A stretch of DNA of 41,305 nt from a virus. The notes beneath the pieces are model-generated. The model made no database searches. It saw only the letters and a list, made by a program, of their open reading frames with translations, and was not told the DNA's origin. Location: positions 1 to 41,305 of the IMG/VR virus record IMGVR_UViG_3300031507_000019, one strand, 5' to 3'. The position numbers were made by a program, and so were the translations under genes. The first letter of the stretch is position 1, and each line of letters opens with the position of its first letter. Of the stretch, positions 1 through 41,305 are shown one piece after another.

Positions 1-127
1 TTTCAGGTGCTGGGTGCGCACCTGCTGCCCTTCGGCGCCACGCCGGAGGCCGCGCTCGCGGTGTTCGACGCGGCGCCGCAGAGCGTCTCGGACGAGCTGC
101 TCGTGCGCTGGCTGCGCGCGAACACGC
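1..127. repeat. Terminal direct repeat, copy 1 (circular-assembly overlap)
   Basis: The first 127 bases are identical to 41179-41305. An exact 127-bp end overlap falling inside a gene is what an assembler using 127-mers leaves on a circular or circularly permuted molecule. It is therefore most likely a duplicated assembly end and not a biological terminal repeat. Confidence 0.9.
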
Positions 128-261
128 GAGCGCTGGACGCTGCGAAGGCCGGCGAGATCGACCTGTTCATTCACTACTACAACGGCTGCGCGCTCGACGA
201 CACGGCGCGCTATCGGAAGCGGTTCGATCCGGCGTACGTGAAGGCCGGCGGGAAGCTCTAG
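1..261 (+). CDS. Endolysin, N-acetylmuramidase family (C-terminal part, continues from window end)
   Basis: This is the 3' part of the endolysin that begins at 40834. Bases 1-127 equal 41179-41305, and joining the two copies gives one frame of 201 residues, of which residues 116-201 lie here. The frame enters at base 1 (Phe-Gln-Val). The segment carries the family's STSFGSFQVLG region (its end) and the C-terminal IHYYNG motif, which usually contributes to the muramidase fold. The stop TAG at 259-261 overlaps the stop of the convergent gene at 258. An apparent internal start at 7 is only an artefact of linearisation. Confidence 0.85.
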   Translation, partial: FQVLGAHLLPFGATPEAALAVFDAAPQSVSDELLVRWLRANTRALDAAKAGEIDLFIHYYNGCALDDTARYRKRFDPAYVKAGGKL

Positions 262-271
262 GCCGGCTTCC
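251..271. terminator. Hairpin at the convergent end of lysis and early operons
   Basis: A 6-bp stem (GGAAGC with GCTTCC) and 9-nt loop sit across the two overlapping stop codons of the endolysin (+, 261) and the zinc-protein gene (-, 258). The position fits a bidirectional terminator. There is no clear T tract on either side, so the call rests on position and the inverted repeat only. Confidence 0.35.
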
Positions 272-486
272 ACGCGGTGAGCATGGTGAGCACCTTCTGC
301 CCACAGCCGTCGCAGTAGTGGAGGTAGGCGTCGTCTTTCGCGACGTCGACCTCCTGCGCGAGGCCCTCGGCATCGCCCGTGTGCACGTCGATGCGCACCC
401 AGCCGAGCGGCAGCTCGATCGTGCCCTCGGGCGCGAGACGCGGTGCACGTGTGGCACGTCCAACGATCCATGGTGTCGAAGCCCAT
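258..486 (-). pseudogene. Small zinc-ribbon-like protein gene split by an apparent +1 frameshift
   Basis: The ATG at 486-484 overlaps the stop of the upstream gene by one base (TAATG), which marks it as the coupled start. This frame encodes a CxxC (WTCHTC) within the first 14 residues but then becomes arginine-rich and has no stop before the window edge. The next frame, from about base 430, reads as normal protein (EGTIELPLGWVRIDV...) with a second CxxC (YCDGCG) and stops at 258. Joining the two frames near 428-436 gives a protein of about 75 residues with two CxxC knuckles, a typical small zinc ribbon. Either the assembly has one extra base, the gene is broken, or the shift is programmed. 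It lies on the far side of attP from the integrase catalytic part. Function unknown. Confidence 0.55.
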
Positions 487-941
487 TACGCGCGCTCCCA
501 GAGCGGGGTGAATGACACGCGGACCAGCGGGCGCTGGTCGGCGACGATGCCGTCCACGTGCCGCTTGTTCGCGCCGCGGCGCTTCGGGCATTCGTCGGAC
601 CGCTCGCCCTCGTAGCCGTCGCAGTAGTTGCACACGCATCGGTAGGCGCTCCGCTGCACGATAGGCCCGAAGTCGCCGCGGTCTGCTCGGAGCAACGCGC
701 GGAGCAGCAACGCGAGACGCACCCGGAGGATGCGCGGCTGCTTCCACCCGCCGTCACCCCGACGACGCGGCAGAGCGTCGAGGATGTCATCGCAGACCGC
801 GTTGCCGAGCCAGAGCACGTCGCACGCGAAGTCGAGCGAGTCGGTCGCGTACGTGTCTTTGAGCGTCGCCGGGCGCGCGTGAATGAACGCCCGCAGCCAG
901 GACAGCGCGAGCGCCATAGCCTGTCGATCCATGCTCGTCAT
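486..941 (-). CDS. Hypothetical protein with Cys-rich segment, downstream of int
   Basis: 151 residues; no family recognised. The start ATG (941-939) overlaps the integrase stop by 4 bp (ATGA), so it is translationally coupled to int. The C-terminal third has a possible zinc-binding cluster (CVCNYC near residue 105, with another Cys about 13 residues on, followed by a basic RRGANKRH stretch). The N-terminal half looks helical. The gene belongs to the leftward early operon in the phage circle. It is beyond the attP core, so integration would move it to the opposite prophage end, away from the early promoter. Confidence 0.7.
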   Translation of the reverse strand: MTSMDRQAMALALSWLRAFIHARPATLKDTYATDSLDFACDVLWLGNAVCDDILDALPRRRGDGGWKQPRILRVRLALLLRALLRADRGDFGPIVQRSAYRCVCNYCDGYEGERSDECPKRRGANKRHVDGIVADQRPLVRVSFTPLWERA

Positions 942-2308
942 GCGCTCCTCGCTTCCGCCCGGCCCGGTTCCAGCGCATCGAGCAGCGCCTCGACCGACTC
1001 GACGAGATCCATCGCTCGGTGCGCCATCCAGCGGTCGCCGGTCGCGACGCTCTCGGCCGCGCGCATCGCCGCGCGCTCAACACGGGACACAGCACTGGAC
1101 ACGCCGAGCGAATCGGCCGCGATCTCTCGCGCAATCGGCCGCACCTCCACGCCTTCGTAAACCGTAGGTCCGGAGTTCAAATCTCCGAGGCGGCTTAGTG
1201 CGTGTGTCCCGTTTGTGTCCCGGTGGAAGAGCGAGGACACCGCATCCGAGCACAGGTGTGCGTAGCGCTGCGTGACCGCGATGTCGGCGTGCCCGAGCAA
1301 GTCGCGCAGCTCCTCGAGGCGCAGCGGCCGAGCGATCAGCCCCGGCGCCCACGTGCCCTGCAGCATGTGGCTCGCGAACGTGTGCCGCAGATCGTGGAAG
1401 CGAATGCGCCGCGTGATGCCGGTGACCTTGCGCAGCTTCGACCAATCGGCGTCGTACCCGTCCGCGTGGTAGCTGCCGTCGCGCCCCGGCCACACGAGCG
1501 CGAGGTGTGAGCGAATCTTCGCCGCGCGCGACATCGATCGCCACATGCGGATCGCGGCGAGCGCAGGCGCGAGTAGCGGCACCTCGCGCGGCTTGCCGCC
1601 CTTGGTCGCCTCGCCGCGTGACCATCGGACGTGCACGACGCTGCGCGCCTCGTCGACGTCTTCCCAGCGCAGCCCGCACAGCTCGCCCGCGCGCAGCCCG
1701 GTGAAGATCGCGAAGATGAAGAGCAACCGCGAGCGCATCGGCAGATCGACGCACGTCACGACCGCCTCGACCTCGTTCGCGCGCAGCCAGTCCCAGCCGT
1801 CGGCCTTCTTCGCCTTCGCGCGCTTGCCGATCTTGAGATCGGCGCACGGGTTCTGCAGACCGGGGCAGGGCCCCGTGCGCGCTGCAGCGGCCGTGAACGC
1901 CTGACGCAAGAGCCCGAGCGCGTTCTGCCGCGTCTGCGCGGCGAGGGCGCGCGTGGAGCCGAGCCACGTCTCGGCGAGCTCGGCAGTGACCTCCGTGAGC
2001 GCGAGGCGCCCAACGCGCGTCTCGGCGCCGAAGTGCTGCCGAAAGCGCGCGAGATCGCGCGAACGCGTGCCGGGGCGCACGTCGCGCGTTGGGATCCACC
2101 GCTCGCCCCAGGCCGCGAGCGACGGCACGGTGAGCGGAGCGAGCTCGAGCGCGTCGAGCGCCGCAGTGACGGCGGCTTCGGCCTCGCCGCGCGTGTCGAA
2201 CACGCCGACCGATGCGCGGCGATGCGCGTGCGGAAGGCGCCCACGGAAGCGCCCGCGGTGCTCGGTGACCGAGCCAGCGCCCCAGGGACGATCGGTTGCG
2301 TCGTTCAT
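938..2308 (-). CDS. int: Tyrosine-recombinase integrase
   Basis: 456 residues; site-specific recombinase for integration of the phage circle. The N-terminal part (about 1-150) contains an arm-binding-like segment and a SAM-like core-binding domain. The catalytic domain shows R206 (TGLRAGE), H305 and R308 (HDLRH), H340 (LLGHAD) and nucleophile Y349 (TQRYAH), so it looks active. The start ATG overlaps the upstream stop by 4 bp (ATGA). The frame continues for about 107 residues past the tyrosine. Residues near 372-386 are translated from the attP core (a tRNA 3' half in antisense), and a 70-residue tail follows. The stop is itself coupled (ATGA) to the next gene, so the long form is the real phage form. 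In a lysogen the tail would be replaced by whatever host DNA encodes. Confidence 0.93.
   Translation of the reverse strand: MNDATDRPWGAGSVTEHRGRFRGRLPHAHRRASVGVFDTRGEAEAAVTAALDALELAPLTVPSLAAWGERWIPTRDVRPGTRSRDLARFRQHFGAETRVGRLALTEVTAELAETWLGSTRALAAQTRQNALGLLRQAFTAAAARTGPCPGLQNPCADLKIGKRAKAKKADGWDWLRANEVEAVVTCVDLPMRSRLLFIFAIFTGLRAGELCGLRWEDVDEARSVVHVRWSRGEATKGGKPREVPLLAPALAAIRMWRSMSRAAKIRSHLALVWPGRDGSYHADGYDADWSKLRKVTGITRRIRFHDLRHTFASHMLQGTWAPGLIARPLRLEELRDLLGHADIAVTQRYAHLCSDAVSSLFHRDTNGTHALSRLGDLNSGPTVYEGVEVRPIAREIAADSLGVSSAVSRVERAAMRAAESVATGDRWMAHRAMDLVESVEALLDALEPGRAEARSA
1151..1197 (+). other. attP: attP core: 3' half of a tRNA-Thr(CGT) inside int
   Basis: Read on the + strand this is a tRNA from the anticodon loop to the discriminator. 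Loop TTCGTAA (1154-1160, anticodon CGT), 3' anticodon strand ACCGT (1161-1165), variable AGGTC, T stem CGGAG/CTCCG around loop TTCAAAT (1176-1182), acceptor strand AGGCGGC (1188-1194) and T at 1195. The 5' side of the anticodon stem does not pair, and no GCCGCCT acceptor strand lies upstream, so it is half a tRNA. This is the usual form of an attP that restores a host tRNA on integration. Its position next to the integrase catalytic region supports the call. The exact crossover point is not visible. Confidence 0.8.
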
Positions 2309-2532
2309 CTCGCGACCTTCCTTCTCAACCGCGCGACGGCGGCCTGCCCGCGCGCTCGCGCGACGTCGTCTACGGGCCCGCTGATCTGCTCGGCGAGCTT
2401 CGCCGCGAGCGCCGTCGACTTCACCCGACGCTGCCCCGGAAGCCGCTCGCCGCGCAAGCGGGCCTCGAGGCGCTCGCTCTCCTCGCGCACGATGGCGCGG
2501 ATCTGCGCGAGCGCGTCGGGGTCGAGGATCAT
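2305..2532 (-). CDS. Small helical hypothetical protein
   Basis: 75 residues, not recognised. The start ATG overlaps the preceding stop (ATGA at 2529-2532) and the stop overlaps the integrase start (ATGA at 2305-2308), which supports it as a real coupled gene. The composition is Arg/Ala/Glu rich and it is probably all helical (ILDPDALAQIRAIVREE near the start). Its place directly before int could suit an excisionase-like or other accessory role, but no winged-helix signature is visible and this remains a guess. Confidence 0.65.
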   Translation of the reverse strand: MILDPDALAQIRAIVREESERLEARLRGERLPGQRRVKSTALAAKLAEQISGPVDDVARARGQAAVARLRRKVAR

Positions 2533-2750
2533 CGCTCGCGCCCGTTCGCGAAGTTGTCGACGAGCTCGACGAGCAACTGCACACGACCGCGCAGCTTCCA
2601 CGTCTCCACGTTGTTCGCGTCGGCCACGCTCACGTTCGAGAGACGCACGGCGCTCTCCGACAGAAGCCGCGTCAGCCAGCGGAGCACACGGTCGCGCTTC
2701 ACGACGTGCGCCTCGGCGCGAACCTGCTCGACGGGTCGGCGGTCGCTCAT
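2529..2750 (-). CDS. Small hypothetical protein
   Basis: 73 residues, no family recognised. Bounded by ATGA overlaps with the methyltransferase stop (2747-2750) and the next start (2529-2532). The sequence is mixed charged and hydrophobic, with a central helix (RDRVLRWLTRLLSESAVRL) and a C-terminal helix ending NFANGRER. It is expressed with the methyltransferase and integrase as part of the leftward operon. Confidence 0.65.
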   Translation of the reverse strand: MSDRRPVEQVRAEAHVVKRDRVLRWLTRLLSESAVRLSNVSVADANNVETWKLRGRVQLLVELVDNFANGRER

Positions 2751-4090
2751 GCGGCGGCCTGCTGCGCCCAGCGCTTCGCAATGTCGCGCACCACGCGGTG
2801 CGGGTTCACGTCGAACACGTCCTCGCGGTAGTGGATCGACGCCGGGTGATTCGCGGCGTGCATGACGATCGCGGCCTCGTCGTGGTTGATCGCCGCGTCG
2901 GGCGAGCGGCCGAGCGCCTCCTCGACGCCCGTGCTCGTGCCGCCGCCGCCCGCGAACATGTCGACGAAGCCCTCGCCGTCGTCTAGCTCCAGATTCGCCG
3001 CGACGAGCGCGGCTGAGAACGGCGGCGGTACTGCGTTGCCGGCGAGCTTCGTCTGCGCGGTCGTGCCGATGGGCTTGCCGGCAGCCTCGAGACCGTCGAT
3101 CACGTAGTCGTCGGGGAAGCCCTGCGCGGCGAACAGCTCGGGCGGGATGAGCATCCGCGACTCGATGTCGACGATGCGGTACACCTCGCCGTCGATCGTG
3201 ACGAGCCCAACGTCGTCGCCGCTCGCACCGTGCGCGCGCAGTAGCTCGGCGACCTCGCGCGAGCGGTCGGCATGCTCCGGGCCCGCGAGCATCCGGGCGA
3301 CCGTCAGCGCGTGATGGTCCTTCGCGGTGATGGTGCCGAGCGGGCGATCGACGCGGTGCCCGATGACGCCACCGTAGTGCTTCGTGATGATGGGGCAGAT
3401 CAGGTGCTTGTCGTTCGTCGCGCAGACGGTCGCGAGCGGGATGTCGAGCGGCTGCCCGCGGAACGTGCCGGCGCCGCACCCCTCACGGAGCCCGGCCCCG
3501 GTGATCGTCGAGTAGTGCCCGTGGCGCACGATGAACGGCGACGGGTTGCGCGCCTCGACGACGAACCGACGCACGCCGATCGCGATGCGTGCGAGCGTGG
3601 CCGGCGCCGGCGAGCGCTTGCGACCGAAGATCGACGCGCCGCGAACATCCCATCGGATGCACTCCGCAGCGGTGCGATGCGGCCGCGCGAGGCCCGGCCC
3701 GTGCGACGCGCGCGGCCACGTGATGCGAGCGCCGTCGCAACGAGCCGCGACGAACAGACGCTTGCGCGACGTGGGCGCGCCGTAGTCGGCAGCGATGAGC
3801 GTGCTCCATTCGAGCTCGTAGCCGTGCGAGCGGAGCACGGCGCACCACCACGCGAACGTCTCGCCCTTGCGCGACTCGATCGGCCGGTCGTGCTCGTCGA
3901 GCGGGCCCCAGTCTAAGAACTCGGGCACGTTCTCGCAGAAGAACATCCGCGGGCGCACTTCGCTCGCCCATCGGTGGGCGACACTGGCGAGCGCGCGGAT
4001 GTTCTTCGCGAGCGGCTTCGCGCCCTTCGCACGCGAAAACTGCGTGCAGTCGGGCGAGAGCCACGCGCCGCCGATGCGGACTGCGCTCAC
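2747..4090 (-). CDS. C5-cytosine DNA methyltransferase, circularly permuted
   Basis: 447 residues from a GTG that overlaps the upstream stop (GTGA). It transfers a methyl group from SAM to cytosine C5 in DNA, probably protecting phage DNA. Motif order is unusual. Catalytic motif IV is at the extreme N terminus (SPDCTQFS, residues 12-19, Cys15). It is followed by motif VI (ENV, 53-55), VIII (RKRLF, 109-113), a long target-recognition stretch, IX-like (PELFAAQGFPDDY, near 310) and X (KLAGNAVPPP, from 348). SAM-binding motif I (FAGGGG, 379-384) is last, followed by a motif II-like INHD. In the usual order motif I comes first, so the chain is permuted with its ends between motifs III and IV. All key residues are present. 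No cognate restriction enzyme is seen nearby. Confidence 0.85.
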   Translation of the reverse strand: MSAVRIGGAWLSPDCTQFSRAKGAKPLAKNIRALASVAHRWASEVRPRMFFCENVPEFLDWGPLDEHDRPIESRKGETFAWWCAVLRSHGYELEWSTLIAADYGAPTSRKRLFVAARCDGARITWPRASHGPGLARPHRTAAECIRWDVRGASIFGRKRSPAPATLARIAIGVRRFVVEARNPSPFIVRHGHYSTITGAGLREGCGAGTFRGQPLDIPLATVCATNDKHLICPIITKHYGGVIGHRVDRPLGTITAKDHHALTVARMLAGPEHADRSREVAELLRAHGASGDDVGLVTIDGEVYRIVDIESRMLIPPELFAAQGFPDDYVIDGLEAAGKPIGTTAQTKLAGNAVPPPFSAALVAANLELDDGEGFVDMFAGGGGTSTGVEEALGRSPDAAINHDEAAIVMHAANHPASIHYREDVFDVNPHRVVRDIAKRWAQQAAA

Positions 4091-5583
4091 GTCCGCACTT
4101 CGGGGCGGTAGCTCGACGCGTCGAGCCCGTACGTCCAGGCGTTGGCCTCGAGCGCGGTGCGCATCGTCGGCGGCACCGGGATCGCGAACTGCCGACCGGT
4201 GCCGCAGCGCACGCGCAGGAAGCGCTCGCGCGGCGAGTCGGGCAGGTCGACCTCGATCAGCTCGCCGATCATCGGGTCGCTGTCCTTGTCGATCTGGCGC
4301 GGCTTGAGCGACGCGAGCACCTTGTCCCAGCCGAGGATCTCGGCGAGCGCACGGCGCTGCTCGATCTGGCGGTGCGTCAGCGCGAGCGACGGATCGATCG
4401 TGTGCTTCCGCTCGATCCACTCACCAGGGATGACCTGGCCATGCCACGAGTAGAGCCCCCAGCCGTCCGCGAACTGGATCGCGGGCCCGTGCTCTGCGTG
4501 CAGACGGCCATTGCCGTCGCGATGCAGGACCGTCGGCCGCTCCGAGACGATGACGAACTCGCGATGCGGCCACCACCAGCATCCCTCGGTCGCGTCCTCG
4601 GCCGCTTGCGTCTCTGCGACGGCGAGCGAGAGGCCGCAGCAGTCGCGGTAGTACGTCGCCCACGCCGCCGGCCACGAGGGCCACAGACAGCCGCCGAGGC
4701 GGTTGTACCAGCCGCGCGAGAGAGTGTCGTAGAACGCTCGGCGAAGCTGCGAGGCGAGATCGCCGCCCACCGCGCCGTGCACCGCGTCGCGCACCGCGCC
4801 GTGCACCGCGTCGCGCACCGCGCCGTGCACCGCGCCGTGCACCGCGTCGCCCACCGCGTCGCGCACCGCGCCGCCCACCGCGCCGTCCACCGCGTCGCGC
4901 ACCGCGCCGTGCACCGCGCCGTCCACCGCGCCGCCCACCGCGTCGCGCACCGCGTCGCGCACCGCGTCGCGCACCGCGCCGTCCACCGCGCCGCGCACCG
5001 CGCCGTCCACCGCGTCGCGCACCGCGCCGTGCACCGCGCCGCCCACCGCGCCGTCCACCGCGCCGCGCACCGCGCCGTCCACCGCGTCGCGCACCGCGCC
5101 GTGCACCGCGCCGTGCACCGCGCCGCCCACCGCGCCGTCCACCGCGCCGCGCACCGCGCCGTCCACCGCGTCGCGCACCGCGCCGTGCACCGCGCCGCCC
5201 ACCGCGCCGTCCACCGCGCCGCCCACCGCGTCGCGCACCGCGTCGCGCACCGCGTCGCGCACCGCGTCGCGCACCGCGTCGCGCACCGCGCCGTCCACCG
5301 CGTCGCCCACCGCGTCGCGCACCGCGCCGATCTTCCGATTTCGCAGCTCGAGCGTGAGCGCAGCGATCGGACCGGCGATCGAAACGACGAGCGGGCTCGT
5401 CGTCCACACGATCCGCTTGGGCGGCGGCAGCTTCGCCGCGGCGTAGTAGCCGAGGATCCCGCGCTCCATCTTCGCGCGGTCGGCCTTGCGCACCTCGAGC
5501 GCGCGAGCGATCCACGCGCGTGCGTGGGTGTGCATCGCCGCCTCTTGAGCCTCGGTCAACTTCGTGAGCAGTAGCTTCCCCAT
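4087..5583 (-). CDS. DUF6745-like protein with tetrapeptide-repeat insert
   Basis: 498 residues. The C-terminal part (about 280-498) matches my memory of the DUF6745 family: RPTVLHRDGNGRLHAEHGPA, then DGWGLYSWHGQVIP, and a closing segment with VPPTMRTALEANAW. The family name is recalled and unverified, and its biochemical function is unknown to me. The N-terminal 85 residues (DRAKMERGILGYY, then WTTSPLV) also fit that family. Between them, residues 86-273 are 47 copies of a four-residue unit, [G/D]-A-V-[R/D/G/H]. The start has a good RBS (AAGGAGA) 10 nt upstream. The stop overlaps the methyltransferase GTG. The repeat length may be mis-assembled. Related proteins in actinobacteria carry similar AV-rich stretches, as far as I recall. 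Confidence 0.8.
   Translation of the reverse strand: MGKLLLTKLTEAQEAAMHTHARAWIARALEVRKADRAKMERGILGYYAAAKLPPPKRIVWTTSPLVVSIAGPIAALTLELRNRKIGAVRDAVGDAVDGAVRDAVRDAVRDAVRDAVRDAVGGAVDGAVGGAVHGAVRDAVDGAVRGAVDGAVGGAVHGAVHGAVRDAVDGAVRGAVDGAVGGAVHGAVRDAVDGAVRGAVDGAVRDAVRDAVRDAVGGAVDGAVHGAVRDAVDGAVGGAVRDAVGDAVHGAVHGAVRDAVHGAVRDAVHGAVGGDLASQLRRAFYDTLSRGWYNRLGGCLWPSWPAAWATYYRDCCGLSLAVAETQAAEDATEGCWWWPHREFVIVSERPTVLHRDGNGRLHAEHGPAIQFADGWGLYSWHGQVIPGEWIERKHTIDPSLALTHRQIEQRRALAEILGWDKVLASLKPRQIDKDSDPMIGELIEVDLPDSPRERFLRVRCGTGRQFAIPVPPTMRTALEANAWTYGLDASSYRPEVRT
4765..5328 (-). repeat. Coding minisatellite, 47 x 12 bp
   Basis: The 12-bp unit on the coding strand is GRC GCG GTG SRC, with no indels. The Ala and Val codons are invariant. 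Only three base positions vary, giving Gly or Asp at position 1 and Arg, Asp, Gly or His at position 4. A higher-order block of 6-7 units (G, H, R, D, R, D at position 4) appears three times in succession near units 11-29, a sign of segmental duplication by slippage or unequal crossover. The array is longer than a short read, so the copy number is uncertain. Confidence 0.95.
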
Positions 5584-5625
5584 CTTCGTGTCTCCTTGTG
5601 AGTGGTCAGTTCGATCGAACGCGGA

Positions 5626-6012
5626 TCAGTCCTCGACGCGGCGCCAGCCCTCGGGCGTGTACTCGCGCTGCCGACGCAGCTCGTAGCTGCCGACCTCGAG
5701 CGCGATCGGTGCGTGCGTGTCGTGCGGACGGTCGTGCAGGAGCTCGGCCGGGCTCGAGCAGCGCAGGTACGCGATCGTCGGGTCCTGCGTCGTGAAGTAC
5801 TCGCTGCCGATCGCGGCGAGGTAGTGGTGATGGCCCGTCTCGCTGTGCGCGACGATGTGCCGGCCGCCGCACGGCTTGCTCGCCGTGACGCCGGCCGGGA
5901 TCTCGTCGATGCGACGGATCAGCAGGTCGCCCTGCGCCGCCATCTTCGTGAACGTGCGCAGCCCCGCCGTCGGGGTCGCGCTCTTCTTCGCCGCTCGCTT
6001 CGTCTTGCCCAT
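5626..6012 (-). CDS. Conserved phage hypothetical with HSETGHHH motif
   Basis: 128 residues. The N terminus is lysine/alanine rich (MGKTKRAAKKSA). A compact domain follows, with AAQGDLLIRRIDEIP, then GGRHIVAHSETGHHHYL near residues 50-67. The HSETGHHH signature recurs in small phage and bacterial hypothetical proteins. The histidine cluster suggests metal binding, perhaps a cupin-like or beta-barrel fold, but no activity can be assigned. Separate from its neighbours by 42 bp downstream and a 160-bp noncoding gap upstream, so it may have its own translation signals. The start ATG at 6012 is followed by the Lys-rich tail; the upstream GGGGAGAGAAC is a plausible RBS. Confidence 0.75.
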   Translation of the reverse strand: MGKTKRAAKKSATPTAGLRTFTKMAAQGDLLIRRIDEIPAGVTASKPCGGRHIVAHSETGHHHYLAAIGSEYFTTQDPTIAYLRCSSPAELLHDRPHDTHAPIALEVGSYELRRQREYTPEGWRRVED

Positions 6013-6047
6013 GATCGTTCTCTCCCCGCCGCCGAGAGTGGCGACGA

Positions 6048-6132
6048 TGGATGCCGCGGGAATCGAACCCGCGAACGCGCTCCGGCCGATGGGGTAGAGG
6101 CCGGGAGGGGCACGCGTAGGGCCACCGCACCC
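6048..6132 (-). ncRNA. tRNA-like structure in the ssb-downstream gap
   Basis: An 85-nt element read leftwards. The 5' strand GGGTGCG (6132-6126) pairs at six of seven positions with 3' GGCATCC, followed by A (6048). The T arm is canonical (GCGGG, loop TTCGATT, CCCGC). A 3-bp D-like stem (GGC/GCC) is possible. The middle arm is not a normal anticodon arm: an 8-bp bulged stem (CTCC-C-GGCC with GGCCGGAG) closes an 11-nt loop, TCTACCCCATC. The length equals a class II tRNA without CCA. It could be a degenerate or unusual tRNA, a tRNA-mimicking RNA, or a relic. No standard anticodon can be assigned. Confidence 0.5.
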
Positions 6133-6137
6133 GAAAG

Positions 6138-6158
6138 GGCCTCGACGTGGGCGAGGCC
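6138..6158 (-). terminator. Hairpin after the SSB-like gene
   Basis: A perfect 7-bp stem (GGCCTCG/CGAGGCC) with 7-nt loop lies 15 nt downstream of the SSB-like stop codon, followed on the transcribed strand by CTTTC. It may be a weak terminator or attenuator, or a processing stem in front of the tRNA-like element. The T run is too short for certainty. Confidence 0.35.
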
Positions 6159-6172
6159 GGTCCCGTGCGAGT

Positions 6173-6730
6173 TCAGAACGGGATGTCGTCGTCGCCGAAG
6201 TCCGGCGCGTCGGGTGCGTGCTTCGGCGCGCCGCCGCCGTTGCGCGGAGCGGCGGGCGCCGAAGTCGGCGCGGCGGGCTTGGAGCCGGGCGCGGGTGATG
6301 CGGCTTTCACGCCGCGCGCCTGAGCGGCGAAGCGCTCAGCGAGCGAGCGAGCCGCGTTCGCGGGCATACGCGCCTCGTCGCTGATCTTCGCGCCGCCGCC
6401 GATACGGTTGACCCACTCGACCTTCGGGAAAACCTTGAGCTCGCCCTCGATCTCGCGCTCTTCGTGGTCGACGACGATCTCGACGATGTTCGCGTCGATG
6501 CCGCGGAGATCGTCGAGCATGTCGCCCTGCCAGCCCATGTGCCGCAGCGACTCGATGGTGCGCTGCGACGTCTTCTCGGTGAGCCAGCCATCCCAACGGA
6601 GACGACGACGCGCGTGCTCGCCCTCGACGATCTCGACGATGACCGAGATCCCCTCCGTACCCGACTTCGCGACGACGGCCGCGCCCTCGACGCCACGGGC
6701 CTGGTACTTCCCCTTCGGTAGAATCGCCAT
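6173..6730 (-). CDS. SSB-like single-stranded DNA-binding protein
   Basis: 185 residues. The N-terminal 110 residues look like an OB-fold of the type found in small phage ssDNA-binding or DUF669-like proteins (PKGKYQARG start, EIVEGEHARRRLRWDGWLTE). A Pro/Ala-rich linker follows, and an acidic tip ends DFGDDDIPF. That tip is the hallmark by which SSBs recruit partner proteins. The start ATG shares one base with the upstream stop (TGATG). Directly behind a Sak4-type ATPase and a YqaJ-like exonuclease, it completes a phage recombination module. The OB-fold is inferred; the acidic tail is seen directly. Confidence 0.75.
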   Translation of the reverse strand: MAILPKGKYQARGVEGAAVVAKSGTEGISVIVEIVEGEHARRRLRWDGWLTEKTSQRTIESLRHMGWQGDMLDDLRGIDANIVEIVVDHEEREIEGELKVFPKVEWVNRIGGGAKISDEARMPANAARSLAERFAAQARGVKAASPAPGSKPAAPTSAPAAPRNGGGAPKHAPDAPDFGDDDIPF

Positions 6731-7674
6731 CACGCAGCCTCCTTGTTGATCGTCAGAGCGAGTCGGTTCTCGACCGCGCGGAGGCGGCCCATGGCGTCGG
6801 TGCCGGCAACGGCCGCGGCGATGGCGGCGCGCACCTTCTCGTGCTTCTCGGCGGGCACGCTCGAGAGAGCGACCTCGATGCGCGCGAGGATGGTGTCGCG
6901 CGTCTCGATCGAGGAGCTCGCCTCGATCCACGCCTCATACGAGAGCGGCAACTCGGCCGGCGCATCGCTGCGCGTGCCCGCGACCCAGCCGGGCGCGCCC
7001 TGCGTGTGGATGACGCGCTCGCCGAGCGACGACACCTTCGCGCGCATGTTCTGCTTGTGGATGCCGATCTTCGTCGTCGCGAAGAGGATGTGGTCGGCCC
7101 AGCCGCGCAGCAGCGCGCTCGCCTTCTGGTTGAGGTTGAGGTCGTACCGCTGGTAGTCCTCGGTGTCGGGGCTCTTCACGTTCACAAGCGCCGCATGCGC
7201 GACGAGGATGATGTCCATGCCGCGCTGATCGCGCAGTGCGTCGAGCCGTCCGCACAGCTCGCTCCAGATGTCGAGCGCGAAGATGTAGCCCTTGTGAAAG
7301 CCGTAATCCTCGATCGAGGAGGCGCGCTTGTCGCCGTTGAGCTTCGTCGCACACGTCCGCTTCCACACGTGGCGCTCGAGCTCGTCGAGCGTGTCGACGA
7401 CGAGCGTCTTGTACGAGTGCTCGCCGGTCGTGAGCACGTCGAGCGCGTCGATCACGTCGCTCCACGAGAGCGCGCGCGGGAAGGACTCGACGTCGAGCCG
7501 GTTGGCGCCCTCCTCGAGGGGCAGCCAGATGGGCGCGAGCGCGTGCGATGCCCACGTGCTCTTGCCGATCTTCTCCTTGCCGTAGATGACGGTGCGCTGC
7601 GGCGCACGCCGCGGCCCCTTCGTGATCGCGCCGAGGCTCATCCTCGCGCGCGGGTTGGTTTTCTCTTCGCTCAT
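6730..7674 (-). CDS. Sak4-type RecA-like ATPase (AAA_24 family)
   Basis: 314 residues. Walker A is at 32-40 (GKEKIGKST) and Walker B ends at Asp94 (TLVVDTLDE). A following IILVAHAAL strand matches the sensor region of this phage ATPase family. Such proteins stimulate single-strand annealing together with a phage SSB. The start at 7674 is chosen because GAGAGGAGA lies just upstream; a longer frame starts inside the previous gene. It lies between the exonuclease and SSB genes, the usual order of a Sak4/SSB recombination cassette. Confidence 0.82.
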   Translation of the reverse strand: MSEEKTNPRARMSLGAITKGPRRAPQRTVIYGKEKIGKSTWASHALAPIWLPLEEGANRLDVESFPRALSWSDVIDALDVLTTGEHSYKTLVVDTLDELERHVWKRTCATKLNGDKRASSIEDYGFHKGYIFALDIWSELCGRLDALRDQRGMDIILVAHAALVNVKSPDTEDYQRYDLNLNQKASALLRGWADHILFATTKIGIHKQNMRAKVSSLGERVIHTQGAPGWVAGTRSDAPAELPLSYEAWIEASSSIETRDTILARIEVALSSVPAEKHEKVRAAIAAAVAGTDAMGRLRAVENRLALTINKEAA

Positions 7675-7687
7675 CTGCTGTCTCCTC

Positions 7688-8485
7688 TCAGCCGCGCGCC
7701 ACATGCGCGCGGGAAATCCACGGCTGGATCAGGTCCCAGCCCTTGCGCGCGATCGCGCGCGCCATCTCGACACCCTCGGCCGTCGACTCGTGCGGCAACG
7801 CGAGGATCGGACCGTCTTCGCGCGAGTCGTCGGCGTCGCGGTTCCAGCCGCAGCCCACGACGAGCAGGTGCCGCTCGCTGCGCATCACAGCGGCGTACGC
7901 ATCCAACTGCGTGCCGTAGTACCAGGGCGTTTCGGTCGCGCCGTTCCACCACGCCGGTTTCGCGAAGCCGTAGCGGGCGACTTTCGTGTCGAAAGTGACG
8001 AGCTTGCGTCGCCACGTGTGCGCCCAGCCGTCGGGGTGCACGACGAGCGGCGACTTCGGGTCCGCGTGCTCGACCCACTCCCATGGAAGCGCGCCGGCCC
8101 ACTGGATCGTGGACGGGTCGATCTCGCGCTCGAGCTCGCACGTCCACTCGCCGCGCTCGAGGCGCTCGATCCACGCGGCGAGCAGCTCGGGCTCGCGACG
8201 CGTGCCGGTGTCGAGCGTCGCGCCACGATCCTGCGCGGCAAGGCCGAGCAGCTGCGCGAGCCCGCGCGGCAGGCCGCCATGACGCGGCATCGGCCGCGCC
8301 TTCTCGCGAATCCAGCGCGGAGCCTCTTCGGGCGCGCGGTGGCCGAACGCGACCGCGAGATACGCGATCGCCGAACCGCCGATGCCAAGCGGCGGCTCTT
8401 TGCGCTCGCGCGTCGGCAGGTCGGTGCTGAACACCGCGGCGTCGAGCTCGTCGCGCGCTTCGCGCGCTTCGCGCGCTTCGCTCAC
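7688..8485 (-). CDS. YqaJ-like PD-(D/E)XK exonuclease
   Basis: 265 residues from a GTG overlapping the previous stop (GTGA). The pattern fits lambda-exonuclease/YqaJ nucleases: an IGGSAIAYLA segment (35-44), a conserved acidic residue near 98-100, Asp152 (HPDGWAH), the D-x-K at 166-168 (TFDTK) and a Tyr-Gln pair (YYGTQLDAY, 189-197). Overall similarity is weak, so this is a motif-based call. Role: resect double-stranded ends to feed the adjacent Sak4/SSB annealing system. The N terminus has a tandem Glu-Ala-Arg stretch encoded by a short direct repeat (GAAGCGCGC) at about 8458-8481. Confidence 0.62.
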   Translation of the reverse strand: MSEAREAREARDELDAAVFSTDLPTRERKEPPLGIGGSAIAYLAVAFGHRAPEEAPRWIREKARPMPRHGGLPRGLAQLLGLAAQDRGATLDTGTRREPELLAAWIERLERGEWTCELEREIDPSTIQWAGALPWEWVEHADPKSPLVVHPDGWAHTWRRKLVTFDTKVARYGFAKPAWWNGATETPWYYGTQLDAYAAVMRSERHLLVVGCGWNRDADDSREDGPILALPHESTAEGVEMARAIARKGWDLIQPWISRAHVARG

Positions 8486-8778
8486 GCCACCCTCGCGAGC
8501 GACACGAGCGTGGCGAGGGTCGTGCCGACGTATCGGTGCGGCGAGTAGAGACGGCACGACGTGCACGAGCACCCGCTGCGCGAGTAGCCCCAGTCCGGTC
8601 GGCCCTCGACGCCAACGGGCTGCGCGAGATGGTGCTGCGCCTTGCGCGCGAGCACGAAGCGATGCCGGTAGTCGAGGAAGCCGCTCCACTTCCGCTGCGC
8701 CTCGCGCTCGTCGTTGTACTCACACTGGCGCTCGCGCGACGTCTGCGCGTACGTGCGCTGATAGTCGGCGTCGCTCAC
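8482..8778 (-). CDS. Small hypothetical protein, C-terminal Cys cluster
   Basis: 98 residues. The N-terminal half is highly charged (YQRTYAQTSRERQCEYNDER) and helical. The C-terminal half carries CSCTSC, a possible zinc or structural cysteine knuckle, followed by RLYSPHRYVGTTL. ATGA overlap with the gene upstream and GTGA overlap with the nuclease downstream support the call. Function unknown. Confidence 0.65.
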   Translation of the reverse strand: MSDADYQRTYAQTSRERQCEYNDEREAQRKWSGFLDYRHRFVLARKAQHHLAQPVGVEGRPDWGYSRSGCSCTSCRLYSPHRYVGTTLATLVSLARVA

Positions 8779-8954
8779 GACACCCTCGCTGCGAGCACGG
8801 CGAGGAACAGGTCGGCGGCGGCGTGGTTGCCGTCGTGCCGCGCGCGGTTCGCGCAGTCGAGCAGCTCCGCGTCCGAGAGCGCATGCGTCGTCGCGCCCGC
8901 GGCGAGAAGCAGCCAGCGGTTCGGCTTGGTCTCGGTGCTCGTCGTTGTGCCCAT
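8775..8954 (-). CDS. First gene of the leftward early operon, small hypothetical
   Basis: 59 residues from the ATG at 8954; a GTG at 8975 is an in-frame alternative. The start is about 36 nt from the predicted transcription start. The sequence (RWLLLAAGATTHALSDAELLDCANRARHDGNHAAADLFLAVL) looks like two or three helices. No family recognised. The stop overlaps the next ATG (ATGA). As the promoter-proximal gene of an immediate early operon it might be a host-takeover or regulatory protein, which is inference. Confidence 0.65.
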   Translation of the reverse strand: MGTTTSTETKPNRWLLLAAGATTHALSDAELLDCANRARHDGNHAAADLFLAVLAARVS

Positions 8955-8996
8955 CTCGCCGTCTCCCTCGCGCACCGCCGTGGTGCTGATGGACGG

Positions 8997-9024
8997 ATGA
9001 TAGTCAACTATCGATAGCTGTCAA
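8997..9024 (-). promoter_or_regulatory. Leftward early promoter (PL-like)
   Basis: On the minus strand TTGACA (9024-9019) and TATCAT (9002-8997) are separated by 16 bp. That is a perfect -35 and a five-of-six -10 for a sigma-70-type factor, placing the start near 8990. Operator-like inverted repeats cover both boxes. It drives the exonuclease-to-integrase operon. Confidence 0.75.
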
Positions 9025-9026
9025 CA
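8999..9026. promoter_or_regulatory. Tandem operator-like sites over the early promoter
   Basis: GATAGTCAACTATC (8999-9012) is a perfect 6-2-6 inverted repeat over the -10 box. A degenerate second copy, beginning GATAGCTG, directly abuts it (9013-9026) over the -35 box. A related site lies at 9940-9953 on the other side of the repressor gene. The arrangement fits binding by the repressor at 9400-9840 or the Cro-like protein. Confidence 0.6.
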
Positions 9027-9064
9027 GGTGGACTGGCGAAAGTTTCCGCATCACGCTTGGAGCC

Positions 9065-9403
9065 ATGAAACAGGCCTCCGTGCTCGTGTGCGCAGTAGTG
9101 GTCCTCGCCGCGTGTGGATCCGGAGGCCACGCAGACTTCCTTGCGTCGTGCGCTGCGGCCTCGGATGCGGGCATGCACGCGTGCTCGAGCGGGCTCGCAT
9201 GCAACGCGTCCGGCGAATGCGCGATCCCGTGCGCGTCAGATCTGGATTGCCAGACGATGCAGCGCGGTGGCGCGGCGGCGCATCCGGGCAGTTCGTGCAG
9301 CCCTCAGCATGGATGCTTACTGCTGTGTGCGAGCGGCGACGATTGCCCGAGCGGGTTCGCGTGCGGCATGCCGCCCACGTTCACGCACCGCGTCTGCTTC
9401 TAG
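9065..9403 (+). CDS. Secreted Cys-rich lipoprotein, likely lysogenic-conversion gene
   Basis: 112 residues. A signal peptide (Lys2, then hydrophobic 4-16) ends in lipobox LAAC with Cys17, so it should be a lipid-anchored envelope protein. The mature part has 12 further cysteines, an even number, in short CSSGLAC, CASDLDC and CASGDDC blocks like the disulfide-rich lipoproteins common in Myxococcota. It is oriented against the repressor and early operon, between the two. That is the typical place of a moron expressed from the prophage. GGAG precedes the ATG at short spacing. Roles in superinfection exclusion or host surface change are inference. Its stop shares CTAG with the repressor's stop. 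Confidence 0.8.
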   Translation: MKQASVLVCAVVVLAACGSGGHADFLASCAAASDAGMHACSSGLACNASGECAIPCASDLDCQTMQRGGAAAHPGSSCSPQHGCLLLCASGDDCPSGFACGMPPTFTHRVCF

Positions 9404-9840
9404 ATCGCCTTGGGCCGCGCTGCGATGTGACCTTCCGCGATGGCGAGCCACGCCGACATCGGCGGGTTCGAGCCGTCGGGGAAGGGTGTTGCCATCACGC
9501 GCACGATCTCGTCGGGCGTGAGCGACTTGTAGACGGTCGTCTTCTTGAAACCGTCCCAGCCCTCTCCCGTTGGCTCATGCTTCTCATAGATCCCCCGCAG
9601 CTCGTCGATGCTCATAGAGAACACACGAGCGATCGCCGCGAGGTTCGGGAGCTCGGGCACTGACCCGTCGTTCTTCCCGTCGCCCGGCGGCTTTCTCCAT
9701 CGCTTCGCCGCTGCCCACGTGACGCCCGCAGCCTTGGCAAGCTGCGTCGTGGTGACGTGCTTCTCTCTCGCCAATCTGTCGATGCGCTTCCACAGCGGTT
9801 CTGCCTCGTGCTGCGGAGCAGACGATCGATGCGCGTCCAT
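9400..9840 (-). CDS. Short HTH repressor (CI-like)
   Basis: 146 residues from ATG 9840. A lambda-repressor-like HTH spans about 16-75 (WKRIDRLAREKHVTTTQLAKAAGV, then WAAAKRWRK and ELPNLAAIARVFSMSIDELRGIY). The C-terminal 70 residues (GWDGFKKTTVYKSLTPDEIV) are not a LexA-type peptidase, so induction would not follow the usual self-cleavage route. A GTG start at 9918 is possible, but the added residues look noncoding. Divergent from the YdaS/Cro-like gene and flanked by operator-like repeats, it is the best candidate for the lysogeny repressor. Confidence 0.75.
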   Translation of the reverse strand: MDAHRSSAPQHEAEPLWKRIDRLAREKHVTTTQLAKAAGVTWAAAKRWRKPPGDGKNDGSVPELPNLAAIARVFSMSIDELRGIYEKHEPTGEGWDGFKKTTVYKSLTPDEIVRVMATPFPDGSNPPMSAWLAIAEGHIAARPKAI

Positions 9841-9925
9841 ACTGACGCTGAGCCTGCTCGGGCCGCTGGAAGGCCGCAATCCATAGGCGACAGGTGTACC
9901 ACGCGACGCGGTTAGCACGGCGAGC

Positions 9926-9955
9926 TTGACTGCGGTATAGATAGTCGGCTACAAC
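9926..9955 (+). promoter_or_regulatory. Rightward early promoter with operator-like site
   Basis: TTGACT (9926-9931) and TACAAC (9950-9955) are spaced 18 bp apart and point to the Cro-like gene. The predicted start falls almost on its ATG at 9961, so the mRNA may be leaderless. An operator-like GATAGTCGGCTACA (9940-9953; 10 of 14 match to the site at 8999) overlaps the -10. Confidence 0.5.
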
Positions 9956-9960
9956 CCGGC

Positions 9961-10221
9961 ATGATGACGAAGCGCGTTCCGGGTCGCGGCGTCTCTGCCG
10001 CAGAGAAGAAGAGGCGCTCCGCTCCGCTCCGCGAGTGGTGCGCGAAGTTCGGTCGCGGAGCGATCACGCACCTCACCGACGAGACAGGCCTCACATTCGC
10101 CGCTGCGTCGCGAATCGTGCACGGGTCTGCGGCGCCGCGGCCCGAAACCGCAGCGAAGATCGAACGCGCCACGGGCGGCGCTGTGCGTGCGGCTGCTCTC
10201 GTCGGCCTCGAGGCGGCATGA
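9961..10221 (+). CDS. YdaS/Cro-like HTH regulator
   Basis: 86 residues (ATG 9961, or 9964). A basic N terminus is followed by an HTH with the pattern WCAKFGRGAITHLTDETGL, then FAAASRIVHG, and a PRPETAAKIERATGGAVRAAAL end. This is the typical layout of YdaS/Cro-like phage regulators. It is the first gene of the rightward operon and divergent from the repressor. Likely represses repressor synthesis or tunes early promoters. No Shine-Dalgarno is visible, consistent with a leaderless mRNA. Confidence 0.75.
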   Translation: MMTKRVPGRGVSAAEKKRRSAPLREWCAKFGRGAITHLTDETGLTFAAASRIVHGSAAPRPETAAKIERATGGAVRAAALVGLEAA

Positions 10222-10598
10222 CGCGCTCGCCGCAGATGCGACGACGGCTCGCGCTGCATGCGCTCGGCCGACCAATCGCCGCGGAAGCGCGGCGCATGTC
10301 TGCCCGCGCATTGCGCGGCGGCGCGCTCTCGCGTCCTGACGCGTGTGGAAAGTGCGGAAGGGTTCGCGCTGGCTGGCCTGTCCAAGCGCACCACGAAAGT
10401 TACCTGAATCCGCTGGATGTCCAGTGGCTCTGCTCTGGATGCCACGCAGAGCGCCACTGCGTTTTGAGGCGCGAGCGCCGCGATCCGCTCGGCGTCGTTG
10501 GCCGGCTCGTGCACCGCAACCTGCTCGCGCTGATGGCGCTCTCGTCCCATCCGAACACCGTAGCGACGGGGGATTCCGCGGGCGAGGTGTCGCGATGA
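10218..10598 (+). CDS. HNH-like zinc protein
   Basis: 126 residues, ATGA-coupled to the Cro-like gene. The core CGKCG...QAHHESYLNPLDVQWLC...CHAERH is a treble-clef zinc site with HH and two CxxC knuckles. This is the form of a widespread small phage family related to HNH endonucleases. Whether it cuts DNA or only binds it cannot be told; such proteins often sit in early or packaging modules. The C-terminal 45 residues are not recognised. Confidence 0.72.
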   Translation: MTRSPQMRRRLALHALGRPIAAEARRMSARALRGGALSRPDACGKCGRVRAGWPVQAHHESYLNPLDVQWLCSGCHAERHCVLRRERRDPLGVVGRLVHRNLLALMALSSHPNTVATGDSAGEVSR

Positions 10599-11101
10599 CG
10601 ACGCTCGCACCCGACCTCTATCGCGCGACGCTGCGCTCGCAGATCCGCGACGTGCTGCGCACGACGCTCGAGGATTGCGCGGCGAACGCGCGCACGGTGT
10701 GGGCCGCGACGATCGGCGTGCCGCACCAGCACATCGACCGCGCCATCGCTCGAGACGGGGACAAGGCGCTGCACGTCGCCGACGCGCTCGCGGCGCCTGA
10801 GCCGGTGCGGCACGCGCTCGCGCAGGCGCTCATCGGCGACAGCCACGTCATCGCGCAGGCGCCGTTGCACGGCACGAGCGACGACTTCGCGCTGCTCGCC
10901 AAGCTCGTGCGCGAGCAGAACGCGACGCTGGAAGCGCTGATCACGGCGGCGGCAGACGCGACCATCACGACCGACGAGGGCGCTCGCATCGAGCGCGCCG
11001 CGCATCGGTCGATGCAGGTCACTGCGGCGGTGCGCGAGCTCGGGCGGCGCGCCGTCTCGCAGCGCGGGCTCTCGCTCGTGCCGAGAGCGGGGACGCGATG
11101 A
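10595..11101 (+). CDS. CII-like phage regulatory protein (tentative)
   Basis: 168 residues, ATGA-coupled at both ends. The N-terminal part (about 10-75) could be a degenerate HTH (NARTVWAATIGVPHQHIDRAIARD). The C-terminal part (about 95-160) resembles phage regulatory CII-type proteins: DFALLAKLVREQNATLEALITAAADATITTDEG..., then a helix with EIERAAHR-like spacing. Weak, pattern-based assignment. Its location two genes after the Cro-like gene suits a regulator. Confidence 0.5.
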   Translation: MTTLAPDLYRATLRSQIRDVLRTTLEDCAANARTVWAATIGVPHQHIDRAIARDGDKALHVADALAAPEPVRHALAQALIGDSHVIAQAPLHGTSDDFALLAKLVREQNATLEALITAAADATITTDEGARIERAAHRSMQVTAAVRELGRRAVSQRGLSLVPRAGTR

Positions 11102-11379
11102 GCCTGCCGCCGGAGACCGGATACAAGCACCCGAGCGGGCACTCGCACCATCTCGGCGGCAAGCCCGCACCGATCGATGGCAGCGAGGCGAACCCGTTTC
11201 CGCCACCGCCCGACGGCTGGCGCCCGACGGGGCTCGTGCGCGCCGAGGAGAACGAGGTCGAGCTCGCGCTCTGGGATCGCGTGCGCCGCATCGCCGAGGC
11301 GCGCGGCATCTCGGTGCGCGCCGCCGCGAAGGTCGTCGCGGGCGAGCTGAGTACGCCCGTCAGTGGAGAAGAGCGATGA
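11098..11379 (+). CDS. Small hypothetical protein
   Basis: 93 residues, ATGA-coupled at both ends. The N-terminal half is His/Pro/Gly rich (HPSGHSHHLGG) and probably disordered. The C-terminal half (ELALWDRVRRIAEARGISVRAAAKVVAGEL) looks like an HTH of the sort that reads short DNA sites. No family recognised. Confidence 0.65.
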   Translation: MSLPPETGYKHPSGHSHHLGGKPAPIDGSEANPFPPPPDGWRPTGLVRAEENEVELALWDRVRRIAEARGISVRAAAKVVAGELSTPVSGEER

Positions 11380-11618
11380 GCAAGCACCTCGAAACGCTGC
11401 GCCTCATGCGCGTCTCTGCGGTCGGCGACCATGCCGCCGCGCTCGACCACGCGATCGCAGTGCTCAACGGCTGCCACGCGCTCAACCGCGACGCGCTCGC
11501 CGATGAATTCGTCGGCGTCATGGGTCCGAGCGCAGACGCGCCCACGTGGGAGGTCGGCGGCGTCGAGGCCACGAACATCGAAGGCGCGATCGCGGCGTAC
11601 GCGGAGAGTCGCCGATGA
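11376..11618 (+). CDS. Small hypothetical protein before the helicase
   Basis: 80 residues with ATGA overlaps on both sides. Mostly helical (LETLRLMRVSAVGDHAAALDHAIAVLN), slightly acidic at the C-terminal end. Not recognised. Translational coupling to the SNF2-like helicase suggests co-production with it. Confidence 0.62.
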   Translation: MSKHLETLRLMRVSAVGDHAAALDHAIAVLNGCHALNRDALADEFVGVMGPSADAPTWEVGGVEATNIEGAIAAYAESRR

Positions 11619-13033
11619 CCGCGCAGAGCTACGAGCAATTCATCGCGCAGAAGAGCGCGACCACGCGCTTCGACGGCATCGACGTGGCGCCGGGCGAGCT
11701 GCACGCGGCGCTCAAGCCGCACCAGCGCGACATCACGCGATGGGCGCTGCGCAAGGGCCGCGCGGCCGTGTTCGCCGACACGGGCCTCGGCAAGAGCTTC
11801 TCGCAGCTCGAGTGGGCGCGCGTGGTCTCGCAGCGCGGGCGCGTGCTCATCGCAGCGCCGCTCGGCGTGGCGCAGCAGACGGTGCGCGAGGGCGAGCGCT
11901 GGGGCATCGCGTGCTCGTATCTGCGTGAGGACGACGAGAGCGTGCGCATCGTCGTGACGAACTACGAGATGCTGCACCGCTTCGATCCGTCGCGCTTCAT
12001 CGGCGTGGCGCTCGACGAGTCGAGCATCCTCAAGAACCACACGGGCGCGACGCGCAACGCGCTCGTCGCCTCGTTCGCGCAGACGCCATACCGCACGTGC
12101 TGGACCGCGACGCCGGCACCGAACGATCACACCGAGCTCGGCAATCACTCCGAGTTCCTCGGCATCAAGACGCGCGCGGAGATGCTCGCGGAGTTCTTCG
12201 TGCACGACGGCGGCAGCACGCAGGACTGGCGCGTGAAGGGCCATGCGATCACGGCGTTCTGGCGATGGGTCGCGTCGTGGGGCGCGGTCGTGCGGCTGCC
12301 GTCCGACCTCGGGCACGAGGACGAAGGCTATCGCCTTCCGCCGCTGCGGATGCACACGCACATCATCGCGACCGACGACGGGCCCGTGCCCGCGGTCAAG
12401 CCGGGCGCGACGGGGCTGCTCTTCGCCGACGACGCCGCGACGCTCAACGAGCAGCGCGCACTTCGTCGCGTGACGCTCGCGCAGCGGGTCGATGCCGCGG
12501 TGTCGATCGTCGACCGCGACCCGAAGGCGCCCGCGCTCGTGTGGTGCGAGCTCAACGACGAGCAGGACGCGCTCGAGGAAGCGTTCGGCGATCGCGCGTG
12601 GAGCATCCGCGGCGCCGACACGCTCGACCAGAAAGAGCAGCGCATCAGTGCGTGGCTCGCGGGCCGGCGCGCCGTGATGATCGGCAAGCCGTCCATGCTG
12701 GGGATGGGGCTGAACTTCCAGCACTGCGCGCGGCAGGTGTTCGTCGGCGCGTCGCACAGCTACGAGCAGACGTACCAGGCGATCCGCCGCTGCTGGCGCT
12801 TCGGTCAGGCGCGTCCCGTGGACGTGCACGTCATCAGCGCCGACAAGGAGCGCCTCGTCGTCGAGAACTACCGCCGCAAAGAGGCAGACGCCGCGCGCAT
12901 GGCTGCCGAGATGGCCGCGCAGGTCGGCGAGAGCGTGCGTGCCGAGGTCTGCGGCGCGTCGGGGCGTGAGTGGAATCCGTACGAAGCCGGTCAGCCGATC
13001 GTGGTGCCGGCGTGGATAGAGGAGGCAGCATGA
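11615..13033 (+). CDS. SNF2-type DEAD/DEAH helicase
   Basis: 472 residues, ATGA-coupled start. Motif I ADTGLGKS (54-61), motif Ia-like VLIAAPLGV, motif II DESS (134-137, in place of DEAH), motif III TATPAPN (164-170). The second RecA domain includes IGKPSMLGMGLNFQ and motif VI RRCWRFGQ. The two domains and the DESS box resemble phage SNF2-like translocases. These are often encoded directly before an SPPF methyltransferase, as here. Role in replication, recombination or anti-restriction is not known. Confidence 0.85.
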   Translation: MTAQSYEQFIAQKSATTRFDGIDVAPGELHAALKPHQRDITRWALRKGRAAVFADTGLGKSFSQLEWARVVSQRGRVLIAAPLGVAQQTVREGERWGIACSYLREDDESVRIVVTNYEMLHRFDPSRFIGVALDESSILKNHTGATRNALVASFAQTPYRTCWTATPAPNDHTELGNHSEFLGIKTRAEMLAEFFVHDGGSTQDWRVKGHAITAFWRWVASWGAVVRLPSDLGHEDEGYRLPPLRMHTHIIATDDGPVPAVKPGATGLLFADDAATLNEQRALRRVTLAQRVDAAVSIVDRDPKAPALVWCELNDEQDALEEAFGDRAWSIRGADTLDQKEQRISAWLAGRRAVMIGKPSMLGMGLNFQHCARQVFVGASHSYEQTYQAIRRCWRFGQARPVDVHVISADKERLVVENYRRKEADAARMAAEMAAQVGESVRAEVCGASGREWNPYEAGQPIVVPAWIEEAA

Positions 13034-14022
13034 AGGTGATCGAACAGGTCGTGACCGACAGGTACGCCGCGTACCACGCGGACGTGATGGATGTGGTGCG
13101 CGGGTTGCCCGACAACTCGATGCACTACTCGATCAGCTCGCCGCCCTTCGCGAGCCTCTATACCTACTCGTCGTCGCCGCGCGACATGGGCAACGTCGCG
13201 TCGCACGAGGAGTTCTTCGCCTCGTTCCGGTTCCTCGTGCCGGAGCTGCTGCGCATCATCAAGCCGGGTCGGCTCTGCACGATGCACTGCATGAACCTCC
13301 CCACGTCGAAGGCGCGTGACGGCTTCATCGGCCTGTCCGACTTCCGCGGCGAGATCATCCGCGCGTTCGTCGAGTGCGGATGGATCTTCCACTCCGAAGT
13401 CGTGGTGTGGACCGACCCCGTCACCGCGATGCAGCGCACGAAGGCGCTGGGGCTGCTGCACAAGCAGATCAAGAAAGACTCGTCGATGTCGCGGCAGGGG
13501 ATCCCCGACACGCTCGTCACGTTCCGCAAGCCGGGCGCGAACGAAGAGCCGGTCACGCACAGCGGCGAGGGCGACGACATGCCCGTGCAGCTCTGGCAGC
13601 GTTACGCCTCGCCCGTGTGGGTGACGACGCGCGGCGTCGACCCCGAGGGCTTCGCCATCTGCGTGGGCGACTCGCAGCCCGGCAACGACACGAGCACTGT
13701 CGACCGCGGCGACACGCTGCAGCACCGCAGCGCGCGCGAGGAGGCAGACGAGCGCCACATCTGCCCGTTGCAGCTCGAGGTGTACCGGCGCTGCATCAAG
13801 CTCTGGACGAACCCGGGCGACGGCGTGTTCGAGCCGTTCGGCGGGATCGGCAGCGGCGGCGTGGTCTCGCTCGAAATGGGACGCAAGTACGCCGCGGCCG
13901 AGCTCAAGCGCTCGTACTACCAGCAGATGGTCCGCAATCTCGCGGCGACCGTCGAGCCGATCAAGCAGCAGGACATGTTCGGCGCGCTTGCGGCCCCGTC
14001 CGCCGAATCGAGCGCGGCGTGA
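13030..14022 (+). CDS. DNA methyltransferase, SPPF motif (N4-cytosine/N6-adenine class)
   Basis: 330 residues. The ATG overlaps the helicase stop and is preceded by GAGGAGG. Motif IV SPPF is at 37-40 and the SAM-binding FxGxG (EPFGGIGSGG) near 267-278, so the order IV...I marks a beta-class amino-methyltransferase. SPPF is more typical of N4-cytosine enzymes, but the base cannot be fixed from sequence. The middle contains DFRGEIIRAFVECGW and a target-recognition-like section. It forms an operon pair with the helicase, and may protect phage DNA with the C5 enzyme of the other operon. Confidence 0.88.
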   Translation: MKVIEQVVTDRYAAYHADVMDVVRGLPDNSMHYSISSPPFASLYTYSSSPRDMGNVASHEEFFASFRFLVPELLRIIKPGRLCTMHCMNLPTSKARDGFIGLSDFRGEIIRAFVECGWIFHSEVVVWTDPVTAMQRTKALGLLHKQIKKDSSMSRQGIPDTLVTFRKPGANEEPVTHSGEGDDMPVQLWQRYASPVWVTTRGVDPEGFAICVGDSQPGNDTSTVDRGDTLQHRSAREEADERHICPLQLEVYRRCIKLWTNPGDGVFEPFGGIGSGGVVSLEMGRKYAAAELKRSYYQQMVRNLAATVEPIKQQDMFGALAAPSAESSAA

Positions 14023-14306
14023 TCGTCGACTACACGACGAAGCCGCTCGGCGCGCGCGTCTCGAGCGCGGGCACGATCGCGCTCTGCCCCGTCTGCCACA
14101 TGTTCGGCGAGCGCCGTCCGCACGACGCCAAGACGAAGCCGTGGATGTTCGTGCACGAGGCCGAGATCGTCGCGCACGCGCGGCGGCCATCGACGGTGAA
14201 GATTCTGCGCAAGTGCGTCTCGCCGCATGCCGGAGAGACGCCGCTCGCGCGGGGCGAGGATCGACGCGCGGCCGAGCCGCAGCAGGAAGTGCTGGGACGC
14301 CGATGA
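14019..14306 (+). CDS. Small zinc-knuckle hypothetical
   Basis: 95 residues from a GTG overlapping the methyltransferase stop (GTGA). It has CPVC near residue 23, followed by GERRPH, and a later Cys (RKCVSPHAGETP), possibly one zinc site. The C-terminal tail is charged. Coupled to both neighbours. Function unknown. Confidence 0.62.
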   Translation: MIVDYTTKPLGARVSSAGTIALCPVCHMFGERRPHDAKTKPWMFVHEAEIVAHARRPSTVKILRKCVSPHAGETPLARGEDRRAAEPQQEVLGRR

Positions 14307-14488
14307 CGCCCGCGGACGAGCTGTTCGCAGGGCGTGCGCTCATCGCAGCGGCGCGAGACGCGGCTGTCTCCGACGTTGTCACCGACGACGAGGAAGAGGG
14401 CGTGGATGGGCGAGACGCGCACGTCGCCTACGACGTGTTCGCGCGCGAGCTGGACCTCGCCGGCTTCGCGATCGTGAGGAAGCCGTGA
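14303..14488 (+). CDS. Very small acidic protein
   Basis: 61 residues, ATGA/GTGA-coupled at both ends. Contains an acidic run (VTDDEEEGVDGRD) between two helices. Net negative; could be a DNA-mimic or partner protein, but nothing specific can be claimed. Confidence 0.55.
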   Translation: MTPADELFAGRALIAAARDAAVSDVVTDDEEEGVDGRDAHVAYDVFARELDLAGFAIVRKP

Positions 14489-14730
14489 CGCCGGGCGAGC
14501 GCATCTTCAACGCTCGGCAGGCGCGCGGTCTCTCACTCCGCGAAGCGGTCGAGCGCGTCGGCGTCTCGCACGTGTTCTGGCGTGAGGTCGAGCGCGGCGA
14601 GAAGCGGCCGAGCCCCGAGAAGGCCCGGCTCTTCGCCCGCGCGGTCGGCCTCGATGCGCGCGAGTTGCTGCGCGCATTTGGCGCCGACGAGGCCGCCAAG
14701 GCCATGGCCCGATGGGAGGCCGCGCTGTGA
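14485..14730 (+). CDS. Xre-family HTH protein
   Basis: 81 residues from GTG (GTGA overlap). An Xre-type HTH covers nearly all of it: IFNARQARGLSLREAVERV, then HVFWREVERGEKRPSPEKARLFARAVGL. Likely a DNA-binding regulator of the rightward or late genes. No added domain. Confidence 0.75.
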   Translation: MTPGERIFNARQARGLSLREAVERVGVSHVFWREVERGEKRPSPEKARLFARAVGLDARELLRAFGADEAAKAMARWEAAL

Positions 14731-14954
14731 GCCGCCGCATCACGGCCGAGCGCATCGCAGGCGCACGCGCGTACGCGGCGCGGTACGTCGCGGGCGAGCC
14801 AGCCAGGCTGCCGCCGACCGAAACCGCCGAGCGCGCTGCCGCTCATGCGGCGCACCGTCGCGCGGGCTCGGTCGCTAACTTCCTGCGAGCCGAGCGCTAC
14901 GGCGCGCGCGTGGGTCGCGGGTGCGATCCGTCCAAGGGTGGAGGCCGCGCGTGA
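14727..14954 (+). CDS. Small Ala/Arg-rich hypothetical
   Basis: 75 residues from GTG (GTGA overlap); the stop overlaps the rusA start. Helical and basic (ITAERIAGARAYAARYVAGEP), ending in a Gly-rich GCDPSKGGGRA tail. Not recognised. Confidence 0.58.
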   Translation: MSRRITAERIAGARAYAARYVAGEPARLPPTETAERAAAHAAHRRAGSVANFLRAERYGARVGRGCDPSKGGGRA

Positions 14955-15388
14955 CATCGATCTCGTTCGTCGTTCCGGGGCAGCCCGTGCCGTACCAGCG
15001 CGTTGCGTCGCGCGGAACGCAGCGCTTCACGACGCCGAAGTCGCGCGCGTACATGGGCGCGGTGCGCTTGCGCTCGATGCAGGCCGTAGGACAGGCCAAG
15101 CACGCGGGCACGCCGTGGCCGCTCGACGCTCGCTACGCTGTCGAGATCCACGTTACGAACGGGGACCGTCGAGCGCGCGACCTCGACAACGTCGCGAAGA
15201 ACCTCGACGGGTGCAAGGACGTGCTCTGGTACGACGATGCGCAGATCGACGATCTCCGCATCGTGCGATGTGAGCCGAACAAAGACGCCGCACAGCTCGT
15301 CATCAGCGTGCACGTCATGGCCTGTGCGCAGCTCGAGATCGAGACGCCCGCGCCTCGTTTGAGCCGTCAAGGAGCGCGCACCCGATGA
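14951..15388 (+). CDS. rusA: RusA-family Holliday-junction resolvase
   Basis: 145 residues from GTG (GTGA overlap). RusA resolves four-way junctions in replicating phage DNA before packaging. The family features are present: a FVVPGQPVPYQR start, RDLDNVAKNL with Asp77 and Asp79, and VLWYDDAQIDDL with Asp95/Asp96 in the position of the catalytic acidic cluster. Length is near the family norm of about 120-145. It works with the replication helicase and recombination genes. Confidence 0.88.
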   Translation: MTSISFVVPGQPVPYQRVASRGTQRFTTPKSRAYMGAVRLRSMQAVGQAKHAGTPWPLDARYAVEIHVTNGDRRARDLDNVAKNLDGCKDVLWYDDAQIDDLRIVRCEPNKDAAQLVISVHVMACAQLEIETPAPRLSRQGARTR

Positions 15389-15486
15389 CGCGCGATCTCG
15401 CTATCCGTTTCGCAGACAGCTACCGACGGCGCCGTCAGCCGTGGATGGCCGAGATCTGGGAGACGTGGGCGCGGAGGCTTCCATGA
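15385..15486 (+). CDS. 33-residue microprotein
   Basis: A 34-codon frame with ATGA overlaps at both ends (15385-15388, 15483-15486), exactly as for the larger genes around it. Product is basic with Trp-rich end (RQPWMAEIWETWARRL). The double coupling is the reason to call it; function unknown. Confidence 0.55.
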   Translation: MTRDLAIRFADSYRRRRQPWMAEIWETWARRLP

Positions 15487-15641
15487 GCGAGCCCGTGCTC
15501 ACGGAGCGTGTCGCGACCGCGGCGCAGATGGTGCGGCAGCACGGCGTGAGCGCGTCTGCTGCGGCGGCGTGTCTGCGCGTGCCGGTCGCGGCGGTGCAGA
15601 TCGCGCTCGGACGCTGGACGAGCAAGCGAGGCCACGCGTGA
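15483..15641 (+). CDS. Small HTH-like protein
   Basis: 52 residues. ATGA overlap at the start; the stop shares one base with the helicase ATG (TGATG). The sequence VATAAQMVRQHGVSASAAAACLRVPVAAVQIALGRW reads as a compact HTH of homeodomain/resolvase type. Likely DNA binding, partner unknown. Confidence 0.6.
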   Translation: MSEPVLTERVATAAQMVRQHGVSASAAAACLRVPVAAVQIALGRWTSKRGHA

Positions 15642-17191
15642 TGTTCGACGCTGCGCCCACGCCCAAGCACTTCGATCCCGGCGCTGAGATCGCCGTGCTC
15701 GCGGGCGTCCTCCTCGACAACGCGCGCATGAACGACTGCGCGGCGCTCGCCGATGCCGACTTCTACGACCGCCGCAGCGGCGTCGTGTGGCGCGCGATGC
15801 AGCAGCTCGCCGTGGCCGGCGTCGCCGTCGACACGGTCACGCTCCGCTCGTTCCTCGTCGAGCGCAACGCGCTCGCTCGAGCGGGCGGCGACGAGCATCT
15901 GCTCGCGCTCACGGACATCGTGCCGAGCGCGCACAACATCGCCGAGCACGCCGCGATCGTGCGCCGCAACGCCGCCCGGCGACGTGCGGCCGCGCTCGCG
16001 AAGGCTGCGGCCGAGGCCGACGACATCGACGCCGCGCTGCGCGACCTCAGCGCGGCGCGCGAGACGCTCAACCAGGCGCAGGACGGCGGCATCGCCGATC
16101 AGTGGCTCACGCTCGGCGCGCGTGGACGCTGGCTCGAGGAGGCGCCCCCAGCCCGCGAGTGGCTGCTCAAGCGCGGCGAGCAGCCGGTGCTCGGCCGTGG
16201 CGACGTCGGGCTACTCGTCGCTCCGGGCGGACGCGGCAAGAGCTACGCGCTGTGTGACCTGGCGATCAGCATCGCGACGGGCACGCCCTGGCTCGGCGCG
16301 ATCGACGTGGCCTGCCCCGGCCGCGTCGTGCTCGCGCTCGCCGAGGAGACGACCGAGGAGACGCGCCGGCGCCTCTACGCGGTCGCGGTGGCGCGGCGGA
16401 TGACCGCGGAAGAGGTCGAGCTCGCCAACGAGCGCATCGTGCCCATGGGCCTGCGAGGGCGGCACGTGTCGCTCGCGCGCGTGGACGGCGCCAACGTGAC
16501 GGCGAGCGCAGTGCACAGCGAGCTCATGCGGCTGCTCGAGGCGCGGGAGTACGCGGCCGTTCTGCTCGATCCGATGTCGCGTTGGGCCGGCGGCCTCGAG
16601 AGCGACAACGATCTGGCCACGCGCGGCATCCAGCTCTTCGAGCAGCTCGCCGCGGCCTCGAGGGGCACCGTCATCGTCGCGCACCACACCGCGAAGTGGT
16701 CGCGGCGGGACGGCGCGGGCGGGCACGGCTCGAGCGCGCGCGGCGTCACGGCGATCACCGATGGTGCGCGGTGGCAGGCCGAGCTCCAGGGCGAGGGCGA
16801 GGACGATCTCACGTTCAAGGTGACGAAGAGCAACGGCGCGCCGCCGTGTGAGCCCGTGCGCCTCGTGCGCGAGAGCTCGGGCGCCATCCGCGCCATGACG
16901 CCCGCAGAGCTGGCGGCGGCCGACAAGGGCGAGCCGGCGACGCCCAGCGCGTCCCAGGACGCCCAGCGGCTCGTGTACGCGCTGCGGACGGCCGTCGAGC
17001 CGGTGATGACGCTCAAGGCGCTGCGCGAGCTCGGCGTCGGTCGGATGCAGCGCCGCAGCGCCGCGATCAAGCACGCTGTCACCGAGGAGTGGATTGCCAC
17101 GGACGCGCGTGGACAGTACTTCGTCACCGACAAGGCTCTTACCGCGGAGTCCGGACGTATCACGGATCCGAAGGAGGAGTGGGGTGGATAA
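15641..17191 (+). CDS. Replicative helicase: DnaB N-domain plus RecA/RepA-type ATPase
   Basis: 516 residues. The N-terminal 115 residues look like the DnaB N-terminal helical domain (EIAVLAGVLLDN, LADADFYDRRSGVVWRAM). The ATPase has Walker A PGGRGKS (195-201) and Walker B ending near Asp310 (AVLLDPMSRW), then IVAHHTAK, the RepA/AAA_25 sensor. The last 70 residues look like a winged helix. It probably loads or drives replication at the nearby iteron cluster. A GTG three bases upstream is an alternative start. No separate primase is seen in the window. Confidence 0.82.
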   Translation: MFDAAPTPKHFDPGAEIAVLAGVLLDNARMNDCAALADADFYDRRSGVVWRAMQQLAVAGVAVDTVTLRSFLVERNALARAGGDEHLLALTDIVPSAHNIAEHAAIVRRNAARRRAAALAKAAAEADDIDAALRDLSAARETLNQAQDGGIADQWLTLGARGRWLEEAPPAREWLLKRGEQPVLGRGDVGLLVAPGGRGKSYALCDLAISIATGTPWLGAIDVACPGRVVLALAEETTEETRRRLYAVAVARRMTAEEVELANERIVPMGLRGRHVSLARVDGANVTASAVHSELMRLLEAREYAAVLLDPMSRWAGGLESDNDLATRGIQLFEQLAAASRGTVIVAHHTAKWSRRDGAGGHGSSARGVTAITDGARWQAELQGEGEDDLTFKVTKSNGAPPCEPVRLVRESSGAIRAMTPAELAAADKGEPATPSASQDAQRLVYALRTAVEPVMTLKALRELGVGRMQRRSAAIKHAVTEEWIATDARGQYFVTDKALTAESGRITDPKEEWGG

Positions 17192-17522
17192 ACGTGTACC
17201 CGACCGGCGGGAACACGCCGGGAACACGGTACATGTACCCATGTACCCGGATGTACCCAGCGAGTCCGGTACACGCAAACCGCGTGTTCCGTTCCCTCCC
17301 TTTGCGGCCTTTGAGGCCGCAAGGGAAGGGTACACGCGGTATCCAGTCGAGGGACCACAAAACGTGTACCCGAACGATTCACGGGTACACGCTGGGAACA
17401 CGCAGCAGCTCCTCGGCGGTGGACGGACTCGGTATCACGCTCCGGCCTGGCCGTGGGCCGAGGTCGTCGATGCGGCTCGGCCGTGGGCACGCACGACCGT
17501 GTGGCTCGGAGGTGTAGTGTGA
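17184..17522 (+). CDS. Hypothetical protein spanning the iteron cluster
   Basis: 112 residues from a GTG that follows AAGGAGGAG by 4 nt and overlaps the helicase stop by 8 bp. Its stop overlaps the next GTG (GTGA), which supports this frame over the alternative one ending at 17517. The product repeats HAGNT twice and is rich in Tyr-Pro because the DNA repeats impose the sequence. No domain recognised. The stretch may be kept for its DNA sites as much as for the protein. Confidence 0.5.
   Translation: MDKRVPDRREHAGNTVHVPMYPDVPSESGTRKPRVPFPPFAAFEAAREGYTRYPVEGPQNVYPNDSRVHAGNTQQLLGGGRTRYHAPAWPWAEVVDAARPWARTTVWLGGVV
17193..17402. repeat. GGGWACACG iteron cluster, candidate replication origin
   Basis: Seven perfect copies of GGGWACACG in either orientation start at 17193, 17209, 17220, 17328, 17363, 17383 and 17394. 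Near copies are at 17267 and 17283. Three tandem ATGTACCC units lie at 17233-17258. The cluster spans 210 bp immediately after the replicative helicase gene, the usual place for a phage or plasmid iteron origin. A strong hairpin sits in the middle. Role as origin is inference. Confidence 0.6.
17297..17326. other. Hairpin inside the iteron cluster
   Basis: GCGGCC/GGCCGC with loop TTTGA, extended by TT/AA, a one-T bulge, then CCC/GGG and a T-A pair. It divides the iterons into two groups and could be a structural part of an origin. Confidence 0.5.
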
Positions 17523-18025
17523 GCACCCGGGCCGCAACGGGCCGCAAGCGTCGGCGCAGTGACGCTTTGTCACGCGAGGACGTGGTGCGTCTCGCGCTGC
17601 TGCGCATGTCGGCGGCCGAGATCGCGGCCGAGCTCGATGCTGCACCCGACACCGTCTCGTCGATCTTGCGCGAGCCTGCGGTCGTCGAGGCCATCGACGC
17701 GGCCGAGCGCACGGCGCTCGAGGATGCGCAGAAGGGCCTGCGCACGCTCACGCGAAAGGCGATGCGACGGCTCGCGCAGCTCGTCGACAGCAAGGATGAG
17801 CGCATCTCGCTCGCGGCGAGCACGGCCGTGCTCACGAAGGCCGGCGCCGACGCGCCCGCCAAGAGCGAAGCGAAGAACCAACTCACCGGCGCCGACGGTG
17901 CGCCGCTGATGCCATCGACGCCCATCTCGATGGCCGAACGCAAGGCGCGCGCTCTCGCAGAGCTTGCCGCGCTCGAGGAGACCGAGCGCGACCTCGAAGA
18001 GCTCACCGGAGGCAAGGCACCATGA
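17519..18025 (+). CDS. terS: Terminase small subunit-like protein
   Basis: 168 residues from GTG (GTGA overlap). A basic N terminus leads into an HTH (SREDVVRLALLRMSAAEIAAELDAAPDTVSSIL), followed by long helices (ALEDAQKGLRTLTRKAMRRLAQLVDS...AASTAVLTKAGA) typical of small terminases. The C terminus is acidic and coiled (LAALEETERDLEELTGG). Gene order, five genes before TerL, fits. Assignment rests on architecture and could be another HTH protein. Confidence 0.58.
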   Translation: MSTRAATGRKRRRSDALSREDVVRLALLRMSAAEIAAELDAAPDTVSSILREPAVVEAIDAAERTALEDAQKGLRTLTRKAMRRLAQLVDSKDERISLAASTAVLTKAGADAPAKSEAKNQLTGADGAPLMPSTPISMAERKARALAELAALEETERDLEELTGGKAP

Positions 18026-18666
18026 CCGACGAACACGACCGCAGCGGCCCCACGCGCATGGCACGCGACCTTGGCAAGACGGCTCGAGCTGCGCATCTGC
18101 TCGATCGCGCGCAGGGCCCGGCCACGCTCGAGGAGCGGCGCGCGCTCCGTGACAACGCGGCGAACGAGCAGGAGTCACTCGCCGCGCAGATGATCCGGAT
18201 TCGCGATCACTACCTGCAGTCGGCGTTCGCGCTCGTCGCTGTGCGATGCGACGACGAGGCCGACGCGCAGAAGCGCATGCGCGTCGAGATGAACGATCGC
18301 TCGCGGCGGCGTCTGCCCGTGTACGTGGTCTTTCTCGACGGCGTGGCCGCGTGGCAAGGCGCGTTCGAGCTCGGCCAGGTCGACGAGGGCCAAGCGACGT
18401 GGCGCGAGCGCTGGCTCACGTACGCGTCGCGCGAGCTCCCTGCGTGGCAGCGGTGGCGCGCGGAGCCGCGTTGCATGCTGCTCGACGTCGAGGGCGTGAA
18501 GGTCGCCAAGGCGCAGCGCAGCGCGACGGGCAATGTCGAGGACTCGATCATGCACGAGGGGCGGGGCGAGACCGACGCAGCCGCGGTCGAGGCGCTTTAT
18601 CGCGGCATGGATGCCGCGCCGATCGATGTGGTCGCACCGCCGACGGCCGAGGAGCAACTGCAGTGA
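18022..18666 (+). CDS. Hypothetical protein of the packaging region
   Basis: 214 residues, ATGA-coupled start. Contains a helical N-terminal half (LDRAQGPATLEERRALRDNAANEQESLAAQMIRIRDHYL) and a beta-containing middle (RLPVYVVFLDGVAAWQGAFE). No family recognised. It is part of the group between small and large terminase genes. Confidence 0.7.
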   Translation: MTDEHDRSGPTRMARDLGKTARAAHLLDRAQGPATLEERRALRDNAANEQESLAAQMIRIRDHYLQSAFALVAVRCDDEADAQKRMRVEMNDRSRRRLPVYVVFLDGVAAWQGAFELGQVDEGQATWRERWLTYASRELPAWQRWRAEPRCMLLDVEGVKVAKAQRSATGNVEDSIMHEGRGETDAAAVEALYRGMDAAPIDVVAPPTAEEQLQ

Positions 18667-19217
18667 ACGAAACGAACGATCTTGCGCGACCCGACACGCG
18701 CGTCCTCGACACGTCTGCAGACGTGAGCGAGGCAAAGGGGCTACCAGACCTCGTCGGAGCTATCCCCGTGGCCGCAGCGCCAGTGCTCTGGACGCTGCGG
18801 CACATCCGCACCGACGAGGACATGCGCGCGTCGCTGAGCTTCATCCTCTCGACGTGGAGCGACAGCTACCACGACGGATCGCGCGAGGTGCAACACCTGG
18901 CGTTTCGCCGGTACCGCGACCGCATGCACAAGCGCATCGACCGCACGCTGCGCCGACCGCAGACGATCGTGGTTGTCGCATCGCTGCCCGATGACCCGAC
19001 GCATCTGCTCGGCTACCTCGTGCACGAAGAGGGCACGCTGCACTACGTCTACGTCCGGCCCGCGCGGCGTCGCTATGGCCTCGCGACGGCGCTGCTCGAG
19101 CACTGGCTCAGCAGCTGCCCCGCCGTCGAGGCGAGCCACGACACGAAGCAAGGCGCGAAGATCATTCGCGCGCTGAACATGACCTACAACCCGCTCGCAG
19201 TGGAAGGTGCCGAATGA
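18663..19217 (+). CDS. GNAT-fold acetyltransferase-like protein
   Basis: 184 residues from GTG (GTGA overlap). The C-terminal part shows a GNAT pattern: TIVVVASLPDDPTHLLGYLVHE, LHYVYVRPARRRYGLATALLEHWL with an R-x-x-x-Gly/Ala acetyl-CoA loop. The N-terminal segment contains FILSTWSDSYHDG, recalled from phage GNAT-like proteins next to terminase genes. Substrate unknown. Confidence 0.68.
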   Translation: MNETNDLARPDTRVLDTSADVSEAKGLPDLVGAIPVAAAPVLWTLRHIRTDEDMRASLSFILSTWSDSYHDGSREVQHLAFRRYRDRMHKRIDRTLRRPQTIVVVASLPDDPTHLLGYLVHEEGTLHYVYVRPARRRYGLATALLEHWLSSCPAVEASHDTKQGAKIIRALNMTYNPLAVEGAE

Positions 19218-19495
19218 TCTCTCTGACGTTCCTCGAGGCCGTGTCCGTGATCGAACCGCTCGGCCGGCTCAAGAACATGACCAACCGTGTGACGAACGGA
19301 AAGAGTGCAGGAGAGAGCGGCGGATACGTGCTCACCGCGTTTCCGCATGGGTGGCTGATCACGCATCCCGCGTCGGCCAAGAGCAAGCTCGACTTCCCCG
19401 ACACGTTCGTGCCCAACACGAACATTCGGCAGGTCGAGGGGCTCGAGGAAGAGCTGCGTGCGGCGTACGCGCCCAAGGCATCCGCGACGAAGTGA
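19214..19495 (+). CDS. Small hypothetical protein
   Basis: 93 residues, ATGA-coupled. Beta-rich (ESGGYVLTAFPHGWLITHPAS), with a C-terminal helix (VEGLEEELRAAYAPK). No family recognised. The next gene starts at a GTG overlapping its stop. Confidence 0.65.
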   Translation: MISLTFLEAVSVIEPLGRLKNMTNRVTNGKSAGESGGYVLTAFPHGWLITHPASAKSKLDFPDTFVPNTNIRQVEGLEEELRAAYAPKASATK

Positions 19496-19878
19496 CTGAC
19501 GCGGCACGCCAGTGCGGCGGGTGCACCGCCTGTTGCTTCGTGATGGGGATCGACGATCTGTCGAAGCCCCCGCGCGAGCGCTGTCCGCGCCAGCGTCCGG
19601 GCCGATGCGGCGACTACGACAGCCGTCCTGCGGAGTGTCGTGACTTCGTGTGCGGGTGGCTCGCTGGCGTCGGCACGGACGCGGACAGGCCGGACCGCAG
19701 CGGCGTGGTGCTCGTGACTGGCCCCGGGTGGGTGTCGGTCAACGAGGATCGTGCGGGCGCCGCCGAGTCGCCGTTCGCGCGTGCCGTGATGCTCAAGGCC
19801 GTCGACGCCGGCATGCGCGTCTACGTCACGCGGCGGTCGGGCCTGACGCAGCTCATGGGGCGAGGGCCGCGCGCGTGA
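19492..19878 (+). CDS. YkgJ-like cysteine-cluster protein
   Basis: 128 residues from GTG (GTGA overlap). The N-terminal third has CGGCTACC followed by CPRQ, CGDY and RPAECRDFVCGW. That matches the YkgJ family pattern CxxCxxxCC with later cysteines ending in Cys-x-Phe-x-Cys-x-Trp. This fold is expected to bind zinc or an iron-sulfur centre. The C-terminal part is conserved in length only. Why a phage carries it before TerL is not known. Confidence 0.78.
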   Translation: MTDAARQCGGCTACCFVMGIDDLSKPPRERCPRQRPGRCGDYDSRPAECRDFVCGWLAGVGTDADRPDRSGVVLVTGPGWVSVNEDRAGAAESPFARAVMLKAVDAGMRVYVTRRSGLTQLMGRGPRA

Positions 19879-21335
19879 ACGGCCTGACGCAGATCCCGTT
19901 CTGCCCGCACACACCCACGCGGCGTCAGCGGCTGTTCCTCGCGCTCATGGGACGCGAGGCGCTCTACGGAGGTGCGGCGGGCGGCGGCAAGAGTGACGCG
20001 CTCATCATGGCCGCGCTGCAGTTCGTGCACGTGCGCGGCTACAACGCGCTGCTGCTGCGCCGCACGTACGCCGACCTGTCGAAGCCCGAGGCGCTGATGG
20101 ACCGCGCGCGCGACTGGTTCTCTCCGTACATCGAGACGCACGGTGTGCGGTGGGTCGATAAGGAGAAGCGCTGGCTGTTTCCGTGCCTCGGCGGCGGCTT
20201 CGCGTCGATCGGCTTCGGCTACATCGCGCACGAGAACGATGTCGAGAACTACCAGGGCGCCGCATACCAGTTCGTGGCCTACGACGAGACCACGCACTTC
20301 ACGCTGCGGCAGTACACGTACCTGTTCTCGCGACAGCGCAGGCTCGTCGGCGTCGATATCCCGCTGCGAATGCGCGCGGCCACGAATCCAGGCGGCGTCG
20401 GGCACGCGTGGGTGATGGCTCGTTTCGGGCTCGAGAAGACGGGGCGGCAGAAAGACGCGTGGACCGAGAAGCGCGACGACGGCGACCGGGTCATCACCAA
20501 ACGCGATCGGCCGTTCGTGCCGGCGCGCATGGACGACAATCCACACCTCGATCAGGCGACTTACAACGAGCAGCTCGCCGAGCTCGACCCCACGCGGCGC
20601 GCACAACTCGCCGACGGCGTGTGGATTCAGGACGGTAAGCAGAAGATCTTCCACTACCAGTCGGCCTACGACGTCCAGGCGCTGCCGTACCTGCCCGACG
20701 ACCCGAGCGGGCAGCTGTGGATCCGCGTGTTCATCGTTGACCTCGGTGCGAGCACGAATGATCGCACCACATCGTTCACGCGTCTGGCGTACCACCCGTA
20801 CATCCGCGACTCTGTGTTCGTAGAGTTTTCGCGCAAGAAGGCCGGCGAGGACCCATGGACGATCGAGAAGGCATGCACCGACGCGATCGAGACGTGTGGC
20901 GGCGACCTCACGATCGTCATGGACGAGGGCGCGCTCGGCAAGGGCTACGGCAACGGCATCCGATCGCGCCACGACATCCCGCTCATCCCCGCCGAGAAGA
21001 GCGAGAAGCGGGCTAACACGCGACTGCTGCGCGCCGCGATGGAGCGCGGGCACATCCACTGCCTCGCGGGCCAGTGCCAGGATCTCATCGACGAGATCGA
21101 CGTGCTCATCTTCGACGACGACGGTCTAGATGCGATGCCGGGCATGCCCAACCACTGCGCCGACGGGCTGCTGTACGGCTGGCGCTGGACGCACGCGCAT
21201 CGTGGACAGAAGCCGCCCGACGATCCGCCGGAACAGACTCCCGAGTGGTGGGCTCGCTATGAGCGAGAGCAGCGACAGAAGGACATCGACGCGATCCAGG
21301 AAAAGCAGGCCGCGGACGGATTCACGAGGTGGTGA
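19875..21335 (+). CDS. terL: Terminase large subunit
   Basis: 486 residues from GTG (GTGA overlap). Packages DNA into the prohead. ATPase: Walker A GGAAGGGKS (32-40), Walker B FVAYDE (133-138). Nuclease: D289 in FIVDLGAS, then IVMDEGALGKGYG and late HCADGLLYGW. Standard length and domain order for a TerL of headful or cos type. The packaging mode cannot be read from the sequence alone; a circularly permuted assembly is consistent with headful. Confidence 0.92.
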   Translation: MNGLTQIPFCPHTPTRRQRLFLALMGREALYGGAAGGGKSDALIMAALQFVHVRGYNALLLRRTYADLSKPEALMDRARDWFSPYIETHGVRWVDKEKRWLFPCLGGGFASIGFGYIAHENDVENYQGAAYQFVAYDETTHFTLRQYTYLFSRQRRLVGVDIPLRMRAATNPGGVGHAWVMARFGLEKTGRQKDAWTEKRDDGDRVITKRDRPFVPARMDDNPHLDQATYNEQLAELDPTRRAQLADGVWIQDGKQKIFHYQSAYDVQALPYLPDDPSGQLWIRVFIVDLGASTNDRTTSFTRLAYHPYIRDSVFVEFSRKKAGEDPWTIEKACTDAIETCGGDLTIVMDEGALGKGYGNGIRSRHDIPLIPAEKSEKRANTRLLRAAMERGHIHCLAGQCQDLIDEIDVLIFDDDGLDAMPGMPNHCADGLLYGWRWTHAHRGQKPPDDPPEQTPEWWARYEREQRQKDIDAIQEKQAADGFTRW

Positions 21336-21336
21336 G

Positions 21337-21546
21337 ATGGAAGACGAGCAGAACAAGAGTCTGAACGAGGCGCTGCGCGCGATCCGCGAGCTGCGCGGCA
21401 TGGGTGCCGTGTCGGTGACCGTCGGCGCGGTGTCGGCGACGTTCGCGCCGCTGCAGCAGGTCACGACGGGCGATCTCGAGGTGGTCGAGACGCCCGAGCA
21501 GAAGAAGATCCGAGAAGAGCGCGATCTCTTCTACTCAGGAGGTTGA
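21337..21546 (+). CDS. Small acidic protein between TerL and portal
   Basis: 69 residues; ATG is 1 nt after the TerL stop. Helix-rich N terminus (NEALRAIRELRG), a small-residue beta stretch (GAVSVTVGAVSATFAP), then a charged C terminus. The coding end contains the AGGAGG RBS for the portal gene. No family recognised. Confidence 0.6.
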   Translation: MEDEQNKSLNEALRAIRELRGMGAVSVTVGAVSATFAPLQQVTTGDLEVVETPEQKKIREERDLFYSGG

Positions 21547-21549
21547 GCG

Positions 21550-23373
21550 ATGCCCTTTCCGACAGCAGAGACACGTACGAACACGCAGCTGCAGTGGTGG
21601 CGTGGCAACCAGGATAACCCGGGTGCGACCGGCGACGGGCTCGTTGCATACGCCAAGGCGCTCGAGGATCAGTCGTCGACGAAGAACCGTGAGGAGCGGT
21701 TCCGACGCTACGCACGGATGTTCGGCAACGCCGAGATCCTCGGGTTGCGTCCGTGGGAGTACCAGCATCGGCAGAGCGAGACGCGCGTCACGCGGAACGT
21801 GATCGCGAGCTGCGTGGAGACGGCCAAGGCGATGATCGCCGCGAACCGTCCCGCGCCGAAGTTCCTCACCAACGGGGCCGACTTCAAGCTTCGTCGCAAG
21901 GCGATGAAGCTGAACAAGTTCGGCAAGGGCCTGCTGCACGCATCGGGTTTCTACGATGTCGCGCCGCGCATGTTTCGCGACGGCGGCGTGTTCGGCACGG
22001 GCTTCATCAAGATCCTCACCGAGGGCCGCAGCATCCGCGCCGAGCGCGTGTTCCCGTGGGACATCCTCGTCGAGGACGCCGACGGCATGAACATGGAGCC
22101 GCGCACGCTCGTGCAGCGGATGTATGTCAGCAAGGACGTCGCCAAGGCGATGTGGCCGGAGTTCGCCGAGCAGATCGAGAAGGCGCGGCCGATCGAGCGC
22201 GGGCCTGGCGACTCGGGCGCGAGCGACATCATCGTGATGTACGAGGGTTGGCACCTGCCAAGCATCGAGAAGGGCAAGGACGGCCGCCACGTCATCGCGA
22301 TCGACGGCTGGGCGCTGCTCGACGAGGCGTGGGATCGCCCCGAGCACCCGTTCGTCGTGTTCCGCTGGGAAGATCCGATCGCGGGCTTCTGGGGGCGCGG
22401 CATCGCCGAGCAGCTGCAGGGGCAGCAGATCGAGATCAACCGCCTGCTGATCAAGGTGCAGGAGAGCTTCCACATGGGAGGCATGTACAAGGTGATCCTG
22501 AACGCGAGCTCGGGCGTGCCCAAGGCTCACGTGAACAACCAGATCGGCGTGGTGTACGTCGTCAACAACGGCACGCAGGCACCGACCATTGTCGCGCCGC
22601 AGACGGTGCACCCCGAGATCTTCATGCAGATCGACAAGCTCGAGACGAAGTGTTTCGACGAGATCGGGATCTCGCAGATGGCAGCGCGCAGCGAGAAGCC
22701 GACCGGGCTCGACTCGCGTGTGGCGATTCGCGAGTACAACGACATCAAGAGCGACCGCTTCGTGATGGTCGGCAAGGAGTGGGAGCGCTGCCACCTGCTT
22801 GCGGTGAAGCTCGGCCTTGCCGAGGCGCGCAAGATCAAGGGCTTCACGGTCGACGTGCCGGACAAGAATCAGAAGGTCGAGATCCGCTGGACCGACGTCG
22901 ACCTCGATCGCGACGCGTACATCCTGCAGTGTTTCCCGACGTCGGTGCTGCCGCAGACGCCGGCGGGCCGCATCCAGGGCATTCAGGATCTGGTCGAGCT
23001 CGGCGCGCTGCCGCAGGACAGCATCCTCGAGATGCTCGACGCGCCGGATCTCGAGGAGATCACGGATCTCGCCACGAGCTCGCGTCGTGCCGTGCGCGCG
23101 CGCGTCGAAGCGATGCTCGACGAGCCGGACATGGAGAAGGCGTGGCAGGCGCCCGACCCGCGCATCAACCTCGCGCAGGCGATCCAGTACGTGAACGCGG
23201 TGTACCTCGAGGAGCAAGAGAAGGGCTGCCCCGAGGAGCGTCTCGACCTGCTGCGCGACTACGTCGATGAGTGCATCGAGCTGCTCAAGAAGACGATGCC
23301 GCAGCCTACCCCCACGCCGCCCCCCGGCGGACCGCAGCCGGTCGCCGCAGCCCCGATCCCCATGGCCGCCTGA
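21550..23373 (+). CDS. Portal protein
   Basis: 607 residues with an AGGAGG RBS. Forms the dodecameric vertex ring for DNA entry and exit. The sequence has the podovirus portal style: RNVIASCVETAKAMIAANRPAP, then a DGGVFGTGFIKI clip/stem region, EQLQGQQIEINRLLIKVQES helix, and a Pro-rich C-terminal tail (MPQPTPTPPPGGPQP). Follows TerL and precedes the scaffold gene, the normal order. Confidence 0.85.
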   Translation: MPFPTAETRTNTQLQWWRGNQDNPGATGDGLVAYAKALEDQSSTKNREERFRRYARMFGNAEILGLRPWEYQHRQSETRVTRNVIASCVETAKAMIAANRPAPKFLTNGADFKLRRKAMKLNKFGKGLLHASGFYDVAPRMFRDGGVFGTGFIKILTEGRSIRAERVFPWDILVEDADGMNMEPRTLVQRMYVSKDVAKAMWPEFAEQIEKARPIERGPGDSGASDIIVMYEGWHLPSIEKGKDGRHVIAIDGWALLDEAWDRPEHPFVVFRWEDPIAGFWGRGIAEQLQGQQIEINRLLIKVQESFHMGGMYKVILNASSGVPKAHVNNQIGVVYVVNNGTQAPTIVAPQTVHPEIFMQIDKLETKCFDEIGISQMAARSEKPTGLDSRVAIREYNDIKSDRFVMVGKEWERCHLLAVKLGLAEARKIKGFTVDVPDKNQKVEIRWTDVDLDRDAYILQCFPTSVLPQTPAGRIQGIQDLVELGALPQDSILEMLDAPDLEEITDLATSSRRAVRARVEAMLDEPDMEKAWQAPDPRINLAQAIQYVNAVYLEEQEKGCPEERLDLLRDYVDECIELLKKTMPQPTPTPPPGGPQPVAAAPIPMAA

Positions 23374-23382
23374 GGAGAGAAC

Positions 23383-24414
23383 ATGCCCGACGAAGCAACG
23401 ACACCGATCGCTCCCGCCACGGCGCCCGCTGGCGGCCTCACCGCATCGCCGCCGCCCGCAGTCGTCACCCCGGCGGCGAAGCCCGACGCCAAGGCGGCAG
23501 AGGCGCAGAAGCCGGCACCGTCGTCGGCCGAGTGGAACAAGCTGAACGCGAAGGAGCGACAGCAGCGAACCACCGACGAGACGCTCAAGAAGCAACGCGA
23601 GGAGCTCGGCACGCAACAGGCCGCGCTCGCAGCCAAGCAGTCGGAGATCGACGCGATCAAGAGCGGTGACCCTGCGAAGATCATCGAGCTGCTCGGCGGG
23701 CTCGAGGGCTACAACAAGCTCACCTCGCACCTGCTGCAGCAGCGCGCGGCGGCGAAGAAGACAGGTGCGCCGGCGCCGACCGTGCAGAACATCGACGCGG
23801 TGGTGGCGAAGGCCATCGCCGATCACGAGGCGAAGAAAGAGCGCGAGGCCACCGAGGCCAAGACGAAGGCAGAGGCAGAGGCGAAGAAGGCCGCCGACGC
23901 ACGCTTCGCGCAGCTCTCGACCGAGTGCGCGGAGCTCATCGCCACCGACGCCGAGCGCTTCACGCAGCTGCAGCTCGAGACAGGCAAGCAGCCCGGGATC
24001 CTCGAAACGATGCTGCGTGAGGTCGAGGGCTTGATCATGCGCCCCGAGGGGTGGACGGTTGGCACCAAAACCTTGAAGGGAACGGCGACACTTGACCAAG
24101 CGCTAGATCTGCTGGAGGATGCGTTGGTCGAGAGAGCGGCAACGTTCGCCTCGGCAAAGGTAAGGGCCAGACTGGCGGCAACGTCGAGTCAGGCAGAGAA
24201 GCCCGCAGAGCAAGGCGGCACGAGGAAGAGCGAGTCGGGTGGTCCGACGACGCTCACGACCCGACTCTCGCAAGAGTCGACGCTCACCTCGCGCCCCGCG
24301 GAAGCGGCCGCACCGACTGGCGAGAGCCCGTTGGCGCGTAAACAGCGTGAGGAACGGGAGTCGCTCGAGCGAGCAATCGCCGACACCTCTACGATCCTGA
24401 ACCGCAAGAAATAG
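23383..24414 (+). CDS. Scaffolding protein
   Basis: 343 residues, GAGGAGAG RBS. Low-complexity, Ala/Pro N terminus, then long coiled-coil-like helices (ERQQRTTDETLKKQREELGTQ, KKEREATEAKTKAEAEAKK) and a charged helical C terminus. Position between portal and capsid genes and composition indicate the capsid scaffold. No protease is apparent. Confidence 0.78.
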   Translation: MPDEATTPIAPATAPAGGLTASPPPAVVTPAAKPDAKAAEAQKPAPSSAEWNKLNAKERQQRTTDETLKKQREELGTQQAALAAKQSEIDAIKSGDPAKIIELLGGLEGYNKLTSHLLQQRAAAKKTGAPAPTVQNIDAVVAKAIADHEAKKEREATEAKTKAEAEAKKAADARFAQLSTECAELIATDAERFTQLQLETGKQPGILETMLREVEGLIMRPEGWTVGTKTLKGTATLDQALDLLEDALVERAATFASAKVRARLAATSSQAEKPAEQGGTRKSESGGPTTLTTRLSQESTLTSRPAEAAAPTGESPLARKQREERESLERAIADTSTILNRKK

Positions 24415-24450
24415 CGGGGCTCGGTCGCGAGGTGTCCACGAGGGCGCCTC

Positions 24451-25692
24451 ATGGCCGAAATGGATCTCACGGCGTTCACGCCGGTTCTCAAGAGCGTATT
24501 CGCACCCTCTCTCAAGGAGGAAGTCTACAAGGGCTCCGTTCTCATGGGCCTGCTGCCCAAGGACGAGAACGCCGCCGGGCTCGGCGAGCTCATCAAGGTG
24601 CCGCTGCGGTACGGCGACCCGCAGGGACGTTCCGCAGATCCGAGCAAGGTGCTCGGCGTCTCCACGTACCAGACGCCCTCGCAGCTCGCGGCGTTCGCGC
24701 TGCAGACCAAGAACGACTACTGCTCGTGCCGGTTCACGGGCGAGGTCATCGATCGGTCGAAGAGCGACGCGGGCTCGTTCGTCCGTGCGGCGAAGACCGA
24801 GATCGAGGCGGCGCTTCGGCAGCTCAAGCGCTCCGCGGTCCACTCCGCGTACCACAACGGTGGCGGCGCGATCGGCCGCATCGACACCACGGCGACGGTG
24901 GCGAGCGCGACGCTGATCCTCACGGACCCCGCCGACTCGGTGTGGTTCGAGGTCAAGCAGACGCTGGAAGCCGCGAGCACGGACGGCACCAGCGGTTCGC
25001 GCCGCGTGGGCTCGGCGCAGATCAGCGCGATCGACCGCGCGGCCGGCACGATCACGACGGCCGGCGGCAACTGGTCGACGCAGATCACGTCGCTGCAGAC
25101 GAGCGACTACCTGTTCCCGATCGGCGACTTCGGGATCAAGTACCCGGGGCTCGACGCGTGGCTGCCGCTGACGGCGCCGAGCGCGACGACCTTCTACGGC
25201 GTCGATCGCTCGGTCGACTCGGTGCGCCTCGGCGGCGTGCGCTCCACCTCCGCGTTCACGGGCGTGCCGATCGAGGAAGCGCTGCTCGCGATGGTCGAGC
25301 TCGTCTCGCGCCAGGGCGGCAACCCCGAGACGATCCTCATGCACACGCAGGACTTCGCGAACCTGCAGAAGTCGCTCGGCACGCGTGCGCGCTACGTGAT
25401 GACCCCGTCGTTCGACGAGCCGAAGATCGGCTACAAGGCGATCGAGATCATCCTCGGCGACTGCGAGGTCCGCATCTACGCGGATCGTGACTGCATCCGC
25501 GGCCGCGTGTTCGTGCTGCAGCTCGACACGTGGAAGCTGTACTCGCTCGGCGGCATCCCGAAGAAGCTCAACAACGACGGCCTCGACATGCTGCGTGTCG
25601 TGACGGCCGACTCGGTCGAGTTCCAGGGCGTCTATCGCGCGTGCCTCGGCAGCGACGCGCCGGGCTTCAACGGGCAGTTCCAGATCGCCTGA
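24451..25692 (+). CDS. Major capsid protein (HK97-like fold expected)
   Basis: 413 residues. An N-terminal arm (PVLKSVFAPSLKEEVYKGSVL), a CSCRFTGEVI segment followed by a long backbone-type helix (FVRAAKTEIEAALRQLKRSAVHSAY), and a late RVFVLQLDTWKLYSLGG domain. Directly after scaffold, of normal capsid size. The RBS is poor (GAGGGCGCC). Fold is inferred from layout, not from a clear motif. Confidence 0.82.
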   Translation: MAEMDLTAFTPVLKSVFAPSLKEEVYKGSVLMGLLPKDENAAGLGELIKVPLRYGDPQGRSADPSKVLGVSTYQTPSQLAAFALQTKNDYCSCRFTGEVIDRSKSDAGSFVRAAKTEIEAALRQLKRSAVHSAYHNGGGAIGRIDTTATVASATLILTDPADSVWFEVKQTLEAASTDGTSGSRRVGSAQISAIDRAAGTITTAGGNWSTQITSLQTSDYLFPIGDFGIKYPGLDAWLPLTAPSATTFYGVDRSVDSVRLGGVRSTSAFTGVPIEEALLAMVELVSRQGGNPETILMHTQDFANLQKSLGTRARYVMTPSFDEPKIGYKAIEIILGDCEVRIYADRDCIRGRVFVLQLDTWKLYSLGGIPKKLNNDGLDMLRVVTADSVEFQGVYRACLGSDAPGFNGQFQIA

Positions 25693-25699
25693 GGACGCC

Positions 25700-26128
25700 A
25701 TGGCAGACCGCACATTCCACCCGCTCGACGGCTCGCTCGACCGCAAGGTCGTCGAGCTGTTCGGGCACCTGACCATCGGCGCCACCGGCGCGATCACGGC
25801 AGAGGACTCGAACGGGTTCTCGACGGCGCGCACCGGCGTCGGCCTCTACACCATCACGCTGCAGGACAAGTATCCGCGCTCGCCCGCGGACTACGTGACC
25901 AAGGGCACGTTCACGAGCCCGCTGCTCGACATGGACTTCCTGATCCTCGACGCGGGCACGCGGTCGTTCCTGCAAATGTCGATCGTCTCTCAGACGGTTC
26001 ACACCGACGGGAAGATCAACATCGTGTTCGACAGCTCCGCCAACACGCCGGCCGACCCGAACAGCGGCTGCACCATCCGACTCCGCATCGTCCTCAAGAA
26101 CAGCTCGACTCCGCGAAAGGGAATGTGA
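25700..26128 (+). CDS. Head structural protein, possibly decoration
   Basis: 142 residues. Beta-rich throughout (GHLTIGATGAITAEDSNGF, GVGLYTITLQDKYP), C-terminal basic tail. Immediately after the capsid gene, the usual place of a head decoration or stabilising protein. No family recognised with certainty. Confidence 0.68.
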   Translation: MADRTFHPLDGSLDRKVVELFGHLTIGATGAITAEDSNGFSTARTGVGLYTITLQDKYPRSPADYVTKGTFTSPLLDMDFLILDAGTRSFLQMSIVSQTVHTDGKINIVFDSSANTPADPNSGCTIRLRIVLKNSSTPRKGM

Positions 26129-26132
26129 CGCC

Positions 26133-26819
26133 ATGACCGATTACCTGATTCCGCTCGGTACCGTGGGTCCCGCCAATCTCGCGGACGGCCAGCAGGGTTG
26201 GCCGATGCGTACCGATCGCACCGGCGCGCTCGTCACCCACGTGGCGAACGGCAGCAAGTACGAGCACAACGCGCGCGGCAAGCTCTATCACGTGTGCGCC
26301 GGCTCGGCGTCGGGCGCGCTGACCGGTGTCACCGTGATCGCCGAGATGGTCTCGCCCCCGGCGGCGACCAAGAAGACGGTGCTCTCGCTCTACAACCCGG
26401 GTGGGTCGGGCGTGGACGTCGTCGTGCTCAAGTCGTGGCTGAGCGACGTGAGCGGCACGCCGGGCGTCGGCGCCTGGTCGTGGTGCGTGAGCTTGCTGAA
26501 CGGCGTGGCGATGACGGCCACGGAGAACTGCACGCCGATCGCGGTGCGCACGGGCGGTCGCGGCCTCGCCAAGGGGTTCAGCAACACGGCGCTCACGGCG
26601 GGCCTCGTGCACGCGCTCGTGCGTCCGTTCGGGCACGCCCCGTTCGGCGGCGCGATCGCGGCCGCGGGCCAGGACATCTCGAGCATCGACAACACCGACG
26701 GCGACATCGTCTGTCCGCCGGGCGGGATCATCTCGATCTGCCCGCCGGCGACGGGCACGACGCACATCGTCGTGGCCGGCATCACGTACGCCGAGATCCC
26801 GATCCAGTCGGGCGCGTGA
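26133..26819 (+). CDS. Virion structural protein
   Basis: 228 residues, beta-rich with many Gly/Thr/Ser (KLYHVCAGSASGALTGVTVIAE, VLSLYNPGGSGVDVVVLK). It looks like a capsid-associated jelly-roll or decoration protein. Separated from the preceding gene by 4 bp and coupled (GTGA) to the next. Confidence 0.65.
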   Translation: MTDYLIPLGTVGPANLADGQQGWPMRTDRTGALVTHVANGSKYEHNARGKLYHVCAGSASGALTGVTVIAEMVSPPAATKKTVLSLYNPGGSGVDVVVLKSWLSDVSGTPGVGAWSWCVSLLNGVAMTATENCTPIAVRTGGRGLAKGFSNTALTAGLVHALVRPFGHAPFGGAIAAAGQDISSIDNTDGDIVCPPGGIISICPPATGTTHIVVAGITYAEIPIQSGA

Positions 26820-27097
26820 GCTCGGTGGCGGGCGCAGCAACAGGCGAGAAGGACCCCATCGGCGCCATGCTGGGACTCGTGTCCCGCACGGATGCCGGTG
26901 GGGCGCCCGGCACGACGCCGGAAGAGGCGGGCGAGCGGGGCGAAGGCGGCGACGTCGACGTGGAGGCGGAAGCCTTCAACGCGGCAGCCTCGGAGCTGCT
27001 CACAGCGTTCGAGTCGAAGAACGTTAGCGGGATTGCCGCCGCGCTTCGGGCGGCGTGCGAGGCGCACTACGGCGCGGAGAAGCGCGAATCGGAGTGA
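26816..27097 (+). CDS. Small structural or head-completion protein
   Basis: 93 residues from GTG (GTGA overlap). The N-terminal half is Gly/Glu rich and probably disordered. A compact helical C terminus follows (FNAAASELLTAFESKNVSGI, then AAALRAACEAHYG). Placed between head and connector genes. Function unknown. Confidence 0.58.
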   Translation: MSSVAGAATGEKDPIGAMLGLVSRTDAGGAPGTTPEEAGERGEGGDVDVEAEAFNAAASELLTAFESKNVSGIAAALRAACEAHYGAEKRESE

Positions 27098-27106
27098 GGT
27101 GATCAC

Positions 27107-27820
27107 GTGGCTCGGACTCGGACACTGTTGGAGCTTCGGACTAAGGTGCGGCAGCGCGCCGACATCGAGGGCGATCCACACGTCACCGACGCCGAGCTGA
27201 CGGGCCTCATCAACGACAGCTGCGCGGCGCTGCACGCGCTGCTCATCGAAGTCGACGAGATGTGGTTCTTCAACCAGATGTCGCTCACGACAGCACCTGG
27301 TGTCGAGGCGCTCGCCGTGTACATCGATAGCGGTGGCGGGGCGACAAACTTCTACAAGCTGCTGCACGTCGAAGCGACGATCGGCGGGATCGTGGTGCCG
27401 CTCGAGCGCTGGACGTTCGAACGGCGCACCTACTACAAGAACGCTTCGACGTGGGGAGTGGCGCAGTGGCCAATCGCCTACCGCCTCTCGATCGTCAGCA
27501 CGAAGGCGTACCTGTACTTCGCCCCCGTACCCGACGGCGCCTATCCGATCACGGTCGGCTACGTGCGCTCGTTCGCTGATCTGGTGAACGACGCCGATGT
27601 GTTCGACGGCATGGACGGCTGGGAAGAGTGGGTGATCTGGGACGCGACGATCAAATGCCTCGTGAAGGAAGAGAGCAGCATCGTCGACGCCACGCGCGAG
27701 CGTGACGTGGTGCTCGTGCGGATCTCGTCGCAGATGGCGACGCCCGACCGCGACCAGCCCGATGTGACGCGCGACGTTCTCAACCAGACGTCGGTCAATC
27801 GATATCAGGTGCGCTCGTGA
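27107..27820 (+). CDS. Head-tail connector adaptor (tail tubular A / gp4-like)
   Basis: 237 residues from GTG. Starts with a LRTKVRQRADIEGDPHVTDAEL helix pair and an all-helical core. Then comes a beta insert YRLSIVSTKAYLYFAPVPDG, and DGWEEWVIWDATIKCLVKEE, a phrase I associate with podovirus adaptor proteins. Sits below the portal in the connector stack. Coupled to the next gene by GTGA. Confidence 0.72.
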   Translation: MARTRTLLELRTKVRQRADIEGDPHVTDAELTGLINDSCAALHALLIEVDEMWFFNQMSLTTAPGVEALAVYIDSGGGATNFYKLLHVEATIGGIVVPLERWTFERRTYYKNASTWGVAQWPIAYRLSIVSTKAYLYFAPVPDGAYPITVGYVRSFADLVNDADVFDGMDGWEEWVIWDATIKCLVKEESSIVDATRERDVVLVRISSQMATPDRDQPDVTRDVLNQTSVNRYQVRS

Positions 27821-28047
27821 CGACGGCCAACATCGCGCTCGTGAGCACGGGTCGGCCCGAGCACACGGAGCTCGAGGCGGCGATCCGGCGCGCGCTCGAT
27901 CAGGCGCACGGCCAGATCAACGACGCCGAGAGCTACGCGGCGGCCGGCGGCACCGTGTGGGCCGCGCCCGCGCCAACGACGCAGGACGAGGCGATCACGC
28001 GGCTTGCTGCAGCCGTCGCCGGCCTGCTCGGGAGCCCGATCCCGTGA
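27817..28047 (+). CDS. Small hypothetical protein
   Basis: 76 residues from GTG (GTGA overlap both ends). Helix (ELEAAIRRALDQAHGQINDAESY) with Ala/Pro-rich middle and C-terminal helix. No family recognised; likely a connector or tail accessory. Confidence 0.55.
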   Translation: MTTANIALVSTGRPEHTELEAAIRRALDQAHGQINDAESYAAAGGTVWAAPAPTTQDEAITRLAAAVAGLLGSPIP

Positions 28048-31000
28048 GCCTCGACAAGCGCGTGGTGACGGTGCCGCTCGTCGATGGCCTTTCGGACAAC
28101 GACGACAACTTCGCGAGCGATCCGCCCGGGTGGGTGGACATCGCCGAGGTGCGCTGGTCGCGCGACAAGCAGATCGGCAAGCGCAACGGCGTCGCGGTCG
28201 ACGTCTCGCATGTGACCGCTCCGGCGGGCACCGCGAAGGCGCCGAACGCCATCGCCGAGCTCGACGGCGTGCCGCACCTGCTCACGGCCGACGGGACGCT
28301 GCGACGTGATCCGATCACGCACGCGTGGAGCTTTGTGAACACGGCGGCGCCGCGGCCCTCCCGTGTCGTCACCGATCCGCTCGTTCGCGTGAATCAGACG
28401 ACGAACAAGAGCGACGTGGCCGTGGCCGGCAACATCGCGTGCGCGGTGTGGGAAGTCGTCGCGCCGACGAGCGCCGTGCCTGTCGTGTACTACGGCTTCT
28501 GGGACATCAGCGGCGATGTGCCGCGTTCGCTGTCGCCGCCGACCCGGATAGTGGGCATGACGGGCAACGCGCCACGCGTGGTCGCGCTCGCCTCGCGCTA
28601 CTTCGTGATGACGTGGATCGAGGTCCCCACGGGCGCGCGGCACATCTACGCGGCGGCGTACGACACGACCGCGGGCACGTACACGTTCGGCGCGCCGACC
28701 GTCGTCGACACGATCGGCGTGGGCGGCTCGAATCAGTACGCGCTGGGCACGAGCGCCGACCTCTCGAGCTTCGCGCTGCTCTCGTACCTGACGGGCGCGG
28801 CGAGCTTCGTGAAGAAGCTGGACAACACGGCGGCGGTCACCGCGTCGATCGCGCTCGCGGCGACGTCGGGCGCGCAGCACGTGATCCACAACAGCACGAT
28901 CAGCAAGGTCGTGGTGATCGGCAGTGTGGGGACGATCACGCACTGCGCCGACACGCTCGCCGGCGTGGGCACGGTCGTGACGCCGTTCGTGAACCCCGCG
29001 AGCGGCGCCTACACGGGCACGTTCGTGCGCGCGACGATCGGGTTGTGGAACTCGAGCGGGCAGATGCTCGTTGTGCGCTCCACGGCGGGGCCGCACGGCA
29101 CCGCGCTCGCGGGCCCGATGGGCCTGCAGATCGCCGTACTCAGCACCGCGTTCGCGGTCGTGTACGACGGCGCGAGCGTGATCGGTGGCGTCGCGCTCGC
29201 CGGCCACTGTACGCCGTTCATCACCAAGACGGCGTGCAGCTATTTCGCGGTCTCGCACGAGTCGGCGTACTTCACCGCCGATCAGGATCCGACCGACAGC
29301 GTGCCGGCCGTGTGCGCGTTCCGCACGGCCCCCGTGGCGTTCGTCGTGCGCGCGCTCGTCGACGGCTCGAACCTCATGCAGCTCGCGACGGTCGCGCGCT
29401 ACGGCCAGGACGCGATCGAGCTGTTCGGCAACACGCTGATCGGCACAGCCGCGATCGGCGCCGCGAGCTCGCACTTGCCGCACCTGGCGTACGACCCGTC
29501 GGCGACCGATCCGCGGCTCGTCACCGCGTACCCGGCGCGGCTCGCCGACTTCCTCGGCGGCGGCCTCGGCTTCCACAAGCGCGGGATCGATCTCGCGCAG
29601 ATCTGGCCGCACACGACGACGCCTGCGCGCAACGTGAACGCGCAGGCGCTGCGCATCATCGGCGCCGGCCACGGCACGAGCTGCATCGACGGCCTCGAGC
29701 ACGCCGAGATGACGCCGCCGGCGGCGCAGTGGCTCGAGATCAGCGGCTCCGATCCAGCGAGCCCGGGAAACTCACCGATCATCCACATCGATCTAACCGG
29801 GGCACCGTGGGGCGGACTGGGCAATCCGAACCCTAATAAACAGTGGGGATTCTGCGTCGTCTGGCGCTACATCGACGCCCGCGGGGCAATCCATCGCGGT
29901 CCGCCTTCGTCCGTGTACTACTCGCTTGTCGCGGAGTTGAATGGCGGCGGCGGCGCGGCGGCCAAGCTCGTGTTCGAGCCGTGGCGCCCGGTGGGCCTGC
30001 TTGGCGATCGTGGCGTGACGCCAGAGGTCGAGGTCTACGCGTGCCCATACGACGGCAACGGGGACTTCCGGCTGCTGGGCATCGTCACTCCCGTGGTCGA
30101 CACGACCGTCGACGAAGGGCGCGTGTACGTTGCATTGACGTTCGGCGGCACCCCGCTGCCCTACTCGGTTGAGGTCTCTGGCTGGGACGCGACCGATCCG
30201 CGCAACGCGATCCCGCGCTCGCTCTACACAACTTCGTTCGCCGGCTCCGAGCTCGCGGCCACGCCGTCGCCCGCGCTGCTCTCGATCTGCTCGACGCAGT
30301 CGCGGCTTTGGGGCCTCAGCGGCGAGGATCGTCTCGACGTCTGGTACACGAAGCCCATCGCGCTCGGCTACGCGCCGGAGTGGAGCGACACGCTGCGTGT
30401 GCGCATTCCGCAGGACGGCGGTCCGTCGATCGCCATCGCCGCGATCGACGACAAGGTCATCGTCTTCAAGCGCACGCGTGTGTTCTTGATCGAAGGCGAC
30501 GGCGGCGACTCGTCGGGCAACAACAGCTCGCTGCGCCCGCCGCGGCTTGTCTCGTCCGACGTCGGCTGCGACAGCGTGGAGAGCGTCGTTGAGGGGCCCT
30601 TCGGCGTCATCTTCCACAGCGAGCGCGGCTTCATGCTGCTCGGCCGCGACCTCACGTACAACTTCGTGGGTGCGCCGGTGATGGATCAGCTGTCGACGGC
30701 CTCGCCCGACGGCTTCGCGCGCAGCGTCGTCAGCGCGTGCATCATCCCGAGCGAGACCGAGGTCCGCTTCGCGCTCAAGACGGCGCGCGCGAGCAACTCG
30801 GGCCTCGGGCTCGTGTGGAACTACCGCCTCAATCGGTGGACGCGTCGCGGGGTGTCGGTGCTGCCGATCGCATTCAACGCGAACGTGGGCGGCGTCGAGT
30901 GGTTCGATGCTTTCCACACGGGCAACGGCTCGGATATCTACTACGAGACGCCGCTGCTCTGGACGCTCGCGCCGTTTCAGATGTCGATGGTGTCGTCGTG

Positions 31001-31367
31001 GATCAAGCTCAACGGCCTGGCCGGCTTCGGTCGCCTGTGGCGCGCGGTGTTCCTCTTCCGTCACTACGACGCGGCAGAGGCGGCGACCGGCATCCAGATC
31101 TCGTGCTCGGTCGACTACTCGAACACCCTCGATGCGGCGCGCTCGTGGTCGCCGGCTGACGTCGTCGCCCTCCGGGACGCGTCGGGGCGTGTGGAGCTTT
31201 CGGTCAAGCCCGTCGTGCAGAAGTGCGAAGCGGTGCGCTTCACGATCACCGAGACCGACGACGCGAAGATCAACGCGGGCCGCGGCTTCGATCTCATCGG
31301 CGTCACGCTCGAAATCGGCGTGAAGCCCGGTGCCTACAAGCGGCTCGGCGCCGCAGCGAGGAAGTGA
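28044..31367 (+). CDS. Large tail (nozzle/stabilisation) protein
   Basis: 1107 residues from GTG (GTGA overlap). Beta-rich throughout, with repeated strands. The C-terminal part contains IAAIDDKVIVFKRTRVFLIEGDG..., DVGCDSVESVVEGPFGVIFHSERGFMLL and MDQLST, a pattern recalled from beta-propeller tail nozzle proteins of podoviruses (P22 gp10/T7 gp12 role). Largest gene in the window. It extends the connector and likely carries the tail fibre sites. Confidence 0.75.
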   Translation: MSLDKRVVTVPLVDGLSDNDDNFASDPPGWVDIAEVRWSRDKQIGKRNGVAVDVSHVTAPAGTAKAPNAIAELDGVPHLLTADGTLRRDPITHAWSFVNTAAPRPSRVVTDPLVRVNQTTNKSDVAVAGNIACAVWEVVAPTSAVPVVYYGFWDISGDVPRSLSPPTRIVGMTGNAPRVVALASRYFVMTWIEVPTGARHIYAAAYDTTAGTYTFGAPTVVDTIGVGGSNQYALGTSADLSSFALLSYLTGAASFVKKLDNTAAVTASIALAATSGAQHVIHNSTISKVVVIGSVGTITHCADTLAGVGTVVTPFVNPASGAYTGTFVRATIGLWNSSGQMLVVRSTAGPHGTALAGPMGLQIAVLSTAFAVVYDGASVIGGVALAGHCTPFITKTACSYFAVSHESAYFTADQDPTDSVPAVCAFRTAPVAFVVRALVDGSNLMQLATVARYGQDAIELFGNTLIGTAAIGAASSHLPHLAYDPSATDPRLVTAYPARLADFLGGGLGFHKRGIDLAQIWPHTTTPARNVNAQALRIIGAGHGTSCIDGLEHAEMTPPAAQWLEISGSDPASPGNSPIIHIDLTGAPWGGLGNPNPNKQWGFCVVWRYIDARGAIHRGPPSSVYYSLVAELNGGGGAAAKLVFEPWRPVGLLGDRGVTPEVEVYACPYDGNGDFRLLGIVTPVVDTTVDEGRVYVALTFGGTPLPYSVEVSGWDATDPRNAIPRSLYTTSFAGSELAATPSPALLSICSTQSRLWGLSGEDRLDVWYTKPIALGYAPEWSDTLRVRIPQDGGPSIAIAAIDDKVIVFKRTRVFLIEGDGGDSSGNNSSLRPPRLVSSDVGCDSVESVVEGPFGVIFHSERGFMLLGRDLTYNFVGAPVMDQLSTASPDGFARSVVSACIIPSETEVRFALKTARASNSGLGLVWNYRLNRWTRRGVSVLPIAFNANVGGVEWFDAFHTGNGSDIYYETPLLWTLAPFQMSMVSSWIKLNGLAGFGRLWRAVFLFRHYDAAEAATGIQISCSVDYSNTLDAARSWSPADVVALRDASGRVELSVKPVVQKCEAVRFTITETDDAKINAGRGFDLIGVTLEIGVKPGAYKRLGAAARK

Positions 31368-31370
31368 CCC

Positions 31371-32075
31371 ATGGCTGTTCGTCCAGGCACCGGCGGCGCG
31401 CTCGAGGGTCTCTACGGAGCTTTCGGCAATCCCACATCGCAGGACCGCGAGCGGCTCTACGGGCTGCAGACGGGCGCGCTCGCGAGCCGCATTTCGCAGG
31501 GTCAGGCCGACGCACGGCGTGCTGCAGCGTCTGGCGCGGCCACGGCCGTGGGCGGCGGCAATCCGTTCCTCGCGCAGCGGCTCGGCGCGCAGGCGGGCGG
31601 TGATGCCGCGGGCCGCGTCGCGTCGCAGGGCGTCGTGCAGCAGCGCGAGCTCGGCGCGCAGCAGCAGCAGCAGGAGATCGCGGCGCGCCAGCATCAGGGC
31701 CAGTTCGGGCAGCAGATGGTGGGTGGGTTGCTGAACGCTGGCGGGCAGGTGCTCGGCATGGCCGTGCCCGCGCTCGGTGCGCTGGGCGGTGCGTCGCACA
31801 TGCTCGGCGGTGCGGGCGGCGCAGGCGCGCCTCAGCAGGGCGGCAGTCCGCTCGGCGGCCTCGGTGGTCTGCTCGGCGGCGGCGCGGGCGGGATGCTCGG
31901 CAGCATCCTCGGTGGCGGTGGCGGCTCGCAGCCGATGCCGCAGGGCTCGACGCTGCTCGGTCCCGGCGGGCAGGGGATCCCGCAGACGGCGCAGCCGCCG
32001 GGTCCGCCGCCGCCCGGCATGCGCTGGGACCCGATGACAAATCAGTGGGTACCCATCACCGCCGGGGGTGCGTGA
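31371..32075 (+). CDS. Gly/Gln-rich internal virion protein
   Basis: 234 residues. The N-terminal 120 residues are helical with QQQQQ and short Ala repeats. A hydrophobic Gly-rich stretch follows (MVGGLLNAGGQVLGMAVPAL and GGLGGLLGGGAGGMLGS), probably membrane active, then a Pro-rich end. Typical of small ejection proteins that help carry DNA across the envelope. First of three such genes. Confidence 0.65.
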   Translation: MAVRPGTGGALEGLYGAFGNPTSQDRERLYGLQTGALASRISQGQADARRAAASGAATAVGGGNPFLAQRLGAQAGGDAAGRVASQGVVQQRELGAQQQQQEIAARQHQGQFGQQMVGGLLNAGGQVLGMAVPALGALGGASHMLGGAGGAGAPQQGGSPLGGLGGLLGGGAGGMLGSILGGGGGSQPMPQGSTLLGPGGQGIPQTAQPPGPPPPGMRWDPMTNQWVPITAGGA

Positions 32076-34432
32076 TGCCGCCCGAGGAGATCGCACGCCA
32101 GGCCGCGCTCTACGGCATGCCCGTCGAGCACTTCGCTGATCACTCGATCGTGCACACGCCAGACGGGCCGATGCCGATCGCGCACGGCCCGTCGCTGTCG
32201 TCGCACCCGTCGGCCGTGCTGCCGCCGCGCGATGCCGCGCCGACGGCGCCGGCGGCCGCTCCGGCGCCGAGCCACGCGCATGCGCGGCCGACGCGGCACA
32301 TCGTGTTCGCCGACGATCCGGGTGGCGGCCCGATTCCGGGCGGCGACGCGCTGCAGACCGTGCGGCACCTCGACGCGATGCGTGCGCAGGCCGAGGAAGG
32401 TGCGCGCCAGGAACGGCTGCGGCAGTTCGAGGCCGAGGAAGCGCAGCAGCTCGCGCGCATCGAAGATCACGGACGCACGCCCGAGCAGGAGCGCACGCGC
32501 GAGCTCGAGGCGCGCGAGGCGCGCGAGGCGCAACTGCCGACGGTCGGCGCCGACGGGACGCTGCCGCCCGAGTGGCAGCGGTTCGAGGCCCAGCAGGAAG
32601 AGATGCAGCGCCAGATCGGCGATCTCTCCGGGATGATCGGAAGCGGCTCGCTTCACCGAGCGGCGACGGCGCACGGTGTGGCTCCGCGACCGGCTCGCGA
32701 TGCAGCGCGTGTGACCGCGAGTCCCGAGGCGCAGGACCGCGTCACGGCCGATCTGATGACGCAGCGGCCGGATCTCGGGTACGGCCCCGAGGCCGTCGTT
32801 GGTCCGCGGCCCACCGCGCCGGCCGCGCCTCCTCCCCCGGCCGCGCCGGTGCCCGTGGGCAGCGCTGACCCATCTGCGCTCGGCTCCATCGCCGCGAGCG
32901 CGCCTGGCTCGTTCGTGCCGAGTGATGCGCCGATCGATACCAGCGGACGCACCCCACAGGCGGGCGCGTGGGTCGACGACGGGATCATGGGCGCGCCGCG
33001 CGCGGTCCCGGGCGATCCGACGTCGCCGCCCATCGCGAGCTCGGCCGCTGGCGGCGCGACCGCGCCGCACGTCGGCGGGCCTCGTCGTGTCGGTGGCGCG
33101 ATCCCGATGCCACCGACACAGCCCGGCATGCCGCTCCCGGCGCCGGCCTCCGACGCGATGATCGGCCAGCTCGCTGGCGACTACGCGCCTGCGCGTCGCG
33201 CGCCCGATCTCGTCGATCGACAGCAGTTCCTCGATCAGCAGGTGGCGGCCGCGGGCCGCGAGGACGCGATCCGGCAGGCTGCGGCCGAGCGCGAAGCCGA
33301 GCAGCAGCGGCAGGCGCTCGAGCAGGACCGCGCGCACGCGATGCTCGGCGCACGTCAGGCGTACCAGAACGCGATCGAGCGCGTGTCGTCGGCGCGCCTC
33401 GATCCCTCGCGATGGTTTCGCGACCAGGGTGCGGGCGGCACGATCGCAGCGACGCTTGCCGTCGGCCTCGGTGCGCTCGGGCAGGCGTTCAGCGGCGGCG
33501 ACCGCAACCTCGCGCTCGAGGAGATCAACCAGGCGATCGATCGCGACATCGAAGCGCAGGGCGCCGACATCGAGAGCGGCCGCGCTGCCGCTGACCTGCA
33601 GGGAAACATGCTCGGCATCATGCGCAGCGAGTACGGCGATCGCGACGCTGCGCGCGAGGCTGCTCGAGCGGCGATGCTGCGCCAGGTCGCGCTGCAGACG
33701 CAGGCGCACACGGCCGACCTCGCCGACGACGAGGCGCGCCTGCACGCCGACCAGACGCGCGCGCAGCTCGAGCAGGCCGCGAACGAAGCCGACGCCGCGG
33801 CGGTTACGCAGGAGCTCGCGTGGCGGCAGAGCGCGGCCCAGACGGCGCGTCTCGAGGCGCAGGCCGCGCACGAGCAGCGGCTCGCGTTCGGTGGCGGCGG
33901 CGCACCGCGCCCGCATCCGCCGACCCATGCGATCATGCAGGCATACAACGACTGGATGCAGCTGCATCCGGGGCACTCGCACGAAGAGGGCTGGTCGATT
34001 GTGGGCGGTGAGGGGCCGCCGCCGTCGACGACGGGGCTCTACGTGCCGATGTCGAGCGCAGAGGCTGGGACGGCAGCGAGCGTGTCGAGCGCGCTGGATG
34101 ATCTCGAGCGCGTCGCAGCCATGGACGACATCCCCGGCGTGGGCGCGTTCGATTCGCTGTTCAGCGCCGTTCCGGGCTCCGAGGCAGCGTTGATGCGACA
34201 GCGCATCACCAACACCGTCGACGCGATCATCCGACAGCGCAGCGGAGCGAACGCACCCGAGGCCGAACTCGCGATGTACCGCGGGCTCTTGAACGCCGGG
34301 AACGAGGCCGAGTTCCGAAACTACCTCGGCATCATTCGCCGCGATCAGGCCGCGCGTCTCGGTCGCACTGCGAGCGGTGACGCGGCACCCGATCGCGATC
34401 TCGCCGACGTCGGCGGGGAGTGGGTCGAGTGA
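32075..34432 (+). CDS. Internal virion / DNA-ejection protein
   Basis: 785 residues, start shares one base with the previous stop (TGATG). About 100 N-terminal residues are Pro/Ala/Asp rich. Coiled coils follow (ERLRQFEAEEAQQLARIEDHG). The centre has WFRDQGAGGTIAATLAVGLGALGQAFSGGDRN, an amphipathic or membrane segment, then EINQAIDRDIEAQGADIESG and long helices. That combination is seen in other phage ejection proteins. The last 150 residues look globular. Confidence 0.68.
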   Translation: MPPEEIARQAALYGMPVEHFADHSIVHTPDGPMPIAHGPSLSSHPSAVLPPRDAAPTAPAAAPAPSHAHARPTRHIVFADDPGGGPIPGGDALQTVRHLDAMRAQAEEGARQERLRQFEAEEAQQLARIEDHGRTPEQERTRELEAREAREAQLPTVGADGTLPPEWQRFEAQQEEMQRQIGDLSGMIGSGSLHRAATAHGVAPRPARDAARVTASPEAQDRVTADLMTQRPDLGYGPEAVVGPRPTAPAAPPPPAAPVPVGSADPSALGSIAASAPGSFVPSDAPIDTSGRTPQAGAWVDDGIMGAPRAVPGDPTSPPIASSAAGGATAPHVGGPRRVGGAIPMPPTQPGMPLPAPASDAMIGQLAGDYAPARRAPDLVDRQQFLDQQVAAAGREDAIRQAAAEREAEQQRQALEQDRAHAMLGARQAYQNAIERVSSARLDPSRWFRDQGAGGTIAATLAVGLGALGQAFSGGDRNLALEEINQAIDRDIEAQGADIESGRAAADLQGNMLGIMRSEYGDRDAAREAARAAMLRQVALQTQAHTADLADDEARLHADQTRAQLEQAANEADAAAVTQELAWRQSAAQTARLEAQAAHEQRLAFGGGGAPRPHPPTHAIMQAYNDWMQLHPGHSHEEGWSIVGGEGPPPSTTGLYVPMSSAEAGTAASVSSALDDLERVAAMDDIPGVGAFDSLFSAVPGSEAALMRQRITNTVDAIIRQRSGANAPEAELAMYRGLLNAGNEAEFRNYLGIIRRDQAARLGRTASGDAAPDRDLADVGGEWVE

Positions 34433-37146
34433 GCGACTTCGACCTCATCGACTCGGCCACGGGACAGCCGACGCGCGTCTCGGCCGAGGAGGCGCAGCGC
34501 GGCCTCGCGTCGGGCGCGTTGCGTGCGGGCCGCGCGCTGCGGCTGCGGCACACGTCCGGCCGCGTCGCGGTCGTGCAGCCTGAGGGCGTCGCGCGCGCGC
34601 TGTCTGGCTCGTTCCGGCTCGACACGCCCGAAGACGAAGAGCGTCGCACGCGCCAGCGCGAGCACCCGATCCAGTCGCAGGTGGTCGAGCCCGTCGTCAC
34701 CACCGCGGCGAGCGCGCTGCGCGGGCCCACGCTCGGCACCTCACGCGTGCTCGAGCACGGCCTCGGGATCGGCGAGGACATCGAGCGGATGCGCGAGGAG
34801 AACCCGACGGCCGCCGCGATCGGCGACGTCGGCGGGATCGCGCTGAGCATCCCCGAGGGCGGTGGCGCCGGCCTACTGCGCGGCACCGAGGCCGCGGGCG
34901 CCGCAGCCACGCGCGCGATCGCACCCGCTGGCGCCGCGCTCGGCCGTCGCGTGATCGGCTCCGCTGTCGGCAGCGGAGTCGAGGCCGGGCTGCAGGGCGC
35001 GATGATGCAGGGCGGCGAGATCCTCACCGAAGAGGCGCTCGGCGAAGATCCGGGCGACATCGCCGAGCGCATGATCACGTCCGGCGGCCTCGCGTCGCTG
35101 CTTGGCGTCGGGCTCGGCACGAGCGGCCGCTTGCTGCGCGAGGGCCGCGCTGCAGCGGGACGCAGCACGCGCGATATGGCGTCGCTGCTCTCGCGCTCGT
35201 TCGAGCAGCGGACTGGCCGTGCGCTCGACGACAGCGTCGCCTCGGCGCTCGCGGATCGCCTCGCCGGCGCGTCGTCACTCGCGAGCGGCGCACCGCGCGA
35301 TGCGATCCGCGAGCTCGCATCGCCAGGCGCCGAGCGCATCGTGCTCCGCGGCCAGGACGCGCTCGAGCAGGGCTCGCGCCGGCTCACCTCGCACATGGAT
35401 CACGCCGAGCGCGCGTACGACGCCGTTCGCGAAGCGATCACGGGCGCGAACAAAGCCGAGAGCGTCGAGCGCCTCATGGGTGGGGATCTTGGCGTGCAGC
35501 TGCAGCGCGCCGAAGAGCAGATCGGCGCCGCGCGTCGCATGGCCGACGACCTCGACCACCAGGTGCGCGTGTACGCCGGCGGCGACTACGGCCCGCGCGC
35601 ACCGGGCGTGCTTCGGCCGCTGCGTGGCGCAGTCGAGCGTGCCGAGGATCGCATCGCGGCGCTTCGTGCGCGGCGCGGCGCGGGCTCGCAGGCCGACCAG
35701 GCCGAGGCGTTCGTTGCGCTCGACCAGCTGCGGCGCGATCTCGGCGGCTTCACCGAGCGGCTCGGCATGGGCGAGCGCGGGCCGATGTACGAGCAGTTCA
35801 TGGCGACGCGCGCCGGCCTCGAGGACGCGGGGATCTGGGGCGCCGACGCCGCGGCGCTGCAGCGCGAGACCAACGCCGCATGGCATCCGCTGATCGCGGC
35901 TAGCGGTCCCTTCGAGCAGCGCTTCCTCACCGACGCCGGGCTCGCGTCCGGGTTCCGTACGTCCCGCGAGGCCGACTCGGCGCGCGTTCGCGCGTACCTC
36001 GACGGGCTCGGCACCGCGCGCAGCGAGACGGCCGAGACGGTGTGGTCGCGGCGCTACGAGGCGATGCAGGCGCTCAACGACGCGGCTCTCGCGCGTCACT
36101 CGCTCTCGCCGGCCGAGCGCAGTGCGGCGCTCTCGCTTCGTGACTCGCTCGCGGCGCTGCGGCGCACGCACGGCGAGATCGCGACCGACGCGACGCGCCT
36201 CCGGCAGTGGCAGGAGATCATGGGCGCGAGCTCGTCCGGCGCGGGCGGCCTGACGGGGCTCGTTGGCGCCGGCGCGCTCGGTGCGGGCATGGGCGCGATC
36301 GGCGCGCCGCTGCTCGTTGCGTCGCAGCTCGCGAACCCGGCGCGCGGCATCCGCATCCTGCAGACGCTGCGGCGCCTGTCGCGGCAGACCGACACGCGGA
36401 TCCTGTCGAGCGTGCGCGGCTTCCTCGGCCGTGGCGCGCGTCGCGTCGCCGACTGGGGCTCGACGGCGGCCGCGGCTGGGCGGCGCGGTGCACGGCGCGG
36501 TGCGGCTGCGTACGCCGAGCGCGTGGCCGAGCTCGACCGGCACACCGATCCGCAGCAGCTGATCCGCCGCATCTCCGATTCGACTGCGGAGCTGACGCAC
36601 GCAGCGCCGCAGACGCAGGCAGCCCTCGGGCACGCAGCCGCCCGCGCTGTCGCGTACCTGCAGGCGCAGCGACCGCGCGGGCGCGTGCTGCCCGGCGACA
36701 TGCGGCACGAGCCGCGGCCGCCGTCGATCGAAGAGATGGACCGCTTTCTGCGCATCGCGCGAGCGGTCGACGATCCGGGCAGCGTGCTCGACGACCTGCG
36801 CTCGCGGCGGCTCACGCCCGAGGCAATCGACGCAGTGCGCGCGGTGTACCCGGCGCTCTATCGGCAGATCGTCGCGACCGTCATGCGCGAGATGGCTGAG
36901 GGCGAGCACCGGCCGAGCTACCAGGACCGGCTGCAGCTCGGCGTGCTGCTCGGGATCCCCACCGATCCGAGCCTCGCGCCCGAGTCGCTGCGCATCCTGC
37001 AGCAGGCGCACGAGGCCGCGAGCGCTGCAAACCCGCAGGCCGCGAGCGGCGGCGCGAGTCGCGGCGGCAGTGGTGGTGCGCCCGATCTCTCCCGCGGTCT
37101 TGCGGGCGCGAGTGACCGAACCGAGGAGCGCCGCGCTGCGGTGTGA
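34429..37146 (+). CDS. Large internal virion / DNA-ejection protein
   Basis: 905 residues from GTG (GTGA overlap). Helical, Ala/Arg rich. Hydrophobic Gly/Ala segments near 130-190 (GDVGGIALSIPEGGGAG) and near 605-640 (LVGAGALGAGMGAIGAPLLVAS) may enter the host membrane. The C-terminal quarter is again helical and ends in a Ser/Gly-rich tail. With the two preceding genes it forms the ejectosome set common in podoviruses. Confidence 0.68.
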   Translation: MSDFDLIDSATGQPTRVSAEEAQRGLASGALRAGRALRLRHTSGRVAVVQPEGVARALSGSFRLDTPEDEERRTRQREHPIQSQVVEPVVTTAASALRGPTLGTSRVLEHGLGIGEDIERMREENPTAAAIGDVGGIALSIPEGGGAGLLRGTEAAGAAATRAIAPAGAALGRRVIGSAVGSGVEAGLQGAMMQGGEILTEEALGEDPGDIAERMITSGGLASLLGVGLGTSGRLLREGRAAAGRSTRDMASLLSRSFEQRTGRALDDSVASALADRLAGASSLASGAPRDAIRELASPGAERIVLRGQDALEQGSRRLTSHMDHAERAYDAVREAITGANKAESVERLMGGDLGVQLQRAEEQIGAARRMADDLDHQVRVYAGGDYGPRAPGVLRPLRGAVERAEDRIAALRARRGAGSQADQAEAFVALDQLRRDLGGFTERLGMGERGPMYEQFMATRAGLEDAGIWGADAAALQRETNAAWHPLIAASGPFEQRFLTDAGLASGFRTSREADSARVRAYLDGLGTARSETAETVWSRRYEAMQALNDAALARHSLSPAERSAALSLRDSLAALRRTHGEIATDATRLRQWQEIMGASSSGAGGLTGLVGAGALGAGMGAIGAPLLVASQLANPARGIRILQTLRRLSRQTDTRILSSVRGFLGRGARRVADWGSTAAAAGRRGARRGAAAYAERVAELDRHTDPQQLIRRISDSTAELTHAAPQTQAALGHAAARAVAYLQAQRPRGRVLPGDMRHEPRPPSIEEMDRFLRIARAVDDPGSVLDDLRSRRLTPEAIDAVRAVYPALYRQIVATVMREMAEGEHRPSYQDRLQLGVLLGIPTDPSLAPESLRILQQAHEAASAANPQAASGGASRGGSGGAPDLSRGLAGASDRTEERRAAV

Positions 37147-37157
37147 GGAGCTGAGCC

Positions 37158-37535
37158 ATGGCAGAGAGACACGCACCGAGCCCGATCGCCACCGAGGGAG
37201 CCGCGCAGAGCGTGCAGGCGTCGCAAGGCGGCCTGTACCAAGCGTCGACGACCGCGGCGGCCGAGTTCGACCTGCGCAAGTGGGTCGGGCGCTACGTGAA
37301 GATCACAGCGGTCGACGCCGACACGTACTTCCTCTTCGCCGAGGACACGGGCGCGACGATCGACGAGACCGCGACGGCATCGGCGGCGGTGATCCCGGCG
37401 TCGGCGACGATGGCGACGATCCCGGATTTGCTGATGTCCGGCACGTCGGTGCACCAGCTCGTGCACCCGAAATACGGGTATCTGCGCTTCAAGACGAAGA
37501 GCGGATCGGGCGGCGTGCGGGTCTTTTCGTCGTGA
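37158..37535 (+). CDS. Small beta-rich tail-associated protein
   Basis: 125 residues, GTGAGGAG RBS. Begins with a disordered stretch, then FDLRKWVGRYVKITAVDADTYFLFAEDTG, strands, and HPKYGYLRFKTKSGSGGVRVF. It looks like a small beta sandwich that could trim the tail or capsid. GTGA-coupled to the tail-esterase gene. Confidence 0.62.
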   Translation: MAERHAPSPIATEGAAQSVQASQGGLYQASTTAAAEFDLRKWVGRYVKITAVDADTYFLFAEDTGATIDETATASAAVIPASATMATIPDLLMSGTSVHQLVHPKYGYLRFKTKSGSGGVRVFSS

Positions 37536-38986
37536 GCCGAGCGGCGCACAGACGCCCCGGCGCGGGCTTCGGACGGCGCGGCGGTGGCCGCGTGGGCGGC
37601 GGCGGCGCGCCCGAGACCGCACTCGGCGTGCAACTCGTCGCGACGCAGTACCTGCTCAGCGGCGGCACACCCTCGGGTAACCCGGTGTGCCTCCTCGTGC
37701 GCTGGCGCCCCGATGCGACGCCCGCGAACTCGCTCGGCACCGGCGGCGGCACGTCGAGCCTCGGCGGCGGCGCTTCGGGCGGCGGATCGATCATCGTCAA
37801 CAACGCGGGGCTCGGCAGCGTCGGCAACGAGATCGGCTTCGCGAACACCGCAACCGACGGGAAGATCCACATCCCTGTTCCTGGCGAGTCGGGCCGCATG
37901 GTCAACGACGTTCTCGTGCGAGACACGATCGGGAACAAGGATCACCACTCCCGCGACGGTCGCGAGTTCGGCATCGGCGCCAGCGCAGGCAGCGGCACCT
38001 CGTTCACTACGGGCAAGTTCTGCATCAACGGCCGACCGTCGGCGCCGACGACGTTTCAGTTCGGGTCGATGACGTTCGTCGAGGCGCAGCTCGGGACCAC
38101 GGCGCTCTCTGCCGCGCAGATCGCTGCGCTCGTCGCGTCGCCGGTGGGGACGCAGATGCCGGGATGCATCCACCAGTGGGTGGCGTCGGACCTCAGCGGC
38201 GGCGTGATCGCCGACCGCGTCACGCCGAACGCAACGAACAACCTCACGCTGACGGGCGCAGCGTCGTTGGTGCCGGTACTCGTGAAGCGTGCTGGGCGCG
38301 GATCGATCGAGCTGTTCTGGGACTCCATCGGCGCCGGCAAGCGACCGGACACCACGCTTGGCAACGGGCCTCGCAAGGAGTTGCAGAGGCTCCTCGTTGC
38401 CGCCGGCTACTCGTGTGCGCTCGTCGGGCAGTACGTGCCCGGCGCGAGCTGTACCGCTGACTTCGATGCGCGCTGCACGTGCCTCTCGTCGCAGGCTCTT
38501 GGCCTCGTGGTCGGTGCGGTGCCATCGCGGCTCTCGACGCTCGCGGCGGATGTTCTGATCAACGGTGGTCCCGACTGCGGCAGCTTCTGCGGGTACGGCG
38601 CTAACGACGTGTTCCAGCGCATCACGAACGGCGAGACGCCGACGCAGTGTCGCGATCACTTCCTCGCCGACTGGGACACGTTCTGTTCGACGGTCCGCGC
38701 CGTGCGCACCGGTCGCATTGTGTTCGGCACGGTGCTCCGCCAGGGCACGAGCGCGAGCACAGCGGACATGCGCACCGCGATCGATCTGATCAATGCGGCG
38801 GCGTCCGCGACGGTCGCGACGCTGAACGCAACATACGGAGACGTGCGACTCGCCGACGTTTGCACGGCGGCCACTCCGGACCAGGCGGCAGCCGACGACC
38901 TCGGCGTCCTCTACGACCGCATTCACCCGACGGACCCGACGGATCTTCTGATCGCTGCGCCGATCGCAGCAGCGTTCGCAGCGTGA
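37532..38986 (+). CDS. Tail receptor-binding protein with SGNH esterase domain
   Basis: 484 residues from GTG (GTGA overlap). N-terminal Gly/Arg-rich stem, then a LamG-like beta domain (about 25-230: PVCLLVRWRP... SFTTGKFCINGRP). The C-terminal half has an SGNH/GDSL hydrolase: block I FWDSIGAGK with Ser265, block III GYGANDV with Asn358, block V DRIHP with Asp462 and His465. Predicted to remove acyl groups from host surface polysaccharide. Position at the end of the tail genes supports a role in adsorption and host choice. Confidence 0.75.
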   Translation: MSRAAHRRPGAGFGRRGGGRVGGGGAPETALGVQLVATQYLLSGGTPSGNPVCLLVRWRPDATPANSLGTGGGTSSLGGGASGGGSIIVNNAGLGSVGNEIGFANTATDGKIHIPVPGESGRMVNDVLVRDTIGNKDHHSRDGREFGIGASAGSGTSFTTGKFCINGRPSAPTTFQFGSMTFVEAQLGTTALSAAQIAALVASPVGTQMPGCIHQWVASDLSGGVIADRVTPNATNNLTLTGAASLVPVLVKRAGRGSIELFWDSIGAGKRPDTTLGNGPRKELQRLLVAAGYSCALVGQYVPGASCTADFDARCTCLSSQALGLVVGAVPSRLSTLAADVLINGGPDCGSFCGYGANDVFQRITNGETPTQCRDHFLADWDTFCSTVRAVRTGRIVFGTVLRQGTSASTADMRTAIDLINAAASATVATLNATYGDVRLADVCTAATPDQAAADDLGVLYDRIHPTDPTDLLIAAPIAAAFAA

Positions 38987-38995
38987 GGTAGCGAC

Positions 38996-39388
38996 ATGAA
39001 GGCCACTCTTTCAAAAAGCCAGATCGACACCGGCGCGGCGCTTCTCGATGCGCTCTCCAGGGCCGGGATCGTGGTCGGCGTAGCGCTCTGGGAGCATCAC
39101 GACGGCGACGACGTATGGCGCCTCTTCGTCGAGGCGATTCCGCCCGAGTCAGAGGATCACTCGGCCGTCACGCGCGCCATCGCGGCCGCGGTCAACGCTC
39201 AGGTGCCTGATGCGGCGCTCCGCGGCGACGTTCATGCGCTGCTCGCGAGCGATGTTGACGTGGGCGTCGTCGGCTCACCACTCGGAGCGCACTACCGGCG
39301 CGGCGCTCCGAAGACGAAAACACGTCTTCACGATCACGCATGCGGTCGCGAGCGGCACTCGGGCCTCTACGTCTACCGGTTGGCATGA
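38996..39388 (+). CDS. Hypothetical protein before the lysis genes
   Basis: 130 residues. Alternating alpha/beta pattern (IDTGAALLDALSRAGIVVGVALWEHHDGDDVWRLFV), basic His-rich C-terminal end. Not recognised. Stop overlaps a 14-codon frame and lies just upstream of the spanin-like gene. Confidence 0.62.
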   Translation: MKATLSKSQIDTGAALLDALSRAGIVVGVALWEHHDGDDVWRLFVEAIPPESEDHSAVTRAIAAAVNAQVPDAALRGDVHALLASDVDVGVVGSPLGAHYRRGAPKTKTRLHDHACGRERHSGLYVYRLA

Positions 39389-39429
39389 CGCGGATGGCCG
39401 GCTTCGATTCGGAGGACGCGGAGACATGA
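39385..39429 (+). CDS. 14-residue coupled peptide frame
   Basis: ATG at 39385 overlaps the previous stop (ATGA), and its own stop at 39427 overlaps the spanin-like ATG (ATGA). It may be a translational relay carrying ribosomes to the lysis genes rather than a functional peptide. Confidence 0.35.
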   Translation: MTRMAGFDSEDAET

Positions 39430-39752
39430 GCAACGACGTACTCGACTTCGACGACGAGCGGGACACCGGCCGCATCGCGACCCTCGCGGCGGAAGAGCCG
39501 AGCGACCCGGTGCGCGCCATGCGCCGCGTGCGCGTGCAGCTCGCCGCCCACGAGATGCTCGACGGCCGACGCTGGAAGCAGCTCGCCGCGATGATCGGCA
39601 TCGTCGGCGGCCTCGCGCTCACCTGCGCCACGGCCGCGTGGGTGGCGAACGCCGACGCCGCCGCGGACCGCGCCCGCCTGGAAGACGTACGCGCACGGTG
39701 CGCGCGCATCGAAGCGCAGATCGACCGACTCGTAGAGAGGAGCGAACCATGA
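39426..39752 (+). CDS. Single-TM coiled-coil protein, inner-spanin-like
   Basis: 108 residues. An acidic cytoplasmic N terminus of about 50 residues, one TM segment (MIGIVGGLALTCATAAWVA, about 56-74), then a periplasmic coiled-coil (RARLEDVRARCARIEAQIDRL). That topology fits an i-spanin or a lysis accessory. Stop overlaps the next ATG. Confidence 0.6.
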   Translation: MSNDVLDFDDERDTGRIATLAAEEPSDPVRAMRRVRVQLAAHEMLDGRRWKQLAAMIGIVGGLALTCATAAWVANADAAADRARLEDVRARCARIEAQIDRLVERSEP

Positions 39753-40429
39753 AGAAGTGGAGCGAGTGGATCAGGACGTGGACGGTGCCGCAGGCGCTCG
39801 TCGTGGGCTTCGGAATGCTCTGCGTGACCGCGATGAGCATCACGATCACGCTGCACGACGACTGGGGCCGTCTCGTGCGCTGGCTCGCGCATCCCGAGTC
39901 GATGGCGCTCGTCGGCGGCATCGTGCTGTGGGCGATCGGCCTCTACCACCGCGCGCTCAAGACGCCGGTCACGATGCTGCTCGTCGTCTGTCTCGGCGGC
40001 TCGCTGCTCTCGGGTTGCGGCGCGTCTGCGCTCGTGATGCAGGGTCGCGCCGCGACGATCGTCGGCGTCGGCCTCGGCAGCATCGGCCAGGAGGTGCACG
40101 ACCAGCGCGCACGCGCCCTCGACGCGTGCGACGCCGATGCCGTCCCGACGCAGTGCGAGGCCGAGCAGGCGAGCGTGTGGGCGCCCGCAGTGGCCGCGTA
40201 CGAGTCGGCGCGCGCTGCGCTCTCGACGTGGATCGAGGCGCTCTCTGTCGCGCGTGAGGCCGGCGCCGACGACGGCGACGTGCTCAGCGCTCTCTTCGTG
40301 GCTGTCGCGCGCCTCGCTCGGCAGTGGAACGCGCTCGCCGCGGCGCTCCGTGGCGTCGGCGTCGAGGTGCCGGACTTGCCACCCTCGCTGGCGGCGCTCC
40401 TCGCCGCAGCATCCGGCGCGACGTCGTGA
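39749..40429 (+). CDS. Holin-like membrane protein with internal lipobox
   Basis: 226 residues. TM1 (about 13-34) and TM2 (about 51-67) lie in the first 70 residues, as in small holins. The third hydrophobic stretch ends LLSGC (Cys90), a fair lipobox, and an in-frame ATG at 39974 (residue 76) lies just before it. The last 136 residues are soluble and helical (VAAYESARAALSTWIEALS). Either one fused protein, or a nested short form secreted as a lipoprotein (outer-spanin-like). No RBS is seen before the inner ATG. Confidence 0.62.
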   Translation: MKKWSEWIRTWTVPQALVVGFGMLCVTAMSITITLHDDWGRLVRWLAHPESMALVGGIVLWAIGLYHRALKTPVTMLLVVCLGGSLLSGCGASALVMQGRAATIVGVGLGSIGQEVHDQRARALDACDADAVPTQCEAEQASVWAPAVAAYESARAALSTWIEALSVAREAGADDGDVLSALFVAVARLARQWNALAAALRGVGVEVPDLPPSLAALLAAASGATS

Positions 40430-40695
40430 GCCTCGACCCCGTCACCGCTGGGCTCGACCTGCTCGGCACGCTCGCGCGCATCGTCGAGGCGGCGCAGCGC
40501 GGAGAGACCACGCCAGAGGAGGCGATCGCAGCGGCGCGCAAGGCGCTCGGCGTCGACCCGCTCGCGGGCCTCGCGGCCGAGGACGCGGCGAGGCATGCGC
40601 GGCTGCTTGCGGTCGAGCACGAGGCGCGCACCGAGCGCAGCGACGAGCCCACGCTCGAGCTGCCGCTGCCACATACCGAAACGCCCCGCCGGTGA
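40426..40695 (+). CDS. Small helical hypothetical of the lysis region
   Basis: 89 residues from GTG (GTGA overlap). Helical (VTAGLDLLGTLARIVEAAQRG, PEEAIAAARKALGVDPLAGL) with a short acidic, proline-tipped end. No family recognised; part of the lysis cassette by location. Confidence 0.55.
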   Translation: MSLDPVTAGLDLLGTLARIVEAAQRGETTPEEAIAAARKALGVDPLAGLAAEDAARHARLLAVEHEARTERSDEPTLELPLPHTETPRR

Positions 40696-40701
40696 GGGCG
40701 A

Positions 40702-40774
40702 GGCGTCCAGTGTGGTGCGGACTCGAACCGCTCTGCGATTTGCCGTCGCGTGCTGCCCTTACACCAGCCACGCC
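40702..40774 (-). ncRNA. tRNA-Cys-like cloverleaf, degenerate
   Basis: Read leftwards, 73 nt. D arm GCTG/CAGC with loop GTGTAAGGG. Anticodon-like arm GCGA/TCGC with 7-nt loop CGGCAAA (GCA at the anticodon place, but G instead of U33). T arm GCGG/CCGC with TTCGAGT. Ends close with GGCGT/ACGCC, but the 3' strand is separated from the T arm by 10 unpaired nt. D and T arms are convincing; acceptor and anticodon arms are not. Could be a decayed tRNA or a tRNA mimic. It occupies the 138-bp gap before the endolysin. Confidence 0.4.
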
Positions 40775-40833
40775 GCGGGAGAGCCCTGCCGGGGTGCACC
40801 GAAGCAACGCCGAAGCGTCGAGGAGACCGTAGC

Positions 40834-41305
40834 ATGAGCGACGCGACCATCGCGCAGCAGACCGGCATCCCGCTGCCGTTCGTCGCCGGCATCCGCGCCA
40901 CCGAGAGCGGCGGCAACAGCCACGCGCTGCGCTTCGAGCCGCACCTGTTCCGGCGCTACCACGCCGACTGCGTGCGCGTGCTGCATCCGACCGAGGGCGC
41001 TGCGTTCGTCACCGGCGACGAGGAGCGCCGCGAGGCGTGGGCGCGCGGCCTCGTGCCGTACACACCCGGCAAGGACCGCGCGGCGAGCTCCAGCGCGCTG
41101 GAGACCGGCCGCGAGGCGATGGAGCACGCGATGCGCATCGACGGCAATGCCGCGATCCGCTCGACGAGCTTCGGCAGCTTTCAGGTGCTGGGTGCGCACC
41201 TGCTGCCCTTCGGCGCCACGCCGGAGGCCGCGCTCGCGGTGTTCGACGCGGCGCCGCAGAGCGTCTCGGACGAGCTGCTCGTGCGCTGGCTGCGCGCGAA
41301 CACGC
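40834..41305 (+). CDS. Endolysin, N-acetylmuramidase family (N-terminal part)
   Basis: The gene starts at ATG 40834 and continues at base 1 after the end overlap, giving 201 residues. The N-terminal segment IRATESGGN has the likely catalytic Glu24, followed by RFEPHLFRRYHAD and AIRSTSFGSFQVLG, motifs of the N-acetylmuramidase (formerly DUF3380) family. Cleaves the MurNAc-GlcNAc bond of peptidoglycan for lysis. No signal peptide or SAR segment is visible, so release would need the holin. Confidence 0.85.
   Translation, partial: MSDATIAQQTGIPLPFVAGIRATESGGNSHALRFEPHLFRRYHADCVRVLHPTEGAAFVTGDEERREAWARGLVPYTPGKDRAASSSALETGREAMEHAMRIDGNAAIRSTSFGSFQVLGAHLLPFGATPEAALAVFDAAPQSVSDELLVRWLRANT
41179..41305. 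repeat. Terminal direct repeat, copy 2 (circular-assembly overlap)
   Basis: Exact copy of bases 1-127 at the end of the window. Collapsing it restores an unbroken endolysin frame and a circle of 41,178 bp. Confidence 0.9.

Follow-up and report, generated by a model that had tools for sequence, protein, structure and literature searches.

In the immunity region of a phage that carries an integrase, we identified a small gene for a cysteine-rich lipoprotein (P0001) that is a phage moron, i.e., a piece of accessory cargo: it lies inside the phage, both of its neighbors are on the other strand, and its composition is odd. As a predicted role, argued by analogy and held at a probability of about 0.4, we propose that P0001 keeps other phages out by attaching to or masking a receptor at the cell surface. 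The preliminary description of this DNA had already read the gene as envelope cargo, and that reading fits: P0001 is a lipoprotein by sequence, its gene sits in the immunity region of a phage with an integrase, and lipoproteins of similar build occur in other phages.

The window, i.e., the whole stretch of DNA that was analyzed, is a 41,305-base virus record with 70% GC. Its ends (1-127 and 41179-41305) are identical over 127 bp, so that it probably represents the complete genome (41,178 bp), closed where the assembly overlaps. Among its genes are those for an integrase, DNA methyltransferases, a Sak4-like protein, helicases, and the terminase, portal, and capsid, and this set identifies a temperate tailed phage. 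Given the identical ends and the integrase, the lipoprotein gene lies inside a whole temperate phage and not in host flank.

938 to 2584, minus strand: tyrosine integrase (phrog_1, E = 3.5e-57)

The host is probably a soil bacterium. The phage collection held no close relative of the phage, and searches of viral contigs with the repressor and the terminase returned no close relatives. Relatives of the Sak4-like protein in viral contigs reached about 34-43% identity at best; no lipoprotein comparable to P0001 was found near them, and an ORF flagged near one of them (L082) appears to be a spurious frame. Elsewhere in the window, the minus-strand gene at 4087-5583 weakly matches a PADLOC model for type II nicking endonucleases (REase_II, E = 4.3e-06) and adjoins the DNA methyltransferase gene at 2747-4420, and the two may form a phage restriction-modification pair.

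The lipoprotein ORF runs on the plus strand from an ATG at 9065 to a TAG at 9403, exactly where the preliminary description had placed it, and encodes 112 amino acids (aa). Its features are as follows.

9059 to 9062, plus strand: GGAG, possible ribosome-binding site of the lipoprotein gene, just 2 nt from the ATG (direct reading)
9065 to 9403, plus strand: coding sequence of the Cys-rich lipoprotein P0001, 112 aa, 14 Cys (lipobox ORF; module profile, 43.5 bits)
9065 to 9112, plus strand: signal peptide MKQASVLVCAVVVLAA, with Lys2, a hydrophobic core, and LAA before the lipid Cys (direct reading)
9113 to 9115, plus strand: Cys17, predicted to be lipidated (+1), with Gly at +2 and Ala at +7 (direct reading)
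9149 to 9220, plus strand: four-Cys module 1 (C29, C40, C46, C52); residues 40-52 match the profile at 12.7 bits
9230 to 9316, plus strand: four-Cys module 2 (C56, C62, C78, C84), delimited by Cys spacing; weak profile match
9326 to 9397, plus strand: four-Cys module 3 (C88, C94, C100, C111); residues 88-101 match the profile at 20.7 bits

Across the predicted cleavage site, P0001 reads MKQASVLVCAVVVLAA followed by CGSGGHADFLASC..., with a VLAAC lipobox (LAA before C17), Lys at residue 2, and a hydrophobic stretch of 12 residues. The charged n-region, hydrophobic core, and lipobox ending in Cys by which bacterial lipoproteins are recognized are thus all present, as judged from the sequence. 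The 14 Cys comprise C9 in the signal peptide, the lipidated C17, and 12 more at positions 29, 40, 46, 52, 56, 62, 78, 84, 88, 94, 100, and 111, so that the LAAC lipobox and the 12 mature cysteines claimed previously are both borne out, with the 12 counted after C17. The 12 fall into three groups of four, spaced C-x10-C-x5-C-x5-C-x3 / C-x5-C-x15-C-x5-C-x3 / C-x5-C-x5-C-x10-C, in which the recurring grammar is C-x5-C-x5-C-x5-C-x3 with single longer loops. In module 2, only the CASDLDC start matches the profile, and weakly (4.2 bits). A direct repeat at the DNA level (D1; 37 nt, 73% identity) links modules 1 and 3, and the modules may therefore be partly duplicates of each other. The spacing of the GGAG is a weak point of the gene, as it lies too near the ATG for a good Shine-Dalgarno sequence.

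As spurious ORFs are plentiful in this genome of 70% GC (274 of at least 60 aa), we put a chance origin of ORF 9065-9403 to the test. In 60 random second-order Markov windows matched in composition to the real window, lipobox ORFs occurred at 0.017 per window and none had at least 10 Cys; the real window contains a single ORF of 80 aa or more with a strict lipobox, namely, this one, with 13 mature Cys (C17 plus the 12 after it). Further, we built a profile of the module from 45 four-Cys units of other loci, none of them from this window, and compared the score of P0001 with those of 1998 shuffles of P0001 in which every Cys was fixed in place. P0001 scored 43.5 bits, whereas the best of the shuffles scored 23.8; P0001 is therefore not merely Cys-rich, as other conserved positions fit the profile too. 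The Cys-richness pointed out earlier exceeds chance, as do the lipobox and Cys modules by these two tests, and the Cys-rich lipoprotein ORF is more than a product of chance. Its frame tops all six frames for phage codon usage, yet at −0.15 bits/codon it falls below the core genes (about +0.2 to +0.3), which marks the composition of the gene as atypical, as that of cargo would be.

The gene occupies the gap between a leftward early promoter and a repressor gene, on the strand opposite to both, in the following setting.

8775 to 8954, minus strand: small gene (59 aa) that opens the leftward operon, with GGGAGA ahead of its ATG and a coding score of +0.25 bits/codon
8997 to 9024, minus strand: leftward early promoter (PL-like), sigma-70 type, TTGACA-16-TATCAT (11/12 matches)
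8999 to 9012, no strand assigned: palindromic operator-like site GATAGTCAACTATC, over the spacer and −10 of the leftward promoter
9400 to 9918, minus strand: helix-turn-helix (HTH) repressor, probably starting at an ATG near 9840 (HTH_26 of Pfam, E = 9.6e-06, above the cut-off; weak matches to PHROG repressors)
9926 to 9955, plus strand: rightward early promoter (PR-like), TTGACT-18-TACAAC, with GATAGTC in the spacer (9/12 matches)
9961 to 10221, plus strand: Cro-like HTH protein (weak; HTH_3, E = 0.0012, below the cut-off; phrog_35, E = 0.0014)

The leftward promoter, a strong one, runs from 9024 to 8997 and was the only one found in a search in which 0.1 was expected. The site GATAGTCAACTATC is an inverted repeat, and the window has no more than three occurrences of GATAGTC, two of which fall at the early promoters; judged by this placement, these sites are candidate operators of the repressor. 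The location claimed in the preliminary description, convergent with the repressor and divergent from the early promoter, is indeed what we see, the promoter being the leftward one: the repressor and lipoprotein genes converge, with their stop codons overlapping in the CTAG at 9400-9403. Because it is on the opposite strand, the lipoprotein gene cannot be cotranscribed with the repressor, and its transcript must start between about 8955 and 9065. A scan for sigma-70-type promoters recognized none for the gene on the plus strand (best upstream match, 7/12), and no terminator was recognized at its end, so that the promoter and terminator of its own that are characteristic of a moron did not emerge from the sigma-70 promoter and terminator scan. 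With an early operator just upstream, the gene may be repressed in lysogens; the repressor could turn it off, favor it, or have no effect, and expression in lysogens is possible.

Lipoproteins resembling P0001 were sought by Cys-motif pattern scans of viral contigs, in which the same pattern matched the window once. Short lipoproteins of the P0001 build were found in three other phage contigs (L002, L094, and L106).

4901 to 5296 of L002, minus strand: lipoprotein MRVILVGMLMVLAAC..., 131 aa, 17 mature Cys, four four-Cys modules
13568 to 13795 of L094, convergent with a gene in the contractile-tail region: lipoprotein, 75 aa
7597 to 8001 of L106, same strand as its neighbors, in the replication region: lipoprotein, 134 aa

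L002 is a 65.7-kb contig with an integrase, and its lipoprotein gene sits on the opposite strand between a tail-fiber-like gene (weak PHROG match, E = 0.0023) and an endolysin gene. In both L002 and L094, the lipoprotein gene converges on tail genes of the other strand, the stop codons overlapping by 4 bp as they do here; the overlaps in L002, L094, and the window are CTAG, TTAG, and CTAG, respectively, a common feature that may be a coincidence in compact genomes. The layout in these three is what one sees when accessory genes are inserted between modules. As the copy in L106 is in yet another place, position does not point to one function; the same build in unrelated phages does fit P0001 as a phage-carried envelope cargo gene. 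The four-Cys module itself is common to P0001 and other virus-borne Cys-rich proteins, P0001 scoring above its Cys-preserving shuffles on the profile. A looser motif without the Asp positions yielded mostly antisense Cys-rich frames and no further lipoprotein among the matches listed.

Several other matches were set aside. L105 is lipoprotein-like and lies at a contig edge, possibly in host flank. L003-L006 and L095-L098 match the motifs, mostly through Cys-rich proteins of very large size that are not lipoproteins; those of L003, L004, L005, L006, L095, L096, and L098 are about 700 to over 2000 aa long and contain dozens to >200 Cys in similar four-Cys modules, and several of them have a common N terminus like SERNDILADLLRVQNEIRELEQDQ. 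A recurrent protein with the conserved Cys-rich stretch EMYDVVEKGLTEGKDCNCGPDCACKGNCGDDCNCGPDC was also seen in L111, L116, L130, L148, L177, and other low-GC virus contigs.

Searches with P0001 itself returned no close relatives in viral contigs, genome contigs, phages, or plasmids. An exact-peptide scan of the genome contigs, which excludes only close relatives, gave no match, nor did tblastn in the phages. There was no family match of note in Pfam, PHROG, NCBIfam, or PADLOC; the only Pfam hit was WAP, at E = 7.7. The Dickkopf_N (PF04706) and DUF7107 (PF23416) families have a four-Cys grammar like that of P0001 (of the kind C-x2-D-x-D-C-x2-G-x2-C), and the L002 lipoprotein has subthreshold matches to such modules; P0001 did not match either family even at E ≤ 10, the gathering score not being reached. 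An AlphaFold model of P0001 from four sequences had a mean pLDDT of 62.6, with values of about 70-80 only in the second half. Foldseek searches with this model gave nothing significant: the first hits, all with E values above 1, were Dkk1 and knottins over about 25 residues, with Dkk1 on top (25 residues, E = 1.4). These top matches would agree with small disulfide knobs and prove nothing. In the literature searched, we found no description of a phage lipoprotein made of repeated four-Cys modules.

To our knowledge, the small phage lipoproteins of known role act at the envelope against other phages. If P0001 does likewise, it would be exported through Sec and lipidated on Cys17 and then carried outward, since the Gly at +2 is no known retention signal. 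In the oxidizing envelope, the remaining 12 Cys would form six disulfides, giving three four-Cys knobs that resemble Dickkopf modules or knottins. Acting at the outer membrane or the host surface, the protein would bind or cover a structure that serves phages as a receptor, and cells carrying or making the phage would thereby be closed to superinfection, in a manner like that of Ltp, Llp, or Cor on an unrelated scaffold. Each of these elements, from export, lipidation, and disulfides to expression in lysogens, exclusion, its timing, and its target, is what we infer for P0001.

A precedent in location is Ltp of Streptococcus thermophilus phage TP-J34, a lipoprotein of the lysogeny module that is transcribed in the prophage and excludes superinfecting phages (PMC3952083). 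Like the P0001 gene, ltp is small and belongs to a temperate phage's lysogeny region (PMC3952083); the two differ in that ltp has the orientation of the repressor and a Gram-positive host, whereas the P0001 gene is antisense to the repressor and its product is Cys-rich. In Gram-negative envelopes, Llp of T5 and Cor of phi80, N15, and T1 are small phage-encoded outer membrane lipoproteins with an intramolecular disulfide; Llp blocks FhuA on its periplasmic face, and llp adjoins the gene for the receptor-binding protein (PMC9586334). For these, one intramolecular disulfide has been described, compared with the six proposed in P0001, and the P0001 gene, unlike llp, does not adjoin a receptor-binding gene. 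Searches of Pfam, PHROG, NCBIfam, and PADLOC and tblastn in phages, as distinct from direct alignment, revealed no sequence relation of P0001 to Ltp, Llp, or Cor. Hence, we do not file P0001 as a member of any of them; by analogy, it may work in a like way. The Ltp-like site of P0001, together with the roughly Llp-like sites of the L002 and L094 genes, favors superinfection exclusion. Against it stand the lack of a family or fold match, the antisense orientation to the repressor, the lack of a recognized sigma-70 promoter, the poor Shine-Dalgarno spacing, a position that is not beside a receptor-binding gene, and the fact that proteins with quite different roles contain Cys-rich modules.

The main rival to phage exclusion is a surface change that benefits the host, i.e., lysogenic conversion by a surface or matrix lipoprotein that alters adhesion, matrix, or cell-cell behavior and was captured from a host with many such proteins in its own envelope, which we regard as a serious if rather unlikely reading. 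In M. xanthus, inner membrane lipoproteins are marked by Lys at +2 and matrix lipoproteins by Ala at +7, a sorting pattern tested there by mutagenesis of FibA (PMC3222651), and P0001, with Ala at +7 and no Lys at +2, has the matrix-sorting pattern, as regards Ala +7 shared by L002; similar four-Cys modules also occur in large extracellular-type proteins. However, Ala at +7, found in 2 of the 4 Cys-rich phage lipoproteins (P0001 and L002), is common by chance at 70% GC, and no host homologue is in hand. The Gly +2/Ala +7 pattern has, moreover, no bearing unless the host is a myxobacterium, and genomes of that kind encode Ala frequently.

It is improbable that the gene is a recently captured passenger with no selected function in the phage. 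The atypical codon score, the weak ribosome-binding site, the lack of a visible promoter, and the lack of close relatives in any collection searched would all suit such a passenger, but neither the reading frame nor any of the three modules is disrupted, and this integrity, together with the recurrence of the build in three other phages, suggests selection.

Three further readings are unlikely. For a toxin-like lipoprotein passed to neighboring cells in the manner of SitA, to which we give only a small chance, the precedent is a set of lipoproteins encoded, like P0001, by prophages (the Mx-alpha prophages of M. xanthus) and transferred by outer membrane exchange (PMC5562445), and the weak fold matches of the P0001 model include knottin toxins. 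However, SitA proteins are large, with toxin domains and immunity genes (SitA1, at about 62 kDa, has a nuclease domain, and its immunity gene is adjacent), whereas P0001 has 112 aa and none of these features; it has no match to the SitA family (NCBIfam, TIGR02269), and there is no second gene on its strand. A chance ORF in GC-rich DNA, and hence no gene at all, would account for the weak codon score amid many spurious ORFs and recalls the antisense Cys-rich ORFs common in the looser motif scan, but the random-window and Cys-fixed shuffle tests make it very improbable. Least probable is a lysis protein, namely, an outer membrane spanin: spanins are small phage lipoproteins, but P0001 is Cys-rich instead of proline-rich, its gene belongs to the immunity region, flanked by the early leftward operon and the repressor, and not to a lysis cassette with an inner membrane partner, and another lipoprotein gene, at 39974-40429, is better placed for that role. 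The latter, on the plus strand past the structural genes, encodes a second putative lipoprotein, MLLVVCLGGSLLSGC..., of about 151 aa, which has no NCBIfam match and may be a lysis protein.

Small phage lipoproteins that alter the cell surface are already known from enterobacteria and streptococci. The presence of a four-Cys lipoprotein gene at different genome places in four phages suggests a type of cargo that annotation pipelines overlook for want of a library model, and if phage exclusion by P0001 is true, it would supply a short, testable phage-resistance gene for bacteria whose phages are little studied. A bolder idea, to which we assign a very low probability, is that phages of social, myxobacteria-like hosts carry recurrent disulfide-rich lipoproteins that are sorted to the surface or matrix (Ala +7) and shared between cells, extending exclusion or surface change to prophage-free neighbors; if so, the sharing would proceed via the matrix or outer membrane exchange.

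As for the host, the capture from Myxococcota put forward in the preliminary description is a suggestion from cysteine-block style. The 70% GC of the genome, the Ala at +7, and a DNA methyltransferase of the phage that is 38% identical to one of Myxococcus phage Mx4 bear on it only indirectly, the last being a slight hint. To check on hosts, we read the Myxococcus phages Mx8, Mx9, and Mx4 (the first 50 kb of Mx4; the last 3.5 kb of Mx9 by annotation only). Beside tail genes and on the other strand, Mx8 (Mx8p59) and Mx4 (L228:40560-40964, minus strand) each carry a gene for a small lipoprotein. These genes resemble that of P0001 as small cargo on the strand opposite to their neighbors; they differ in lying beside tail genes and not the repressor, and their products are not Cys-rich (1 and 3 mature Cys, respectively). 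The Mx8p59 and Mx4 lipoproteins are weakly alike (28.5 bits, versus ≤24.3 in shuffles). The Mx4 gene is unannotated, two small plus-strand ORFs being annotated over the same stretch.

Follow-up and report, generated by a model that had tools for sequence, protein, structure and literature searches.

A cluster of short repeats directly after a replicative helicase gene very likely marks the replication origin of this phage (17183-17402), with the helicase encoded just upstream probably acting as its own initiator. The window, by which we mean the whole stretch of DNA analysed, is an IMG/VR virus record of 41,305 nt. Positions 1-127 recur exactly at 41179-41305, and since this direct terminal repeat is exactly 127 bases long and is simplest as an assembly overlap, the genome is most simply read as a circle of 41,178 bp. 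Replication genes run rightward from about 9.96 kb (a Cro-like HTH gene, an SNF2-like helicase, an HTH gene, RusA, a small HTH gene and the replicative helicase), with packaging genes downstream, among which terL is clear and terS, starting at 17519 after the array, is weakly identified (phrog_2538, E 1.3e-4); portal and capsid genes are apparent by eye from position and sequence. The left arm also carries a Sak4-like single-strand annealing protein (6733-7704, minus strand; phrog_124, E 3e-34), and we additionally observed a 498-aa open reading frame in which GAVRDAV/GAVDGAV/GAVHGAV repeats follow one another over a very long stretch (4087-5583, minus strand) and, by eye only, two apparent DNA methyltransferase genes (2747-4420, minus strand, and 12970-14022, plus strand). 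No Rfam families or tRNAs were found in the window, and a single-sequence collection scan returned no relatives of its large terminase. The features that bear on the origin are as follows:

14485-14727: small HTH protein of the replication module, a Cro/CI-type regulator
15441-15641: HTH protein of the replication module (HTH_23, sub-threshold)
15569-17191, plus strand: replicative helicase, proposed initiator (Pfam DnaB E 1e-18, AAA_25 E 7e-28)
16901-17188, plus strand: proposed winged-helix DNA-reading domain, helicase residues ~445-540 (low-confidence model and analogy)
17183-17191, minus strand: DnaA-box-like TTATCCACC, one mismatch to TTATCCACA, overlapping the helicase stop codon
17193-17201, minus strand: iteron GGGTACACG
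17209-17217, plus strand: iteron GGGAACACG
17220-17228, plus strand: iteron GGGAACACG
17228-17258: GGTACATG (plus strand), then three tandem GGGTACAT units (minus strand)
17233-17240, 17241-17248 and 17251-17258: positions of these three units, ATGTACCC
17267-17275, plus strand: near iteron CGGTACACG
17283-17291, minus strand: near iteron CGGAACACG, left of the hairpin
17302-17322: central hairpin TTGCGGCC-TTTGA-GGCCGCAA with core CCTTTGAGG, 111-131 bp past the stop codon
17328-17336, plus strand: iteron GGGTACACG, right of the hairpin
17363-17371, minus strand: iteron GGGTACACG
17383-17391, plus strand: iteron GGGTACACG
17394-17402, plus strand: iteron GGGAACACG

A preliminary description of this DNA had reported seven exact GGGWACACG sites in both orientations, two near matches, three tandem units and a strong hairpin inside the cluster, and each of these is present as listed. 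The cluster does lie directly after the helicase gene, as had been stated: the stop codon occupies 17189-17191 and the array begins 1 bp downstream, with iterons in both orientations around the hairpin. Because a generic repeated 6-mer statistic carries no information in a window of 70% GC, we used motif-specific shuffles. The motif GGGWACAYG occurs 10 times in the genome, 9 of them in the 210-bp array and only 1 elsewhere, so the motif is far from equally frequent outside the cluster; in 200 dinucleotide shuffles it averaged 0.49 occurrences per genome and never exceeded one per 210 bp, which bears out the claim that the cluster is beyond chance. For the looser GGWACAY the array holds 13 sites, and no 210-bp span contains more than 12 of them; the shuffles reach at most 2 per span. 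As single-stranded DNA, 17185-17410 has a folding z of -8.8, due largely to pairing between iterons and their inverted copies. No AT-rich stretch or melting zone was seen in 17193-17402, where two iteron sets instead flank a GC-rich hairpin. GC skew, which the preliminary description had put forward as a check, proved uninformative and gives no pointer to the array: genome-wide, its minimum falls at 8.5 kb (raw) or 11.5 kb (detrended), near the switch in gene direction at about 9.9 kb. A gene proposed to overlap the array (open reading frames 17089-17517 and 17094-17522) found no support, and the gap from the helicase to the putative terS is best read as intergenic.

Residues 37-132 of the window helicase form a DnaB-like N-terminal domain and residues 187-376 a RepA/RecA-type ring ATPase; DnaB and AAA_25 are its only Pfam domains, and its sequence matches in the PDB are the DnaB N-terminal domain and RSF1010 RepA (1g8y, E 6e-12). 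We propose that its C-terminal ~95 residues form a winged-helix iteron reader, because other array-bearing helicases model with a winged helix; a low-confidence model gives this region the order H-H-H-E-E. AlphaFold2 of the whole protein was too poor for use (pLDDT 42), hhalign found no sequence homology between the C-terminus and the winged helices tested, and an alignment of mixed helicases yielded no searchable block. Single-sequence scans of viral and genome collections found no close relatives of this helicase; given this, and a C-terminus that matches none of the winged helices tested, we infer from the common motif, position and layout that it reads its own array.

Next, we searched IMG/VR for three copies of TGTACCC separated by short gaps, using the same pattern reversed as control and taking loci as samples. 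Among the matches listed, mixed-orientation clusters were found in 26 of 119 loci, as against 0 of 120 for the reversed control, 112 of whose 120 listed matches were three-periodic coding repeats. Two scans gave at least 38 loci with a mixed array, meaning four or more GGGWACA within 350 bp with both orientations represented. For 18 of the 38 loci listed, from roughly 12 lineages, a helicase/primase reading frame has the array at its 3' end, mostly 3-41 bp from the stop codon; this count includes one locus added by hand (L151), whose gene is truncated at the end of its contig. A Pfam scan of array-adjoining helicases, which left out close relatives of scanned proteins, identified most of them as AAA_25 with Toprim_3, Prim-Pol or PriCT_2, VapE with Prim-Pol, PriCT_2 or NrS-1 HBD, and DUF927 with the Cch HTH_56 domain; L041 has no Pfam match and is helicase-like by eye only. 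The remaining 20 of the 38 listed loci have no recognised helicase beside the array, which we count against the origin reading. A literature search on GGGTACA repeats in phages gave nothing relevant.

We also observed same-motif arrays in other settings, five of them (L102, L087, L023, L189 and L227) belonging to these 20 loci. In three loci (L102 4495-4881, L087 4876-5197 and L023 1559-1903) GGGTACA arrays lie upstream of terS-terL with replication genes not adjacent; these may be origins placed elsewhere, or the motif may be used otherwise. Dense mixed-orientation GGGTACA arrays lie by integrase genes rather than helicases in L189 (3000-3470) and L227 (1600-1960), and one array (L172 4249-4598) lies within a DnaD-like initiator gene (PF07261), similar to the lambda iterons inside O.

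A profile search with Toprim/AAA_25 helicases, which picks loci by their protein irrespective of the motif, gave at least 80 loci, or 38 after removal of near-duplicates. At the stop codon, 20 of these 38 listed helicases have a repeat present five or more times, compared with 73 of 1312 background windows; the other 18 lack one, which we likewise count against the origin reading. The Toprim/AAA_25 helicases of L402, L404, L410, L414, L415, L423, L429-L432, L443 and L446, which have no clear iteron array past the stop, have a different C-terminus, often '..NGLKNK..YTKDSLRAQIPAD..'; the origin in these phages has to lie at some other place or be of a different kind. Where arrays are present, the repeat word varies by phage and includes GGGTACA, CGGTACA, GGGTCA, GGTAAC, GGGAAC, CGGAAC, CCGTAC, GGACAA and GGGGGC.

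Across 25 representatives (22 from the protein search, together with some motif-found loci), iteron similarity was associated with C-terminal identity when the core was controlled (partial r 0.367, Mantel p <= 2e-4), but not with core identity when the C-terminus was controlled (-0.04). Pairs whose cores are 80-93% identical and whose C-termini are 40-60% identical had almost no common repeat words (mean cosine 0.07, n = 14), and VapE helicases with near-identical cores differ in both their C-terminal residues and their arrays. Among helicases sampled by protein, the iteron word tracks the C-terminal winged helix; it follows neither the ATPase core nor the gene further along.

The last 110 residues of the L399 helicase, modelled with 28 related sequences at a pLDDT of 88.8, show the order H-E-H-H-H-E-E-H, a winged-helix arrangement in the model, and Foldseek matched the domain mostly to winged-helix regulators (CRP/CprK, GntR, CadC) with weak E-values. 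Columns that separate iteron classes peak over residues 59-74, in the region of helix 60-66, with a mean difference of 0.515 compared with 0.10-0.23 elsewhere. Counts of such columns partly reflect shared ancestry; stronger evidence comes from where the peak falls and from the minimal pairs. In one such pair, L399 and L445, the last 110 residues differ at five positions (A11V and R13K in the linker; Q65V, S71A and P72T), one of them on the recognition helix, and the iterons are GGTAAC and GGGAAC, respectively.

These data bear on who reads the array. The preliminary description had noted that such iterons commonly bind a replication initiator and had named the helicase or small HTH proteins as candidates to test; the C-terminal domain of the helicase itself now appears the likelier binder. 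An origin read by a separate phage initiator, namely the HTH protein at 15441-15641 or that at 14485-14727, would fit the presence of both small HTH proteins in the replication module and the precedent of IncQ plasmids, which pair a RepA-type helicase with a separate iteron binder, RepC. We nevertheless consider it unlikely, given that the iteron word follows the helicase C-terminus in other array-bearing phages, that three C-terminal and two linker substitutions separate a GGTAAC from a GGGAAC phage, and that the candidates amount to a sub-threshold HTH_23 match and a Cro/CI-type regulator.

In a second pair, L408 and L424, identity is 57.8% in the last 110 helicase residues, against 99.5% for the remainder of that protein and 99.6% for the ParB-like next gene, and the iterons are GGTAAC and GGGGGC, respectively. 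The divergent DNA block (~5780-6255 of L408) consists of the C-terminal domain plus the array, and is a recombination block that exchanged exactly these two elements between otherwise near-identical phages. Such pairs also speak to a different reading, in which the array would be a packaging (pac/cos) site for the small terminase encoded right downstream. That the next gene in the window is a putative terS is in its favour, as are the three GGGTACA arrays that precede terS-terL with no adjoining helicase. It becomes very unlikely when set against the ParB-like next genes of L408 and L424 and the terS-like next genes of L399 and L445 (90% identical), which stay nearly constant while the iterons differ, against the arrays adjoining helicases in L152, L170, L176 and L041, where terS is not next, and against the co-location of DnaA boxes with arrays. 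Among array-bearing phages other than the window's family, we found no co-variation of the sites with the small terminase of the kind that marks a pac or cosB site.

Two further hallmarks of origins accompany the array-bearing helicases. Exact DnaA boxes (TTATCCACA) were counted in 41 de-duplicated loci: the 15 kb surrounding the stop codons contain 38 and the other 297 kb contain 9, an enrichment of ~80-fold near array-bearing helicase stops. Of 25 array-bearing loci, 22 have a hairpin with a CT..AG core 71-186 bp past the stop, where 0.007 per 250 bp would be expected. The window hairpin, with its CCTTTGAGG core, falls at the same distance, and both this likeness and the window's one-mismatch DnaA box were spotted only after the family pattern was known. 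The candidate origin put forward in the preliminary description is therefore supported by same-motif arrays past helicase stops, by DnaA boxes and by a stereotyped hairpin in related loci, and we infer origin activity for 17183-17402. The same hairpin could instead be the terminator in an operator/promoter region for the late (packaging) genes, since the array occupies the gap between early and late modules and repeated sites in both orientations can act as operators. This seems extremely unlikely: simple scans of 17100-17620 found neither a sigma-70-like promoter nor a terminator-like site, the hairpin has no T tract, and iterons follow the helicase C-terminus in other phages.

Under the favoured reading of a self-initiating helicase and its origin, the C-terminal domain of the window helicase would bind the GGGWACAYG iterons that begin at its own stop codon, and the iteron-bound helicase would assemble rings on either side of the central hairpin, perhaps with host DnaA at the adjoining DnaA-like box assisting in loading. 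The DNA would open at the hairpin, and the DnaB-like N-terminal domain might then recruit host primase; in helicases with Toprim or Prim-Pol, that module would do the priming.

More broadly, a portable 'reader plus origin' cassette is probably common in phages, in which a variable C-terminal winged helix is carried on unrelated ring helicases, iterons run from the stop codon, the two are exchanged as a unit and the recognition helix diversifies quickly. The ring helicases involved would, with the same fair likelihood, include RecA-fold AAA_25, SF3 VapE and DUF927, and the N-terminal module would plausibly supply or recruit primase (Toprim, Prim-Pol, PriCT or DnaB-N). Rapid diversification of the recognition helix would probably account for the many origin specificities, such as GGGTACA, GGGTCA, GGTAAC, GGGAAC, CCGTAC, GGACAA, GGGGGC, GATCAC and others. 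As many unrelated phages show this arrangement, with a repeat word that differs from one to the next, phage origins become easy to predict, and inspecting the helicase stop codon offers a rule for origin finding in many uncultured temperate phages. The near-minimal pairs (Q65V plus two neighbouring substitutions, GGTAAC vs. GGGAAC) additionally provide a natural protein-DNA recognition data set, and the exchange unit of C-terminal domain and origin a handle on why phages diversify origin specificity.

Among known systems, the window array resembles a general iteron origin in that its repeats are clustered beyond chance, with one GGGWACAYG site outside the array. It does not match a lambda-type origin, in which iterons lie inside O with the DnaB loader P beside it: the window array follows the helicase gene, and the array-side genes examined are RusA, HTH, helicase and terS. 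The ATPase core of the window helicase is homologous to RepA of IncQ plasmid RSF1010 (PDB 1g8y, E 6e-12), which has no DnaB N-domain and leaves the binding of IncQ iterons to RepC. The alpha protein of phage P4, a primase-helicase-initiator that binds iterons by its C-terminal domain, is similar in this mode of reading and differs in being an SF3 helicase; the P4 origin sites (ori1/crr; iteron GGTGAACAG) are not simply at the stop codon.

The closest layouts are those of mobile islands. In SaPIs and PICIs (SaPIbov1, SaPI1, EcCICFT073) the origin, with iterons, lies directly 3' of the initiator-helicase gene (PMC7581432, PMC6092414), and the C-terminal domain of SaPI Rep reads iterons directly downstream of its own gene (PMC7581432). 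Similarly, SCCmec Cch2 has direct repeats, AAGTG iterons, downstream of its operon, and its isolated C-terminal domain binds them (PMC7581432), although that system combines a D5-type helicase with three iterons and a putative origin, unlike the RecA-fold helicase of the window. The PICI rep-ori layout has been said to occur in 'no other known bacterial replicon', in a paper that also mentions P4 alpha with its cognate ori (PMC6092414). The window array shares this layout, lying directly 3' of the helicase gene, 1 bp past its stop codon. In the islands, however, two iteron sets flank an AT-rich zone, whereas in the window a GC-rich hairpin lies between the iterons; SaPI/PICI Rep is of the DUF927 or Primase_Cterm/D5 type, whereas the window encodes a RecA-fold (RepA-type) helicase with a DnaB N-domain; and PICIs are satellites that use helper-phage virions, whereas the window is a phage genome with its own terminase. 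The window array would work like a SaPI/PICI rep-ori, yet by its helicase, its gene set and the lack of an AT-rich zone it is not a PICI, and a layout that had been described for phage-inducible islands alone thereby extends to complete phages and RecA-fold helicases.
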